Positions 1 to 52,420 of a DNA stretch of 52,420 nt are shown here, in pieces. The position numbers and the translations under genes were made by a program. The stretch's first letter is position 1; each line of letters opens with the position of its first letter. Under the pieces are notes generated by a model. That model was not told where the DNA came from. It saw only the letters and a list, made by a program, of their open reading frames with translations, and did not search any database. Location of the stretch: the NCBI GenBank assembly GCA_905236805.1, contig CAJOPH010000025.1:1-52420 (forward strand), in the 5' to 3' direction. This stretch comes from an uncultured Eubacterium sp. (GTDB taxonomy: Bacteria; Bacillota; Clostridia; Lachnospirales; Lachnospiraceae).

Positions 1-1
1 A

Positions 2-1018
2 CAATTAGCGCAAAGAGAGGGGGAGATAGCTTTTTTATCACAAGAAGCACAAGTAGTGCAAAATGAGGTAGAAGGAGCTTTTGATAAACAGCTGGCGCAG
101 GAAACACAAACAGATCAAATAATAGATTCAAATCCAAAAACACCCACCCAAAACCTCCTTGGCACTTCCTTGTATGAAATCCTTGATCCGGAGGAATTAA
201 ATAACCTCTCTGAAACCCTAAGGGATATTTCCTCATCAAATGAAGGAACCCCCCTTTCTTCCATGATCATGACGCTTCTTTCCGAAGAGGGGATAATATC
301 CGAAGATTCCGATGGGAACAGGCTCATGAATGTGCTTTCAGAGCTTTTCAAAAATCCATCTGCCATGACGGATGAACAGGCGAAGGCCCTTCTTCGTTCA
401 CCTGCCTTTACCAGGGTGCTTTCCAATGTGATGGAGAAGCAGTGGCTCCTTTCCCCGGAGGACCTTAAAGGAAAAAACAAAATAGAAGACCTCTATGAGA
501 GACTGGATAAGCAGATGGAACGCTTCGAACAGGCGTTCGAAAAGGTAAACACGCCCCAGACATCGTCCATTGCCAAGGCGGCCTCAGACCTTCGTCAGAA
601 TATATCCTTCATGAACCAGATAAACCAGACCTATACCTATGTCCAGATTCCATTAAAGCTCTTAAACCAAAATGCACATTCTGACCTTTATGTATATTCA
701 AACAAAAAGAAAATGAATGACGATGGAACGCTTAGTGCTTTTCTTCATCTGGACTTAGATAACCTGGGGTCTACCGATGTTTCCATCAAGATGAAGGACA
801 TGAATGTGTCCACACATTTTTTCTTTGAGGATGAAAAATCCTTTGACCTTATAGAGGACAATATACATATATTGACACAAAGGCTTCAAAAAAAAGGATA
901 TAATTTCACGGCATCGGTAACAAACGATTCCAAAAAGACGGATTTTGTGGAGGATTTCCTCAAACAAGATGAACCCTCCATAGCTGTACACAGATATTCC
1001 TTCGATATGAAGGCGTAA
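2..1018 (+). CDS. FliK/YlqG-like flagellar hook-length control protein, 5' partial
   Basis: The frame is open from base 2 with no stop, so the gene most likely begins before the window. A GTG at 56 is possible but has no clear ribosome site. The last 110 or so residues look like a FliK C-terminal (Flg_hook) domain: a Leu/Asn-rich segment, a predicted beta region with alternating LHLDLDNLG and VSIKMKD strands, then a helix with HILTQRLQKKGY. The N-terminal part is acidic, Ser/Thr-rich and probably disordered, as in hook-length proteins. The gene next to it is a FlhB C-terminal homologue followed by yraN, the ylqG-ylqH order known from Bacillus. That context supports a role in, or descent from, flagellar type III export. 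Exact function in this organism is inference. Confidence 0.6.
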   Translation, partial: QLAQREGEIAFLSQEAQVVQNEVEGAFDKQLAQETQTDQIIDSNPKTPTQNLLGTSLYEILDPEELNNLSETLRDISSSNEGTPLSSMIMTLLSEEGIISEDSDGNRLMNVLSELFKNPSAMTDEQAKALLRSPAFTRVLSNVMEKQWLLSPEDLKGKNKIEDLYERLDKQMERFEQAFEKVNTPQTSSIAKAASDLRQNISFMNQINQTYTYVQIPLKLLNQNAHSDLYVYSNKKKMNDDGTLSAFLHLDLDNLGSTDVSIKMKDMNVSTHFFFEDEKSFDLIEDNIHILTQRLQKKGYNFTASVTNDSKKTDFVEDFLKQDEPSIAVHRYSFDMKA

Positions 1019-1053
1019 AGGTTTACTATATCAGGGACACATTCGAGGGTATT

Positions 1054-1377
1054 ATGGCTCAACATGCTTCAAGAAATAATGTCATAAAAAAAGAGGACAT
1101 TGAATCAAAAAAAATAAAGACAGCTGTGGCCTTGTCCTACAAGCCCGGAGACCTTGCCCCAAAGATTTTAGCCACGGGAAAAGGCAAGGTGGCCGAAAAA
1201 ATAGTCGAAAAGGGCTTAGAGGCAGATGTACCCTTCTACAGCGACAATAAGCTGGCAGATACCTTATCAAAGCTTGAGATAGGAGATGAGATTCCTCCCG
1301 AGCTTTATGAGGTGGTGGCAGAGATTTTGGTATTTGTCGATGAGATGGACAGGTTAAGGTCGAGGCTTGATATTTAA
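1054..1377 (+). CDS. FlhB C-terminal-domain homologue (YlqH/FhlB-like)
   Basis: This 107-residue protein matches the cytoplasmic C-terminal domain of FlhB, the substrate-specificity switch of the flagellar export apparatus, without the membrane part. Visible signatures are KTAVALSYKPGD, an ADVPFYSDNKLADTL segment and the ending LEIGDEIPPELYEVVAEIL, which tracks the FlhB C terminus closely. The autocleavage motif NPTH that precedes the conserved AVAL segment in true FlhB is absent, so it probably does not self-cleave. A GAGGG stretch lies about 6 bases before the ATG. It follows the FliK-like gene and overlaps yraN by one base (TAATG), implying cotranscription. It may interact with the FliK-like neighbour. 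Confidence 0.75.
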   Translation: MAQHASRNNVIKKEDIESKKIKTAVALSYKPGDLAPKILATGKGKVAEKIVEKGLEADVPFYSDNKLADTLSKLEIGDEIPPELYEVVAEILVFVDEMDRLRSRLDI

Positions 1378-1739
1378 TGGCGGATCATTACAAAAAAAGG
1401 GTGGGAGACCTCCATGAGGAAAAGGCGGCAAAATACCTTGAAACCAAAGGATATGCCATCCTTGAAAAAAATTACCGCTGCAGGATGGGAGAGGCTGACA
1501 TCATAGCCAAAAAGGACGGGGTCTATGTGTTTGTGGAAGTAAAATACAGGAAATACGCATCTTCCGGCTATCCGCTTGAGGCGGTAAATTTAAGAAAACA
1601 AAAAAAGATTTCAAGGTGCGTAGATCATTACAGAATGATCCACTCCATGGGTGATGGGATTCCGTTCAGGTTTGACGTGGTGGGAATATTGGGGGATGAA
1701 ATAACGCATATCGAAAATGCGTTTGAATATGTATTTTGA
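1377..1739 (+). CDS. yraN: UPF0102 / YraN family protein
   Basis: This 120-residue protein has the YraN pattern: an N-terminal helix with EEKAAKYLETKGYAILEKNYR, then GEADIIAK and FVEVKYR, which form the D-(E)XK core of an Endonuclease_NucS/RecB-like fold, and a C-terminal RFDVVGI strand. The family is small, widespread and biochemically poorly defined; a nuclease-like or Holliday-junction-related role has been proposed. Its start codon overlaps the stop of the preceding FlhB-like gene. In many Firmicutes yraN sits near rnhB and ylqG/ylqH, consistent with this neighbourhood. Confidence 0.88.
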   Translation: MADHYKKRVGDLHEEKAAKYLETKGYAILEKNYRCRMGEADIIAKKDGVYVFVEVKYRKYASSGYPLEAVNLRKQKKISRCVDHYRMIHSMGDGIPFRFDVVGILGDEITHIENAFEYVF

Positions 1740-1775
1740 TACACTGTATTTTGATATATTGTTTTTTGATACACA
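1731..1775 (+). repeat. Three 15-bp direct tandem repeats across the yraN stop
   Basis: Three consecutive 15-base units (1731-1745, 1746-1760, 1761-1775) share the pattern GTATTTTGATAYAYT with few changes. The first contains the last codons and the TGA of yraN; the other two are intergenic. The array ends about 30 bases before the Shine-Dalgarno site (1807-1810) of the next gene. Confidence 0.8.
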
Positions 1776-1818
1776 TGGTTGAAAAGATAAAAGAAGCTTA
1801 TTTAGTGAGGTTTTTTAA

Positions 1819-4800
1819 ATGCAGGGCCGTATAAGGAAGATATCTGCCGGGATATTCGAGGATGCGCCAAAGGTGGTGCTCTTGTCGGAAAAGCTTAGCC
1901 TTTCGGTATATGAAAACGAGACATCAAAGGGGAGCTTTACCGTAGGCTCATTAAATGGCATTGCGCTGGAAGGAATGGCCGTATCATCGTCTTCGAGAAT
2001 ACATGTGGGGGAGGGCAAATATCAGGGAACCGAAGTGATGGTGCCTTATGCCGTAGACGCGTCAAACCTTGTGGCAGGGGATTTTGTCCATGGGACCATT
2101 ACCTTCCTTAGCACGGGAGGGGAGCTTTCCATAGAGGTATCTGCCAGGGTGTTGGCCCATTATCCCGCATGGGAAAATAATGAGGCCAGAACCCTTAAGG
2201 AATTTATCGGAATAACATCAGAAAATAAGGACGTAGGGAAAAAGATATTTTCATCACCTTTTTTCCCAAATATCTTTTCCGATTCAGAAGAAAATAAAAG
2301 GCTTCTTTATGAGGGACTTACCTTAAAAAACGGGATAAATGACCATACCTTTGATGAATTTCTCCTGGGGAACGGAGGGGTAAGGGAAAGCGTGATTAAA
2401 GACATCGGTAAGGAGGAAGATCTGCCCCAAACAGAAGATTTAAAAGGCGCAAAAAAAACCATCCTTAAGGCCGGCATACAAAGAAAAATAAAAAGGTTAA
2501 GAGCCTCACACATGAAATCCTATGTGGATTATTCCTTAGGGCTAAAAGACAGGGAAGAATGGCTTGAAGAGGAAAAAGAAACCCTTGGAGAATGGATGGA
2601 TATTTCTCCCGATGATCCTTCACCAAAGATCTTATTTGCCTACGTGTACGCATTATCCGGCAAAGGCAAAAAGGCAAAGTCCCTTCTGGAAGAGTGTGAT
2701 GACAAGGTGATCATGGAAGACCATTCTTTATGGGCTTTTTATGACCTTGCAAGGGCTAAGGCACAGGGAGGAGAAGACCTTGTAAGGGAGCTTAAAGCAG
2801 AGGTCAGGGAATTTCTTTCCAGGGATCAAAGAAATGACGTCATTTTGTTTTGCCTCGTCTGCATGGATGAGGAAACAAGTCCCCAAAGGAAGATAGCTTT
2901 ATTAAGGGATGGAATCCTTTCGGGGATGAGATCCCCATACATATATTCCGAGGCGGTGAAGCTGTTTAGGGAATATCCCTATCTGATAGCAGAGGCCGGT
3001 AAATTTGAGCAAATGACCATTTCCTGGGCCGCAAGGAGGGGAGTTCTCACCGAGGATATGGCAGACCAGATCTGCAGGTTTTCCGAAGATCTTGCGGGAT
3101 ATTCCCCCATTATGTTTAAAACCCTCTGCAGGTGCGTGTCCATTGATGAAAAAAACAAAGACAGGACAAGGGCGCTTATCAGCTATATGATAAAAAACGA
3201 CCTCGTAGGGGAGAGGTTCATAAAATGGTATGAATTGGGAGAAAAAGCCTCCCTCCATACGGCAGGATTATATGAAAATTATATGAGGTCTCTGGGATGC
3301 CTCAAAGATCCTGACTATTCCGGGATATCCAGGCAGATGAAGCTGTATTTCAGCTACGGGGCGAAGCTCCCCGACAATGAAAAAGCCTCACTTTACGCCC
3401 TTATCATAAGGCAAAAGGAAGAAGACAAAAACATGTATGAAAGGTATAAGGAATCAATAGATGCCTTTGCCTCACATTGCCTTGCGAACAGACAGATATC
3501 CCCTTACATAAAGGAGGTTTACGAGGAATTTTTTTCTGGTAAGTCGTTTTCCTTTGAGGATGCGTATGCGGCGGGAGAGGTGATATTCTACAAGAAAATA
3601 ACCTTCAAAAAGCCAAGGGAAGCAAAAAAAATAATCGTCATTAACAGCGTCTTTAAGGGTGAGCAGGAAATAGAACCTAAGGACTTTGAAGAAGATGGCA
3701 TATTTGCCAGGCTCATAGGATCTTCCTACTGCATACTGTGGGAGGATAAGGACAAAAAAAGGCATACCCTTACCGGGGATGTGCATATGGAGGATATGTT
3801 TCCGGTATACAGGTACAGGAAGAAATTCATGGAAATATGTCCGGAACACCCATACCTTATCCTGGATGAATTTTACGGAAAGAAAAAGAGCGTAACCTCT
3901 GATGAGGAGAAAACGGCATCTGTATTTAAGATATTATCATCAGGCAGGGTAAGGAAGCAGGCAGGAAAGGAAATCCTTACCATCCTCGCAAAGGAATGTA
4001 TCGAAGATCACAAAAAGCCGTATATATTAAGGGAGCTCTTAAAGACAGATATTTATTGCCTTGAGCCTTCATTGAAGGGAAAGATCACAGACCTTTTGAT
4101 AGAAAAAGGCATGATGGATGAGGCGTACAGGCTCATAAGTCTCTATGGCAGGGAGCACGTAAATAAAGAGCGCCTTTGCACCCTTTTTGACTATTATCTG
4201 TCCCTTCCGTCAAAGTCAGAGGAAGGCGACATGATACTTACGGACGGCTTGCTTTACCTCTTCGAAAAGGACATTTATACGGATGACGGGCTTTGCTTCC
4301 TTGAAAACCATGCCCGGGGAAAGACCAAGCTTCTTGCAAGGATAAGGAGGGCGGCGGTAAAGTCCGGGATATCAAACGGGGAGTTTGACAAAAAAATAAC
4401 GAGGCAGAAGCTTTTTACGAGGGAGTATGTAAGCGACATAAATGACATATTTAAGGGAGCCTTTGAAGGGGGGCTTGAGATGTTCGAAAAAATGGCTTTT
4501 TTTGCCGTTTATTCAAAGGATTACCTAAGGGATGAGGCTCAGGAGGATGAGGAGGTATTTTCATTATTTTTCAGGACAATAGACTCCTTATCATCACCCC
4601 CCATAGACCTTATAAGGATGGGGCTTTTGAAATGGCTGGTAAAGATACAATACCCCCAAAAGAACATGAGGGCCATGGTGGATACCGACCTCTCCTATTT
4701 CATGGGAAAGGGGATGTATCTTTCGTTTTTTGAAGGGATAGATCCATCACTGAAGGGAAAGTACCAGCTTGAGGAAGTTTCCATAGCGGATTATGTGGGG

Positions 4801-5154
4801 GATGGAAAGGAAAAAGCTGTTACATTTTGCTACAGGTACAATGACCAAAAGGATTTCAAGGCCATAAAAGTATCGCCCGTCATCATGAATATTTATTCGA
4901 TGGCCATACCCCTTTTTCCGGGGGATGAGGTACAGTATTATTTTTCCGTGGGAGATGAAGGCGGAACAGAGGTAGTAGGAAGTGGGATAAAGCAAAAGGG
5001 CGATGTGTATTTCACATCGGGAAAGAGCGTATATGACCACCTCCAAAACCTCATAGCCGCGAGGAACCTTAACGATATGAAAAAGGCAAGACAGACCGTT
5101 TGGGATTATGAAAAGACAAGCGTTTTGGTCAAAGGGATGTTTGGGATAGTATGA
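1819..5154 (+). CDS. Large uncharacterised repeat protein (DUF5717-like)
   Basis: This 1111-residue protein has no signal peptide or membrane segment. The first 115 or so residues look beta-rich (for example VVLLSEKLSLSVYENE and DFVHGTITFLS), which suggests a small beta-sandwich module. The remainder is mostly helical, with many paired helices resembling TPR/solenoid repeats (for example SPKILFAYVYALSGKGKKAKSLLEEC). The last 170 residues return to beta strands. From memory the whole length fits the Clostridia family DUF5717, but no search was possible. The ATG has GAGG 8 bases upstream. The stop overlaps the start of the next gene by ATGA. A scaffold or chaperone-like role beside the Hsp70/actin-like neighbour is inference. 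Confidence 0.7.
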   Translation: MQGRIRKISAGIFEDAPKVVLLSEKLSLSVYENETSKGSFTVGSLNGIALEGMAVSSSSRIHVGEGKYQGTEVMVPYAVDASNLVAGDFVHGTITFLSTGGELSIEVSARVLAHYPAWENNEARTLKEFIGITSENKDVGKKIFSSPFFPNIFSDSEENKRLLYEGLTLKNGINDHTFDEFLLGNGGVRESVIKDIGKEEDLPQTEDLKGAKKTILKAGIQRKIKRLRASHMKSYVDYSLGLKDREEWLEEEKETLGEWMDISPDDPSPKILFAYVYALSGKGKKAKSLLEECDDKVIMEDHSLWAFYDLARAKAQGGEDLVRELKAEVREFLSRDQRNDVILFCLVCMDEETSPQRKIALLRDGILSGMRSPYIYSEAVKLFREYPYLIAEAGKFEQMTISWAARRGVLTEDMADQICRFSEDLAGYSPIMFKTLCRCVSIDEKNKDRTRALISYMIKNDLVGERFIKWYELGEKASLHTAGLYENYMRSLGCLKDPDYSGISRQMKLYFSYGAKLPDNEKASLYALIIRQKEEDKNMYERYKESIDAFASHCLANRQISPYIKEVYEEFFSGKSFSFEDAYAAGEVIFYKKITFKKPREAKKIIVINSVFKGEQEIEPKDFEEDGIFARLIGSSYCILWEDKDKKRHTLTGDVHMEDMFPVYRYRKKFMEICPEHPYLILDEFYGKKKSVTSDEEKTASVFKILSSGRVRKQAGKEILTILAKECIEDHKKPYILRELLKTDIYCLEPSLKGKITDLLIEKGMMDEAYRLISLYGREHVNKERLCTLFDYYLSLPSKSEEGDMILTDGLLYLFEKDIYTDDGLCFLENHARGKTKLLARIRRAAVKSGISNGEFDKKITRQKLFTREYVSDINDIFKGAFEGGLEMFEKMAFFAVYSKDYLRDEAQEDEEVFSLFFRTIDSLSSPPIDLIRMGLLKWLVKIQYPQKNMRAMVDTDLSYFMGKGMYLSFFEGIDPSLKGKYQLEEVSIADYVGDGKEKAVTFCYRYNDQKDFKAIKVSPVIMNIYSMAIPLFPGDEVQYYFSVGDEGGTEVVGSGIKQKGDVYFTSGKSVYDHLQNLIAARNLNDMKKARQTVWDYEKTSVLVKGMFGIV

Positions 5155-6413
5155 GTGATAAGTATTGCGGAATCGATTTTAAGGAAAATATATTGATAGC
5201 CTCATATTACGAGAAGAATATGATGGAACCTTTTACCCTTTCGCAATATGAAGGCTCGGAGGATTATGGGATACCATACGCATTGTCCATCCTGAAGGAA
5301 GGTAATACGGTCTTTGGAAAACAGGCCCTTGATAACACCCAAAAGACCACCCTTACGGAAAAAAATGTCCTTGACGCGGTATATTACAACAAGGCGTACA
5401 GGCTGGCGGATAAAAGGGTAGATGCCGTAGAGCTCATGGAAATATACCTTTCAACCATCATCAAAATGGCCCTTGAAAAGATGAATGACGGGTATTTGGA
5501 CGATCTGGTATTTACCACCGAAAAAATAGAAAAGGATTTTTCATACATGGCAGATTCCCTTTCTTCTGACAGCCTTGGGATAAGGGGAAAGATAAAGCTG
5601 ATAGACCACAAGGAGGCCTTTGCTTATTACGCCTTGTCCCAGAGCGCGGATCTAAAAAAAGCAAATGTTGCCCTTTTTGATTTTGACGGAAAAAGGATGA
5701 TGTTTTATTGTCTGCTAAAAAAGGGTAGGAGCGTCCCTTATTACGCGGCCGTAAGGGAAGAGACAGAGGATGGTTTTTACCAAAATGATTTCGAAAAGAC
5801 CATACTCGACAATAATGAAAATGAAAGAAAGAAACTTGACGCAAGGTTTAGTGATTACGTCAAGGAAAAGCTCTCCGAAGGTCCTTACAGCGCGGTATAT
5901 CTTGTGGGTGATGGCTTTGAGGGAGACTGGATGAAGCTTTCCGTAGATGTCTTGTGCGGATATGCCAGGGTTTTTCTTGGCCAAAATCTTTTTTCCAAGG
6001 GCGCGTGTTATTACGCGATGAGGGAAAAGGCAACATCAGAGGAATTCATTTACCTGGGAGAAAGCAAGACCAGGGCGGACATAGAGATAGCCTTAAAGGA
6101 TAAGGGAAAGGCCATGTCTTACCCCCTTTGCAGGGCAGGAAGAAACTGGTATGATGAGGATGAAAAGATAGAAGTCATCCTGGAAGGTGAAGAAAGGATA
6201 GACCTTGTGTTAAGGTCTCCCGACGGCACCCAGGACAAGGTGGAGGTGCTTGACCTTAAAGGCCTGGAAAAAAGACCAAACCGCATGACAAGGCTATCCA
6301 TAAAGGCAAGACCCAGTGCCGAGGATACCGTGAGGATACGCGTGGAGGATCTGGGCTTTGGGGATATTTATCCCTCCGGTGGAAAGGTATGGGAATACAA
6401 GGTAACCATTTGA
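5151..6413 (+). CDS. Actin/Hsp70-fold ATPase-like protein (DUF5716-like)
   Basis: This 420-residue protein shows the layout of the actin/Hsp70 ATPase superfamily. Near the N terminus YCGIDFKENILIASYY resembles phosphate-1. At about residue 170 NVALFDFDGKRMMFYCLL resembles phosphate-2. Near residue 247 SAVYLVGDGFEGDWM resembles the adenosine motif. The motifs are degenerate (no canonical DxGxT), so ATP binding is plausible but unproven. The last 120 residues are beta-rich (IEVILEGEERIDLVLRSPDG), comparable to a substrate-binding beta domain. I recall this as DUF5716. The start overlaps the upstream gene by 4 bases and a TPR-like gene follows after 12 bases. The three probably act together; an Hsp70-like chaperone or filament function is inference. 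Confidence 0.68.
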   Translation: MSDKYCGIDFKENILIASYYEKNMMEPFTLSQYEGSEDYGIPYALSILKEGNTVFGKQALDNTQKTTLTEKNVLDAVYYNKAYRLADKRVDAVELMEIYLSTIIKMALEKMNDGYLDDLVFTTEKIEKDFSYMADSLSSDSLGIRGKIKLIDHKEAFAYYALSQSADLKKANVALFDFDGKRMMFYCLLKKGRSVPYYAAVREETEDGFYQNDFEKTILDNNENERKKLDARFSDYVKEKLSEGPYSAVYLVGDGFEGDWMKLSVDVLCGYARVFLGQNLFSKGACYYAMREKATSEEFIYLGESKTRADIEIALKDKGKAMSYPLCRAGRNWYDEDEKIEVILEGEERIDLVLRSPDGTQDKVEVLDLKGLEKRPNRMTRLSIKARPSAEDTVRIRVEDLGFGDIYPSGGKVWEYKVTI

Positions 6414-6425
6414 TAAGGGTGTTAT

Positions 6426-7247
6426 ATGATACTGTGCTGTGGTGAAAAATCAAAAAAACCTTACATAGTGGAAGACGAAGGGGTAAACATATACTCTATT
6501 GAAGAGCTTTGCTTTTATCTGATCCATTATCCCGAATATGTATTGACAGACCTTTTTTCGGAAAGGCTCTTTGAGTGGATGGAATATGACGCGCATCTTC
6601 CTTCGGTCTCAAAAAAGCTAAGAAGTCTGGATCCTTCGGATGATAAATATTATCAAAGGGCTGCCAGGGTGGTCTTTGAGGAGAGCGGCTATGCCACCGA
6701 AAGGGAAAAAGAATCCGTCTTAAGCTTTCTGAATGTACTTACGGGAATGACCGATGAAGAAAGGAAAAAGGCCTATGCGGACGGGAGGCTGAAGGAGGGA
6801 AAGATATATAGGGCCATAAAGATCTATAACAAGATATTAGGTGAGTCAAAAAATATCCCCGATGCCTTAAGGGCGGATATTTTGCATAATCTTGGGACGG
6901 CCTACGCAAAGCTCTTTTTGTTTGATACCGCGGCGGATTTTTTTAAGAGGGCAAATATCGCCTATCCTAACGAGATCCATCAGGAAGCGTACAAGAGGGC
7001 GCTGTACCTATACGAAGATGACAAGGAAAGACTCCTTCATGAAAACATCCTCTCCGGTGAGGATCTGGGAAGGATAGGAAAAACGGAAAAAGACATCCTG
7101 GCTTTTCAATTCCATGGGGATAGGATAAAGGAAGCTTTTTCCAATGATGCTCAAAGCATAACACAAGAGACTATATCGGCCTGGAAGGCTGATTATCTAA
7201 AGAGGATGGAAAATGGGATTCTTGCAAAGGCTTTTTGGGACAGATGA
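6426..7247 (+). CDS. Uncharacterised TPR-like helical protein
   Basis: This 273-residue soluble protein is predicted to be almost wholly helical. Residues about 120-190 contain two TPR-like helix pairs (GKIYRAIKIYNKIL and ILHNLGTAYAKLFLFDTAADFFKRA), typical of protein-protein adaptors. The first 60 residues (YSIEELCFYLIHYPEYVL) form a separate conserved-looking region. A GGGTG ribosome site precedes the ATG. The end overlaps the next gene by 35 bases in another frame, so translation of the pair is probably coupled. Function is unknown; the context suggests an adaptor between the Hsp70/actin-like protein and the membrane protein downstream. Confidence 0.65.
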   Translation: MILCCGEKSKKPYIVEDEGVNIYSIEELCFYLIHYPEYVLTDLFSERLFEWMEYDAHLPSVSKKLRSLDPSDDKYYQRAARVVFEESGYATEREKESVLSFLNVLTGMTDEERKKAYADGRLKEGKIYRAIKIYNKILGESKNIPDALRADILHNLGTAYAKLFLFDTAADFFKRANIAYPNEIHQEAYKRALYLYEDDKERLLHENILSGEDLGRIGKTEKDILAFQFHGDRIKEAFSNDAQSITQETISAWKADYLKRMENGILAKAFWDR

Positions 7248-8529
7248 TTATTATGACGATGACGACTACTATGATGAATACGATGAATATGAAGAAGACG
7301 GATATTTAGAAGAGCTCATAGGCTCGAAGGAAAAAGAGCCCCCGGAAAAAGAGCCCCCGGAAAAAGAGCCCTTACCGGCATCTTCCCCCAAAGAGGCTTT
7401 ACGGCCACCCGCCCCCAGGATCAAAAAGCTTCCCATTGATGATTTTGACAGGGAGCAGGAGGTTGTTTCATGCTGTGAGAGGATAATGGACCACACCTCC
7501 CAGATGAGGGATGCCAAGGCCCAGTACGATGTGATCAGCGACTACCTGAAGGATGCGGAAAAAATAGATGACCTTCCCGATGGAAAAAGGATGAGGCTCA
7601 TAAGGGCGGCACAGGACGTTGAAAATGTCTCTGCGCAAAGGGACGAGCTTTTGGAAAGAAAGTCCAAGATCCCCGAAAGCAGGAGGGCTTTGTTTGATTC
7701 CATGGGTGATGACATGGTAGACCAGTTGGAGAGATTAAAGTCCAATGAATCCTACCAGGCACTCGTCAAAAGGGATATGCAGCGTCTGGAAGGAGAGAGG
7801 CATTCGTGGATAGTCGAGATAGAAGAATCAAAAAACGCCCAGAAGATCTTAAGGCGTTCGCTTTATATTTTGATGGGGATTTTCATTGCATGGATCATCA
7901 TATACCTGGTCCTTCTTAATAACATTTCGGGAAGGTATATCGATGAACTAAAGTTTGCAATGCTTATTGTGAGCGCTCTTGTGGCGGCCTTGGGATTTGC
8001 GTCATACCTTAGGTTTTTGAACAGGAAAACCAACCAGAAAAAAGCAAGGCGCGCCTTAAATAAATCCATAGTCCTTCTCAACCAGATGAAGGCAAAGTAT
8101 GTGACCATCACCAATGCGGTAGACTATGCCTACGAAAAATATGACATCCACAGCTCCCATGAACTTTCCTATCTGTGGGAGCAGTACCTTAAGGCCAAAA
8201 AAGAAGAGGAGGAATTTGAAAGGACGGGGGATGAGCTTGATGCCGTAGGAAGGGAGCTAAAGAGGGTGTTGGAGGCCATGGAGATAGACGCTGTCAATTT
8301 CTGGGCCATACAGACCAGGGCATTGATAGACAGGAGGGAAATGGTGGAGGTAAGGCACCATATGGTAGAGCAGCGCCAGAGGATAAGGACGCATATGGAA
8401 AGACAGATAGTAGATATCCGCAATGAGCGGGAAAACCTCCTTCTTCTTACCGATGGGCAGGTGGTCGCCAATCCCGAGATGAGGAACATATTGGACGCTG
8501 TCAACAAGTTTTGCGAAGAGTTTGCTTGA
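7213..8529 (+). CDS. Coiled-coil membrane protein with acidic N terminus
   Basis: This 438-residue protein begins with a short amphipathic stretch (MGFLQRLFG) and about 25 Asp/Glu/Tyr-rich residues, an arrangement reminiscent of SepF N termini. An EKEPP linker follows, encoded by three 15-bp repeats at 7330-7374. A long charged coiled coil covers about residues 75-210. Two membrane segments sit near residues 217-236 and 246-266, separated by a short loop. A second cytoplasmic-type coiled coil runs to the end (RREMVEVRHHMVEQRQRIR). The start at 7213 has AGGATGG just upstream, inside the previous gene. It is probably the membrane anchor of the four-gene set. I do not recognise a named family. 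Confidence 0.7.
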   Translation: MGFLQRLFGTDDYYDDDDYYDEYDEYEEDGYLEELIGSKEKEPPEKEPPEKEPLPASSPKEALRPPAPRIKKLPIDDFDREQEVVSCCERIMDHTSQMRDAKAQYDVISDYLKDAEKIDDLPDGKRMRLIRAAQDVENVSAQRDELLERKSKIPESRRALFDSMGDDMVDQLERLKSNESYQALVKRDMQRLEGERHSWIVEIEESKNAQKILRRSLYILMGIFIAWIIIYLVLLNNISGRYIDELKFAMLIVSALVAALGFASYLRFLNRKTNQKKARRALNKSIVLLNQMKAKYVTITNAVDYAYEKYDIHSSHELSYLWEQYLKAKKEEEEFERTGDELDAVGRELKRVLEAMEIDAVNFWAIQTRALIDRREMVEVRHHMVEQRQRIRTHMERQIVDIRNERENLLLLTDGQVVANPEMRNILDAVNKFCEEFA

Positions 8530-8554
8530 CATTTTGGGGAAATGGTGCTATATT
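8526..8554 (+). promoter_or_regulatory. Sigma-A promoter for panB operon
   Basis: TTGACA at 8526-8531, a 17-base spacer and TATATT at 8549-8554, preceded by TGC, which gives an extended -10. The -35 box overlaps the TGA stop (8527-8529) of the preceding gene. Transcription would start near 8561. Confidence 0.85.
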
Positions 8555-8564
8555 GTAACTGTTC

Positions 8565-8584
8565 AAAACCCCTGCGGGGGTTTT
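8565..8584 (+). terminator. GC hairpin at start of panB leader (terminator or attenuator)
   Basis: An 8-bp inverted repeat, AAAACCCC / GGGGTTTT, encloses a 4-base loop. The T tract is short (TTTTAC). It could end the upstream four-gene transcript. It also lies only a few bases after the predicted panB start site, so it would form the extreme 5' end of that mRNA. Confidence 0.55.
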
Positions 8585-8624
8585 ACTGATTGTGATCCGA
8601 TAAGGACGGGGAGATATATTTATC

Positions 8625-9470
8625 ATGAAACACACTGTTTTGACATTGCAGAAGATGAAGGAAGATGGGGAAAAGATCACCATGGTGACGGCCTATGACT
8701 ATACGACTGCCGCGATAGCTTCCGAGTCCGGGATAGACACCATACTGGTAGGGGATTCTTTGGGGATGACCATGCTGGGCTATGATGATACGCTGGCGGT
8801 CACCATGGATGACATGATCCATCATGCAAGGGCCGTTACCAGGGGAGCCGGGGATACTTTCGTTATCTGCGATATGCCATTTATGTCGTACCAGGCGTCT
8901 GTCTATGACGCCGTGACGAATGCCGGGCGCATCATGAAGGAGTCAGGCGCGAATGCGGTAAAGATCGAAGGAGGCGCGAATATTTATGACAGTATCGCGG
9001 CCATAGTGGATGCCTCCATTCCCGTGTGCGGACATATAGGAATGACGCCCCAGTCGGTAAACGCCATGGGGGGATTCAAGGTTCAGGGAAAAGACATAAA
9101 AAAAGCCCAGCAGCTGATAGAGGACGCAAGGGCCTTTGAAGATGCGGGGGCGTTCATGGTGACCTTGGAGTGCGTTCCTTCCAGGCTGTCGGAAATCATT
9201 ACCAGGGAGCTTTCCATCCCCACCATCGGAATAGGAGCAGGAGCTGGGTGCGACGGGCAGGTATTGGTGTATCAGGATATGCTAAACATGTTCCCGGGGC
9301 ACCAGGCAAAGTTTGTCAAGCATTTTGCCGAGGTGGGCGAAGAGATGAGGAAAGGCTTTAAGGCCTACATAAGTGAGGTAAAGGAGGGAGTCTTCCCTTC
9401 CGATGAGCATTCCTTCAAGATCGACGATGAAGTGATAGAAAACCTGGAACTGGGCAAGATAAGGAAATAA
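8625..9470 (+). CDS. panB: 3-methyl-2-oxobutanoate hydroxymethyltransferase
   Basis: Ketopantoate hydroxymethyltransferase transfers a one-carbon unit from 5,10-methylene-tetrahydrofolate to 2-oxoisovalerate, the first committed step to pantothenate. The 281-residue length is typical. Visible PanB signatures are TAYDY near residue 23, ILVGDSLGM with the Mg-binding Asp, [18 protein letters not shown] with the following GGFKVQGK, and [22 protein letters not shown] lies upstream of the ATG. It is followed after 2 bases by panC, then panD and coaBC, so the route to CoA precursors is encoded in one transcript. Confidence 0.97.
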
Positions 9471-9472
9471 AG

Positions 9473-10324
9473 ATGGCAGTGATAGTGACAAAAACCGTAG
9501 ATGAGGTAAGAAGCCTTGTCAAGGAATGGAAGAGAAAGGGTGATACCATAGGGCTGGTTCCCACCATGGGATATCTTCATGAGGGTCATGGGAGCCTCAT
9601 AAAGAGGGCGGTATCCGAAAATGACAAGGTGATAGTATCAGATTTCGTAAACCCGATACAGTTTGCTCCCAGCGAAGACCTTTCCACCTATCCGAAGGAT
9701 TTTGATGCGGACAGGGCACTTTGTGAGGAGCTTGGGGCAGATCTTATATTTGCGCCGGAGCCATCCGAAATGTACAAGGAAGATTTTTCCACCCACGTGG
9801 ATGTGTCACAGATTACGGAAGGTCTTTGCGGAAAGAGCAGGCCCACGCATTTCAGGGGAGTGTGTACCGTGGTGTCAAAGCTCTTTCATATATCGGGGGC
9901 AAACAGGGCGTATTTTGGGCAAAAGGACGCCCAGCAGCTGGCGGTCGTCCGCCGTATGGTAAGGGATCTTAATTTCGACATACAGATCATAGGGTGTCCC
10001 ATCATCCGCGAGGATGACGGGCTGGCCAAAAGCTCCAGGAACACCTATCTGGATGATAAAGAAAGAAAGGCCGCAACGGTGCTCTACAGGGCCCTTTCGG
10101 AAGGGAAAAACCTCCTTGACGGAGGGGAAAGGGACACCGGCGTCATAGTGGAAAAGGTTCAGGAAATCATTGAGTCAGAGCCCATGGCAAAGGTGGACTA
10201 TGTGGAGCTTTTAAGGTGGGATTCGTTGGAAAACCTTTCTTTGGTAGACGGTCCCGTGCTTTTGGCGGTAGCAGTTTACATCGGAAGGACCAGGCTCATA
10301 GATAATATTGTTTACAGTGACTAA
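9473..10324 (+). CDS. panC: Pantothenate synthetase (pantoate-beta-alanine ligase)
   Basis: ATP-dependent condensation of pantoate with beta-alanine, in the cytoplasm. The 283-residue protein has the HIGH-type nucleotidyltransferase motif as PTMGYLHEGHGSLI, the pantoate-binding FVNPIQFAPSED, the GLCGKSRPTHFRGV loop, FGQKDAQQL, and the KMSKS-equivalent SSRNTYLDD. The start lies 2 bases after the panB stop. Beta-alanine would come from the downstream panD product. Confidence 0.97.
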   Translation: MAVIVTKTVDEVRSLVKEWKRKGDTIGLVPTMGYLHEGHGSLIKRAVSENDKVIVSDFVNPIQFAPSEDLSTYPKDFDADRALCEELGADLIFAPEPSEMYKEDFSTHVDVSQITEGLCGKSRPTHFRGVCTVVSKLFHISGANRAYFGQKDAQQLAVVRRMVRDLNFDIQIIGCPIIREDDGLAKSSRNTYLDDKERKAATVLYRALSEGKNLLDGGERDTGVIVEKVQEIIESEPMAKVDYVELLRWDSLENLSLVDGPVLLAVAVYIGRTRLIDNIVYSD

Positions 10325-10401
10325 GTTAATTTTTTAACAGTTCCTAAGGAATCAGTAAGGAGTCCATTTCAGGCGAAGCAAATATCTTGAGGTATAAGAA
10401 A

Positions 10402-10797
10402 ATGCTGTTACTTACAATGCTAAAAGGAAAAATCCACAGGGCCAGGGTAACTGAGGCCAATGTGGATTACGTGGGATCTATTACCGTAGACTTAGATCTT
10501 TTGGACGCGTCCGATATCCTGCCCTACGAGAGGGTCCAGGTAGTGGATGTGGATAACGGGGAGAGGCTTGAGACCTATACCATCCCCGGAAAGAGGGGCT
10601 CGGGGTGCATATGCTTAAACGGGGCCGCCGCAAGGAAGGTGAACGTGGGGGACGAGGTCATCATAATGGCTTACTGCCAGATGGAGAACCTTGAAGCCAC
10701 ACAGCATCAGCCCCACGTGGTGTTCGTGGACAAGGAAAACAAGATAACGGAAACTTCCAGATATGAAGAATATGGAGTAGTACACAAGAATGCTTGA
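10402..10797 (+). CDS. panD: Aspartate 1-decarboxylase precursor
   Basis: PanD makes beta-alanine from aspartate using a pyruvoyl group formed by self-cleavage. The 131-residue proenzyme shows [21 protein letters not shown]; cleavage is expected at Gly25-Ser26 (E. coli Gly24-Ser25). [19 protein letters not shown] is the conserved C-terminal part. The ATG at 10402 was chosen because GAGG lies 9 bases upstream and the product then matches family length; an in-frame TTG at 10387 is less likely. The roughly 77-base gap after panC carries an AGTTCCTAAGG motif. The end overlaps coaBC by 8 bases. Confidence 0.95.
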
Positions 10798-12004
10798 AGG
10801 TAAAACCATAGTACTTGGGATAACAGGATCGATAGCTGCCTACAAGATAGCCACCCTTGCCAGCATGCTCGTAAAAAAACGCGCGGATGTCAGGGTGGTC
10901 ATGACGAAAAATGCCACGGAGTTCATAACGCCCTTTACGTTTGAGACCCTGACCCACAACAAGTGCCTTGTGGATACATTTGACAGGGATTTTGAGTATG
11001 ACGTAAAGCACATCTCCCTTGCCCAAAAAGCAGACGTTTTGTTGATAGCGCCTGCCACCGCAAACATCATCGCGAAAATAGCCCACGGGATCGCGGACGA
11101 TATGCTATCTACGCTGGCTTTGGCCTTTGGGGGACCTTTGCTCATGTCACCCGCAATGAATACGGGGATGCTCGAAAAGGAAGTGACAAAGGATAATATT
11201 GAAAAGCTTAAGGGCTATGGGGCAGAAATCATCTCTCCCGCGGAAGGCTACCTTGCCTGCGGAACCGAGGGAAAGGGCAAGATGGCAGAGCCTTATGTCC
11301 TTTATGATCATATCCTTAAGGCCTGCCTTTACGAAAAGGATTTTGAGGGAAGAAAGGTTCTCGTTACCGCAGGCCCCACCATGGAAAAGATAGATCCCGT
11401 AAGGTTTATATCAAACCACTCCACAGGTACTATGGGATATGAGATAGCAAGGGAGGCTTCCTTCAGGGGAGCCGATGTGACACTGATATCGGGAAAGACT
11501 AATTTAACATCTCCACCCTTCATAAGAAAGCAAGATGTCACAAGTGCCGAAGATATGTATGAGGCAGTTACCGATATTTCAGATTCACAGGATATCATCA
11601 TAATGGCGGCCGCGGTTGCGGATTTTAGGCCAAAGAATGTATCCGATGAAAAAATAAAAAAAGCTTCCAAAGGGAATGGTTGCGCCAAAAATATTTTGGA
11701 ATTGGAGCCTACGGAAGATATTTTAATGACCTTGGGTCAAAAGAAAAAAAAGGGACAGTTTTTGTGCGGCTTTGCCATGGAGACCAAAAACATGGAGGAA
11801 GAGGCAAGGAAAAAACTTATCTCCAAAAACGCGGATTTAATTGTGGCGAACAACGTAAAGCTGGAAGGTTCGGGCTTTGGCTACGATACCAACGTGGTTA
11901 CCATGGTAACGAAAGATGAAATGATAGGGCTTCCCATGATGGGAAAAGGAGAAGTTTCCCATAAAATACTTGACCAGATCAAAAAAATGTTGTATAATGG
12001 ATAA
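10790..12004 (+). CDS. coaBC: Bifunctional phosphopantothenoylcysteine decarboxylase / phosphopantothenate-cysteine ligase
   Basis: The 404-residue fusion catalyses two successive CoA steps. The N-terminal half is the flavin-dependent decarboxylase ([12 protein letters not shown], the active-site His in [20 protein letters not shown], and SPAMNTGM). The C-terminal half is the ligase ([53 protein letters not shown]). It starts inside the end of panD. Its last 35 bases contain the promoter of the tRNA gene that follows. Finding panBCD and coaBC together suggests coordinated control of CoA supply. Confidence 0.96.
11970..11998 (+). promoter_or_regulatory. Promoter for tRNA-Pro inside the coaBC 3' end
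   Basis: TTGACC (11970-11975), 17 bases, TATAAT (11993-11998). It lies within the last codons of coaBC, and the predicted start near 12005 is just before the tRNA. Confidence 0.8.
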
Positions 12005-12017
12005 GTTGCATTTAGTT

Positions 12018-12091
12018 CGGGGCGTGGCGTAGTTTGGTAGCGCGCTTGACTGGGGGTCAAGAGGTCGTCGGTTCAAATCCGGTCGCCCCGA
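12018..12091 (+). tRNA. tRNA-Pro (anticodon GGG)
   Basis: A 74-base cloverleaf can be drawn. The acceptor stem is CGGGGCG / CGCCCCG with discriminator A. The D arm contains AGTTTGGTAG. The anticodon stem is CTTGA / TCAAG with loop CTGGGGG, so the anticodon is GGG at 12052-12054. The T arm is GTCGG-TTCAAAT-CCGGT. CCA is not encoded. An open frame that runs through this gene in fusion with plsX is an artefact. Confidence 0.95.
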
Positions 12092-12139
12092 TTTTCATTG
12101 GGAATAAAGTTCCTAAGGTAAACTTTCTACTGCGAAAGG

Positions 12140-12169
12140 TTCGGCGTTCATGTTTTCATGAACGCCGAA
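12140..12169 (+). repeat. Perfect 13-bp inverted repeat upstream of plsX
   Basis: TTCGGCGTTCATG and its exact complement flank a TTTT loop; the repeat ends 11 bases before the plsX ATG. There is no T tract, so an intrinsic terminator is unlikely. It could be an mRNA hairpin or the operator of a dimeric regulator. Confidence 0.85.
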
Positions 12170-12180
12170 ATGGTATATAT

Positions 12181-13248
12181 ATGACAGATAAAGATGTGAG
12201 GATAGCCGTAGATGCTATGGGCGGTGACAATGCCCCATCCGAAATAATACGGGGAGCCGTATTGGCCGCCAATGAATCTAAAACGATCCGCATCATCCTG
12301 GTGGGAAAAAAGGATATAGTGGAGGATGAATTAAGGAGCCTTTCTTTTCCCGAAGGGTCGATAGAGATAAAGGATGCCCCTGATGTCATAGAGACTGCGG
12401 AAGCGCCGGTTTTGGCCATCAGAAAGAAAAAGGAATCCTCCATGGTGGTGGCCCTTAATATGGTAAAGCATGGCGAGGCTGATGCCTTCGTGTCCGCGGG
12501 AAGCTCCGGGGCCATCCTGGTGGGCGGACAGGTCATAATAGGAAAGGCTAGGGGAGTAAAGAGGGCTCCTTTGGCTCCCCTTATTCCCACTGCCAAGGGA
12601 GCCTGCCTTCTCATAGACTGTGGAGCGAACGTGGATGCGAGGGCAGAGCACCTTGCGCAGTTTGCGAGGATGGGTTCCATCTACATGGAAAACGCCGTGG
12701 GGGTAAGAAACCCAAAGGTAGCGATAGTAAATATCGGCGCGGAAAAGGAAAAGGGAAACGCCCTGGTGAAGGAGGCATATCCTTTGCTTGAGACCTTAGC
12801 CGGCATCAATTTCATCGGAAACATAGAGGCAAGGGACATACCTTCAGGTTTAGCCGATGTGGTGGTATGTGAGGCCTTCGTGGGTAATGTCATCCTAAAG
12901 CTTTACGAGGGTGTGGGAGCCACCCTCCTCGGGGAGTTGAAAAATGCCTTCATGTCCGGCGCAAGGTCAAAGCTTGGGGCCATGATGGCAAAGCCCGCTC
13001 TAAAGGATACGTTAAAGAAGTTTGACGCGTCCAGCTACGGGGGAGCCCCCCTGCTTGGCCTAAAGAGTCTGGTGGTAAAGGCCCATGGCTCAAGCACGGC
13101 CAAAGAGATAAAAAATTCAATCCTTCAGTGCGAGACCTTTGCGAGGCAGGATATAAATTCAAAAATCCTTGAAGCATTTTCCGAGGAGGACATGGTTTCA
13201 ATGGATAAGGTTTCATCGGATAATGTTTTATCGGAAAATGAAGGGTAA
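12181..13248 (+). CDS. plsX: Phosphate acyltransferase PlsX
   Basis: PlsX converts acyl-ACP to acyl-phosphate, the donor for PlsY in phospholipid synthesis, at the membrane surface. The 355-residue product has the diagnostic start VRIAVDAMGGDNAPSEII, SAGSSGAILVGG, LLIDCGANVDARAEHL and CEAFVGNVILKLYEG. The ATG at 12181 gives the standard N terminus; there is no convincing Shine-Dalgarno site, and a perfect 13-bp hairpin sits just before it. acpP follows 17 bases downstream, linking acyl donor and acyltransferase. Confidence 0.95.
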   Translation: MTDKDVRIAVDAMGGDNAPSEIIRGAVLAANESKTIRIILVGKKDIVEDELRSLSFPEGSIEIKDAPDVIETAEAPVLAIRKKKESSMVVALNMVKHGEADAFVSAGSSGAILVGGQVIIGKARGVKRAPLAPLIPTAKGACLLIDCGANVDARAEHLAQFARMGSIYMENAVGVRNPKVAIVNIGAEKEKGNALVKEAYPLLETLAGINFIGNIEARDIPSGLADVVVCEAFVGNVILKLYEGVGATLLGELKNAFMSGARSKLGAMMAKPALKDTLKKFDASSYGGAPLLGLKSLVVKAHGSSTAKEIKNSILQCETFARQDINSKILEAFSEEDMVSMDKVSSDNVLSENEG

Positions 13249-13265
13249 TGTGGAGGAAATGAAAA

Positions 13266-13496
13266 ATGGAATTAAAGCTATTAAAAAAGATAATCTCTGA
13301 CGTCCTTGATGTAGATGAAGAAGATATCACTGAAGAGACGACATTTGAGGGAGATTTGGGGGCGGACTCTTTGGATGTTACGAGCATCATCCTTGAGCTT
13401 GAGGAGCAGCTGGGGATAGAGATAAGTGATGATGAGGCACTGGAGATAAAGACCGTGGGGGATGCGGCGGAAAAAATAAGGGCCGCAAAGTCTTGA
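13266..13496 (+). CDS. acpP: Acyl carrier protein
   Basis: The 76-residue acidic four-helix protein has the phosphopantetheine attachment site LGADSLD, with Ser35 as the modified residue. It carries growing acyl chains in fatty acid synthesis and supplies PlsX. GGAGG lies 9 bases before the ATG. The gene is followed by a strong terminator hairpin (13527-13560), so the plsX-acpP transcript probably ends there. Confidence 0.96.
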   Translation: MELKLLKKIISDVLDVDEEDITEETTFEGDLGADSLDVTSIILELEEQLGIEISDDEALEIKTVGDAAEKIRAAKS

Positions 13497-13526
13497 AGGG
13501 GACTGCCGCAGTATAGAGATTTTTAG

Positions 13527-13560
13527 GGCTGTCTTTGGATCAATGCAAAGGCAGCCTTTT
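13527..13560 (+). terminator. Intrinsic terminator after acpP
   Basis: GGCTGTCTTTG (13527-13537) pairs with CAAAGGCAGCC (13546-13556), 11 bp with one G-T pair and an 8-base loop, followed by TTTT. Confidence 0.8.
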
Positions 13561-13569
13561 GGATATGAA

Positions 13570-14280
13570 ATGAAGACACAAGAAGAAGAGTTTCAGGACA
13601 TAATAGGATATAAGTTTAAGGATATTAAGCTTTTAAAAAGAGCCCTTACCCACAGTTCATTCGCCAATGAATGCCAGAATCCCGACATACAGGATAATGA
13701 AAGGCTTGAGTTTTTGGGGGATGCCGTGCTGGAAGTGGTAAGCAGCGAATTTTTATTCAAAAGATACGATGAGGTATCGGAAGGGGAGCTTACGAAGCTG
13801 CGCGCCAGTATCGTCTGCGAACCCACATTGTACCGGTGTGCGGCAGATGTGGATCTGGGAAGGTATCTTTACATCGGGAGGGGGGTCGAGGCTTCCGGTG
13901 GAAGAAATAGTATGTCAGTGTGTTCGGATGCCATGGAGGCCGTTATAGGGGCGTTATACTTAGACGGTGGGATTGATGCCGCGTCGGAATGGATACACAG
14001 GGTAATCCTTAATGACATTGAGAAAAAAAGGCTCTTTTTTGATTCCAAGACATCGCTTCAGGAGCTTACCCAGGCCGCAGGCTTTGGTACGCCCGAATAC
14101 AAGGTAACGGGGATGTTGGGTCCTTCGCACAGCAGGGTGTTTACGGTGGATATTTATATACTTGGGAAAAAGATTACCGGGGGCAGGGGAACCTCCAAGA
14201 AACAGGCGCAGCAGGATGCCGCGCACAAGGTTCTTGAAATGTATGGTGATGACATTGGCAGATTATCAGGGGATGATTAG
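13570..14280 (+). CDS. rnc: Ribonuclease III
   Basis: RNase III cleaves double-stranded RNA in rRNA processing and mRNA turnover. The 236-residue product has the catalytic signature NERLEFLGDAVLEVV, a second acidic motif around SDAMEAVIGALYLDGG, and a C-terminal double-stranded RNA-binding domain (KTSLQELTQAAG ... TSKKQAQQDAAHKVLE). I prefer the ATG at 13570 because the in-frame ATG at 13543 lies in the loop of the acpP terminator. Neither start has a strong ribosome site. The stop codon directly abuts the smc start, the usual rnc-smc-ftsY order. Confidence 0.94.
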   Translation: MKTQEEEFQDIIGYKFKDIKLLKRALTHSSFANECQNPDIQDNERLEFLGDAVLEVVSSEFLFKRYDEVSEGELTKLRASIVCEPTLYRCAADVDLGRYLYIGRGVEASGGRNSMSVCSDAMEAVIGALYLDGGIDAASEWIHRVILNDIEKKRLFFDSKTSLQELTQAAGFGTPEYKVTGMLGPSHSRVFTVDIYILGKKITGGRGTSKKQAQQDAAHKVLEMYGDDIGRLSGDD

Positions 14281-17200
14281 ATGTATCTGAAAAGGATTGA
14301 GCTGCAGGGATTTAAGTCCTTTGCGCACAGGACGAAATTTGAATTCCATAATGGCATCACGTGCATAGTAGGTCCTAACGGAAGCGGAAAAAGCAATGTG
14401 GCTGATGCGGTGCGCTGGGTTCTTGGGGAGCAGAGCGCAAAGCAGCTCAGGGGAGGCAGCATGCAGGATGTCATCTTCGCGGGCACCGTGAACAGGCGTC
14501 CCTTAAGCTCTGCCTTTGTGGCCATCACCCTGGACAATTCCGACCATGCCCTTCCCACGGATTTTTCAGAGGTGACGGTGGCAAGGAGGCTCTACAGGTC
14601 AGGGGAAAGCGAGTACCTTATCAACGGATCCCCCTGCAGGCTAAAGGACGTTCAGGAGCTTTTTTATGATACCGGAGTGGGAAAGGAAGGGTATTCAATC
14701 ATAGGCCAGGGGCAGATAGAGAAGATAGTAAGCGGAAGGCCCGAGGACAGAAGGGATCTTTTTGACGAGGCAGCGGGCATAGTAAAGTACAAGCGCCGCA
14801 TGGGAGAGGCCCAGAAGAAATTAGAAGGACAGAATGAAAATCTCTTAAGGATAGGGGATATCATTACAGAGCTTGAAAAGCAAAAAACCCCGCTTGAGGA
14901 GCAGGCAAAGACCGCAAGGGAGTACCTTTCAAAAAAACAGGAATTGAAAGACCTTGACATATCATATTATCTTAAGGTGGCAGGGGAAATAAAAAAAGAC
15001 CTTGAAGAGGCAGATAAAAACATAAGCCTCGTAGAAGAAGAAAAAAAAGAAGCAGACCAAAGCTATGAGAAGCTCAAAAAAGACTCTTCGGCCGCCGAAA
15101 AAAGGCTTGAGGCCCTCGAAGGGATAATCTCAAGGCATTCTAAAGAAAAAAGCGATGCATCCTACAAAAAGTCTGAGGATATGCACAAGATAGAGCTTTT
15201 GACCGAGCAGATAAATGCCGCGAATGTTACGGGCGATCACTACAAAAAGAGCCTTTTTGAACTGGAAGAAAAGATAGACGAAATAGATAAAGCCCTCAAG
15301 GATTACGATGGAAAGTTAAAAGGCCAAGATGACTCCTTAAGAAAGGCCATAGAAACCAAGGATGAAAAAAACGATGAATTTTCCAAGGTCTCTGAAAGGA
15401 TTGCCGTAATAAATGAAAAAATAGAATCAGGCAAGGAAAGGATATTGGAGCTCATAGAAAAAAAGGCCATGATAAAGTCCGAGGGACAGCATTTTAAGAC
15501 CTTAGTGGAGCAGATATCCATCCAAAAGGATGAGGCTAAGCAAAAAAACGAAGAGCTTTTGGAAGAAAGAAAACAGATAGGTGACTTAATAAAAAATACC
15601 AAAGATGAAAAAATAAGGGCCGAAAAAGAGCTTGACCAAATAAAAGAGCAAAGGGAAGAAGCAAAAGACAGGCTAAATGAACTGGGAATGCGAAGAAATG
15701 AGACACAAGATAGGCTGGAAACAGTAAGCCGGACCCTTATAAGGTCAAAGTCCCAGCTGGAGTCTTTGCAGAATATCGCGGAGCGATATGAAGGCTATGG
15801 TCATGCCACCAGGAAGGTCATGGAAAAAAAGAAGGACTACCCCAAGATCTGCGGTATAGTCTCAGAGCTTATCCATGTGGAACAAAAGTATGAGACCGCC
15901 ATAGAGACTGCCCTGGAAGGTGGGATAAAGAATATAGTTACAGAGGATGAAGATACCGCAAAGAGGATGATAGATTTCCTAAAGAAAGGAAGGCACGGAA
16001 AGGTCACCTTCCTTCCCCTTACCGCTGTAAAAAGGCGAAATGCGGAAAAAGAAAAGCAGGTTCTTGGGGAGGATGGCGTAATAGGATTGGCCCCGGAGCT
16101 TGTATCATATGATGAAAAGTATTCCGATGTGGTATCGCAGCTGTTGGGGCAGATCATCATAGTGGATAATATCGACAATGCCCTAAGGACGGCAAAGAAG
16201 AATCACTATTCCTTAAGGCTTGTTACCCTCGCGGGGGAATACCTAAAGCCCGGGGGTTCCATTACGGGAGGAGCCTTCAAAAATGACGCAAACCTCCTTG
16301 GGAGGAACCGTCAGATGGATGAGCTTTCCCAAAAAATAAAAGACCTTGAAAAAAACAAAAACGACCTTGAAAAGGAGCTTTCCCGCATAAAGGACAGGCG
16401 CGTACAGGCAAGAAACCTTGGGGATGAGCTAAATGAAAAAATAAAAGAAAAAGAGATCGAAATAAACTCCATAAAAAACTCCATAAAACACAGGGAAAAA
16501 GATATGGAGAAAAAAGATGACGAGATAAAGGATCTGAAAGAAACAGCCACAGGGTATGACAAGAGGCAAAAAAGGATAGAAAAAGAAAGCAGGGACAATG
16601 AATTAAAGGAAAAGGAATCAGAAAAGAAAAGCAATGAAATAGCACAGGAAAACGCAAGGCTCGTTGTGGAGCTTTCGACACTTTCCGAAAGAAGTAAGAC
16701 CCTTGATGAAGAATTAAAAAAAGCCCTTCTCGATGAGGCGGAAGAAAAAAGAAAAATGGACTACCTTTCGGAAAATATTGCCCGGATACAAGGTCAAAAA
16801 AATGAATATCTCTCCCAAAAAAAAGAGCTTTCGGTGAGAATGGACGATCAAAGGGACGATGCCGACAGGAAAAAAGAAAATATAAAGTCCCTTGAAAAAG
16901 AAATAGGGCTTTTGGATGAAAAAGAAGAGCAGGCCTCCATAAAGTCCAAAGAGGCCTTGGAGGAAAAAGAAGAAGTAAACAAAAGGTATAAAGAGTACTT
17001 TAATACCAGGGAAGACCTTACCAGGAAGATAGGCGCCCTTGAAAAAGAATCCCTAAGGCTCATCCAGAAGAAGGAAAAATACGAGGAGAGGTTAAAGGCG
17101 CAGGATTCATACATGTGGAACGAATATGAGCTTACCTACCACAATGCCAAAGATGAGGCAAAGGACATTGATTTTTCCACAGAGGAGCTGTCCGCAAAGA

Positions 17201-17850
17201 TAAAGGCCCTTAAAAATGACATAAAGCAGTTGGGACCTGTCAATGTAAACGCCATAGAAAGCTTTAATGAAGTATCCAAGAGGCATGAGTTTCTCTCATC
17301 CCAGAAGGATGACATAGAAAAGGCAAGGGAGAACCTCATAAAGGTGATAGACGATTTGGACAAAGGAATGAGGGAGAAATTCAACGAAAACTTTGCGCTG
17401 ATAAGGGAAGAATTCCAAAAGGTTTTTTCGCTTCTTTTCGGAGGTGGCAAGGGAACATTGGAGCTGGTGGACGGTGAAGATGAACTCGAGGCGGGGATAC
17501 AGATAAACGCCCAGCCCCCCGGCAAAAAGCTTCAAAACATGATGCAGCTTTCAGGCGGGGAAAAATCCCTTACAGCCATCTGTCTTTTGTTCGCAATCCA
17601 AAACCTAAAGCCTTCCCCGTTTTGCCTTTTGGATGAGATAGAGGCCGCACTTGATGAACCTAATGTAGAAAGGTTTGCAAAATACCTGCACAAGCTCTCA
17701 AAGAACACGCAGTTCATAGTCATCACCCACAGGAGGGGAAGCATGAACGCGGCGGACAGGCTTTACGGGATAACGATGCAGGAGAAGGGTATATCGGCAC
17801 AGGTTTCCGTGAACCTGATAGAAGATGACCTGGAAAAAAAGAGTGCATAG
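14281..17850 (+). CDS. smc: Chromosome segregation protein SMC
   Basis: The 1189-residue SMC ATPase compacts and segregates the chromosome together with ScpA and ScpB. Walker A is GPNGSGKSN at residues 31-39. Long coiled coils flank a hinge near residues 500-660 (RHGKVTFLPL, GGSITGG). The C-terminal head holds the signature LSGGEKSLTA and the Walker B FCLLDEIEAALDEPN. Length and order are standard. It starts at the base after the rnc stop, with AGGGGATGA serving as ribosome site inside rnc. The arms are very Lys/Glu-rich. Confidence 0.98.
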   Translation: MYLKRIELQGFKSFAHRTKFEFHNGITCIVGPNGSGKSNVADAVRWVLGEQSAKQLRGGSMQDVIFAGTVNRRPLSSAFVAITLDNSDHALPTDFSEVTVARRLYRSGESEYLINGSPCRLKDVQELFYDTGVGKEGYSIIGQGQIEKIVSGRPEDRRDLFDEAAGIVKYKRRMGEAQKKLEGQNENLLRIGDIITELEKQKTPLEEQAKTAREYLSKKQELKDLDISYYLKVAGEIKKDLEEADKNISLVEEEKKEADQSYEKLKKDSSAAEKRLEALEGIISRHSKEKSDASYKKSEDMHKIELLTEQINAANVTGDHYKKSLFELEEKIDEIDKALKDYDGKLKGQDDSLRKAIETKDEKNDEFSKVSERIAVINEKIESGKERILELIEKKAMIKSEGQHFKTLVEQISIQKDEAKQKNEELLEERKQIGDLIKNTKDEKIRAEKELDQIKEQREEAKDRLNELGMRRNETQDRLETVSRTLIRSKSQLESLQNIAERYEGYGHATRKVMEKKKDYPKICGIVSELIHVEQKYETAIETALEGGIKNIVTEDEDTAKRMIDFLKKGRHGKVTFLPLTAVKRRNAEKEKQVLGEDGVIGLAPELVSYDEKYSDVVSQLLGQIIIVDNIDNALRTAKKNHYSLRLVTLAGEYLKPGGSITGGAFKNDANLLGRNRQMDELSQKIKDLEKNKNDLEKELSRIKDRRVQARNLGDELNEKIKEKEIEINSIKNSIKHREKDMEKKDDEIKDLKETATGYDKRQKRIEKESRDNELKEKESEKKSNEIAQENARLVVELSTLSERSKTLDEELKKALLDEAEEKRKMDYLSENIARIQGQKNEYLSQKKELSVRMDDQRDDADRKKENIKSLEKEIGLLDEKEEQASIKSKEALEEKEEVNKRYKEYFNTREDLTRKIGALEKESLRLIQKKEKYEERLKAQDSYMWNEYELTYHNAKDEAKDIDFSTEELSAKIKALKNDIKQLGPVNVNAIESFNEVSKRHEFLSSQKDDIEKARENLIKVIDDLDKGMREKFNENFALIREEFQKVFSLLFGGGKGTLELVDGEDELEAGIQINAQPPGKKLQNMMQLSGGEKSLTAICLLFAIQNLKPSPFCLLDEIEAALDEPNVERFAKYLHKLSKNTQFIVITHRRGSMNAADRLYGITMQEKGISAQVSVNLIEDDLEKKSA

Positions 17851-17921
17851 ACATGAACAAAAGTTCCACGTTCATATTCTACAGTTCCTAATATTTATAC
17901 AGTTCCTTAGGAGGCTTTTTA

Positions 17922-18944
17922 ATGGGATTATTCAGCAAGCTTAAACAGGGTCTTTCAAAGACCAGGGATTCCATAGTTTCGGGGATAGACTCTGTATTTT
18001 ACGGTGCCTCTTCCATAGACGATGACTTCTACGACGAGATAGAGGAAATCCTCGTTATGGGGGATATCGGGATAAATACCACAGAAAAGATAATGGAAGA
18101 CCTTAAGGAAAGGGTAAGGAAGGAACATATTAAAGAACCCTTGGAGTCAAGGCGCCTTTTGATGGAAAGCATAGAAAAAAGGATGGAGACTGAAGGGGAC
18201 CTTTATGAGTTCGAAAAAAAGCCCTCGGTCATATTGGTGATAGGCGTAAACGGCGTGGGAAAGACCACTACCATAGGAAAGCTTTCTGCCCAGTTAAGGT
18301 CACTTGGCAAAAACGTCATAATAGCCGCGGCAGATACCTTCAGGGCGGCGGCCAAAGAGCAGCTTGAAGTATGGGCAAAAAGGTCTGATGCTCAGTTTGT
18401 CTACGGCCAGGACGGTCAAGACCCTGCCTCCGTGGTATTTGACGCCGCATCCGCGGCAAAGGCAAGGGGGTGTGACATACTCCTTGTGGATACCGCGGGG
18501 AGACTTCACAACAAAAAAAACCTCATGGATGAGCTTGGAAAGATAAACCGCGTCATAGACAGGGAGCTTCCTGATTTTCACAAAGAAAGTCTCATAGTGG
18601 TGGATTCTGCCACGGGGCAGAATGCGTTAAGCCAGGCAAAGGCTTTTTCGGAAACCGTGGATGCGACGGGGGTAATACTTACCAAGATGGACGGCTCTGC
18701 CAAAGGCGGGATAGCCGTGGCCATACAGACCCAGCTTAATATTCCCGTCAAATACATAGGGGTGGGTGAGCAGATAGAAGATTTGCAAAAGTTTGACCCA
18801 AAAGCCTTTATAGAGGCCCTCTTTGACAGAAATGCAGATGACGATGAAGCAGAAGATAATGAAGAAGATGAGGCAATGCCGGAAGATGGTGGGGAAGTTT
18901 CCGAAGATGACGGGGCAGTTTCTAAAGACGAAGGGGCCAAATGA
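17922..18944 (+). CDS. ftsY: Signal recognition particle receptor FtsY
   Basis: This SRP GTPase receptor docks ribosome-SRP complexes at the membrane. In its 340 residues the N domain covers about 1-95. Walker A GVNGVGKT is at 108-115, followed by [18 protein letters not shown] at 190-194 and TKMD at 254-257. Residues 304-340 form a highly acidic C-terminal tail with imperfect [18 protein letters not shown] repeats; this is unusual because the acidic A domain of other FtsY proteins is N-terminal. AGGAGG is 7 bases upstream, within a leader carrying two ACAGTTCCT copies. It overlaps ispF by ATGA. Confidence 0.97.
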
Positions 18945-19420
18945 AAATGAGGGTAGGTTTTGGATATGACGCGCACAGGCTTACATATGGGCGAAGGCTC
19001 GTATTGGGAGGCGTTGACATTCCCTACGAAAAAGGATTGGATGGCCATTCCGATGCGGATGTTTTGCTTCATGCCATAATGGACGCTTTGCTCGGGGCGG
19101 CCGCTTTGGGAGACATAGGGACAAATTTTCCCGATACCGAAAAGGCCTATGAAGGGATATCTTCACTAAAGCTCCTTGAAAAAGTCGGAAAAAAGCTTGA
19201 TGATAATAATTATCAAATAATTAACATCGATTCCACCATTGTAGCCCAAAAGCCAAAGCTTAAAGACTACATCGAAGATATGAAAAGAAACATCGCGGAT
19301 TGCTTAGGCCTTTTGGCAAGGGATGTTTCCGTAAAAGCCACTACGGAAGAAAAAATGGGGTTTACGGGCGATGGCACGGGGATATCTTCCTATGCGGTGT
19401 GCCTGATAGAGGGAAAATAA
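18941..19420 (+). CDS. ispF: 2-C-methyl-D-erythritol 2,4-cyclodiphosphate synthase
   Basis: IspF forms the cyclodiphosphate in the non-mevalonate isoprenoid pathway. The 159-residue protein shows [10 protein letters not shown] with the metal-binding Asp and His, [28 protein letters not shown], and [17 protein letters not shown]. Start could be 18941 or the second ATG at 18947 (MRVGFGYD); the first gives an ATGA overlap with ftsY. No other isoprenoid gene is nearby. Overlaps at both ends imply cotranscription with ftsY and glpK. Confidence 0.97.
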
Positions 19421-20913
19421 TGGGAAGATACATACTATCATTGGATCAGGGAACTACCAGCTCCAGGGCTATAGTTTTTGACAAGGGTGGAAATATCATA
19501 TCCATGTCCCAAAAGGAGTTTGGGCAGATATATCCAAAGCCCTACTGGGTGGAGCATGACCCCATGGAGATACTTTCTTCACAGCTAAAGGTGGCAAAAG
19601 ATGCCCTATCAAAGAAAAATATCCCTGCTGAAGATATTATCTCGATAGGTATCACCAATCAGAGGGAGACCACCGTGGTATGGGAAAAGGATACGGGAAA
19701 ACCCATATATAACGCCATCTGCTGGCAGTGCCACAGGACGGCTGACATGATAGAAGACCTGCTTGATGATGAAAAAAAAGACCTCATAAAAAGAAAGAGC
19801 GGCCTTATCCCCGACGCGTATTTCAGCGCTTCAAAGCTTGCGTGGATCCTTGACAGGAAAGATTCTGACAGAAAAAGGGCAAAAAAAGGAGAGCTTCTTT
19901 TTGGCACCGTGGATTCGTGGCTGATATGGAACCTTACAAAAAACCATTACACGGATATGACCAACGCCTCCCGCACCATGCTTTTTAATATCCATGACAT
20001 GAAGTGGGATGAAGAGATCTTGGATATCTTTAATATTCCCACCGAAATGCTTCCAAAGGTTTTTCCCTCGGGTGCTTTTTACGGGGAGTGCGATGAAAGA
20101 TTTTTTGGAAAAAAGATTCCCATTACCGGAGTTGCCGGAGACCAGCAGGCGGCACTTTTTGGACAGATGTGCTTTGGGAAGGGCGATGTAAAAAACACCT
20201 ATGGCACGGGGTGCTTTCTCCTTATGAACACGCAGGATGAGATCATTGAATCAAAAAACGGGCTTTTGACCACGGTAGCTTCCACCCTGGAAGGAGAGAA
20301 GACCCAATATGCCCTGGAGGGAAGCGTATTCATAGGCGGAGCCTGTGTTCAGTGGCTTAGGGATGAGCTTAGGATCATAGACAGGGCCTGTGATACGGAG
20401 GATATATGTGAAAAAAATAACAAACAGTCGCAGGTGTACCTGGTGCCATCCTTTACGGGAATGGGTGCTCCCTACTGGAACCCTAATGCCAAAGGGATGC
20501 TTACCGGCATAGGAAGAAATACCGGCCGGGAGGATATCATAAAGGCCGCCGTAGACTCCATATGTTACCAGGTGGCCGACGTGGCAGGTGCCATGGAGGA
20601 AGACGCAAAGACAAAGCTTACCTCCCTTAAGGTAGACGGAGGAGCATCCGCAAATAATTACCTTCTAAAATTCCAGGCCGACATATTGGGAAAAAAAGTA
20701 ATAAGGCCATCCTGCGTCGAAAGTACCGCGCTGGGGGCAGCCTACCTTTCGGGGCTTTATACGGGCTTTTGGAAGGACAGGGATGAAATCAGGGAAAATG
20801 CCTCGGTGGATAGGGTTTTTGAACCGAAGATAGACAAGGAAAAAAGAGACAAACTCACGGGCGGATGGAAAAAGGCGGTAAAGGCAGCTTTGTATCTGGC
20901 GGATTTGGAGTAA
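19420..20913 (+). CDS. glpK: Glycerol kinase
   Basis: GlpK phosphorylates glycerol to sn-glycerol 3-phosphate in the cytoplasm. The 497-residue product, starting at the ATG that overlaps the ispF stop (TAATG), has the FGGY-kinase pattern: LSLDQGTTSSRAIVFD, GITNQRETTVVW, NAICWQCHRT, PITGVAGDQQAALFGQ, NTYGTGCFLLMN and GGACVQWLRDEL. No glpF or glpD is close by. A longer in-frame reading from 19300 merely runs back into ispF. Confidence 0.97.
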   Translation: MGRYILSLDQGTTSSRAIVFDKGGNIISMSQKEFGQIYPKPYWVEHDPMEILSSQLKVAKDALSKKNIPAEDIISIGITNQRETTVVWEKDTGKPIYNAICWQCHRTADMIEDLLDDEKKDLIKRKSGLIPDAYFSASKLAWILDRKDSDRKRAKKGELLFGTVDSWLIWNLTKNHYTDMTNASRTMLFNIHDMKWDEEILDIFNIPTEMLPKVFPSGAFYGECDERFFGKKIPITGVAGDQQAALFGQMCFGKGDVKNTYGTGCFLLMNTQDEIIESKNGLLTTVASTLEGEKTQYALEGSVFIGGACVQWLRDELRIIDRACDTEDICEKNNKQSQVYLVPSFTGMGAPYWNPNAKGMLTGIGRNTGREDIIKAAVDSICYQVADVAGAMEEDAKTKLTSLKVDGGASANNYLLKFQADILGKKVIRPSCVESTALGAAYLSGLYTGFWKDRDEIRENASVDRVFEPKIDKEKRDKLTGGWKKAVKAALYLADLE

Positions 20914-20929
20914 AATAATTTAATAATAT

Positions 20930-21619
20930 ATGAGATTCTTAAAATATTTCAGGGAACAGGTAAAAATAATAAGGGAAAGGGATCCCGCGATCCATTCAGA
21001 CCTTGAGGTATTGCTGTATCCAAGCTTCTGGGCGGTGTGGAACTACAGAAAGGCTCACAAGCATTACCTTAAGGGGCATTATTTTAAGGCCAGGAAGATA
21101 TCCCAAAGGTCTGCCAGAAAGACCGGGATAGAGATCCACCCCGGTGCCGTGATAGGGGAGGGATTTTTCATAGACCATGGAACGGGGGTCATCATAGGAG
21201 AGACATCCGTAATCGGGAAAAATGTGACCCTCTACCAGGGGGTGACCCTTGGTGGTACCGGAAAAGAAACAGGAAAAAGGCACCCCACCATAGGGGATAA
21301 TGTCATGATAAGCGCAGGTGCCAAGGTCTTAGGGTCTTTTACCGTGGGGGAAAATTCCAAGATAGGCGCAGGGAGCGTGGTCATAAGGGAAGTCCCTCCA
21401 AACTGTACTGTGGTAGGGGTACCCGGGCAGATAGTAAAGCAGGAAGACATAAAGATCCCCAGGGAAGACTTAGATCAGGTAGACCTGCCGGATCCGCTCA
21501 GGGAAGACATAAACATCCTTCAGAAAGAAAACACGGCACTGGTAAACAGGATAATAGAGCTCGAAAAGGAAGTAAAGTCTGTGCTTAAGGTCGATAGCAA
21601 CAAGGGATCGGGGATATAG
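20930..21619 (+). CDS. cysE: Serine O-acetyltransferase
   Basis: CysE acetylates serine to O-acetylserine, the carbon skeleton for cysteine. The 229-residue protein has the N-terminal helical domain and a left-handed beta-helix of hexapeptide repeats ([24 protein letters not shown], then [13 protein letters not shown] and [20 protein letters not shown]). The C terminus ends in a short coiled coil. No strong ribosome site precedes the ATG. cysS follows after 8 bases, the cysE-cysS order typical of Firmicutes. Confidence 0.95.
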
Positions 21620-21627
21620 GAGAAAAG

Positions 21628-23049
21628 ATGAAGATATATAATACATTGTCCCGAAAAAAAGAAGAATTTGTCCCATTGGAAGAGGGAAAGGTATCGATGT
21701 ACGTCTGCGGTCCTACCGTCTACAATCTGATACATATAGGAAACGCAAGGCCCATGATAGTATTTGACACGGTAAGGAGGTATTTTGAGCACAAGGGATA
21801 TAGTGTCAACTACGTCTCGAATTTTACCGATGTGGACGACAAGATAATAAAAAAGGCAAATGAAGAGGGAGTAAGCGCCCGTGAGATTTCCACAAAATAT
21901 ATCAAAGAGTGCAAAAAGGACATGGAGGGCATGAACGTAATGCCTGCCACGACCCACCCTTTGGCCACGCGGGAAATAGACGGGATGATAGATATGATAA
22001 GCACCCTTATAGATAAGGGAAATGCCTACAGGGCAGACGACGGGACGGTATATTTCAGGACCAAAAGCTTTAAGGAATACGGAAAGCTTTCAGGAAAAAA
22101 TATAGAAGACTTAGAGTCAGGGCACAGGGACATAAAGGTGACGGGGGAGCTTAAGGAAGATCCCCTTGATTTCGTGCTCTGGAAGCCGAAGAAAGAAGGA
22201 GAGCCCTTTTGGGAGTCTCCCTGGTCCGAGGGCAGACCCGGATGGCACATAGAATGCTCCGTCATGGCAAAAAAATACTTAGGGGACAGCATAGACATCC
22301 ATGCGGGAGGAGAAGACCTTATTTTTCCCCACCACGAAAATGAGATAGCCCAAAGCGAGTCCGCAAACGGAAAGATATTTTCCAAATACTGGATGCACAA
22401 TGCCTTCCTCAAGGTGGATAATGAAAAGATGAGTAAGTCCCTTGGTAATTTTTTTACGGTAAGGGATATAGAAGGTCATTATGACTTAAATGTTTTAAGG
22501 TTTTTTATGCTTAGCGTCCATTACAGAAGCCCATTAAACTTTTCCGATGAGCTGATGGAGTCTGCAAAAAGGGGATTAGATAGAATAATAAATGCCTGCG
22601 AAAACCTTAAAGACCTTATGGAAGGCGCCGCAGAAAAAGGGCTTACGGATGATGAAAAGATCAAATTAGACGAAGCAGGCACTTTCCGCGCAAAGTTTGA
22701 AACAGCCATGGAAGATGACTTTAATACGGCGGATGCGGTATCGGCCGTGTTTGAGCTGGTAAAATGGGCAAATACCAACGCCCGTTTGGACCGGTCCAAA
22801 GAATTCCTTAATATGATCCTTATGGAAATAAACGACCTTATGGATATTTTGGGAGTAAAAACAGACAGGGAAGAAAAGTCCCATGAGGGCGGATTGGAAA
22901 AAAGCGATATAGAAGCCTTCATAGAAGAAAGAAAGGCCGCAAAAAAAGAAAAAAACTTCCAAAGGGCAGATGAAATAAGGGATTTATTAAAGGCTAAGGG
23001 AATCATTTTGGAAGATACCAGGGAAGGCACGAAATGGAAGAGGATTTAA
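21628..23049 (+). CDS. cysS: Cysteinyl-tRNA synthetase
   Basis: The 473-residue class I synthetase charges tRNA-Cys. Signatures: MYVCGPTVYN with a zinc-ligand Cys, HIGNARP (HIGH motif), GRPGWHIECSVM and GGEDLIFPHHENEIAQSE with further zinc ligands, and KMSKSLGNF (KMSKS). AGGAGA sits just before the ATG. The last 16 bases overlap mrnC, so both are cotranscribed. Confidence 0.98.
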   Translation: MKIYNTLSRKKEEFVPLEEGKVSMYVCGPTVYNLIHIGNARPMIVFDTVRRYFEHKGYSVNYVSNFTDVDDKIIKKANEEGVSAREISTKYIKECKKDMEGMNVMPATTHPLATREIDGMIDMISTLIDKGNAYRADDGTVYFRTKSFKEYGKLSGKNIEDLESGHRDIKVTGELKEDPLDFVLWKPKKEGEPFWESPWSEGRPGWHIECSVMAKKYLGDSIDIHAGGEDLIFPHHENEIAQSESANGKIFSKYWMHNAFLKVDNEKMSKSLGNFFTVRDIEGHYDLNVLRFFMLSVHYRSPLNFSDELMESAKRGLDRIINACENLKDLMEGAAEKGLTDDEKIKLDEAGTFRAKFETAMEDDFNTADAVSAVFELVKWANTNARLDRSKEFLNMILMEINDLMDILGVKTDREEKSHEGGLEKSDIEAFIEERKAAKKEKNFQRADEIRDLLKAKGIILEDTREGTKWKRI

Positions 23050-23483
23050 ATTTATCTTCCCTCATAGGAAAAAGGTTCGGTATCGAAAAAAAAGATTTAA
23101 GGACATATTCCCCCCTTACATTGGCCTTTGTGGGGGATAATATCTATGAGCTTGTGATAAGGACCATCATAGTGGAATCGGGGAATATGTCCCCCGCAAA
23201 TCTTCAAAGAAAAAGCGCAGGATACGCAAGGGCTACCTACCAGGCGAAGATGGCAGATCTTCTTTTGCCATATCTTTCGGAGGAAGAAAAAGATATATTA
23301 AGGCGCGGGAAAAACGCAAAGGTTCATACCAGGGCAAAGAACGCATCGGCGAAAGAATACCATGTGGCCACGGGGCTCGAGAGTCTTTTGGGATACCTCT
23401 ACCTTAAAGGGAGGACGGAGAGGATCCTGGATATTATTTTCGAGGGATTAAGGCAGATGGATAAAGATCAGGAAGAAAGATGA
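23034..23483 (+). CDS. mrnC: Mini-ribonuclease III
   Basis: Mini-III matures 23S rRNA termini in Firmicutes. The 149-residue protein has the RNase III catalytic fold without a dsRNA-binding domain: SPLTLAFVGDNIYELVIR, RRGKNAK and GLESLLGYLYLKGRTERI. It overlaps cysS and is followed by rlmB, matching the cysS-mrnC-yacO arrangement in Bacillus. Confidence 0.95.
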   Translation: MEEDLNLSSLIGKRFGIEKKDLRTYSPLTLAFVGDNIYELVIRTIIVESGNMSPANLQRKSAGYARATYQAKMADLLLPYLSEEEKDILRRGKNAKVHTRAKNASAKEYHVATGLESLLGYLYLKGRTERILDIIFEGLRQMDKDQEER

Positions 23484-23505
23484 TAGATAAAGATGAGGGA
23501 TAAAA

Positions 23506-24255
23506 ATGAGAGATAAAGAATCGGTTCTTGAGGGAAGAAATCCCGTATTGGAAGCCTTTAAGGCAAAAAAGCCATTTGACAGGATCTTTATCCAAAAGGG
23601 TCTGGACGACTCACCCATAAGGTCTATCATGGATAAGGCCAAAAGAAACAACATCCAGGTTAAATTTCTAACAAAAAACAAGCTGGATGAAATCTCGCAG
23701 ACGGGGGCGCACCAGGGGGTAATAGCCTATCTTGCGGCCTTTGGATACTCTTCAATCGATGATATATTGGAAAGGGCAAAAAAAAGGGGGGAAGATCCCT
23801 TTATTTTCATATTGGACGCAATAGAAGACCCTCACAATCTTGGAGCGATCATAAGGACTGCGGACGCGGCAGGGGTCCATGGGGTAATAATCCCCAAAAA
23901 CAGGGCCTCTTCCCTCACATCATCTGCCGCAAAGGCCTCGGCGGGAGCCATAAGCCATGTACCGGTGGCCAAAGTGACGAATTTAAATGATGCCATAAAA
24001 GGCTTAAAAGACAGCGGTCTTTGGATAGTGGGCTCGGATATGGAGGGGGATGACATGTACTCCCTGGACCTTACGGGGCCTTTGGCGATGGTCATAGGGA
24101 ATGAGGGAAAAGGCATATCCAGGCTCACATTGAAAAACTGCGACATGGTGGCAAGGATACCCATGAGGGGAGAGCTAAGCTCCCTGAACGCCTCCGTCGC
24201 GGCAGGGGTTTTGGCCTATGAGGCACTAAGGCAGAGAATGGTAAAAAATGTCTAA
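23506..24255 (+). CDS. rlmB: 23S rRNA (guanosine-2'-O-)-methyltransferase RlmB/TrmH family
   Basis: A SPOUT (TrmH) family 2'-O-methyltransferase of 249 residues. The N-terminal substrate-binding domain includes VLEGRNPVLEAF and the knotted catalytic domain includes ILDAIEDPHNLGAIIRTADAAG, VIGNEGKGIS and IPMRGELSSLNASVAAGVLAYE. The exact rRNA or tRNA target cannot be told from sequence. No terminator is evident after it; a new promoter begins 14 bases downstream. Confidence 0.93.
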   Translation: MRDKESVLEGRNPVLEAFKAKKPFDRIFIQKGLDDSPIRSIMDKAKRNNIQVKFLTKNKLDEISQTGAHQGVIAYLAAFGYSSIDDILERAKKRGEDPFIFILDAIEDPHNLGAIIRTADAAGVHGVIIPKNRASSLTSSAAKASAGAISHVPVAKVTNLNDAIKGLKDSGLWIVGSDMEGDDMYSLDLTGPLAMVIGNEGKGISRLTLKNCDMVARIPMRGELSSLNASVAAGVLAYEALRQRMVKNV

Positions 24256-24269
24256 ATATAGAAAAAAGC

Positions 24270-24298
24270 TTGACTATTGTGCGAATATGTAGTATATT
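24270..24298 (+). promoter_or_regulatory. Promoter for the fibro-slime / peptide-maturation operon
   Basis: TTGACT (24270-24275), 17 bases, TATATT (24293-24298). The predicted start near 24305 leaves a leader of about 48 bases. No other clear promoter is seen until 33445, so it may serve all nine genes in between. Confidence 0.8.
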
Positions 24299-24352
24299 AA
24301 GACAAGTAACTATTTTTCTGTGAACAAAAATTGAAGAACCAGGGTACAAATA

Positions 24353-25315
24353 GTGAAAAAAATGGTAGCGGCAGTGGGATTGGTGGCCGTTTTGGTATTG
24401 GCCGTAGCGGTGGTGGCTGTCTTTTCCATGCGAGGGAGAAAGGGCGAAGAAAGTATCAGCGCTAATGCTTCAGGGGAGGTAAATCTACAGGAAAGTAAAT
24501 CTCCTTCGGACCTTGCGGAAGATATGGCAGATTCTTCGGGAGACGGAAAGGCAGATCTTGATGAAACCGAAAACGCCGGCAAAGCTTCTGTGGGAGAGGA
24601 TGATACCGCAAGCGACGCATTAAATAATGACGCATCTGCGGAAGAAAATGATGCCGGCAAAGAGTTTTCTTTTGCCAAGACCGACACGGACGGTGCGTCA
24701 GTAACTACGGACGGATCCGTTGATATATCTTCCATAGAGGGCTTTACCCTTAAAGAAATGACGCAAGAGCCCATATCATCGGGAAGGATAAGGATAGTGG
24801 CATTGGGATCTTATTCGGGATTATTTTTTGAGGATGGTTCTGATGAGGAAAAGGAAGATATCTTTGCCGTGGTAGTTACCAATACCACTGACAGGTTTTT
24901 ACAATATTCCGAGATCACCTTTTCCGATGGAAACGGAAAAGAGGCTTCTTTTTCCATCAGCAATATTCCGTCCGGGGCATCCTGCCTTGCCCTCGAGAAA
25001 AATGCAAAGGAATATGCTAAATCCTATGAATATCAGGAGGATGTGAGCGCATTCATAGGAGACGTCTCACTCCACAGGGATGTTTTTTCATGGGAGATAG
25101 CAGATAACATATTGGAGCTGTCAAACAATGGTACAGATGACATTAAGGAGGTGTATGTGTACTACAAGAACGCCGAGGAAGGGGTATACCTCGGCGGCAT
25201 CACGTACCGGGTGCGCTTTGAGGATCTGGGTGCAAAGGAAGAAGGACAGGAATTGTCAAAGCACCTAAGCGCATCAAAGAGTAACATCATGATGGTGGAT
25301 ATCATCAGCGATTAG
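24353..25315 (+). CDS. Membrane-anchored protein with acidic linker and C-terminal beta domain
   Basis: This 320-residue protein has one N-terminal hydrophobic segment (about residues 5-24), most likely an uncleaved anchor. An Asp/Glu/Ser-rich linker covers residues 30-115. A beta-rich extracellular domain runs over residues 120-320 (IFAVVVTNTTDRFLQYSEITF), resembling FxLYD-like folds. GTG at 24353 was chosen because AGGG lies 8 bases upstream; ATG at 24362 is an alternative. It is followed after 28 bases by the fibro-slime gene and probably acts with it at the surface. I do not recognise a named family. Confidence 0.6.
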   Translation: MKKMVAAVGLVAVLVLAVAVVAVFSMRGRKGEESISANASGEVNLQESKSPSDLAEDMADSSGDGKADLDETENAGKASVGEDDTASDALNNDASAEENDAGKEFSFAKTDTDGASVTTDGSVDISSIEGFTLKEMTQEPISSGRIRIVALGSYSGLFFEDGSDEEKEDIFAVVVTNTTDRFLQYSEITFSDGNGKEASFSISNIPSGASCLALEKNAKEYAKSYEYQEDVSAFIGDVSLHRDVFSWEIADNILELSNNGTDDIKEVYVYYKNAEEGVYLGGITYRVRFEDLGAKEEGQELSKHLSASKSNIMMVDIISD

Positions 25316-25343
25316 AAAACAGGGAAGGAGGTTTCCAAAGATT

Positions 25344-28300
25344 ATGAAAAAGAAAGTATTATCGTTAGCATTGGCTCTTACGATGGGGCTTAGCCTTGGC
25401 GCATCCGCGGTGCCGGCTCTTGCGGCATCGGGAGACACGGGGCAGGAAGGGCAAGACCTTGAGACGTCCGCATCCACGGCTAAGGCTTCATCAGGGGACG
25501 TGGATCTGCATTATTTTGATGTCACCATGTTTGATTACAAGACGAGGTCTGAAACAGGTTCCAAATTCAACTGGAACGATTATGTAAAGCAGAATTTCCC
25601 GGATGATACAAAAAACATCTACATGAAGGATATGGACTGGGATAAAGATTCTAACGGACAGAAATTTGATATGAGTAGTGGGGTTAATTCCTGGTCACAG
25701 TACAAAGGAATCGAACTGGGCATAGCCAAGGACGAGCTTAATGCTGATTCTGACATTGAATTCAACTATAATGACAATGGATTATTTACGTTGGATAGCA
25801 ATCCTGCAAAGGATGTATTTACAGGTGTGAAATTCCCTATGGTTTTGGATAATGATGGGTATTACAATTTTGACTCTTCGACAATGGACGCGTCTTTCCC
25901 CGGTGGGAAGGGTGAAAACGGCGCTACCATGAATTTCTATAACACCAGTGCCATCTATTCCGATATCAATAAAGATGGATTTTTCCCATACAATGATACC
26001 GAGGGAAAAAGTCGATACAACGGGACGAGGAATTACTACTTCGGAATGAAAATGAATGTAGATTTCTACATGATGAATGATGGGTACATGGATTCTTCCA
26101 AGAAGGAGCCTATAAAGTTTGAGTTTTCCGGTGATGACGACGTATGGGTATATATAGACGGGAAATTGGCTTTGGATCTTGGCGGCATCCACGGTGCGGT
26201 ATATGGAAGCATAGACTTTGCCAGCGGCGATGTATTTGGATATCAGATCTCCGATCCTGACAATACAAATAATACATACACGGAGGAGGCGAACCTCTAC
26301 GCTGTTTTGGGATCTGACTGGAAGAGCTCTGATGAGGTTCATTCCCTCCAGATATACTACATGGAGAGGGGCGCGAATCAGTCCAATCTCAAATTAAGGT
26401 TTAACCTCCCGCAGAAGGATCAGCTGACTGTGGAAAAGGCCTATGATGACACGAGCGCAAATACCGAAAACTATGAGCAGCTCAAGGACAAGGAGTTTAC
26501 CTTCGAGGTAAAGAGGGGAAACTATCCTTTATCCAATGCCTCATATTCGCTCTTCCAGGGAGGTGCCCTCATTGAGAAAAACCTCACCACGAATGAATTG
26601 GGAAGACTTACCCTTAAGTACGATCAAAAGGCTGTATTTGCTTTGGAGATGCCGAGGTCATATTCCAATGAATATACGGTGACCGAGATTACCGACAGTG
26701 ATTACTATGAGTCATCGTGGAATATATGCAAAAACGGTGAAGAGCAGAAGTTCGGTTCAGGTAAGACATCGGATACGTTTACCATACCTTCCAAGTCTGA
26801 ATATGACCGTACGAACATAGACAGCTATACCGTGACTTTCCACAATATCTGGGGCAGTGACCTTGAGGAAAATATAAAGAAAAACGAGCTCAAGGACGAT
26901 GTGGTGGTAGCCGACTACGGCAAAGAAATAGACATAGACGTTTTGGCTAATGACATCATAAATACCGATGACAAGTCGTTTACCTTGGGTGATGATGCCA
27001 CGAATATAAATGGTACATTCGCAAAGAAAGATGAGACCCTGGTAAGCTACACCCCGTTTGATTTCCTCGAGGACATAGAAACAGCCTCCTATTCCGTAAA
27101 AAATACCAGTGGGGATGAGGATACGGCAAAGATTACCGTGATTCCTGCCACCACCGTTTATTATGAGGATGATTTCAACGCGATCACATTCGATGGTGAC
27201 TGGAAAAACGAAGCATCCGAATCATCCGCCAAGGACAAGGTTCAGGATGACGGGCATGTAGGCGAAGGTAACAACTATGGATATGATTCCGGCTATAATG
27301 GAGATCTTCTCTTCTCGGCAGGGGGAGCTAAATACTTTGAGGCATCAAGTGATGAAGAAGAAACAGCTTCTGCTTCATTTACCTTCAAGGGAACGGGATT
27401 TGATATCATAAGCCTTACGGATAATGCTTCTGGTACATTGCTTGTAAATGTGACCAATGAGTCGGGAGATAGGGTATACCAGAGAGTCGTAAACAATAAA
27501 TACACCACGCAGGGAGGAAGGCTCTACCAGGTTCCCGTTATAAACTGTTATGATCTTTCATATGGTACATACACAGTGACACTGACTCCGGGAACGAATG
27601 AAGGCTTTACCTTCTACCTCGATGCCATAAGGGTGTACAACCCCATGGGATCATCCAATGAGACGGCAAATGCCGCATATACCACGGACAAAGAAATAAA
27701 CGCATCTGTAGTGGAAGTACGTGATACCATATTAAATGACGCGGAATCATATGCATCTTCGGCAAACAAAACCCTTTATGTAGACAATGAAGCCGAGGCA
27801 GTCACGGATCTTTCCAAGTATGAGTCCATAGGACCAAATAACGAATTATACCTTAAGAACGGAAATAAGATTTTCACTACGCTTAAGACCGCAAGCGCCA
27901 CAGGACCTTCCTCGGTACAGATCGGGGCAAGGGCTGCCGATGGAAAGGCAGTTTCCCTGGCATTGGAAGTATTTAGGGAAAATGAAGACGGTAACATAGA
28001 GTCCGTAGGAAGCTTCGAGCGGGATATTACATCATCTACGGATATGTACTATGATGTGACGAGCCTCTTTGGTGCCGAAGGGCTTGATTTTGGCAAGGGC
28101 GTGACAATATCCATAGGATATGGTCAGACAGGTGACGGCATTCTTTCCCTTACAAACTTTAAGACAACAGGAGAGGCTGTGACCTTGCTGGTGGGAGATT
28201 CCACCTACAAGACCGTATCTTCGGTATCTACGGCGACAGGGACGTCGGACGTATCCATAGATGCAGGAACCCTTGTTGCGGGTGATGAGGCTTCCGATGA

Positions 28301-28649
28301 TATATCAGCGGATGAGCCCGGTGAAACGGTTACAGGAAGCGATGAGGATGCATCTGATACAGCCGTTACCGTAAATAAAGTAAAGGTAAACAAAAAATCA
28401 TACAAGAAGGGCGCCAAGGCTACCTTGAAGATTACCACATCCGCAAATGCGAAGAGCCTTGTGATAAAGCTTAATGGAAAGAAAGTAAAGATACTTTCCA
28501 AAAAATCCAAGGTTTCGAACGGCAAAAAGTTATGGACCGTAAAGATCAAGGTTCCTTCTAAGAAGGGCACCTACAAATATTCAGTGAAGGCTAAGGCAAA
28601 GGGTATTGCATCATCTGCTAAGTCCTTTAAGATTAAGGTGAAAAAGTAA
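25344..28649 (+). CDS. Secreted fibro-slime domain protein
   Basis: A 1101-residue exported protein with a clear signal peptide (cleavage expected after ALA near residue 27). At about residues 255-300, FSGDDDVWVYIDGKLALDLGG is the fibro-slime/PA14-like signature. Residues about 360-510 resemble a Cna-B/prealbumin-like module. Residues about 520-590 (DVVVADYGKEIDIDVLAND) look like an Ig/cadherin-type domain, followed by a carbohydrate-binding-like beta region. The last 90 residues are Lys-rich beta repeats (KSYKKGAKATLKI), probably for wall or polymer attachment; no LPXTG motif is seen. AAGGAGG is 12 bases upstream. An adhesin or matrix role is inference. Confidence 0.8.
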   Translation: MKKKVLSLALALTMGLSLGASAVPALAASGDTGQEGQDLETSASTAKASSGDVDLHYFDVTMFDYKTRSETGSKFNWNDYVKQNFPDDTKNIYMKDMDWDKDSNGQKFDMSSGVNSWSQYKGIELGIAKDELNADSDIEFNYNDNGLFTLDSNPAKDVFTGVKFPMVLDNDGYYNFDSSTMDASFPGGKGENGATMNFYNTSAIYSDINKDGFFPYNDTEGKSRYNGTRNYYFGMKMNVDFYMMNDGYMDSSKKEPIKFEFSGDDDVWVYIDGKLALDLGGIHGAVYGSIDFASGDVFGYQISDPDNTNNTYTEEANLYAVLGSDWKSSDEVHSLQIYYMERGANQSNLKLRFNLPQKDQLTVEKAYDDTSANTENYEQLKDKEFTFEVKRGNYPLSNASYSLFQGGALIEKNLTTNELGRLTLKYDQKAVFALEMPRSYSNEYTVTEITDSDYYESSWNICKNGEEQKFGSGKTSDTFTIPSKSEYDRTNIDSYTVTFHNIWGSDLEENIKKNELKDDVVVADYGKEIDIDVLANDIINTDDKSFTLGDDATNINGTFAKKDETLVSYTPFDFLEDIETASYSVKNTSGDEDTAKITVIPATTVYYEDDFNAITFDGDWKNEASESSAKDKVQDDGHVGEGNNYGYDSGYNGDLLFSAGGAKYFEASSDEEETASASFTFKGTGFDIISLTDNASGTLLVNVTNESGDRVYQRVVNNKYTTQGGRLYQVPVINCYDLSYGTYTVTLTPGTNEGFTFYLDAIRVYNPMGSSNETANAAYTTDKEINASVVEVRDTILNDAESYASSANKTLYVDNEAEAVTDLSKYESIGPNNELYLKNGNKIFTTLKTASATGPSSVQIGARAADGKAVSLALEVFRENEDGNIESVGSFERDITSSTDMYYDVTSLFGAEGLDFGKGVTISIGYGQTGDGILSLTNFKTTGEAVTLLVGDSTYKTVSSVSTATGTSDVSIDAGTLVAGDEASDDISADEPGETVTGSDEDASDTAVTVNKVKVNKKSYKKGAKATLKITTSANAKSLVIKLNGKKVKILSKKSKVSNGKKLWTVKIKVPSKKGTYKYSVKAKAKGIASSAKSFKIKVKK

Positions 28650-28659
28650 GGAGGATCCT

Positions 28660-28929
28660 ATGAGTAAGAATGTATATGAGACGCCTACCTTGATATTTTC
28701 AAGCACCGGCGTGAGCGATTTTAATGCGAACTGCACAAAGACGGATGATGTTAATGCCACGGAGAATACCTGCAAAATGACCGTAGAAGGAATAAAGAAC
28801 GTGTTTAGCACGGCCGGTGAGTCTTCTCCCTGTGAGGTGGACATTGAATCCTTTGGCAGCCAGAAAAAGGATAAGGACGGGTATTGCTATCATATACCTA
28901 CCAGCGATATGCAGTACTTTAGTTCATGA
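28660..28929 (+). CDS. Small Cys-containing peptide, putative RiPP precursor
   Basis: This 89-residue peptide has no signal sequence. Its start, MSKNVYETPTLIF, resembles the YxxP-type leaders of peptides often found beside radical SAM/PqqD genes. It contains four Cys (25, 38, 58, 76), many Ser/Thr/Asp, and ends in YFSS. AAGGAGG precedes the ATG. It begins 10 bases after the fibro-slime gene and overlaps the kinase-like gene by ATGA. Position directly upstream of HprK-like, radical SAM and PqqD genes makes it the likely substrate, but it has no recognised family. Confidence 0.6.
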   Translation: MSKNVYETPTLIFSSTGVSDFNANCTKTDDVNATENTCKMTVEGIKNVFSTAGESSPCEVDIESFGSQKKDKDGYCYHIPTSDMQYFSS

Positions 28930-29819
28930 TGAAGAGATGTTTTATACTGGGGGATCTTGGGATCATCATAGATTCCCCGGTGGATCTGCCTTCATTTGAA
29001 AGATTAGATGTCTTTGAGGCAGGATGTGAAAATGATACGGCAGTGGAGACGGAAGTTCTCCGCTGCCGTTTTGAGGATTATGGGAAGGTTAAAGGCGTCC
29101 ATGCCTACAGGATCAGTGGAAAGCACAGGTACTATTTTCTTGGCGAAATGGAAATAATGGTACATTTTAGCCTTTATCCTGAAAAAGAGCTCATATGGTG
29201 CATTGACAAGGGCATTGGTGGGAAGGATATATATATATCTCCTGATATACCTCCTGCCTGCCTTTGCCTTCATGAGATATTAAAGCATGTGGATCTTACG
29301 GGGATATTGTCAAGGCACGGGAGGTATGTGCTGCATTCGTGCTATGTAAAAAAAGACGGCAGGGCCATACTATTTTCGGGTGACCCCGGAGATGGCAAAT
29401 CCACCCAGGGGTCACTTTGGGAGCGCTACGGGGATGCTGAGGTCATAAATGGGGATAGGAGTCTTATCTATAAGGATCATCTGACCCAAAAATATTATGC
29501 CGGGGGGTATTTTTACTGCGGATCCTCCGGGATATGCAAGAATGAATCCCTTCCCATAGCGGCCATTGTTTTTCTCGAAAAAGGAAAGGAAAATGTTTTG
29601 TGTCACCTTTCAAAGGCAGAAGCCATAAAGAGATTATACCTTCAGCTTTCGGGAGATTCATATTTTGAAAAAGATGTGGATATTAGGCTTTCCTTCCTTT
29701 GCGATTTGGTAGATAAGATCCCTGTATATCTTCTTAGATGCAGGATAGACAGGGGGGCAGTGGATATATTGAAGGATGAATTAACAAATGGAACCTGCAA
29801 ACATCTCAAGGCTATTTGA
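28926..29819 (+). CDS. HPr-kinase-like ATP-binding protein
   Basis: The 297-residue protein has an HprK-type P-loop core: LHSCYVKKDGRAILFSGDPGDGKST with Walker A at residues 152-159, and VINGDRSLI with Asp177 in the Walker B-like position. Residues 1-125 are unrelated to the HPr kinase N domain. Such truncated HprK homologues occur in RiPP and lasso-peptide clusters, where some phosphorylate the precursor. It overlaps the peptide gene by 4 bases and the radical SAM gene by 32. True HPr kinase activity is unlikely from context. The substrate is inferred to be the peptide. Confidence 0.75.
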   Translation: MMKRCFILGDLGIIIDSPVDLPSFERLDVFEAGCENDTAVETEVLRCRFEDYGKVKGVHAYRISGKHRYYFLGEMEIMVHFSLYPEKELIWCIDKGIGGKDIYISPDIPPACLCLHEILKHVDLTGILSRHGRYVLHSCYVKKDGRAILFSGDPGDGKSTQGSLWERYGDAEVINGDRSLIYKDHLTQKYYAGGYFYCGSSGICKNESLPIAAIVFLEKGKENVLCHLSKAEAIKRLYLQLSGDSYFEKDVDIRLSFLCDLVDKIPVYLLRCRIDRGAVDILKDELTNGTCKHLKAI

Positions 29820-30900
29820 AAAGGCCAAGGACAGGGGAATCCCTTTGAACGGGACATTTGAGCTCTCCCCCATGTGCAATATGGACTGCTCCATGTGCTA
29901 TGTACGAAGGACGAAGGATGAGGTCATGGAGGCGGGGGGACTTCTTTCGTCTGATGAATGGTATGAAATAGGGAAGGAAGCTGCGTCAAACGGCATGCTT
30001 TTCCTTCTTCTTACGGGAGGAGAGCCCCTGCTTTATCCTGATTTTTTTGGCCTTTATCACCGCCTGAAAAACCTGGGGCTTATGATAGCCTTAAATACCA
30101 ATGGAACCATGCTCACCGAAGAGATGGTAAGGGAGCTTTCGAGGAATGCGCCTTACAGGATACAGCTTACTTTGTACGGTGCATCAAATGAAACCTATGG
30201 AAGGCTTTGCCAAAACAAAAAGGGCTTTGACCAGGTAATAAGGGCTTTAGACCTCCTTAAAAAATATTCTTTGACATTCAAGCTAAATGCCACCATGACT
30301 CCCCGGAATATTGATGACATTGAGGAAATCTACAGGATTGCCAGGGAGTATGATGCATATGTGCAGACCAGCACCTATATGTTTCCCCCTTTAAGAAAGG
30401 GGAAGGATGAATTTGAAAAGGAGGATAGATTCTCTCCAAAAGAGGCAGGGTTTTATCTGGCCCGGATAGACAGGCTAAGATACGATGGGGAGCTTTTAGA
30501 CAAAAAAAAGCAGATGATCAAAAATGAGCAAAAAGAAAGGGATAAGATATACGAAGACTGTGAAAGGTCTTTCAAGGAACCCTTAGGCTGCAGGGCAGGG
30601 AGGAGCTGTTTTTGGATTTCATGGCAGGGCAAAATGACGGCCTGCGGAATGATGGATGAGCCGGATATAGATGTAAGGAAAGAAGGGATAAAAAAAGCCT
30701 TTGACCTTATAAGGGAAGATACCCAAAAAAGATTTTTGCCGCCCAAATGCACCTCGTGTGAGCTAAGGTCAGCGTGCCCCGTGTGCGGCGCCGCCGTCTT
30801 TTGTGAGATGGATAGGAATTTTGATGAGCCCCCCTCTTACCTGTGTGAGATGACAAAAAGTTATGTAAAGGAGATGGGAATATATAATGAAAAGGTCTGA
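29788..30900 (+). CDS. Radical SAM/SPASM enzyme
   Basis: The 370-residue protein has the CX3CX2C cluster at Cys30, Cys34 and Cys37 (CNMDCSMCY), and GGEP at residues 77-80. Its SPASM C-terminal region contains Cys268, Cys274, a GX4C ending at Cys286, then Cys321, 324, 330, 333 and 353, enough for two auxiliary iron-sulfur clusters. Enzymes of this type install C-C or thioether links in peptides (PqqE, anSMEs, sactisynthases). The fused PqqD-like N-terminal domain seen in some relatives is missing, and a separate PqqD-like gene overlaps its end by 14 bases. The reaction cannot be assigned. Confidence 0.9.
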   Translation: MEPANISRLFEKAKDRGIPLNGTFELSPMCNMDCSMCYVRRTKDEVMEAGGLLSSDEWYEIGKEAASNGMLFLLLTGGEPLLYPDFFGLYHRLKNLGLMIALNTNGTMLTEEMVRELSRNAPYRIQLTLYGASNETYGRLCQNKKGFDQVIRALDLLKKYSLTFKLNATMTPRNIDDIEEIYRIAREYDAYVQTSTYMFPPLRKGKDEFEKEDRFSPKEAGFYLARIDRLRYDGELLDKKKQMIKNEQKERDKIYEDCERSFKEPLGCRAGRSCFWISWQGKMTACGMMDEPDIDVRKEGIKKAFDLIREDTQKRFLPPKCTSCELRSACPVCGAAVFCEMDRNFDEPPSYLCEMTKSYVKEMGIYNEKV

Positions 30901-31150
30901 TGAATTTGTATTAAGAAACGTGGCAGATGAATATATGCTTATTCCCATAGGGGAGATGTCGGCCAAACATAATGGGATCATTTCATTAAATCCCGTAAGC
31001 CTTCTTCTCTGGGAGAAGCTTTCCGGGGATGTATCTAAGGAAGATTTAATAGAGGCTGTCCTTGAAAAATTCGATGCGCCAAGGGAGGTTATTTCCGTGG
31101 ACATTGACCAATTTTTAGATCAGCTAAGACAGATGGATATGATTTTATGA
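30887..31150 (+). CDS. PqqD-like peptide chaperone (RRE domain)
   Basis: The 87-residue winged-helix protein fits PqqD: FVLRNVADEYMLIPIG, GIISLNPVSLLLWEKLSGDVSKEDLIEAVLEKF and a final helix DIDQFLDQLRQMDMI. PqqD-type domains bind the leader of the precursor and present it to the radical SAM enzyme. It overlaps the radical SAM gene and also the following SGNH gene (ATGA), so stoichiometric translation is expected. Confidence 0.88.
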   Translation: MKRSDEFVLRNVADEYMLIPIGEMSAKHNGIISLNPVSLLLWEKLSGDVSKEDLIEAVLEKFDAPREVISVDIDQFLDQLRQMDMIL

Positions 31151-31734
31151 AGATACTTTTTTATGGTGATTCAAACACATATGGTTTTGACCCGAGAGGA
31201 CCTGTCCCCGGAAGGTATGACGAGGAAAAGATATGGCCATATATTGCGGGAGGCGTTTTTAATGACGCGGATATTTTCGTAAGGGGACAAAACGGAAGAA
31301 AGCTTCCTTCGTCTGATTTTGATTTCGAGGTTATGTTTAATGCGATAAGGGAGTTTGAGCCGCTTGATCTGTTTGCCGTGATGCTTGGGACCAACGACTA
31401 TATTTATATGTATGCCCCGGATCTTAAAGAGGTGGTTAAAAGGGCAGCCCATATGCTGGATATGATAAAAAACGAATTTCCAAAGCTTGGGATTTTGCTT
31501 ATTGCCCCGCCTCCTGTAAAGACATCAAATGTGTGCGGCATGCAAAAGTATGATACGACAGATGGGAGAATGTCAAAGGAATACAGGAAACTTTCCGCGG
31601 AAAAGGAAACCATGTTTTTTGACGCGGCAAATGAGCCGCTATCCATGGCATTTGACGGGGTACATCTTTCTGAGGAAGGACACAGGATGCTTGGGATGAG
31701 GGTTGGTCAATATTTGAAAGATGAGTTTTCCTAA
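31147..31734 (+). CDS. SGNH/GDSL-family hydrolase or esterase
   Basis: The 195-residue cytoplasmic-type protein has block I FYGDSNTYGFDPRG (nucleophile Ser9), block III VMLGTNDYIY, and block V DGVHLSEEGH with the catalytic Asp and His. There is no signal peptide. Length fits arylesterase/acyl-thioesterase members of the family. It overlaps the PqqD-like gene, so it may act on the modified peptide or a small acyl ester; the substrate is unknown. Confidence 0.85.
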   Translation: MKILFYGDSNTYGFDPRGPVPGRYDEEKIWPYIAGGVFNDADIFVRGQNGRKLPSSDFDFEVMFNAIREFEPLDLFAVMLGTNDYIYMYAPDLKEVVKRAAHMLDMIKNEFPKLGILLIAPPPVKTSNVCGMQKYDTTDGRMSKEYRKLSAEKETMFFDAANEPLSMAFDGVHLSEEGHRMLGMRVGQYLKDEFS

Positions 31735-31757
31735 ATCTTTTTTTGGGTAGATCATTT

Positions 31758-32573
31758 ATGTCAGATACAAATTTAGAAAAAAAATACCATGAATTAAAAA
31801 GCATATTGGAAGGCTATGGAAAAACTGCCGTGGCCTTTTCCGGTGGAGTAGACTCTACCTTTCTTCTTTATGCAGCGTTTGAAGTCCTTGGGAAGGATGT
31901 TTGCGCGGTCACATCATCATCCGCCATGTATCCCCAAAGGGAGCTTGATGAAGCAAAACAATTTTGCAAAATCCGCGGCATAAAGCATATCATCCTAAAG
32001 AGTGATGAGCTAAAGGTAGAAGGATTTAAGGAAAATCCCAAAAACAGGTGTTATCTTTGCAAGAAGGATCTTTTCCAAAGAATGAAAAAAGAAGCCTCCC
32101 TTCAAGGGGTAAGTACAATAGCCGAAGGCTCGAACAAGGATGATGAGGGAGACTACAGGCCCGGGCTTGATGCGGTTTCTGAGCTTGGCATAAGATCCCC
32201 CTTAAGGGAGGCTATGCTTACCAAGGAAGAAATAAGGAAGCTTTCTAAGCAGCTGGGTCTATCCACATGGGACAAGCCTTCATTTGCCTGCCTTGCGTCC
32301 CGTTTTCCCTACGGTGATACCATTACCAAAGAAGGGCTATTGATGGTGGAGAAGGCAGAAGAGTATTTAAGGGGATTGGGGATAAGGCAGTACAGGGTGA
32401 GAAATCACCAAAAGATAGCAAGGATAGAGGTTTTGCCGAAGGACTTTGAAAAGCTCTTGGAAGATGATACAAGGGAAAATATATACAAGGCATTTACGAG
32501 CTATGGCTTTAGCTATGTGGCGCTGGATCTTTTGGGATATCGTTTGGGAAGCATGAACAGGGAGATAGTATAG
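31758..32573 (+). CDS. larE: ATP-dependent sacrificial sulfur transferase LarE
   Basis: LarE family PP-loop enzyme of 271 residues. AVAFSGGVDSTFLLYAA is the ATP-pyrophosphatase loop. Cys98 and Cys101 (NRCYLCKK) and Cys178 (PSFACLASRFPYG) are conserved; Cys178 corresponds to the sacrificial Cys176 of Lactiplantibacillus plantarum LarE, and I recall three-Cys forms being reported to carry an iron-sulfur cluster. LarE normally adds sulfur to the nickel-pincer cofactor, but larB, larC and larA are absent here. ATG at 31758 gives the standard N terminus; the ribosome site is weak. Confidence 0.9.
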   Translation: MSDTNLEKKYHELKSILEGYGKTAVAFSGGVDSTFLLYAAFEVLGKDVCAVTSSSAMYPQRELDEAKQFCKIRGIKHIILKSDELKVEGFKENPKNRCYLCKKDLFQRMKKEASLQGVSTIAEGSNKDDEGDYRPGLDAVSELGIRSPLREAMLTKEEIRKLSKQLGLSTWDKPSFACLASRFPYGDTITKEGLLMVEKAEEYLRGLGIRQYRVRNHQKIARIEVLPKDFEKLLEDDTRENIYKAFTSYGFSYVALDLLGYRLGSMNREIV

Positions 32574-33443
32574 TTGGGAAGGGAGCTTACTTTTTGTCAG
32601 AATGTTGAAAGAAGCATTTCAAAAAAATACAGGAAAACCATCTGGAATCCATTCATAAAGGCCATAAAAAATTATGATCTTATCAGCGAAAATGACCACG
32701 TGGCGGCCTGTATTTCCGGAGGAAAGGACTCCATGTTAGGAGCCGTTCTTTTAAGGATGCTAAAGAGGTATTCCGATGTGCCCTTTGAGCTCTCCTTTAT
32801 CGCAATGGATCCGGGATACAATGAAGAAAACAGACAGATGATAGAAAAAAACGCTGCCCTTTTGGAGCTTCCCGTGGAGATATTTGTCTCTGATGTGTTT
32901 GACATAGCATATTCTGTAGAAAAATCCCCCTGTTATCTGTGCGCCAGGATGAGGAGGGGGCATCTTTACGCAAAGGCAAAGGAAATGGGCGCAAATAAGA
33001 TAGCCTTGGGACACCACCTTAGCGATGCCATAGAAACGGTTCTTTTATCCATGTTCTATGGATCGCAGATCCAGACCATGCCCCCAAAGCTTAGGAGCAT
33101 GAATTTTGAAGGGATGGAGCTTATAAGGCCCTTGTACTGCATAAAGGAAGATGACATAATTTCCTGGAAAAATTATAACGGCCTCCAATTCATACAGTGC
33201 GGATGCAGATTCGTGGAGGATTCTGATAAAGGTGTGGGGGATTCAAAGCGAAAGGAGATAAAAGAGCTGATAAGAAGTTTAAGAAAAAATAATCCTGACA
33301 TAGATAACAATATTTTTAACAGCCTGCATAAAGTTCATATAGATACCTTTCCGGGATTTAAGTCCAAGGGGAAAGATCATAGCTTTTTGGAAAGATATTG
33401 GGAATATAGAGTTCAAGACGGGGGAACCTTTTTTGAAAAATAA
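32574..33443 (+). CDS. TtcA/TilS-like PP-loop ATPase (sulfur transfer)
   Basis: The 289-residue protein has the PP-loop SGGKDS at residues 48-53, Cys120-X2-Cys123 (PCYLCARMRRGHLY) and Cys209/Cys211 (FIQCGCRF), together with ALGHHLSDAIETVLLSMFYGS. This matches the TtcA family, which uses a [4Fe-4S] cluster on three Cys to thiolate tRNA cytidine 32. A TTG start directly follows the larE stop; AGGGAG lies about 8 bases upstream and no later in-frame ATG fits. It may be a tRNA thiolase or a specialised paralogue working with LarE. Confidence 0.82.
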   Translation: MGRELTFCQNVERSISKKYRKTIWNPFIKAIKNYDLISENDHVAACISGGKDSMLGAVLLRMLKRYSDVPFELSFIAMDPGYNEENRQMIEKNAALLELPVEIFVSDVFDIAYSVEKSPCYLCARMRRGHLYAKAKEMGANKIALGHHLSDAIETVLLSMFYGSQIQTMPPKLRSMNFEGMELIRPLYCIKEDDIISWKNYNGLQFIQCGCRFVEDSDKGVGDSKRKEIKELIRSLRKNNPDIDNNIFNSLHKVHIDTFPGFKSKGKDHSFLERYWEYRVQDGGTFFEK

Positions 33444-33444
33444 A

Positions 33445-33473
33445 TTGATAATATACGCAAAATGTGGTAAAAT
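33445..33473 (+). promoter_or_regulatory. Promoter for the O-acetylation genes
   Basis: TTGATA (33445-33450), 17 bases, TAAAAT (33468-33473), with a predicted start near 33480. It begins right after the preceding stop codon. Confidence 0.7.
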
Positions 33474-33533
33474 GTAGAGTGGTTGGTAGCTATTGATCAA
33501 GAAAGGATTTTTGCCGCAAGGGCAGATGAAGCA

Positions 33534-34931
33534 ATGGTATTTTCTAGCATAATTTTTCTTTACGTATTTCTGCCGCTCCTGTTCATAGGGTATGGAATAA
33601 CGAAAGGGACAGGGAAAAATCTTATTCTTTTGGTTTTTTCCCTGTTTTTTTATGCATGGGGGGAGCCCAAGTATATTTTGCTGATGATATCCTCCATAGT
33701 CATAAATTACCTTTTGGGCATGGCCATATTTGGAAACAAAGGCCATGCGAAAAAGGTTATTTTGGCTTTGGGTGTCATTATAAATATTTTTATGCTTGCG
33801 GTGTTTAAATATCTTGATTTTATAATAGGTATAATAGACCTTGTTCCCGGAATGAACCTAAATGAAGCAGGCATTACCCTTCCTATCGGCATATCTTTCT
33901 ATACCTTTCAGGCCCTTTCATACCTGATAGATGTTTACAGGGGTGATGAAGAAGTAGAAAAAAACCTCGTTAATTTTGCCACGTATATATCGTTTTTTCC
34001 GCAGCTCATAGCAGGTCCCATAGTTCAGTACAGGCATGTGAGGACAAGGCTGAACGAAAAAACAAATCCATCCTTAAATGAAATAAACGAAGGCGTAATG
34101 AGGTTTTGCATAGGCCTTGGAAAAAAGACCCTTATTGCCAACGCCTTAGGGCAGATGGTGGATTCTCTTACCGTGTTGAGGGGAGATGAATTGTCGTGCC
34201 TGTCTTCATGGGTGGCGGTCATTGGCTTTTCTCTGCAGCTTTATTTTGACTTCTCCGGATATTCGGACATGGCCATAGGATTAGGGAAAATGTTTGGCTT
34301 TTCCTTCCCGGAAAATTTCGATCATCCCTATGAGTCAAAAAGCGTCACTGAATTTTGGAGAAGGTGGCATATTTCACTGGGGTCGTGGTTTAGGGATTAT
34401 GTATACATACCCCTGGGGGGAAGTAAAAAGGGATTTAAAAGGCAGGTATTGTCGATACTGGTGGTATGGGCCGTGACAGGTCTGTGGCATGGCGCGTCAT
34501 TTAATTTTGTCGTATGGGGACTCTATTATGCCGCGTTTTTGCTTATGGAAAAAATATTTCTCCTTAGATTAACCGCAAGATTCCCATCCTTTTTGAAGCA
34601 TCTTTACACGGTGGTTGTCGTGGTAATAGGATGGAGCATATTTATGAAACCGGATCTTACGGCGGGATATGGATTCTACAAAAAGATGGCGGGGATGGGG
34701 GATTTGACAGACCGGGGCATTTTCTTTGTGATCAGGGAATACGCCGTGATCTTGGTGCTTGGCATCATAGGCAGCACCGGTATCCCAAAGAGACTCTCAG
34801 GCAGGATTGTGGAAGGAAATGATGGGTTAAAATACATATTGTCCTGCGTGTTTATTTCGTTTATAATGGTTCTTTCCACAGCTGCCATTATCAGTGATAC
34901 GTACAATCCTTTTTTATATTTTAGGTTCTAG
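33534..34931 (+). CDS. MBOAT-family O-acyltransferase (AlgI/PatA/DltB-like)
   Basis: A polytopic membrane acyltransferase of 465 residues that moves acetyl groups across the membrane onto surface polymers. The start MVFSSIIFLYVFLPLLFIGYG is typical for AlgI-type proteins, so ATG 33534 was chosen; reading from the TTG at 33483 would add 17 untypical residues. Motifs include LPIGISFYTFQALSYLIDVYRG, FFPQLIAGPIVQY, WRRWHISLGSWFRDYVYIPLGGS and GLWHGASFNFVVWG with the catalytic His. The two following genes encode periplasm-side SGNH-type partners. Confidence 0.93.
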   Translation: MVFSSIIFLYVFLPLLFIGYGITKGTGKNLILLVFSLFFYAWGEPKYILLMISSIVINYLLGMAIFGNKGHAKKVILALGVIINIFMLAVFKYLDFIIGIIDLVPGMNLNEAGITLPIGISFYTFQALSYLIDVYRGDEEVEKNLVNFATYISFFPQLIAGPIVQYRHVRTRLNEKTNPSLNEINEGVMRFCIGLGKKTLIANALGQMVDSLTVLRGDELSCLSSWVAVIGFSLQLYFDFSGYSDMAIGLGKMFGFSFPENFDHPYESKSVTEFWRRWHISLGSWFRDYVYIPLGGSKKGFKRQVLSILVVWAVTGLWHGASFNFVVWGLYYAAFLLMEKIFLLRLTARFPSFLKHLYTVVVVVIGWSIFMKPDLTAGYGFYKKMAGMGDLTDRGIFFVIREYAVILVLGIIGSTGIPKRLSGRIVEGNDGLKYILSCVFISFIMVLSTAAIISDTYNPFLYFRF

Positions 34932-34975
34932 AGCCGCTCGATGCGGGTGCATGGCAGGGAAGGAGATAAACTAAA

Positions 34976-36412
34976 ATGAATGTAGATAAATTCTCTTCAT
35001 ATAAGAGGCGTTTTTGGGGCTTGCTTTTTGCATTATCTGCGGCATTTCTTATGTGGGGGATAGTTCCCGATAAAGCCTTTGCACAAGACGATGACCATAC
35101 GCTTAAGGTGTATGAATGTTCTTTTGGGATGCGTTTGTACAAGGGGGATACCACCTTCATAGACATATGCAAAAAGAGCGCTGATAAAGTGGAGGTTTCA
35201 TCTTCAGATAAGGATGTGGTTTCCATAAACCTAAAGGGAAAGATCACGGCAAAAAAATGCGGCCGTGCCACGGTTTTCATACATCTTGTATCGGAAGAAT
35301 GCATTAGGGACATAAGCCTTGAGATAAAGGTGGAGTATTGCTCCTATGACAGCAAATCCTCACAAGGAAGCGGAATAAAAAGAAATTCAAATTCCGTTTC
35401 GGTAAAAGTATATAACGAGATGAGGAAGGGAGGAAAGGTTTCTTTTTCCATAGACCCTGACATGTCGATAAAAAGTTCAAAGCCTTCCGTAGTTTCCATA
35501 AAAGACGGCATGATCTATGCCCAAAAAAAGGGGGATAGCAATGTCACGGTATCGCTAGACAAGGAAGGCAGCACCGTTAAAATATGTACCATAAAGGTAA
35601 CGGTAAAAAACAAAAAGAAGCTAAAGCCCAAAGTGGCCCAAAAGGATGCTTTTTTCAAAAATTCACTGTTTACGGGCAACTCACTGGGGATAGGATTTAG
35701 ATATTATTGTGACAATAAATACAAGTCATTTCTGGGAAATGTCATTAACATCAGCGCAAAAAGCTATAGCTTCATGAATGACCTAAGTAAGGTTACCTCA
35801 TCATCCCTTCATCCTACCTACCATGGGAAGAAAAAGAAGGTAAAGGACCATGTCAAGGATATCAAACCCAAACACATAATCCTTCATTACGGAATGAATG
35901 ACCTTAATATCTATGGGGTGCTAGGGTCGGCAGATCATTACAAGAGCTTCATAAAAAACCTCGAAAAGGTAGACAAGGATGCGCATTTTTATATAATGGC
36001 CATGACTCCGGTCATGCAGAATAAAGGAAGGCTTAATTACACTGACATAAAGAAATTTAATAAATACCTTAAAAAATACGCTGCCACAAAGGATAATGTG
36101 ACCTTCATAGATGTATTTACTCCGCTTTTGGAAAAGGGGACCACGAGGCTTAAAAAATCATACTGCAGCGATGGTTTTTGCCATTTGACATTTGCCGCAT
36201 ATGACGTGTGGAGGGACAAGCTCTATGAGTATGCCGCAAAGCAGATAGTAATAAATACCAAGGCCAATGATGCCTACCATACGGTAAAGGATACGTTAAG
36301 CGAAGAAGATTATGAAAATGCAAGTAAGCTGGTAAACAAGATGCAGGCGGGGCGTGACAGGAACAAGCTTCTTAAAAAATTAAAAAAGCTAAAAATACGG
36401 TTGGAAAAATAA
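34976..36412 (+). CDS. Secreted Ig-like plus SGNH-hydrolase domain protein
   Basis: The 478-residue protein has a signal sequence with cleavage expected after AFA at residue 36. Two bacterial Ig-like (Big2-type) repeats occupy about 45-215 (VSSSDKDVVSINLKGKITAKKCG; SSKPSVVSIKDGMIYAQKKGDSNVTV). An SGNH domain follows: LFTGNSLGIGF with the nucleophile Ser in a GNS rather than GDS block, LHYGMNDLN, and DGFCHLTFAAYDVW with Asp and His. A Lys-rich helical tail closes it. AAGGAGA precedes the ATG. It is probably the acetyl-transferring or esterase partner of the MBOAT protein. Confidence 0.85.
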   Translation: MNVDKFSSYKRRFWGLLFALSAAFLMWGIVPDKAFAQDDDHTLKVYECSFGMRLYKGDTTFIDICKKSADKVEVSSSDKDVVSINLKGKITAKKCGRATVFIHLVSEECIRDISLEIKVEYCSYDSKSSQGSGIKRNSNSVSVKVYNEMRKGGKVSFSIDPDMSIKSSKPSVVSIKDGMIYAQKKGDSNVTVSLDKEGSTVKICTIKVTVKNKKKLKPKVAQKDAFFKNSLFTGNSLGIGFRYYCDNKYKSFLGNVINISAKSYSFMNDLSKVTSSSLHPTYHGKKKKVKDHVKDIKPKHIILHYGMNDLNIYGVLGSADHYKSFIKNLEKVDKDAHFYIMAMTPVMQNKGRLNYTDIKKFNKYLKKYAATKDNVTFIDVFTPLLEKGTTRLKKSYCSDGFCHLTFAAYDVWRDKLYEYAAKQIVINTKANDAYHTVKDTLSEEDYENASKLVNKMQAGRDRNKLLKKLKKLKIRLEK

Positions 36413-36448
36413 ATATCATGCCGGTAACTGTTCAAAAAGGTGATACGT

Positions 36449-37747
36449 ATGAGCATTGGAAAAATATTAAAGGTCTTGCCGGCTTTGGTCTTTTCGATGA
36501 TGCTGGGTGTTGGTTTTTTGCTTATTATTGCTTTTCCCAAAGAGGATTTTTCGAAGATTGAAAACAGAAACCTTTCGCAATTTCCGAGCATTTCAAAGCA
36601 AACCATAACAGGCGGGGATTTTGAAAAGGAAATAGAAGATTATTTAAATGATCATTTTCCGTTTAGAAATAAGCTCGTTTCCCTAAATACGAAAAGAGAG
36701 CTTCTTCTAGGAAAGAGGATGGTAAATGGTGTGTATTATGCCAAGGATGGATACCTTATTGAGTATCATGATGAAAATGACATAGATAAGGACAGGGAAA
36801 AAAATAACGCAAGGATCCTTTCAGGAGCCGCATCTTATTTTGGAAAAAAAATAGGGAATGAGAATGTAAAGATCTACCTTACCCAAACCAAGGAAAATGC
36901 CTTATCTTACCTGCTTCCCGGGGAGCTTACCCCCTATGATGGGGGAAAAATGGTAAACAGGGTAAAAAAAAGGCTTAAAAAAGAAGGTGCGGATATTAAG
37001 GTCATAGACACATCACTGATACTTTCAGATGCGGAGGGGATGTATTATTACACTGACCACCACTGGGTGAGCGATGCTGCCAAAGAGGTATATGAAAAAT
37101 GGTGTGAGGATGAGGGAGAGGATAAAAGGACAGACATAATGGATAAAGTAGTAGTATCTGATTCTTTTTGCGGCTCTACGTATTCCAAGGTGCTTTATTC
37201 TTCCAGGAAAGATGAGATAGTGCTTTACGAATCGTCATCTTCATCATCTTTAATAAGTGTTACCTATCCTGATGATAGTGACGTTGATGACAGGGATTCC
37301 ATGTACCAAATGGATAGGCTTTCCCATGCCCAAGGGTATGAGGTTTTCTTCGGGGGGAATTTTTCGGATATAGTAATCCACAATGATAACGGAAACGGAA
37401 AAAGGCTCGTTATTTTCAAGGATTCTTTCGCAAACTGCTTCGTGCCGTTTTTGGCCGGACATTATTCGGACATACTGATGATAGACCTTAGGTATCTCGA
37501 TGAACCTATTAAGGATGTTTTGGATGGGTTTGGGGAATATGATGATCTGATCTTCATGTATAATACGATAAAGCTGGCACAAGATACTGACCTTTACAAG
37601 CTTTCCGAGTATATCGAAGATGATGGTGACTCTTTTGTAGATAAAGGAGACTCAGACATAGTGACAGACGATGATTCGGACATAATGATAGATGACGATT
37701 CTGACATAATGATAGATGATGACTCTGACATAATGATAGATGATTGA
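36449..37747 (+). CDS. DHHW-family (AlgJ/AlgX-like) protein
   Basis: The 432-residue protein has an N-terminal membrane anchor (about residues 8-29), then [13 protein letters not shown], a hallmark of DHHW/AlgX-like proteins, then [19 protein letters not shown] and [15 protein letters not shown] containing the SGNH-like Ser. It probably transfers acetyl groups to polysaccharide outside the cell together with the MBOAT protein. ATG 36449 follows AAAGG by 8 bases. The C terminus is a run of four 8-residue acidic repeats (DSDIMIDD-type) from 24-bp DNA repeats, outside the family's normal domain. The end reaches into the ruvB upstream region. Confidence 0.85.
37649..37744 (+). repeat. Four 24-bp tandem repeats in the DHHW gene
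   Basis: Units at 37649-37672, 37673-37696, 37697-37720 and 37721-37744 share GAYTCNGACATARTGAYAGAYGAY. The last three are almost identical. Each encodes Asp-Ser-Asp-Ile-(Met/Val)-(Ile/Thr)-Asp-Asp. Because 24 is a multiple of three, copy-number change would keep the frame. Confidence 0.9.
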
Positions 37748-37763
37748 CAGGCAGGATGGGTAT

Positions 37764-38768
37764 ATGGAAAGAAGGGTTATTTCCACTGAAGCCAAAAAGG
37801 AAGATGAGAAAACAGAAAAGAGCCTAAGGCCTTTGTCCCTTAAGGACTATATAGGCCAGGAGAAGATAAAGGACAATCTTAAGGTATATATAGAGGCTGC
37901 AAAAAAAAGGAATGAGCCTCTGGACCATGTGCTTTTTTACGGGCCTCCGGGGCTTGGAAAGACCACTCTTTCCGGAATAATAGCCGAAGAGATGGGCGTT
38001 AACATGAAGGTAACATCAGGTCCTGCCATCCAGCGTCCGGGGGAGCTTGCAGCCATACTTAACGCCCTCAAGGAAAACGATGTGCTTTTCATAGACGAGA
38101 TCCATAGGTTGAACCGCCAGGTGGAAGAGGTGCTTTATCCTGCCATGGAGGATTTTTCGATAGATATCGTGGTGGGAAAGGGGACGGGAGCCAGATCCAT
38201 CAGGCTAAGCCTTCCAAAGTTTACCCTGATAGGGGCTACCACCAGGGCGGGGCTTCTTAGCGCCCCCTTAAGGGACAGGTTTGGGGTCGTAAACCATATG
38301 GAGTACTATTCCGAAGATGAGCTGTTTGTGATCATAATGAATTCCGCCAAGAAGCTTTCGGTGGACGTGGATGAGGAAGGCGCAAGGGAGCTTGCCAAAA
38401 GATCCAGGGGAACCCCCCGTCTGGCAAACAGGCTTCTTAAAAGGGTGAGGGATTTTGCGCAGGTAAAGTATGATGGCAGGATCACACAGGAGGTGGCAAG
38501 GTTCGCATTGGAGCTTCTGGACGTCGATTCACTGGGATTGGATGTCATGGACAGAAAGATCCTCCTTACCATCCTCGAAAAATTTTCAGGGGGACCTGTG
38601 GGATTGGATACAATAGCATCCTCCGTGGGTGAGGACGCGGGAACGATAGAAGACGTTTATGAGCCGTATCTCGTACAGAATGGATTCATAAACAGGACTC
38701 CCAGGGGCAGGGAAGCGACGGAGCTTGCCTTTTTACATTTTGGAATGAAAAAACAAGACCCGGTGTAA
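37764..38768 (+). CDS. ruvB: Holliday junction branch migration helicase RuvB
   Basis: RuvB is the AAA+ motor of the RuvAB branch migration complex. The 334-residue product has [19 protein letters not shown], Walker [13 protein letters not shown], Walker [13 protein letters not shown], sensor [18 protein letters not shown] and the winged-helix C terminus ([15 protein letters not shown]). The ATG at 37764 matches the family start MERRVIST; an in-frame ATG at 37740 would overlap the DHHW repeats. ruvA is not adjacent in the window. Confidence 0.97.
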
Positions 38769-38788
38769 CAGTCTAAAAGGAGATATTT

Positions 38789-39346
38789 ATGTCTGATAAA
38801 AACAGGGCAAAGGTTCTGATAGGTGGGAGCATCTATGAATTATATGGGTTTGAGAGTGAAGAATACCTGCAGAAGGTGGCCGGATTTATCAATACCAAGA
38901 TAGAAGAAATAGAAGGATCCCAAACTTCTTCCAATCTGTCTTTGGAAAGAAAATCGGTCTTGATAGAGCTAAACCTTGCCGATGAGTATTTCAAGGCCAA
39001 AAAACAGGCCGAAAACATGGAAATGGAGCTAAAGGATAAGGAAAAGGAACTCTACGACCTGCGCCATAGCCTGGTAGAGGCCCAGATGAAGGGTGAAACC
39101 CAAAATGAGCATTTGCAGGCCATAGAAGAAGAAAACAAAAAGCTTGCGATAGAAAATGCGGCGCTTAAGGAGAGGCTCTTATCCATGAATGAAAGACATA
39201 AGGAAGAAGAAAGCCTCGCGGAAAAAAGTGCTAAGGATGATGGCACGCAGAATTATAACGTAAATCAGGGCGTAAATAATAATGGAAACCCGGGAGTAAA
39301 TAATAATCAAAATAACAACAAAAAAAATAAGCACAAGCATAAATGA
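38789..39346 (+). CDS. zapA: Cell division protein ZapA-like
   Basis: ZapA binds FtsZ and promotes Z-ring bundling. Residues 1-85 carry the globular ZapA part (AKVLIGGSIYELYGFESEEYLQKVAGFINTKI and IELNLADEYFKAKK). A coiled coil extends to about residue 150. The last 30 or so residues are Asn-rich and end in Lys/His (NNKKNKHKHK), longer than usual at 185 residues. AAGGAGA is upstream. The ATGA overlap couples it to the U32 gene; this order is common in Clostridia. Confidence 0.88.
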   Translation: MSDKNRAKVLIGGSIYELYGFESEEYLQKVAGFINTKIEEIEGSQTSSNLSLERKSVLIELNLADEYFKAKKQAENMEMELKDKEKELYDLRHSLVEAQMKGETQNEHLQAIEEENKKLAIENAALKERLLSMNERHKEEESLAEKSAKDDGTQNYNVNQGVNNNGNPGVNNNQNNNKKNKHKHK

Positions 39347-41550
39347 AAAAAACATGTGAAAAAATTAACAAACCCGAACTGCTATGCCCCGCCGGAAACA
39401 TGGAGATATTTGAGTCTTTGATAGATGCCGGGGCAGATGCCATATATGGTGGGGCCCAAAGGTTTTCCGCCAGGGGAAGGGCAAGGAATTTTTCGGAAGA
39501 TGAGCTCTTAAGGGCGATAGATATCTCCCATATCCACGGAAAGAGATTTTACCTGGCGCTAAATACTTTGGTAAGGGATGATGAATTCAAGGATCTGTAT
39601 TATATTTTACTACCCTTATATGAAGAGGGATTAGATGCCGTAATAGTCCAGGATCTGGGGGTATTTTCCTTCATCAAGGATCACTTCCCAAACCTTCCCC
39701 TTCATGCCAGCACGCAGATAAGCGCATATGGGCACCATGGCTTTTCTCTCCTTGGGCAAATGGGTTTTGACAGGGCAGTGCTTCCAAGGGAGCTTTCATT
39801 GTCACAGATAACAAAGATCCATGATAATTGCGATATAAACCTGGAGTGTTTTATTCATGGGGCCTTGTGCTTTTGTTATTCGGGGCAGTGCATGATGAGC
39901 AGCATGATAGGAGGTAGGAGCGCAAACAGGGGAACTTGCGCGCAAAGCTGCAGGAAGCAATACGGTATATATGAAAATGGAAAAAAAACGGCAAAAGGAT
40001 ATCCCTTAAGCCCCAAGGATCTGTGCACCGTAAAGACCATAAATAGCCTTATCGAAATAGGGGTAACATCTTTCAAAATAGAAGGAAGGATGAAGGATAA
40101 GGATTATGTGGAAGGTACTGCCGGAATATACAGGGAAATAATAGACAGGGCAGGGGAATTATCCCAGAGGCAATTAAACGAAAAAATAAAAGAGCTTAAA
40201 CAATACGGAAACAGGTCGGGATTCACCAATGGATATCAGCTGGGGAAAACAGACAGGTCCATGATATCATTTAACAGCCCGTCAATACAAAAAGAGAAAA
40301 TAAAGACCGAAGGTTACGCGAAAAAGAAGGTGCCCATATATGTGGAATTGGAAATAAAAGAGGAAAAGCCCATCTTTGCGAAGGTAAAAAATGGTGGGAC
40401 AAAGCTTTCTTTTGCCGTAGGAAGGGCAGAAAAAGCCAGGGAAAACCCAACTGAAAAAAAGACCATTGAAAAGCATCTTAAAAAAACCAAAAACACTGAA
40501 TACGATATAATTCCCGATATAAAAATGGATGAAGGGATCTTCGTCCCCTTAGGCGAAATAAACAGGTTAAAAAGAGACATAATAGAAGGGGTAAGGGATA
40601 AGACTTTATCCGGATTCAAAAGGAAACACAAGGAAAATAATCCGGAAGATTTTTTTGAAGATTTTTTCGTAGATTCTTTTGAAAAAATCCCCGAAAAGGC
40701 CGTAAACACAAAGATTTGTGATAAGCTTTTTGTGACGGTTTCAAACCATGGGCAGTTAAGCTATTGCCTAGGCAGGGAAGAGCCCTCATACGTGGGGCTT
40801 GACTGCCATTATTTTCCCATGGATGATAAACTAAAGGAAATAACAGGACAAATAAGAGAAAAAGGAAAAAAGCCCGTATACCTTCTTCCCGTGGTCTTTA
40901 GGGATGACTTTTCGGAAGAATTTGAGAGGGATTTTCATTACGTAAGGGAGGCGGGGTTTAGTGCATATATGGTAAGGGCTTTTGATGAGATTGGTTTTTT
41001 AAGGAAAATGGAAGAAAGAGCCCCCGTATGGTGTGATGCCAATATCTATACCTTTAATACCCTCTCGGAAAGATTCCTTGATGAATGCGGGATATCTTGT
41101 GACTGCGTTCCCTTGGAATTAAATGAAAGGCAGCTTACCCAAAGAAAAATGACTAAAAGCATGGTCATGGTATATGGATATACCCCCCTTATGCTAACGG
41201 CGCAGTGCCTTTTAAAAAACACAAAGGGAAGGTGCCGGAAGGATGGGAATAAAGGTAGGAATAAAGGTGAGAATTTTTTCCTTGAAGATGAAAGAAAAAA
41301 GAGGTTTAGGGTAGGTAAGCTTTGTGACATATGCGCCAACAGGATATACAACTGTGTGCCTGTTTCCCTGTTTGGGGTGGCAGATAAGGTAATGGATATG
41401 AAGCCTTGTATCCTGAGGATGGATTTTGTTTTTGAGGATGATGATGAAATGGATATGGTTTTTGACTTGTATGTAAATAGCTTCCAAAAAATGAAGGCAA
41501 AAAAACCCGTTTTTGACTTTACCTACGGGCATTTTAGAAGAGGGGTGTAG
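39343..41550 (+). CDS. U32 family peptidase / RlhA-like RNA hydroxylation protein
   Basis: The 735-residue protein has the U32 core: ELLCPAGNMEIFESLIDAGADAIYGG, LHASTQISAYG, and the Cys-rich ECFIHGALCFCYSGQCMMS with RGTCAQSCRKQY. The C-terminal half matches the extended (DUF3656-type) architecture, with further Cys near GKLCDICANRIYNC. Full-length relatives such as RlhA hydroxylate 23S rRNA cytidine and TrhP acts in tRNA modification, so an RNA-hydroxylation role with an iron-sulfur centre is more likely than proteolysis. It overlaps zapA by 4 bases and abuts the ftsW-like gene. Confidence 0.88.
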   Translation: MKKTCEKINKPELLCPAGNMEIFESLIDAGADAIYGGAQRFSARGRARNFSEDELLRAIDISHIHGKRFYLALNTLVRDDEFKDLYYILLPLYEEGLDAVIVQDLGVFSFIKDHFPNLPLHASTQISAYGHHGFSLLGQMGFDRAVLPRELSLSQITKIHDNCDINLECFIHGALCFCYSGQCMMSSMIGGRSANRGTCAQSCRKQYGIYENGKKTAKGYPLSPKDLCTVKTINSLIEIGVTSFKIEGRMKDKDYVEGTAGIYREIIDRAGELSQRQLNEKIKELKQYGNRSGFTNGYQLGKTDRSMISFNSPSIQKEKIKTEGYAKKKVPIYVELEIKEEKPIFAKVKNGGTKLSFAVGRAEKARENPTEKKTIEKHLKKTKNTEYDIIPDIKMDEGIFVPLGEINRLKRDIIEGVRDKTLSGFKRKHKENNPEDFFEDFFVDSFEKIPEKAVNTKICDKLFVTVSNHGQLSYCLGREEPSYVGLDCHYFPMDDKLKEITGQIREKGKKPVYLLPVVFRDDFSEEFERDFHYVREAGFSAYMVRAFDEIGFLRKMEERAPVWCDANIYTFNTLSERFLDECGISCDCVPLELNERQLTQRKMTKSMVMVYGYTPLMLTAQCLLKNTKGRCRKDGNKGRNKGENFFLEDERKKRFRVGKLCDICANRIYNCVPVSLFGVADKVMDMKPCILRMDFVFEDDDEMDMVFDLYVNSFQKMKAKKPVFDFTYGHFRRGV

Positions 41551-41552
41551 TG

Positions 41553-42863
41553 ATGGTCACTGTGACTTTGGAGGTATCTAAATACCTGATGCTGATACTT
41601 TTTGCCATATACACATTTAGGTCCTATGCTTCCCTTTCTCATGGCTCTAAGGAGGAAAGGAGGAGAAGGGCAACCATCGCCCAGAGGATAATAATCTTTT
41701 TGTTTATCTTCATTGGCTTTCTTGATCTTTATGTTTATACCGGGGATATCGGGGTGGTTTTTTTTATGGTGACAGAGGTCTTGGTCATGATTTTTTTCAT
41801 GTTGGGATTTTGGATACTTTACCCCAATGCGCCCGGTCTTCTCATAAACCATATGGTATTATTTCTTTCGGTGGGATTGCTTATGCTCGAGAGGCTTGAT
41901 TTTTCTTTGGCCGTAAGGCAGCTCATTTTTACATTTTTTTCATCCGTGGTATCGCTGGCCGTGCCCTTCTTTATAAAAAAGTTTCATATCTGGAACCGTC
42001 TTACATTTATTTACCTTTTGGCGGGTCTTGGGGGGCTTTTCCTTGTGATATCTACCGGGGCTACCAGTTACGGGGCAAAGCTTTCCCTGTCGATAGGGGG
42101 GATTTTGTCCATACAGCCTTCGGAGTTTGTTAAGATTATTTTCGTTTTTCTTATAGCATCCATGCTTTCCAAAGACACCTCATTTAAGAATGTAGTGGTA
42201 ACTACCCTGGCAGCAGTGCTCCATGTGGGCGTTTTGGTGGTCTCCAAGGATCTGGGGGCTGCCCTTATCTTTTTTGTGGTATATATAGCGATGCTTTATG
42301 TGGCAACGAAAAACCCCGGCTATGCCATTTTGGGTCTGGGAGTAGGCGTTATGGGGGCTTTGGCAGGATACAGGCTTTTCGCCCATGTAAGAACCAGGAT
42401 AATCGCCTGGAAAAATCCCTTTGATCCTTCCATAGTGGAGGGTGCGGGATGGCAGGTGGCACAGTCTTTATTTGCCATCTGTTCGGGAGGATGGTTTGGG
42501 ACGGGGCTTTTTTTGGGGTATCCTTCGTCCATTCCGGTGGTGGAAGAGGACTTTATCTTTGCCGCGATAGCAGAAGAGCTTGGGGGATTGTTTTCGATTT
42601 TTTTGATACTCATCTGCATATCCTGCTTCCTTTTGATATTAAATATCGCCATGCAGATAAAAGATCCCTTCTATAAGCTGGTCGCGTTGGGCCTTGGAAC
42701 CTGTTACATGATCCAGGTGTTTCTCATGATAGGGGGCGTTATAAAATTCATCCCCTCCACTGGGATCACCCTTCCTTTCGTAAGCTATGGAGGGTCGTCC
42801 CTTCTTAGCAGCTTCATACTCTTTAGCATCATACTGGGGATGTATACCACACAAAAAAAGTAA
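41553..42863 (+). CDS. FtsW/RodA/SpoVE family peptidoglycan polymerase
   Basis: A SEDS glycosyltransferase of 436 residues with about ten membrane segments. Recognisable motifs are SIGGILSIQPSEFVKIIFVFLIAS, DLGAALIFFVVYIAMLY, GAGWQVAQSLFAICSGGWFGTGL, EEDFIFAAIAEELGG and ITLPFVSYGGSSLLSSFIL. It polymerises lipid II together with a class B PBP, and the next gene encodes one. ATG 41553 or GTG 41550 may be the start. Whether it serves elongation or division is not decidable here; the pairing with a PbpA-like protein matches Clostridium and Streptomyces rodA/ftsW-pbpA pairs. Confidence 0.93.
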   Translation: MVTVTLEVSKYLMLILFAIYTFRSYASLSHGSKEERRRRATIAQRIIIFLFIFIGFLDLYVYTGDIGVVFFMVTEVLVMIFFMLGFWILYPNAPGLLINHMVLFLSVGLLMLERLDFSLAVRQLIFTFFSSVVSLAVPFFIKKFHIWNRLTFIYLLAGLGGLFLVISTGATSYGAKLSLSIGGILSIQPSEFVKIIFVFLIASMLSKDTSFKNVVVTTLAAVLHVGVLVVSKDLGAALIFFVVYIAMLYVATKNPGYAILGLGVGVMGALAGYRLFAHVRTRIIAWKNPFDPSIVEGAGWQVAQSLFAICSGGWFGTGLFLGYPSSIPVVEEDFIFAAIAEELGGLFSIFLILICISCFLLILNIAMQIKDPFYKLVALGLGTCYMIQVFLMIGGVIKFIPSTGITLPFVSYGGSSLLSSFILFSIILGMYTTQKK

Positions 42864-42896
42864 GGAACGTTCTATAGTTCCTAACCACGGCAACGG

Positions 42897-42925
42897 TTGA
42901 CATAAAATGAAAATTGATCTATAAT
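42897..42925 (+). promoter_or_regulatory. Consensus sigma-A promoter before the PBP gene
   Basis: TTGACA (42897-42902), 17 bases, TATAAT (42920-42925): a perfect consensus. The start is expected near 42932, only about 15 bases before the chosen PBP start codon. Confidence 0.85.
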
Positions 42926-42946
42926 TTCGTATATGGGTATTTTGAT

Positions 42947-44464
42947 ATGGCTATTTTAAGGGTTGGGAAGAAAAAGCATAAGGAGACGGGGTTTGACGCC
43001 CCTGACATGATAGACCTTAACGATGGATACGAAAGTCCAAAGAAAAAGGCAAAAAGGGAAAGAAACCGCGAATATGCCGTGGTTACTTATTTTTTCCTTT
43101 TTCTTTTCGTGGCACTGATAGGTTATTTTGGATGGATCCTTTTCGCGAGGGCCGAAACCATCATAAACAGTTCCTATAACAAACGCTCCGAAATCTACGC
43201 CCAAAGGGTTCAAAGGGGGAGCATACTTTCTTCCGACGGGGAGGTTTTGGCCTATTCCAAAGAAGATGATGATGGTGGGGAAGATAGGATCTACCCATAT
43301 GGTGAAGTGTTTGCCCATGCGGTGGGATATGACATAAAGGGAGGAGCAGGGCTCGAAGATGAGGCCAATTTCTACCTCCTTAGGTCCCATACCTTTATCA
43401 CATCCTACCTGGCGAATGAAGTGACCGGGAACAAGAACATAGGGGATAATGTAATAACCACCTTGGACGCCGGGGTACAGGAGGCTGCGTATGAGGCCAT
43501 AGGCGACTATAGGGGGGCGGTGGTGGTGATACAGCCTTCCACCGGTAAGATTATTGCGATGGCGTCAAAGCCGTCCTTTGACCCCAATACCTTGGAGTCG
43601 GACTGGGATGACATAGTGGGGGATGATGAAGGAGATTCTCCCCTTCTGAACAGGGCATCTCAAGGTCTTTATCCCCCGGGATCTACTTTCAAGATATTTG
43701 CCGCCTTGGAGTATTTCAATGAAAAATCTACCGGGGAAAGCTTTTCATATTATTGCACAAGTTCCATCACAAAGGGGGACTCTACCATACATTGTTACGC
43801 GAATGCCTCCCATGGGGAGCTTTCCCTAAAGAAGGCTTTTGCCAAGTCGTGCAACTGTGCGTTCGCGTCATTGGGATATGAAATAGATCTACCCTCGTAC
43901 AGAAAGCTGGTGGAAAAAGCTCTCTTTAATGACAGTCTTCCCGTGTCCTTTGCATATAGCAAAAGCTCCTTTTCCATGCCGGACGACCCTTCCGATGAAG
44001 AGCTGATGCAGACCGTGATAGGGCAGGGTAATACCCTGGTCACCCCTCTTCATATGGCTCTGGTGGTATCTGCCATAGACAACAAGGGTGTGCTTAGGTA
44101 TCCTTACATGATAGATAAGATTGAGAGCAGCTCCGGTGGAGAGGTAGAGACATTTGAGCAAAAGGACAAGAAAAGGCTCTTTTCAAAAAAAAGCTCCAAA
44201 ACTCTCAGGGAGTACATGAGGTATACCGTAACTGACGGGACCGCAAAAGACCTTAATGTCTCTTCCTACAAGGCTTACGGAAAGACCGGGTCTGCCGAGT
44301 ATTCAGACACGTTGGACCTTACCCATTCGTGGTTTGTGGGTTTTGCCAAAAAGGACGGATATGAGGATATCGCGATAGCCGTCATAGTGGAAAAGTCGGG
44401 ATCCGGGAGTAAGTACGCCGTGCCTGTGGCAAAAAAAGTATTTGATGAATATTTCAGCAAATGA
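42947..44464 (+). CDS. Class B penicillin-binding protein (PbpA-like transpeptidase)
   Basis: The 505-residue transpeptidase has a charged cytoplasmic N terminus, one membrane anchor (about residues 43-66), a short dimerisation domain, and the catalytic motifs SXXK as Ser246-Thr-Phe-Lys249 (PPGSTFK), SXN as Ser301-Cys-Asn303, and KTG at 446-448. It crosslinks peptidoglycan alongside the SEDS protein encoded just upstream. Start 42947 was chosen because the earlier in-frame ATG at 42914 lies between the promoter boxes. The leader is very short, with no evident ribosome site. Confidence 0.93.
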   Translation: MAILRVGKKKHKETGFDAPDMIDLNDGYESPKKKAKRERNREYAVVTYFFLFLFVALIGYFGWILFARAETIINSSYNKRSEIYAQRVQRGSILSSDGEVLAYSKEDDDGGEDRIYPYGEVFAHAVGYDIKGGAGLEDEANFYLLRSHTFITSYLANEVTGNKNIGDNVITTLDAGVQEAAYEAIGDYRGAVVVIQPSTGKIIAMASKPSFDPNTLESDWDDIVGDDEGDSPLLNRASQGLYPPGSTFKIFAALEYFNEKSTGESFSYYCTSSITKGDSTIHCYANASHGELSLKKAFAKSCNCAFASLGYEIDLPSYRKLVEKALFNDSLPVSFAYSKSSFSMPDDPSDEELMQTVIGQGNTLVTPLHMALVVSAIDNKGVLRYPYMIDKIESSSGGEVETFEQKDKKRLFSKKSSKTLREYMRYTVTDGTAKDLNVSSYKAYGKTGSAEYSDTLDLTHSWFVGFAKKDGYEDIAIAVIVEKSGSGSKYAVPVAKKVFDEYFSK

Positions 44465-44467
44465 AAA

Positions 44468-45403
44468 ATGTTATTTTTATCGATTCTTAAAATAGTAGGA
44501 ATAGTATTACTGTGCCTTTTGGGGTTTTTTGTCCTTGTGGCGGCGTTGGTTTTGTTTGTGCCCGTAAGGTTTTATGCGGATATGGAAAACCATGACCATA
44601 TGTCGGCAAGGGCGGGGGGCTCTTTTCTTCTTTTTGTCATAAGGTTTAGGGCAGAATATGAAAAAGACAGGCCAAAAATAGTATTTAGGATATTCGGTAT
44701 ACCTGTATTTGACAGCTCGAAGAAAAAGAAAAAAAAGAAAGATGCTACAGATAAGAATGAAAATACAGATAATGATATAGATAGGAATGAAAATATAGAT
44801 AATGATATAGATAGTAATATAGACAATAACGAAGATGAAAATAATGATAATAAGGAAAAGTCCCCGGAAGGGACAAATGACAGGGAGGCTGTAATAAGAA
44901 CCGAAGATCTTGGGGAAGATATGCCCCAAAAAGAAAAAGAGCCCCCGGAAGCATCCGAAAAAAAAGCCGAAAGAAAAAAAAGAGACAAAAAAAAGAATAA
45001 GCATAGGGAGAAAAATAAGGGTAAAAATAAGGAGAAAAATAAGAAAAAAAATAAAAAGGGCGTTATTTTCGGATTGGAGTCTGATGAGCTAAAGGAGGTT
45101 ATATCTTTTCTTTTGGGACAGGTAAAGGATCTTCTTTCAAGGATACATTTTAAGAAGCTTAAGGGAAATGCGTCGTTTTCATTGCAATCTCCGGACAGTA
45201 CGGGGCGTTTGGTGGGATTTATGTCCCTTCTTCCCTTTATGTATTCAAAAAAGCTCTTTCTTTATCCTGATTTTACCTCGGATAGGATGTATTTTGATGG
45301 CGAAATCAGCATGAAGGGGCATCTTAGGCTGATAGGAATACTTGTCATTGCGATAAGGGTAATAAGAAACAAAACGATAAAGAAGGCATTGAGAAATTTA
45401 TGA
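44468..45403 (+). CDS. DUF2953 (YtfI-like) membrane protein with charged low-complexity insert
   Basis: The 311-residue protein begins with a membrane segment (residues 7-31) followed by FVPVRFYADME, and ends with a conserved part (FKKLKGNASFSLQSPDSTGRLVGFMSLL ... FDGEISMKGHLRLIGILVIAI) as in DUF2953 proteins. Between residues about 84 and 198 is a low-complexity insert rich in Lys, Asn, Asp and Glu, including two 30-bp DNA repeats at 44755-44814. It precedes gerW/ytfJ, reproducing the ytfI-ytfJ pair of Bacillus. Role unknown, possibly sporulation-related. Confidence 0.8.
   Translation: MLFLSILKIVGIVLLCLLGFFVLVAALVLFVPVRFYADMENHDHMSARAGGSFLLFVIRFRAEYEKDRPKIVFRIFGIPVFDSSKKKKKKKDATDKNENTDNDIDRNENIDNDIDSNIDNNEDENNDNKEKSPEGTNDREAVIRTEDLGEDMPQKEKEPPEASEKKAERKKRDKKKNKHREKNKGKNKEKNKKKNKKGVIFGLESDELKEVISFLLGQVKDLLSRIHFKKLKGNASFSLQSPDSTGRLVGFMSLLPFMYSKKLFLYPDFTSDRMYFDGEISMKGHLRLIGILVIAIRVIRNKTIKKALRNL
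44755..44814 (+). repeat. Two 30-bp direct repeats in the DUF2953 gene
   Basis: Units 44755-44784 and 44785-44814 differ at a single base (ACAGAT versus ATAGAT) and encode (Asn-Glu-Asn-x-Asp-Asn-Asp-Ile-Asp-x)2. Confidence 0.85.
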
Positions 45404-45445
45404 TATCATATGGAATACGCGTAATATTTTAGGAGGATTTTAATT

Positions 45446-45865
45446 ATGGCGAACAATGATTTTAAGGCTACCGTAGAGTCTTTGTTTTCAGGGATGGATA
45501 CCTTCATTAACACCAAGACCGTGGTGGGAGAGCCCATAAACGTAGGCGATGATACGCTCATACTCCCCCTGGTGGAGGTAACCTTTGGTGTGGGGGCAGG
45601 TGCATTCGGGGGAGAAAAGGGGAATAACGCCGGTGGAGGATTGGGCGGAAAGATGTCCCCAAACAGCGTCCTTGTCGTAAAGGGAGACAAGGTAAAGCTT
45701 GTCAATATAAAGAACCAGGATGGTATCACCAAGGTATTGGATCTTTTGCCAGAGGTGGTGGACAAGATTTCCGGCAAGGTCAAAAATAAAAATGGCGAAA
45801 AGGACCTATCCAAAGAGGAGATTACGGAAATAATAGAAGATAATATCAAAGAGTCGGATGACTGA
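45446..45865 (+). CDS. ytfJ: GerW/YtfJ family sporulation protein
   Basis: The 139-residue protein matches the GerW family: VVGEPINVGDDTLILPLVEVTFGVGAGAFGG, a Gly/Asn-rich loop, then GGGLGGKMSPNSVLVVKGDKVKLVNI. In Bacillus the protein is needed for normal spore germination or dipicolinate retention. AGGAGG precedes the ATG. The last gene of the ruvB-to-gerW block, it is followed by a hairpin shared with convergent rpmB. Its presence hints at sporulation ancestry, though the family also occurs in non-sporulating relatives. Confidence 0.92.
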   Translation: MANNDFKATVESLFSGMDTFINTKTVVGEPINVGDDTLILPLVEVTFGVGAGAFGGEKGNNAGGGLGGKMSPNSVLVVKGDKVKLVNIKNQDGITKVLDLLPEVVDKISGKVKNKNGEKDLSKEEITEIIEDNIKESDD

Positions 45866-45907
45866 TCAGATTTATAGTGAACCTTACGAGTCGTGGCGTC
45901 GGAGACG

Positions 45908-45939
45908 AAAAAACAGCCAAGGGCAAAGCCTTTGGCTGT
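45908..45939 (-). terminator. Bidirectional terminator between gerW and rpmB
   Basis: A 12-bp stem, ACAGCCAAGGGC (45913-45924) with GCCTTTGGCTGT (45928-45939), one G-T pair, AAA loop. Six T follow on the minus strand (45913-45908); on the plus strand CGGTTTT follows. Confidence 0.8.
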
Positions 45940-45982
45940 CGGTTTTCGTGCTTTTTGTGCAAACCCCAGTGAAAAGGCAGCC

Positions 45983-46168
45983 TTAAGCCCTTTCGACTTT
46001 TCCGGACTTGAGGCAGCTGGTGCACACGTGCATCTTACGCCTGTTGGTTCCATCGGGGACGCGTACCGTCTTTATGTTTGCATGCCACATCTTGTTGGAA
46101 CGCCTGTGGGAGTGGCTCACCTTCTTCCCGAAATGGACTCCTTTGCCGCAAATCTCGCATTTTGCCAT
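45983..46168 (-). CDS. rpmB: 50S ribosomal protein L28
   Basis: The only minus-strand gene in the window. The 61-residue protein begins MAKCEICGKGVHFGKKVSHSHRRS and contains a second Cys pair (VCTSCLKSG), so it is the zinc-binding C+ form of L28. The start at 46168 has AAGGAGG just upstream on the minus strand; the in-frame ATG at 46189 adds only MSKEVVT and is unlikely. The divergent placement beside asp23-like and fakA matches Firmicute rpmB-yloU-yloV. Confidence 0.96.
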   Translation of the reverse strand: MAKCEICGKGVHFGKKVSHSHRRSNKMWHANIKTVRVPDGTNRRKMHVCTSCLKSGKVERA

Positions 46169-46250
46169 TGTTACCACCTCCTTACTCAAACAGCCTGCGC
46201 ATGGTGCCGCGCCGGGCTGGAATTTCCTTGTGAAAAATCACAACTTCACT

Positions 46251-46279
46251 ATTCTATCACAATGGAGGATAAAAATCAA
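46251..46279 (-). promoter_or_regulatory. rpmB promoter
   Basis: On the minus strand TTGATT (46279-46274), 17 bases, TAGAAT (46256-46251). A leader of roughly 75 bases precedes rpmB. Confidence 0.7.
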
Positions 46280-46309
46280 CTAAAATTTTACTTTTTCTTA
46301 CAAAACATC

Positions 46310-46338
46310 TTTATTTTTTCACGAAATCATAGTATAAT
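46310..46338 (+). promoter_or_regulatory. Probable promoter for asp23-like/fakA
   Basis: A perfect TATAAT (46333-46338) with a weak TTTATT 17 bases upstream. It lies in the AT-rich divergent region of about 240 bases between rpmB and the asp23-like gene. Confidence 0.5.
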
Positions 46339-46410
46339 GGTACGGATGATTTTTGGTAGCTATACGCTTCGTGTGCATCAGTGTATTTCCATTTCACGTG
46401 GAGGATTTTT

Positions 46411-46767
46411 ATGAATGGTCAGATAAACAATGAGCTGGGAAAAGTGGTGATAAGCCAGGACGTCATATCCACCTATGCGGGCTCCGTGGCAGTAGAGTGC
46501 TTTGGCATCGTGGGCTTTGGAAGCATGTCCATGACTGACGGAATAGTGAAGGTACTTAAAAAAGAAAAGATTACCAGGGGCATCAGGGTGAGGGTCGATG
46601 AGGATGGGATATATCTTGACTTCCATCTGATTTTTGCCTACGGCGTCAACATAAAGACGGTGACGGATAACCTCATAGACACCGTGAAATACAAGGTGGA
46701 AGACTTCACGGGGCTCAAAATTGCCCGGATAAACATTTACGTTGACGGTGTTAGCGTGATAGATTAA
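46411..46767 (+). CDS. Asp23/Gls24 family envelope stress protein (YloU-like)
   Basis: The 118-residue protein fits Asp23/DUF322: GKVVISQDVISTYAGSVAVECFGIVGF, then IRVRVDEDGIYLDFHLIFAYGVNIKTVTDNLIDTVKYKVEDFTGL and INIYVDGV. GGAGG lies 6 bases before ATG 46411. It sits 13 bases upstream of fakA, the yloU-yloV pair of Firmicutes. Asp23 proteins associate with the membrane and affect envelope stress; the precise job here is unknown. Confidence 0.93.
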   Translation: MNGQINNELGKVVISQDVISTYAGSVAVECFGIVGFGSMSMTDGIVKVLKKEKITRGIRVRVDEDGIYLDFHLIFAYGVNIKTVTDNLIDTVKYKVEDFTGLKIARINIYVDGVSVID

Positions 46768-46780
46768 GGAGGGTTAAGCG

Positions 46781-48478
46781 TTGAGTGTAGAAAGTATAGA
46801 TGCCAAGTTGCTTTCTAAGATGTTCCTTGCGGGGGCAGCAAGCTTAGAGGCCAGAAAGGAATACATAAATGATTTAAACGTCTTCCCGGTACCGGACGGG
46901 GATACGGGGACGAACATGACCATGACCATACTTTCCGCGGTGGGGGAGGTATCGGTCTTGGAAGACCCTTCGATGAAGGAGTTGTCAAAGGCCATATCCT
47001 CAGGATCCCTAAGGGGCGCCAGGGGGAATTCCGGTGTCATTCTCTCCCAGCTTTTAAGGGGGTTTTCCCGTACGATAGCAGATACGGAAGAAATAGACAT
47101 AAATATCATGGCAGAAGCCTTTGAAAAGGCGGTGGAAACAGCGTACAAGGCTGTCATGAAGCCCATGGAAGGCACGATTCTTACCGTGGCAAGAAATATC
47201 AGCGAGAAGGCCTCGGACATGAAGGATACGGGCGTTGGATTCGAAGAGTTTTCCGGGGCTATTTTGGAAGTGGGGCAGGAAGCTTTGGACAAAACGCCCG
47301 AGCTTTTGCCTGTCCTAAAGGAGGCGGGGGTTGTGGACTCCGGCGGAGCGGGGCTTTTGGAAATACTTAAAGGCGCCCGGGACGCCCTCCTTGGGAAGGA
47401 AGTGGATTATTCAAAGCTTGAAGCAAATGAAGCTCCCCGTCCGTTAAAGATATCAAAGGAAGTTAATGACGATATTAAATTTGGCTATTGCACCGAATTT
47501 ATCATTGTCCTTGACAGGCCCCTTGATGATGATGAGATTACGGACTTTAAGGCGTTTTTGAACGGCATCGGGGACTCCATAGTGTTTGTCCCCGATGATG
47601 AGATAGTAAAGATCCACGTTCACACTAATGAGCCGGGAAATGCCATTCAGAAGGCTTTGGGCTACGGATCGCTCAGCAGGATAAAGATAGACAATATGAG
47701 GGAAGAGCACCAGGAGAGGCTCTTTAAGGATTCACTAAAGCTTGCCAGGGAACAAAAGGAAGCCGATGAAAAGGCGGCTGATAAGAAAACGGGAGAATCC
47801 TTCGCAAAAAACATGCACAAGGAAAACGGATTTGTTGCGGTATGCGCGGGAGAGGGGATGACCGAAATATTTAAGGACCTTGGGACTGACCGGGTGATAA
47901 TGGGCGGCCAGACCATGAATCCTTCTACCGATGACATAGTAAAGGCGGCGGAAAAGATAGATGCGGACAATATCTTCATCCTTCCCAACAACAAAAACAT
48001 CATCATGGCGGCAAACCAGGCAAAAGACATCATTGAAGACAAAAACGTCATCGTGATAGAGACAAAGACGATCCCGCAGGGAATAGCAGCCCTCATAAGC
48101 TTTACCCCGGACATTCCTCCCGATGATAATAAAGAAAACATGAAGGAGGCGATAGATCAGATAAGGAGCGCCCAGGTGACGTATGCGGTACGGGATACCA
48201 CCATAGAGGGAAAGTCCATAGAAAAGGATGATTACATGGCCATAGGAGATGACGGACTCCTTGCGTCGGGAAAGGATCTTGAGGATGTGGTCATCTCGAT
48301 GATAGAAAAGATGGCGGATGATGATTCGGAGATCATCAGCCTTTACTATGGGGCAGACATTGATGGAAAGGATGCGCAGACAGTATCGGAAAGGCTAAGG
48401 GAAAAATATCCCGACTGTGAAATAGAGGTAAACGATGGAGGCCAGCCCGTGTACTATTACATAGCATCGGTGGAGTGA
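46781..48478 (+). CDS. fakA: Fatty acid kinase FakA / DAK2-domain protein (YloV-like)
   Basis: FakA phosphorylates fatty acids held by FakB, feeding acyl-phosphate to PlsY. The 565-residue protein has a DhaL-type kinase domain (NVFPVPDGDTGTNMTMT; GSLRGARGNSGVILSQLLRGF; GVVDSGGAGLLEILKG), then a FakB-interacting middle region (CTEFIIVLDRPLDD) and a C-terminal EDD-like fold. The start is TTG at 46781 with AAGGAGGG 7 bases upstream. Together with plsX and acpP in this window it covers both routes to acyl-phosphate. Confidence 0.94.
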   Translation: MSVESIDAKLLSKMFLAGAASLEARKEYINDLNVFPVPDGDTGTNMTMTILSAVGEVSVLEDPSMKELSKAISSGSLRGARGNSGVILSQLLRGFSRTIADTEEIDINIMAEAFEKAVETAYKAVMKPMEGTILTVARNISEKASDMKDTGVGFEEFSGAILEVGQEALDKTPELLPVLKEAGVVDSGGAGLLEILKGARDALLGKEVDYSKLEANEAPRPLKISKEVNDDIKFGYCTEFIIVLDRPLDDDEITDFKAFLNGIGDSIVFVPDDEIVKIHVHTNEPGNAIQKALGYGSLSRIKIDNMREEHQERLFKDSLKLAREQKEADEKAADKKTGESFAKNMHKENGFVAVCAGEGMTEIFKDLGTDRVIMGGQTMNPSTDDIVKAAEKIDADNIFILPNNKNIIMAANQAKDIIEDKNVIVIETKTIPQGIAALISFTPDIPPDDNKENMKEAIDQIRSAQVTYAVRDTTIEGKSIEKDDYMAIGDDGLLASGKDLEDVVISMIEKMADDDSEIISLYYGADIDGKDAQTVSERLREKYPDCEIEVNDGGQPVYYYIASVE

Positions 48479-48497
48479 TTAAAGAGGCAAAAAAAGC

Positions 48498-48526
48498 TTG
48501 ACTTTTGCCGGATAAAGTAGTATAAT
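48498..48526 (+). promoter_or_regulatory. rpmF promoter
   Basis: TTGACT (48498-48503), 17 bases, TATAAT (48521-48526), start near 48533. Confidence 0.85.
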
Positions 48527-48565
48527 GGTGAACCGTACGTTGACCGTGAAAGGAGGTGTGACCCA

Positions 48566-48748
48566 ATGTCCATTTGTCCAAAAAACAAATCTTCCAAGGG
48601 AAGAAGGGACAAGAGAAGAGCAAACTGGAAGATGAGTGCTCCTACTCTTGTTAAGTGCAGCAAGTGCGGTGAGCTTATGGTTCCTCACAGGGTCTGCAAG
48701 AACTGTGGCTCTTACAATAAGAAGGAAATCATAGCCATGGATGCGTGA
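48566..48748 (+). CDS. rpmF: 50S ribosomal protein L32
   Basis: The 60-residue protein has the L32 pattern: basic N terminus CPKNKSSKGRRDKRRANWKM, then four zinc Cys as CSKCGELMVPHRVCKNCG. AAAGGAGGTG precedes the ATG. Own promoter and terminator make it a single-gene unit; the usual partners yceD and plsX are not adjacent. Confidence 0.97.
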   Translation: MSICPKNKSSKGRRDKRRANWKMSAPTLVKCSKCGELMVPHRVCKNCGSYNKKEIIAMDA

Positions 48749-48757
48749 TGAAAACAG

Positions 48758-48789
48758 ACCTCCGGGCGCTAAGGCGCTTGGGGGTTTTT
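48758..48789 (+). terminator. rpmF terminator
   Basis: ACCTCCGGGCGC (48758-48769) pairs with GCGCTTGGGGGT (48774-48785), 12 bp including G-T pairs, loop TAAG, followed by five T. Confidence 0.85.
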
Positions 48790-48820
48790 CATATGCGTCA
48801 AAAATAAACGGGATGGAATA

Positions 48821-49753
48821 ATGAAAGAACGTTTTAACTATGTTATTTCCCTGTCCCTTCTCATCTGTCTTATTATCCTCGGAGCGATATCACACGGACA
48901 GGATGCGGAAAGGAAGGAAGTAACGCACACCATAAAGTATGATTTAACATATGCGGAAGGCACTGATGAATCGGGGGATTTTGAAGGGCTTAAATCTTCA
49001 TGGCTGGATTACCCGGGAGTGATAGCCCATGCGGGAGGTGCCATGAGGGAAGCAGGCACCTTGTACACGTATACAGGCTGCAAGGAGGCCTTTGAGCAAA
49101 ACTATCTGCTGGGGCACAGGGTATTTGAATTCGATTTTCTTCCCACCACCGACGGGAGTCTTGCCCTTACCCATGAATGGGAAGATGATAAGGAGCTGAC
49201 ATCATCTGAGTGGAAGCAGGTCAAGGTAGAGGGCAAATACACATCCCTTCTCATAGGGGATCTTCTGGACATCATGGTCAAATACCCTGATATTTATGTC
49301 GTAACCGATACCAAGCTCACGGATGACGATGATGTTAAATCGGAATTTGATATTATTTACAAAGAGTGCATGGAAAGGGACCCAAACCTTCTTGACAGGA
49401 TAGTGCCGCAGATATATACAAACGGGATGTATGGCGTAATAATGGATGTCTATGACTGGAAGAGCGTGATTTATACCACCTACAAGACCAGGAAGGACAA
49501 GGATGTTACGGCAAAGGACATAGTGGATTTTGCAAAGGACAAGGAAAATATTTGCGTAATTACTGCCAGTGTGAAGGACGATAGGTTTGGGGAAGAGGGC
49601 GCAAAGCTGGTTCATGATGCGGGGATGCTCCTTTTCAGGCATACCGTGAATGACTACACCCTGATGACGAAATGCCATGGGGAAGGGTCGGACGGATTTT
49701 ATACCGACACCCTCCTGCCGTCAGATGTCACACTCATGTATTCGTTGGAATGA
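48821..49753 (+). CDS. Membrane-anchored glycerophosphodiester phosphodiesterase-like protein
   Basis: The 310-residue protein has an N-terminal hydrophobic anchor (residues 6-24) and then a GDPD-type TIM barrel. VIAHAGGAMREA replaces the usual HRG motif, followed by FEFDFLPTTDGSLALTHEWED with metal-binding Glu/Asp and the general base His, then DIYVVTDTKL, and a C-terminal DGFYTDTL. It would act outside the membrane on glycerophosphodiesters or related phospho-polymers such as teichoic acids; substrate is inference. GGATGGA lies just before the ATG. It stands alone between terminators and promoters. Confidence 0.78.
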   Translation: MKERFNYVISLSLLICLIILGAISHGQDAERKEVTHTIKYDLTYAEGTDESGDFEGLKSSWLDYPGVIAHAGGAMREAGTLYTYTGCKEAFEQNYLLGHRVFEFDFLPTTDGSLALTHEWEDDKELTSSEWKQVKVEGKYTSLLIGDLLDIMVKYPDIYVVTDTKLTDDDDVKSEFDIIYKECMERDPNLLDRIVPQIYTNGMYGVIMDVYDWKSVIYTTYKTRKDKDVTAKDIVDFAKDKENICVITASVKDDRFGEEGAKLVHDAGMLLFRHTVNDYTLMTKCHGEGSDGFYTDTLLPSDVTLMYSLE

Positions 49754-49891
49754 GGGGTGCATGGAGAAAATTTTAATTTTGGCAAAAATGCTTTCTTGAT
49801 TTTACCACATGTCTCTGCATGGGATATTTACAGCTAATTTGTGTATTATTGATGTATTTTTCGCTTTTTGTGCTTTTTTTTAACAATATTC

Positions 49892-49920
49892 TTGAAATTT
49901 TCTTTGGTAAGTGATAAAAT
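49892..49920 (+). promoter_or_regulatory. Promoter for 4-hydroxybutyryl-CoA dehydratase gene
   Basis: TTGAAA (49892-49897), 17 bases, TAAAAT (49915-49920). The predicted start near 49927 leaves a leader of about 185 bases. Confidence 0.7.
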
Positions 49921-49926
49921 TGTCTT

Positions 49927-50111
49927 ATACGTTTTTAAAGGAGGCGGGAAAGACCGTTTCCGTATCGCACCGGCTGAGGGGTGAAGGTTACTATCCTGCC
50001 CGGGCTGTGTGCATCATTAACCCATTTACTTAAGCACTGTTACGGGAGAGCCTTTTGGATCAGACGGGGGTGATCTTGTGGCAGGACATCAGATTCAGGA
50101 GGTATGGTCCA
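49927..50111 (+). other. Long GC-rich 5' leader of the dehydratase gene, possibly structured RNA
   Basis: The 358-base gap before the dehydratase gene starts AT-rich (49754-49926), holding the promoter, and then turns into this GC-rich leader. GGCGGG near 49941 can pair with CCTGCC near 49995. AAAGGAGG at about 49936-49943 lacks a following ATG. A GTG-started 30-codon frame runs 49981-50073. I could not match it to the FMN, TPP, SAM, lysine, glycine, cobalamin, c-di-AMP or T-box consensus. Function unknown. Confidence 0.4.
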
Positions 50112-51707
50112 ATGGCAATAGGAACTTACGAGCAATACAAGGAAAGGTTGCTCAAGATGAAACCAAACGTATATCTTCACGGCAAGAAGATTGACCGCTC
50201 TAACGGAAAGACCGGTGCCGAGAGGGACTTGGCAGATTGGGTAAAGGGTGGCGCATACGTTATGAAGCAGTGCTATGATACTGCGAATGACCCTGAGTAT
50301 GCCGATGTCTGTGTTATAGATGACGGCAATGGAAAGAAGCACAATAGGTGCTGCCACATAAATCAGTCCAAGGAAGATCTTTTGACAAAGCAGCTCATGA
50401 CCCGTCTCATCTGTCACAGGGTGGGTGGCTGCATGCAGAGGTGCATGGGTACGGACGCCATCAACGCCCTGTATTCTGTTACCTATGACTGCGACCAGGC
50501 TACGGGCACCGAGTATCACCAGAGATTAAAGAAATACATCGAGTACCTTCAGGAGTATGACCTTGTGGCTAACTGTGCGCAGACCGACGTGAAGGGTTCG
50601 CGTAACAAGAAATACAAGAGGGCGCACCAGCAGCCCGATCCTGACCAGTTCGTGCATGTTGTAGATACTGACGTGGACGGTGTCGGCATAGACGGAAAGC
50701 CCTGCAAGGGTATCATCGTAAGGGGAGCCAAGATATGTAACTCCAACGCTCCTTATGTGGATGAGATCGTGGTTAACCCCACGAAGTTCATGGATGAGGA
50801 GGATAAGGACTATGCCGTAGCTTTCGCCCTTCCTGCTGACTGGGACGGTATAAAGCTCATGGCCCTTCCCGGACTTCACCACAAGAGGACAAACCTTGAC
50901 GCGCCGTTCGCGAAAATAGGTGACGTAGAGTCACTCACCATCTTTGATGATGTGTTCGTTCCTTACGAGCGCGTGTTCATGTGTGGGCGTGACAATGAAG
51001 GCGTATGTCGCTTCGCCGGCTACCTTGCCCTGATGTTTGCCCATTATCACCGTCATTCCTACACGGGATGCAAGACCGCAGTGTCTGAGGTAATAGCTTC
51101 ACAGGCAGCCCTTGTAGCTGAGGTAAATGACATTGCCAAGGAGTCACATGTACGCTCAAAGCTTTGCGATATCATCCAGACGGCTGAGCTGGTGTTCGCT
51201 GCCGGACAGCAGGCAGGTCACAGGGCGCAGGAGTTCCCTTCGGGACAGTGGGTGCCTGATGAGATCCTTACCAATGCGGGCCGCCGTCTTGCGGGACACA
51301 ATATCTACCATGAGTATGAGACCATGGCAGACCTTACGGGTGGTATCTGCGCATCGCTTCCCACGGAGGAGAGCTTCTTTGCTGAGGAGACGGCAGAGCT
51401 TTGCAACAAGTACATCCAGAGGAATCCTGCGTGGAGCACTGAGGATACGCACCGCGTGATGCGTATGATGGAGAACAAGCTCTGCGATTCCTTCGAGGCA
51501 GCCCAGGCGGTAGCCGGTGTACATGGCGGTGGATCACCCCTTATGGAGGAGATCACACTCATGAGCCGTTACGACCTTGAGGAACTGAAGAAGATAGCCA
51601 AATATCTTGCAGGCATCCCGGGATATGAAAAGTGTCCGCGTTACGAGAGGGAGTATGCATCCCCGAGGTCCATGTTGGCACGTTTCGATGCCTCAAAAAA
51701 GAAATAA
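50112..51707 (+). CDS. abfD: 4-hydroxybutyryl-CoA dehydratase / vinylacetyl-CoA delta-isomerase
   Basis: This flavin and [4Fe-4S] enzyme dehydrates 4-hydroxybutyryl-CoA to crotonyl-CoA, feeding butyrate formation from succinate or 4-aminobutyrate. The 531-residue protein keeps all four cluster ligands of the Clostridium aminobutyricum enzyme: Cys107 and Cys111 (GGCMQRCMG), His313 and Cys320 (HYHRHSYTGC), matching C99, C103, H292 and C299. ATG 50112 was chosen because AGGAGG lies 9 bases upstream; an earlier in-frame TTG at 50055 has no such site. Arg codons are about half CGT/CGC, unlike the AGG-dominated neighbours, which suggests high expression or transfer. No 4-hydroxybutyrate CoA-transferase gene is adjacent. 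Confidence 0.95.
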   Translation: MAIGTYEQYKERLLKMKPNVYLHGKKIDRSNGKTGAERDLADWVKGGAYVMKQCYDTANDPEYADVCVIDDGNGKKHNRCCHINQSKEDLLTKQLMTRLICHRVGGCMQRCMGTDAINALYSVTYDCDQATGTEYHQRLKKYIEYLQEYDLVANCAQTDVKGSRNKKYKRAHQQPDPDQFVHVVDTDVDGVGIDGKPCKGIIVRGAKICNSNAPYVDEIVVNPTKFMDEEDKDYAVAFALPADWDGIKLMALPGLHHKRTNLDAPFAKIGDVESLTIFDDVFVPYERVFMCGRDNEGVCRFAGYLALMFAHYHRHSYTGCKTAVSEVIASQAALVAEVNDIAKESHVRSKLCDIIQTAELVFAAGQQAGHRAQEFPSGQWVPDEILTNAGRRLAGHNIYHEYETMADLTGGICASLPTEESFFAEETAELCNKYIQRNPAWSTEDTHRVMRMMENKLCDSFEAAQAVAGVHGGGSPLMEEITLMSRYDLEELKKIAKYLAGIPGYEKCPRYEREYASPRSMLARFDASKKK

Positions 51708-51731
51708 TATGACAGAATGTTTGTGACTATT

Positions 51732-51759
51732 GACCCCCACATCGTGTGGGGGTCTTTTT
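51732..51759 (+). terminator. Strong intrinsic terminator after abfD
   Basis: A perfect 10-bp stem GACCCCCACA / TGTGGGGGTC with TCG loop, followed by five T. Confidence 0.9.
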
Positions 51760-51931
51760 GCAATATCGGTTACACTATCCTTCTAAAAAACTTTTGGGAA
51801 CTAAGGACAATTCAAACGGTTAACCCGTGCGCTGAAGAACGGCTTTAACTTGGAAGCTATCTTTATAGAATATTCTATTTGGTAAGATCGTCTTGAGTCA
51901 GTGTTAAGACATGCCGGGAAATGGGACGCCT

Positions 51932-52024
51932 ATGTTAAAAAGTGAAAAGGACATGATACAACGCTTCATACGAAGGTCACTTATCTCAAGAAGCTGGCAG
52001 AAATCAAAAGAGATCTTTTTGTGA
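51932..52024 (+). CDS. Small ORF of unknown function
   Basis: Thirty codons, ATG start, basic product with SLISRSWQKSKEIF. Its stop overlaps the GTG start of the next frame (GTGA). No family recognised and no good ribosome site; it may be a fragment. Confidence 0.2.
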   Translation: MLKSEKDMIQRFIRRSLISRSWQKSKEIFL

Positions 52025-52242
52025 AAATCAAATTAAACATATTGAAAACTATTCGTTTTGTCATCCAGCATCACCCTGACTGGAATGATGAAGTTGTTAA
52101 TGGTACATGGTACCAACGTTCAACGTTGTTAAAAGTAACAGAAAAAAGTCCTTGGCAGGAAATCGACCAGCTGAAAGCAGAGCACGACGCAATAGAAATG
52201 GAGGTGGCAGGAGGTCATAGATATTATGACGACTTTGTTTGA
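52021..52242 (+). CDS. Hypothetical protein, 73 residues
   Basis: A GTG-started 73-residue frame with a basic, helical N terminus (KIKLNILKTIRFVIQHHPDW) and an acidic C terminus (QLKAEHDAIEMEV). No family recognised. It overlaps the preceding and following small frames by 4 and 17 bases. Either a translationally coupled set of tiny genes or a frame-shifted remnant of one gene. Confidence 0.3.
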   Translation: MKIKLNILKTIRFVIQHHPDWNDEVVNGTWYQRSTLLKVTEKSPWQEIDQLKAEHDAIEMEVAGGHRYYDDFV

Positions 52243-52345
52243 TCAGGAAACAATAATGAAAAACCATGATGCAGCACTTAGGAAAGAAGTGCAAAACGAG
52301 ACACGTAAGAAACTCTATAAATTCCTTGTTTATAGGGCGTTGTGA
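52226..52345 (+). CDS. Small ORF, 39 residues
   Basis: Starts MTTLFDQETIMKNHDAALRK; AGGAGG at about 52210 gives it the best ribosome site in the stretch. Its beginning recalls C-terminal tails of Rpn-family nucleases/transposases in Lachnospiraceae, from memory only. Its stop overlaps the next GTG frame by 4 bases. Confidence 0.3.
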   Translation: MTTLFDQETIMKNHDAALRKEVQNETRKKLYKFLVYRAL

Positions 52346-52416
52346 GCAGTGAAGAGTGTAACGAGATCCTTGATGAGATCAAATACGGTATGAAGATTTG
52401 GATGGAAGAGTGCTAA
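52342..52416 (+). CDS. Small ORF, 24 residues
   Basis: A GTG-started frame encoding an acidic peptide with SSEECNEILDEIKYG, overlapping the previous stop by 4 bases and ending 4 bases before the window edge. Coding status doubtful. Confidence 0.15.
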   Translation: MSSEECNEILDEIKYGMKIWMEEC

Positions 52417-52420
52417 AAAA

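Follow-up and report, generated by a model that had tools for sequence, protein, structure and literature searches.

Genes A, B and C of the window (the 52,420-nucleotide stretch of Lachnospiraceae DNA that was analysed here), together with gene D in the lineages that have it, probably encode an ATP-independent protein complex derived from a lidless Hsp70 machine, a reading to which we assign a probability of about 0.6. No function has been described for the cluster, which is nearly universal in Lachnospiraceae, a family that ranks among the most abundant bacteria in the mammalian gut. A wider proposal, which we would hold at roughly even odds, has two parts. In this near-universal family complex, an Hsp70 stripped of its ATPase, its lid, its peptide pocket and the lobe for exchange factors would now serve purely as a structural or adaptor subunit, following the loss of its ATP-driven partners and of a GrpE-domain protein; and an eight-gene operon of sister families (below) would be a second bacterial Hsp70 machine, one that is still active and has not been described. 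Set side by side, the full operon of the sister families and the pseudo-Hsp70 plus scaffolds of Lachnospiraceae would constitute a natural experiment in the evolution of Hsp70 machines, one in which a single lineage lost both the exchange-factor lobe and the GrpE-domain protein. The families DUF5716 and DUF5717 in addition gain a predicted fold and a predicted origin.

The four-gene locus

A check of the open reading frames gave four tightly packed genes, in the order A-B-C-D on the plus strand of the window, at the coordinates first noted for them (Table 1). A and B overlap by 4 bases, B and C are separated by a gap of 12 bases and C and D overlap by 35 bases, exactly as the sequence-only reading had described.

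Table 1. Genes and protein features of the A-B-C-D locus (coordinates are those of the window).
Feature	Coordinates	Strand	Description	Basis
Gene A	1819-5154	+	1111 aa, DUF5717 family; predicted scaffold	
A residues 19-112	1873-2154	+	N-terminal beta-sandwich	AF2 secondary structure
A residues 205-590	2431-3588	+	first TPR-like solenoid	AF2 model; structural alignment
A residues 591-659	3589-3795	+	small inter-solenoid beta domain	AF2 model
A residues 663-981	3805-4761	+	second TPR-like solenoid	AF2 model
A residues 987-1059	4777-4995	+	C-terminal beta domain	AF2 model
Gene B	5151-6413	+	420 aa, DUF5716 family; predicted pseudo-Hsp70 without subdomain IIB and SBD-alpha lid	
B residues 1-299	5151-6047	+	actin/Hsp70-type NBD without subdomain IIB	alignment
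B residues 300-420	6048-6410	+	SBD-beta-like domain, altered substrate pocket	model and alignment
Gene C	6426-7247	+	273 aa, TPR-like	
Gene D	7213-8529	+	438 aa; optional member with an acidic N-terminus, coiled coils and a membrane hairpin of two helices	
D residues 7-36	7231-7320	+	acidic stretch, net -15	sequence
D residues 217-235	7861-7917	+	first TM-like helix	sequence
D residues 248-266	7954-8010	+	second TM-like helix	sequence

Gene B is modelled as an Hsp70

The B protein matches the Pfam family DUF5716_C (PF18980) with an E-value of 6.1e-90 and a score of 301.6 bits (cut-off 34.7), and its AF2 model, which was built from 65 sequences, has a mean pLDDT of 91.7 and a pTM of 0.84. A sequence search of the PDB with B alone returned nothing meaningful. 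Foldseek matched the model to DnaK (7kru) with an E-value of 9.7e-21, and VIA-align placed it on the same structure with a Z of 19.8 and an rmsd of 7.9 over 389 residues that span both the NBD and SBD-beta; Ssz1 of the RAC was among the top matches in both searches. By this model the fold of B is that of an Hsp70 (NBD plus SBD-beta) specifically, beyond one that is actin-like in general. The degenerate actin/Hsp70 motifs and the beta domain that had been read from the letters are both found in the alignment and the AF2 model, and the actin/Hsp70 fold that had been claimed can be narrowed, from AF2, Foldseek and VIA together, to an Hsp70-derived NBD and SBD-beta.

Could B nonetheless belong to a machine of the MreB/FtsA type that forms actin-like filaments or sets cell shape? 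Its NBD does have the actin-superfamily fold and D is a membrane protein, but the matches shown by Foldseek and VIA are Hsp70s, SBD-beta included, with no other actin-fold family among them (Hsp70s fill these lists, which for that reason do not rule out other actin folds), the sequence relatives of B are Hsp70s as well, and D is absent from many lineages. Nothing found here supports the filament, shape or envelope role that had been suggested at the outset, and we regard a filament or cell-shape role as very unlikely.

Chaperone features missing from gene B

The residues on which Hsp70 function depends were compared in an alignment of 100 B sequences of the family with the window genome's own DnaK; a separate alignment that mixed B with B1 (below) was too heterogeneous to be scanned for patterns. 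In these 100 sequences DnaK K70 is replaced by L, Y or F and E171 by H, R or Y, and T199 and D201 are lost. The position of DnaK D8 is kept in 96 of the 100 (D9 in the window's B) and that of G341 in all of them (G253 in the window's B), so B may still bind nucleotide. DnaK residues ~196-300, the subdomain IIB region, fall mostly in a gap in family B and are filled in the B1, B2, H1 and V proteins of the operon (below). The family B proteins also align without the hydrophobic interdomain linker (DVLLLDV) and the SBD-alpha lid, the V436 column of the peptide pocket is deleted in 100/100 of them and the M404/A429 arch is not conserved; these pocket and linker results depend on a multiple alignment in which identity to DnaK is about 15-20%. 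With Hsp70/DnaK (PF00012) B shares the NBD plus SBD-beta fold and, by way of B1 and B2, common descent, and it differs in the four replaced or lost residues, in IIB, lid and linker and in its altered pocket. On this evidence B would be an Hsp70 by descent and not by function.

The main rival to our reading starts from the same features. On this view B is a working co-chaperone that does not cycle ATP, like yeast Ssz1, and would act jointly with A and C to keep client peptides in extended form and hand them over to the housekeeping DnaK. Ssz1 is a lidless Hsp70 with a detached linker that cannot hydrolyse ATP, is a fixed subunit of the RAC and still binds nascent chains (PMC7083937). B is likewise lidless and, to judge from its residues, non-hydrolysing, Ssz1 stands among its best structural matches (above), and DnaK is still encoded in the window genome. 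However, B would have the solenoid A and the TPR protein C as its partners, Pfam finds no J-domain in A, C or D, the pocket of B is deleted at V436 and lacks a conserved arch (above), and B has also lost IIB, a loss not reported for Ssz1. We consider such a peptide relay possible but doubtful.

The A, C and D proteins

Gene A matches DUF5717_N (PF18984; E-value 8.9e-132, 441.1 bits) and DUF5717 (PF18983; E-value 4.1e-43, 148.1 bits), both above the Pfam gathering cut-off of 25 bits for these families. A and B are thus members, by curated score, of DUF5717 and DUF5716, respectively, and both families are unannotated. The AF2 model of A (pLDDT 85, pTM 0.61) contains, besides the domains listed in Table 1, a C-terminal helical hairpin. 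Fold searches with it in Foldseek and VIA found generic TPR/HAT solenoid scaffolds and nothing more specific; the first solenoid aligns with a TPR subunit of the APC/C at a Z of 11.8 over 171 residues (VIA). In several members of the order A is present as two separate genes. Gene C has TPR matches in Pfam that are below threshold only, and it is the orthologue of a longer TPR protein, about 387 aa, of the ancestral-type operon (below), compared with which it is shortened. The earlier descriptions of A as a solenoid and of C as TPR-like both hold.

No Pfam family matches D above its cut-off. Its two TM-like helices are where a membrane protein had been read, but its acidic stretch lies near the N-terminus and is not the acidic tail that had been described. 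D adjoins C on the 3' side in 7 of 18 broadly sampled family loci. The remaining 11 genomes, which include several closed ones and were chosen because D is not beside C, were searched in full, and none yielded a D. Among the named loci whose contigs leave room for it, D follows C in nearly all, the exceptions being L122 and L179. Outside Lachnospiraceae it sometimes lies elsewhere in the genome.

Distribution, co-conservation and selection

DUF5716 was found in 195 of 200 Lachnospiraceae genomes (199 genera), in single copy in nearly all, and in 4 of 299 phylum-wide genomes, all 4 of which are Lachnospiraceae. The named relatives found in a public scan (Roseburia faecis, Pseudobutyrivibrio, Butyrivibrio fibrisolvens 16/4, Eubacterium plexicaudatum and many MAGs) also all belong to this family. 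Among the five family genomes without a match to B, three still have A; in two of these A sits at a contig end, so B was probably cut off there. The other two, G029 and the window congener G091, are the sole genomes among the 200 that lack both A and B. In G091 YraN and panB-panC-coaBC are in place, the A-D block is gone with other genes between them, and a whole-genome search found no D elsewhere. This absence between kept neighbours means that the block is dispensable in some lineages, where it appears to have been lost as a unit.

A, B and C lie side by side in the same order in 18/18 family loci, in a single locus from another family and in the 80 named Lachnospiraceae loci except on the shortest contigs. 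Across the order, the non-family genomes hold A and B together in 65 cases, A only in 5 and B only in 2 (Fisher p about 1e-45). The conserved unit has three core genes, A-B-C, and D as an optional fourth: the sequence-only reading had expected all four genes to be co-conserved, and this stands for the near-universal core but not for D, which was found in the 7/18 sampled loci mentioned above.

Median dN/dS values of A, B, C and D in close pairs are 0.049-0.071, which indicates strong purifying selection. Could the cluster be a decaying relic without function? Its catalytic parts have been lost (below) and the congener G091 has lost the whole block, but dN/dS values of 0.05-0.07 for A-D and retention in 195/200 family genomes speak against it, and the selection test brings the relic reading close to refuted. 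A role in sporulation was also considered and rejected: the presence of SpoIVA shows no association with that of the cluster (Fisher p 0.15); the window genome itself has no SpoIVA.

An eight-gene operon in other families of the order

In the members of the order outside Lachnospiraceae the DUF5716 matches come as two adjacent genes, and the operon of these other families runs in the order A, H1, G, B1, B2, V, C and sometimes D. H1 is an Hsp70, G combines coiled coils with a GrpE domain at its C-terminus, B1 is a degenerate Hsp70 with DUF5716, B2 is an Hsp70 with a weak DUF5716 match and V joins an Hsp70 to a vWA domain; B1 and B2 both match PF00012. The window's A-B-C-D are orthologues of the corresponding operon genes by shared HMMs and the same order. 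In 47 proteins of the H1, B2 and V types K70, E171, T199 and D201 are all kept wherever the position is covered. B1 is without the catalytic residues (D201 is R in 18/18 non-family B1 proteins) and keeps IIB, so that, to judge by its residues, it is a pseudo-ATPase already inside the full operon. No lid can be recognised in H1, B1 or B2, and V has its vWA domain at the lid's place. Cross-family identity is about 70% for H1, B2 and V and about 26-33% for A, G, B1, C and D. A search of open-licence papers found nothing on DUF5717, nothing relevant on DUF5716 and no description of the eight-gene operon, which is apparently undescribed.

The Lachnospiraceae loci are without H1, G, B2 and V, and an Hsp70 model finds in the window genome, besides B, DnaK and one partial MreB-like match only. 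On the H1, B2 and V models the extra Hsp70s of other Lachnospiraceae reach 105-313 bits, compared with >1000 bits for true members, and were rejected as orthologues on that score. Outside the order, no full-length V was found among 249 phylum genomes. The chaperone machine that the sequence-only reading had proposed therefore fits the ancestor, with its three catalytic Hsp70s and GrpE-domain protein, but those are the very parts that the window lineage has lost.

In a tree of these proteins the B1 of L052, a full-operon genome, is sister to all family B proteins with support 99/96; the tree is midpoint-rooted with long branches, and L052 is a draft MAG with split frames. The simplest history would be one loss of H1, G, B2, V and IIB on the Lachnospiraceae stem, its direction, loss and not gain, resting on this one sister genome and the midpoint-rooted tree. 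A later gain in the other families seems less likely because B would then derive from an Hsp70 already without IIB. GrpE contacts DnaK through IIB and IB (PMC10825016), so the loss of IIB together with that of the GrpE-domain gene would be coherent, and G may be the exchange factor of the operon Hsp70s.

The operon also bears comparison with two known kinds of conflict or defence system, and we consider it quite unlikely that the locus is one. GAP1-N2 GTPase systems (Kaur et al. 2020, PMC7159879) similarly join HSP70, GrpE and FnIII or other beta proteins and TPR proteins in gene neighbourhoods, CoCoNuTs contain in CnuD a degenerate protein with an Hsp70-like NBD and SBD, predicted poor ATP hydrolysis and helical repeats (PMC11090510), and V carries a vWA domain. 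Against this, Pfam scans of the window's four genes and of the operon genes of L049 and L062 reveal neither a GTPase nor a nuclease nor any other effector, PADLOC gave no strong defence match, and presence in 195/200 family genomes in single copy and strict order is the behaviour of core genes and not of a defence island. Where GAP1-N2 systems have a GTPase and effector, the operon has three catalytic lidless Hsp70s and a pseudo-Hsp70, and the window locus has neither GrpE nor a catalytic Hsp70; unlike in CoCoNuTs, there is no McrB GTPase, McrC or nuclease near A-D.

Proposed origin and arrangement of the complex

An ATP-independent complex derived from a lidless Hsp70 machine could have arisen as follows: the ancestor would have had the eight-gene operon, with catalytic Hsp70s H1, B2 and V, the G protein, the pseudo-Hsp70 B1, A, C and sometimes D. 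The stem lineage of Lachnospiraceae would have lost the genes H1, G, B2 and V, and B would have lost IIB, the lobe where GrpE-type exchange factors act. The B that remained would be a structural subunit, using its Hsp70 fold for fixed protein-protein contacts with no ATP cycle, and would sit together with the solenoid protein A and the TPR protein C in a cytoplasmic scaffold. From gene order, overlap, co-occurrence and co-loss we infer contacts among A, B and C. The complex would be static rather than ATP-cycled, and D, in the lineages that have it, would be a membrane tether with coiled coils.

Neighbouring genes

The neighbours offer no clue to function: the flanks carry housekeeping genes that vary by lineage (pur genes, an aminotransferase, ABC transport, pan genes and valS). 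A consensus scan found no promoter-like site directly 5' of A. A strong sigma-70-like site (a consensus match only) lies at 8526-8554, at the end of D and 5' of panB, so panB is probably the start of a separate transcript.

The Hsp70 operon and its variants

The eight-gene operons typified by L049 and L062 encode three catalytic lidless Hsp70s, one of them fused to a vWA domain, together with a pseudo-Hsp70, a TPR protein and a coiled-coil protein that carries a GrpE domain at its end; the membrane coiled-coil protein is only sometimes part of the operon. An eight-gene operon with three lidless catalytic Hsp70s is apparently new to the literature. In the genome sister to the Lachnospiraceae (L052) the frames of V (the Hsp70-vWA gene) and C (the TPR-like gene) are split and G, the GrpE-domain protein, is only 279 aa long, which may reflect either early decay preceding the losses on the Lachnospiraceae stem or else sequencing error. 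Gene A (DUF5717) is in two pieces in several families (L047, L050, L052, L054 and L055), with an upstream piece of ~300-400 aa and a downstream piece of ~890-907 aa, and is a single gene in others.

Coordinates of operons and neighboring features
Feature	Locus	Position
Eight-gene operon	L049	4318-18534
Eight-gene operon	L062	801-14759
Operon	L052	3099-17216
D beside valS	L062	13506-17989
D beside valS	L196 (G531)	814-5073
FliK-like gene	Window	56-1018
FlhB C-terminal-domain protein	Window	1054-1377
Predicted promoter	Window	8526-8554

Flanking genes

The YraN-panB interval of the window's congener (L195, G091) has the same flanking genes as the window, and the A-D block is missing from it. YraN there lies within an open reading frame of 398 aa, part of which resembles RNase HII. 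In several members of the order valS adjoins D, the two-helix membrane protein gene, even where D stands apart from the remaining operon. In the window, the FliK-like gene neighbors a stand-alone 107-aa FlhB C-terminal-domain protein, and a sigma-70-like promoter, predicted from a strong consensus match (TTGACA-17-TATATT, with TG preceding the -10), falls at the D stop, ahead of panB.
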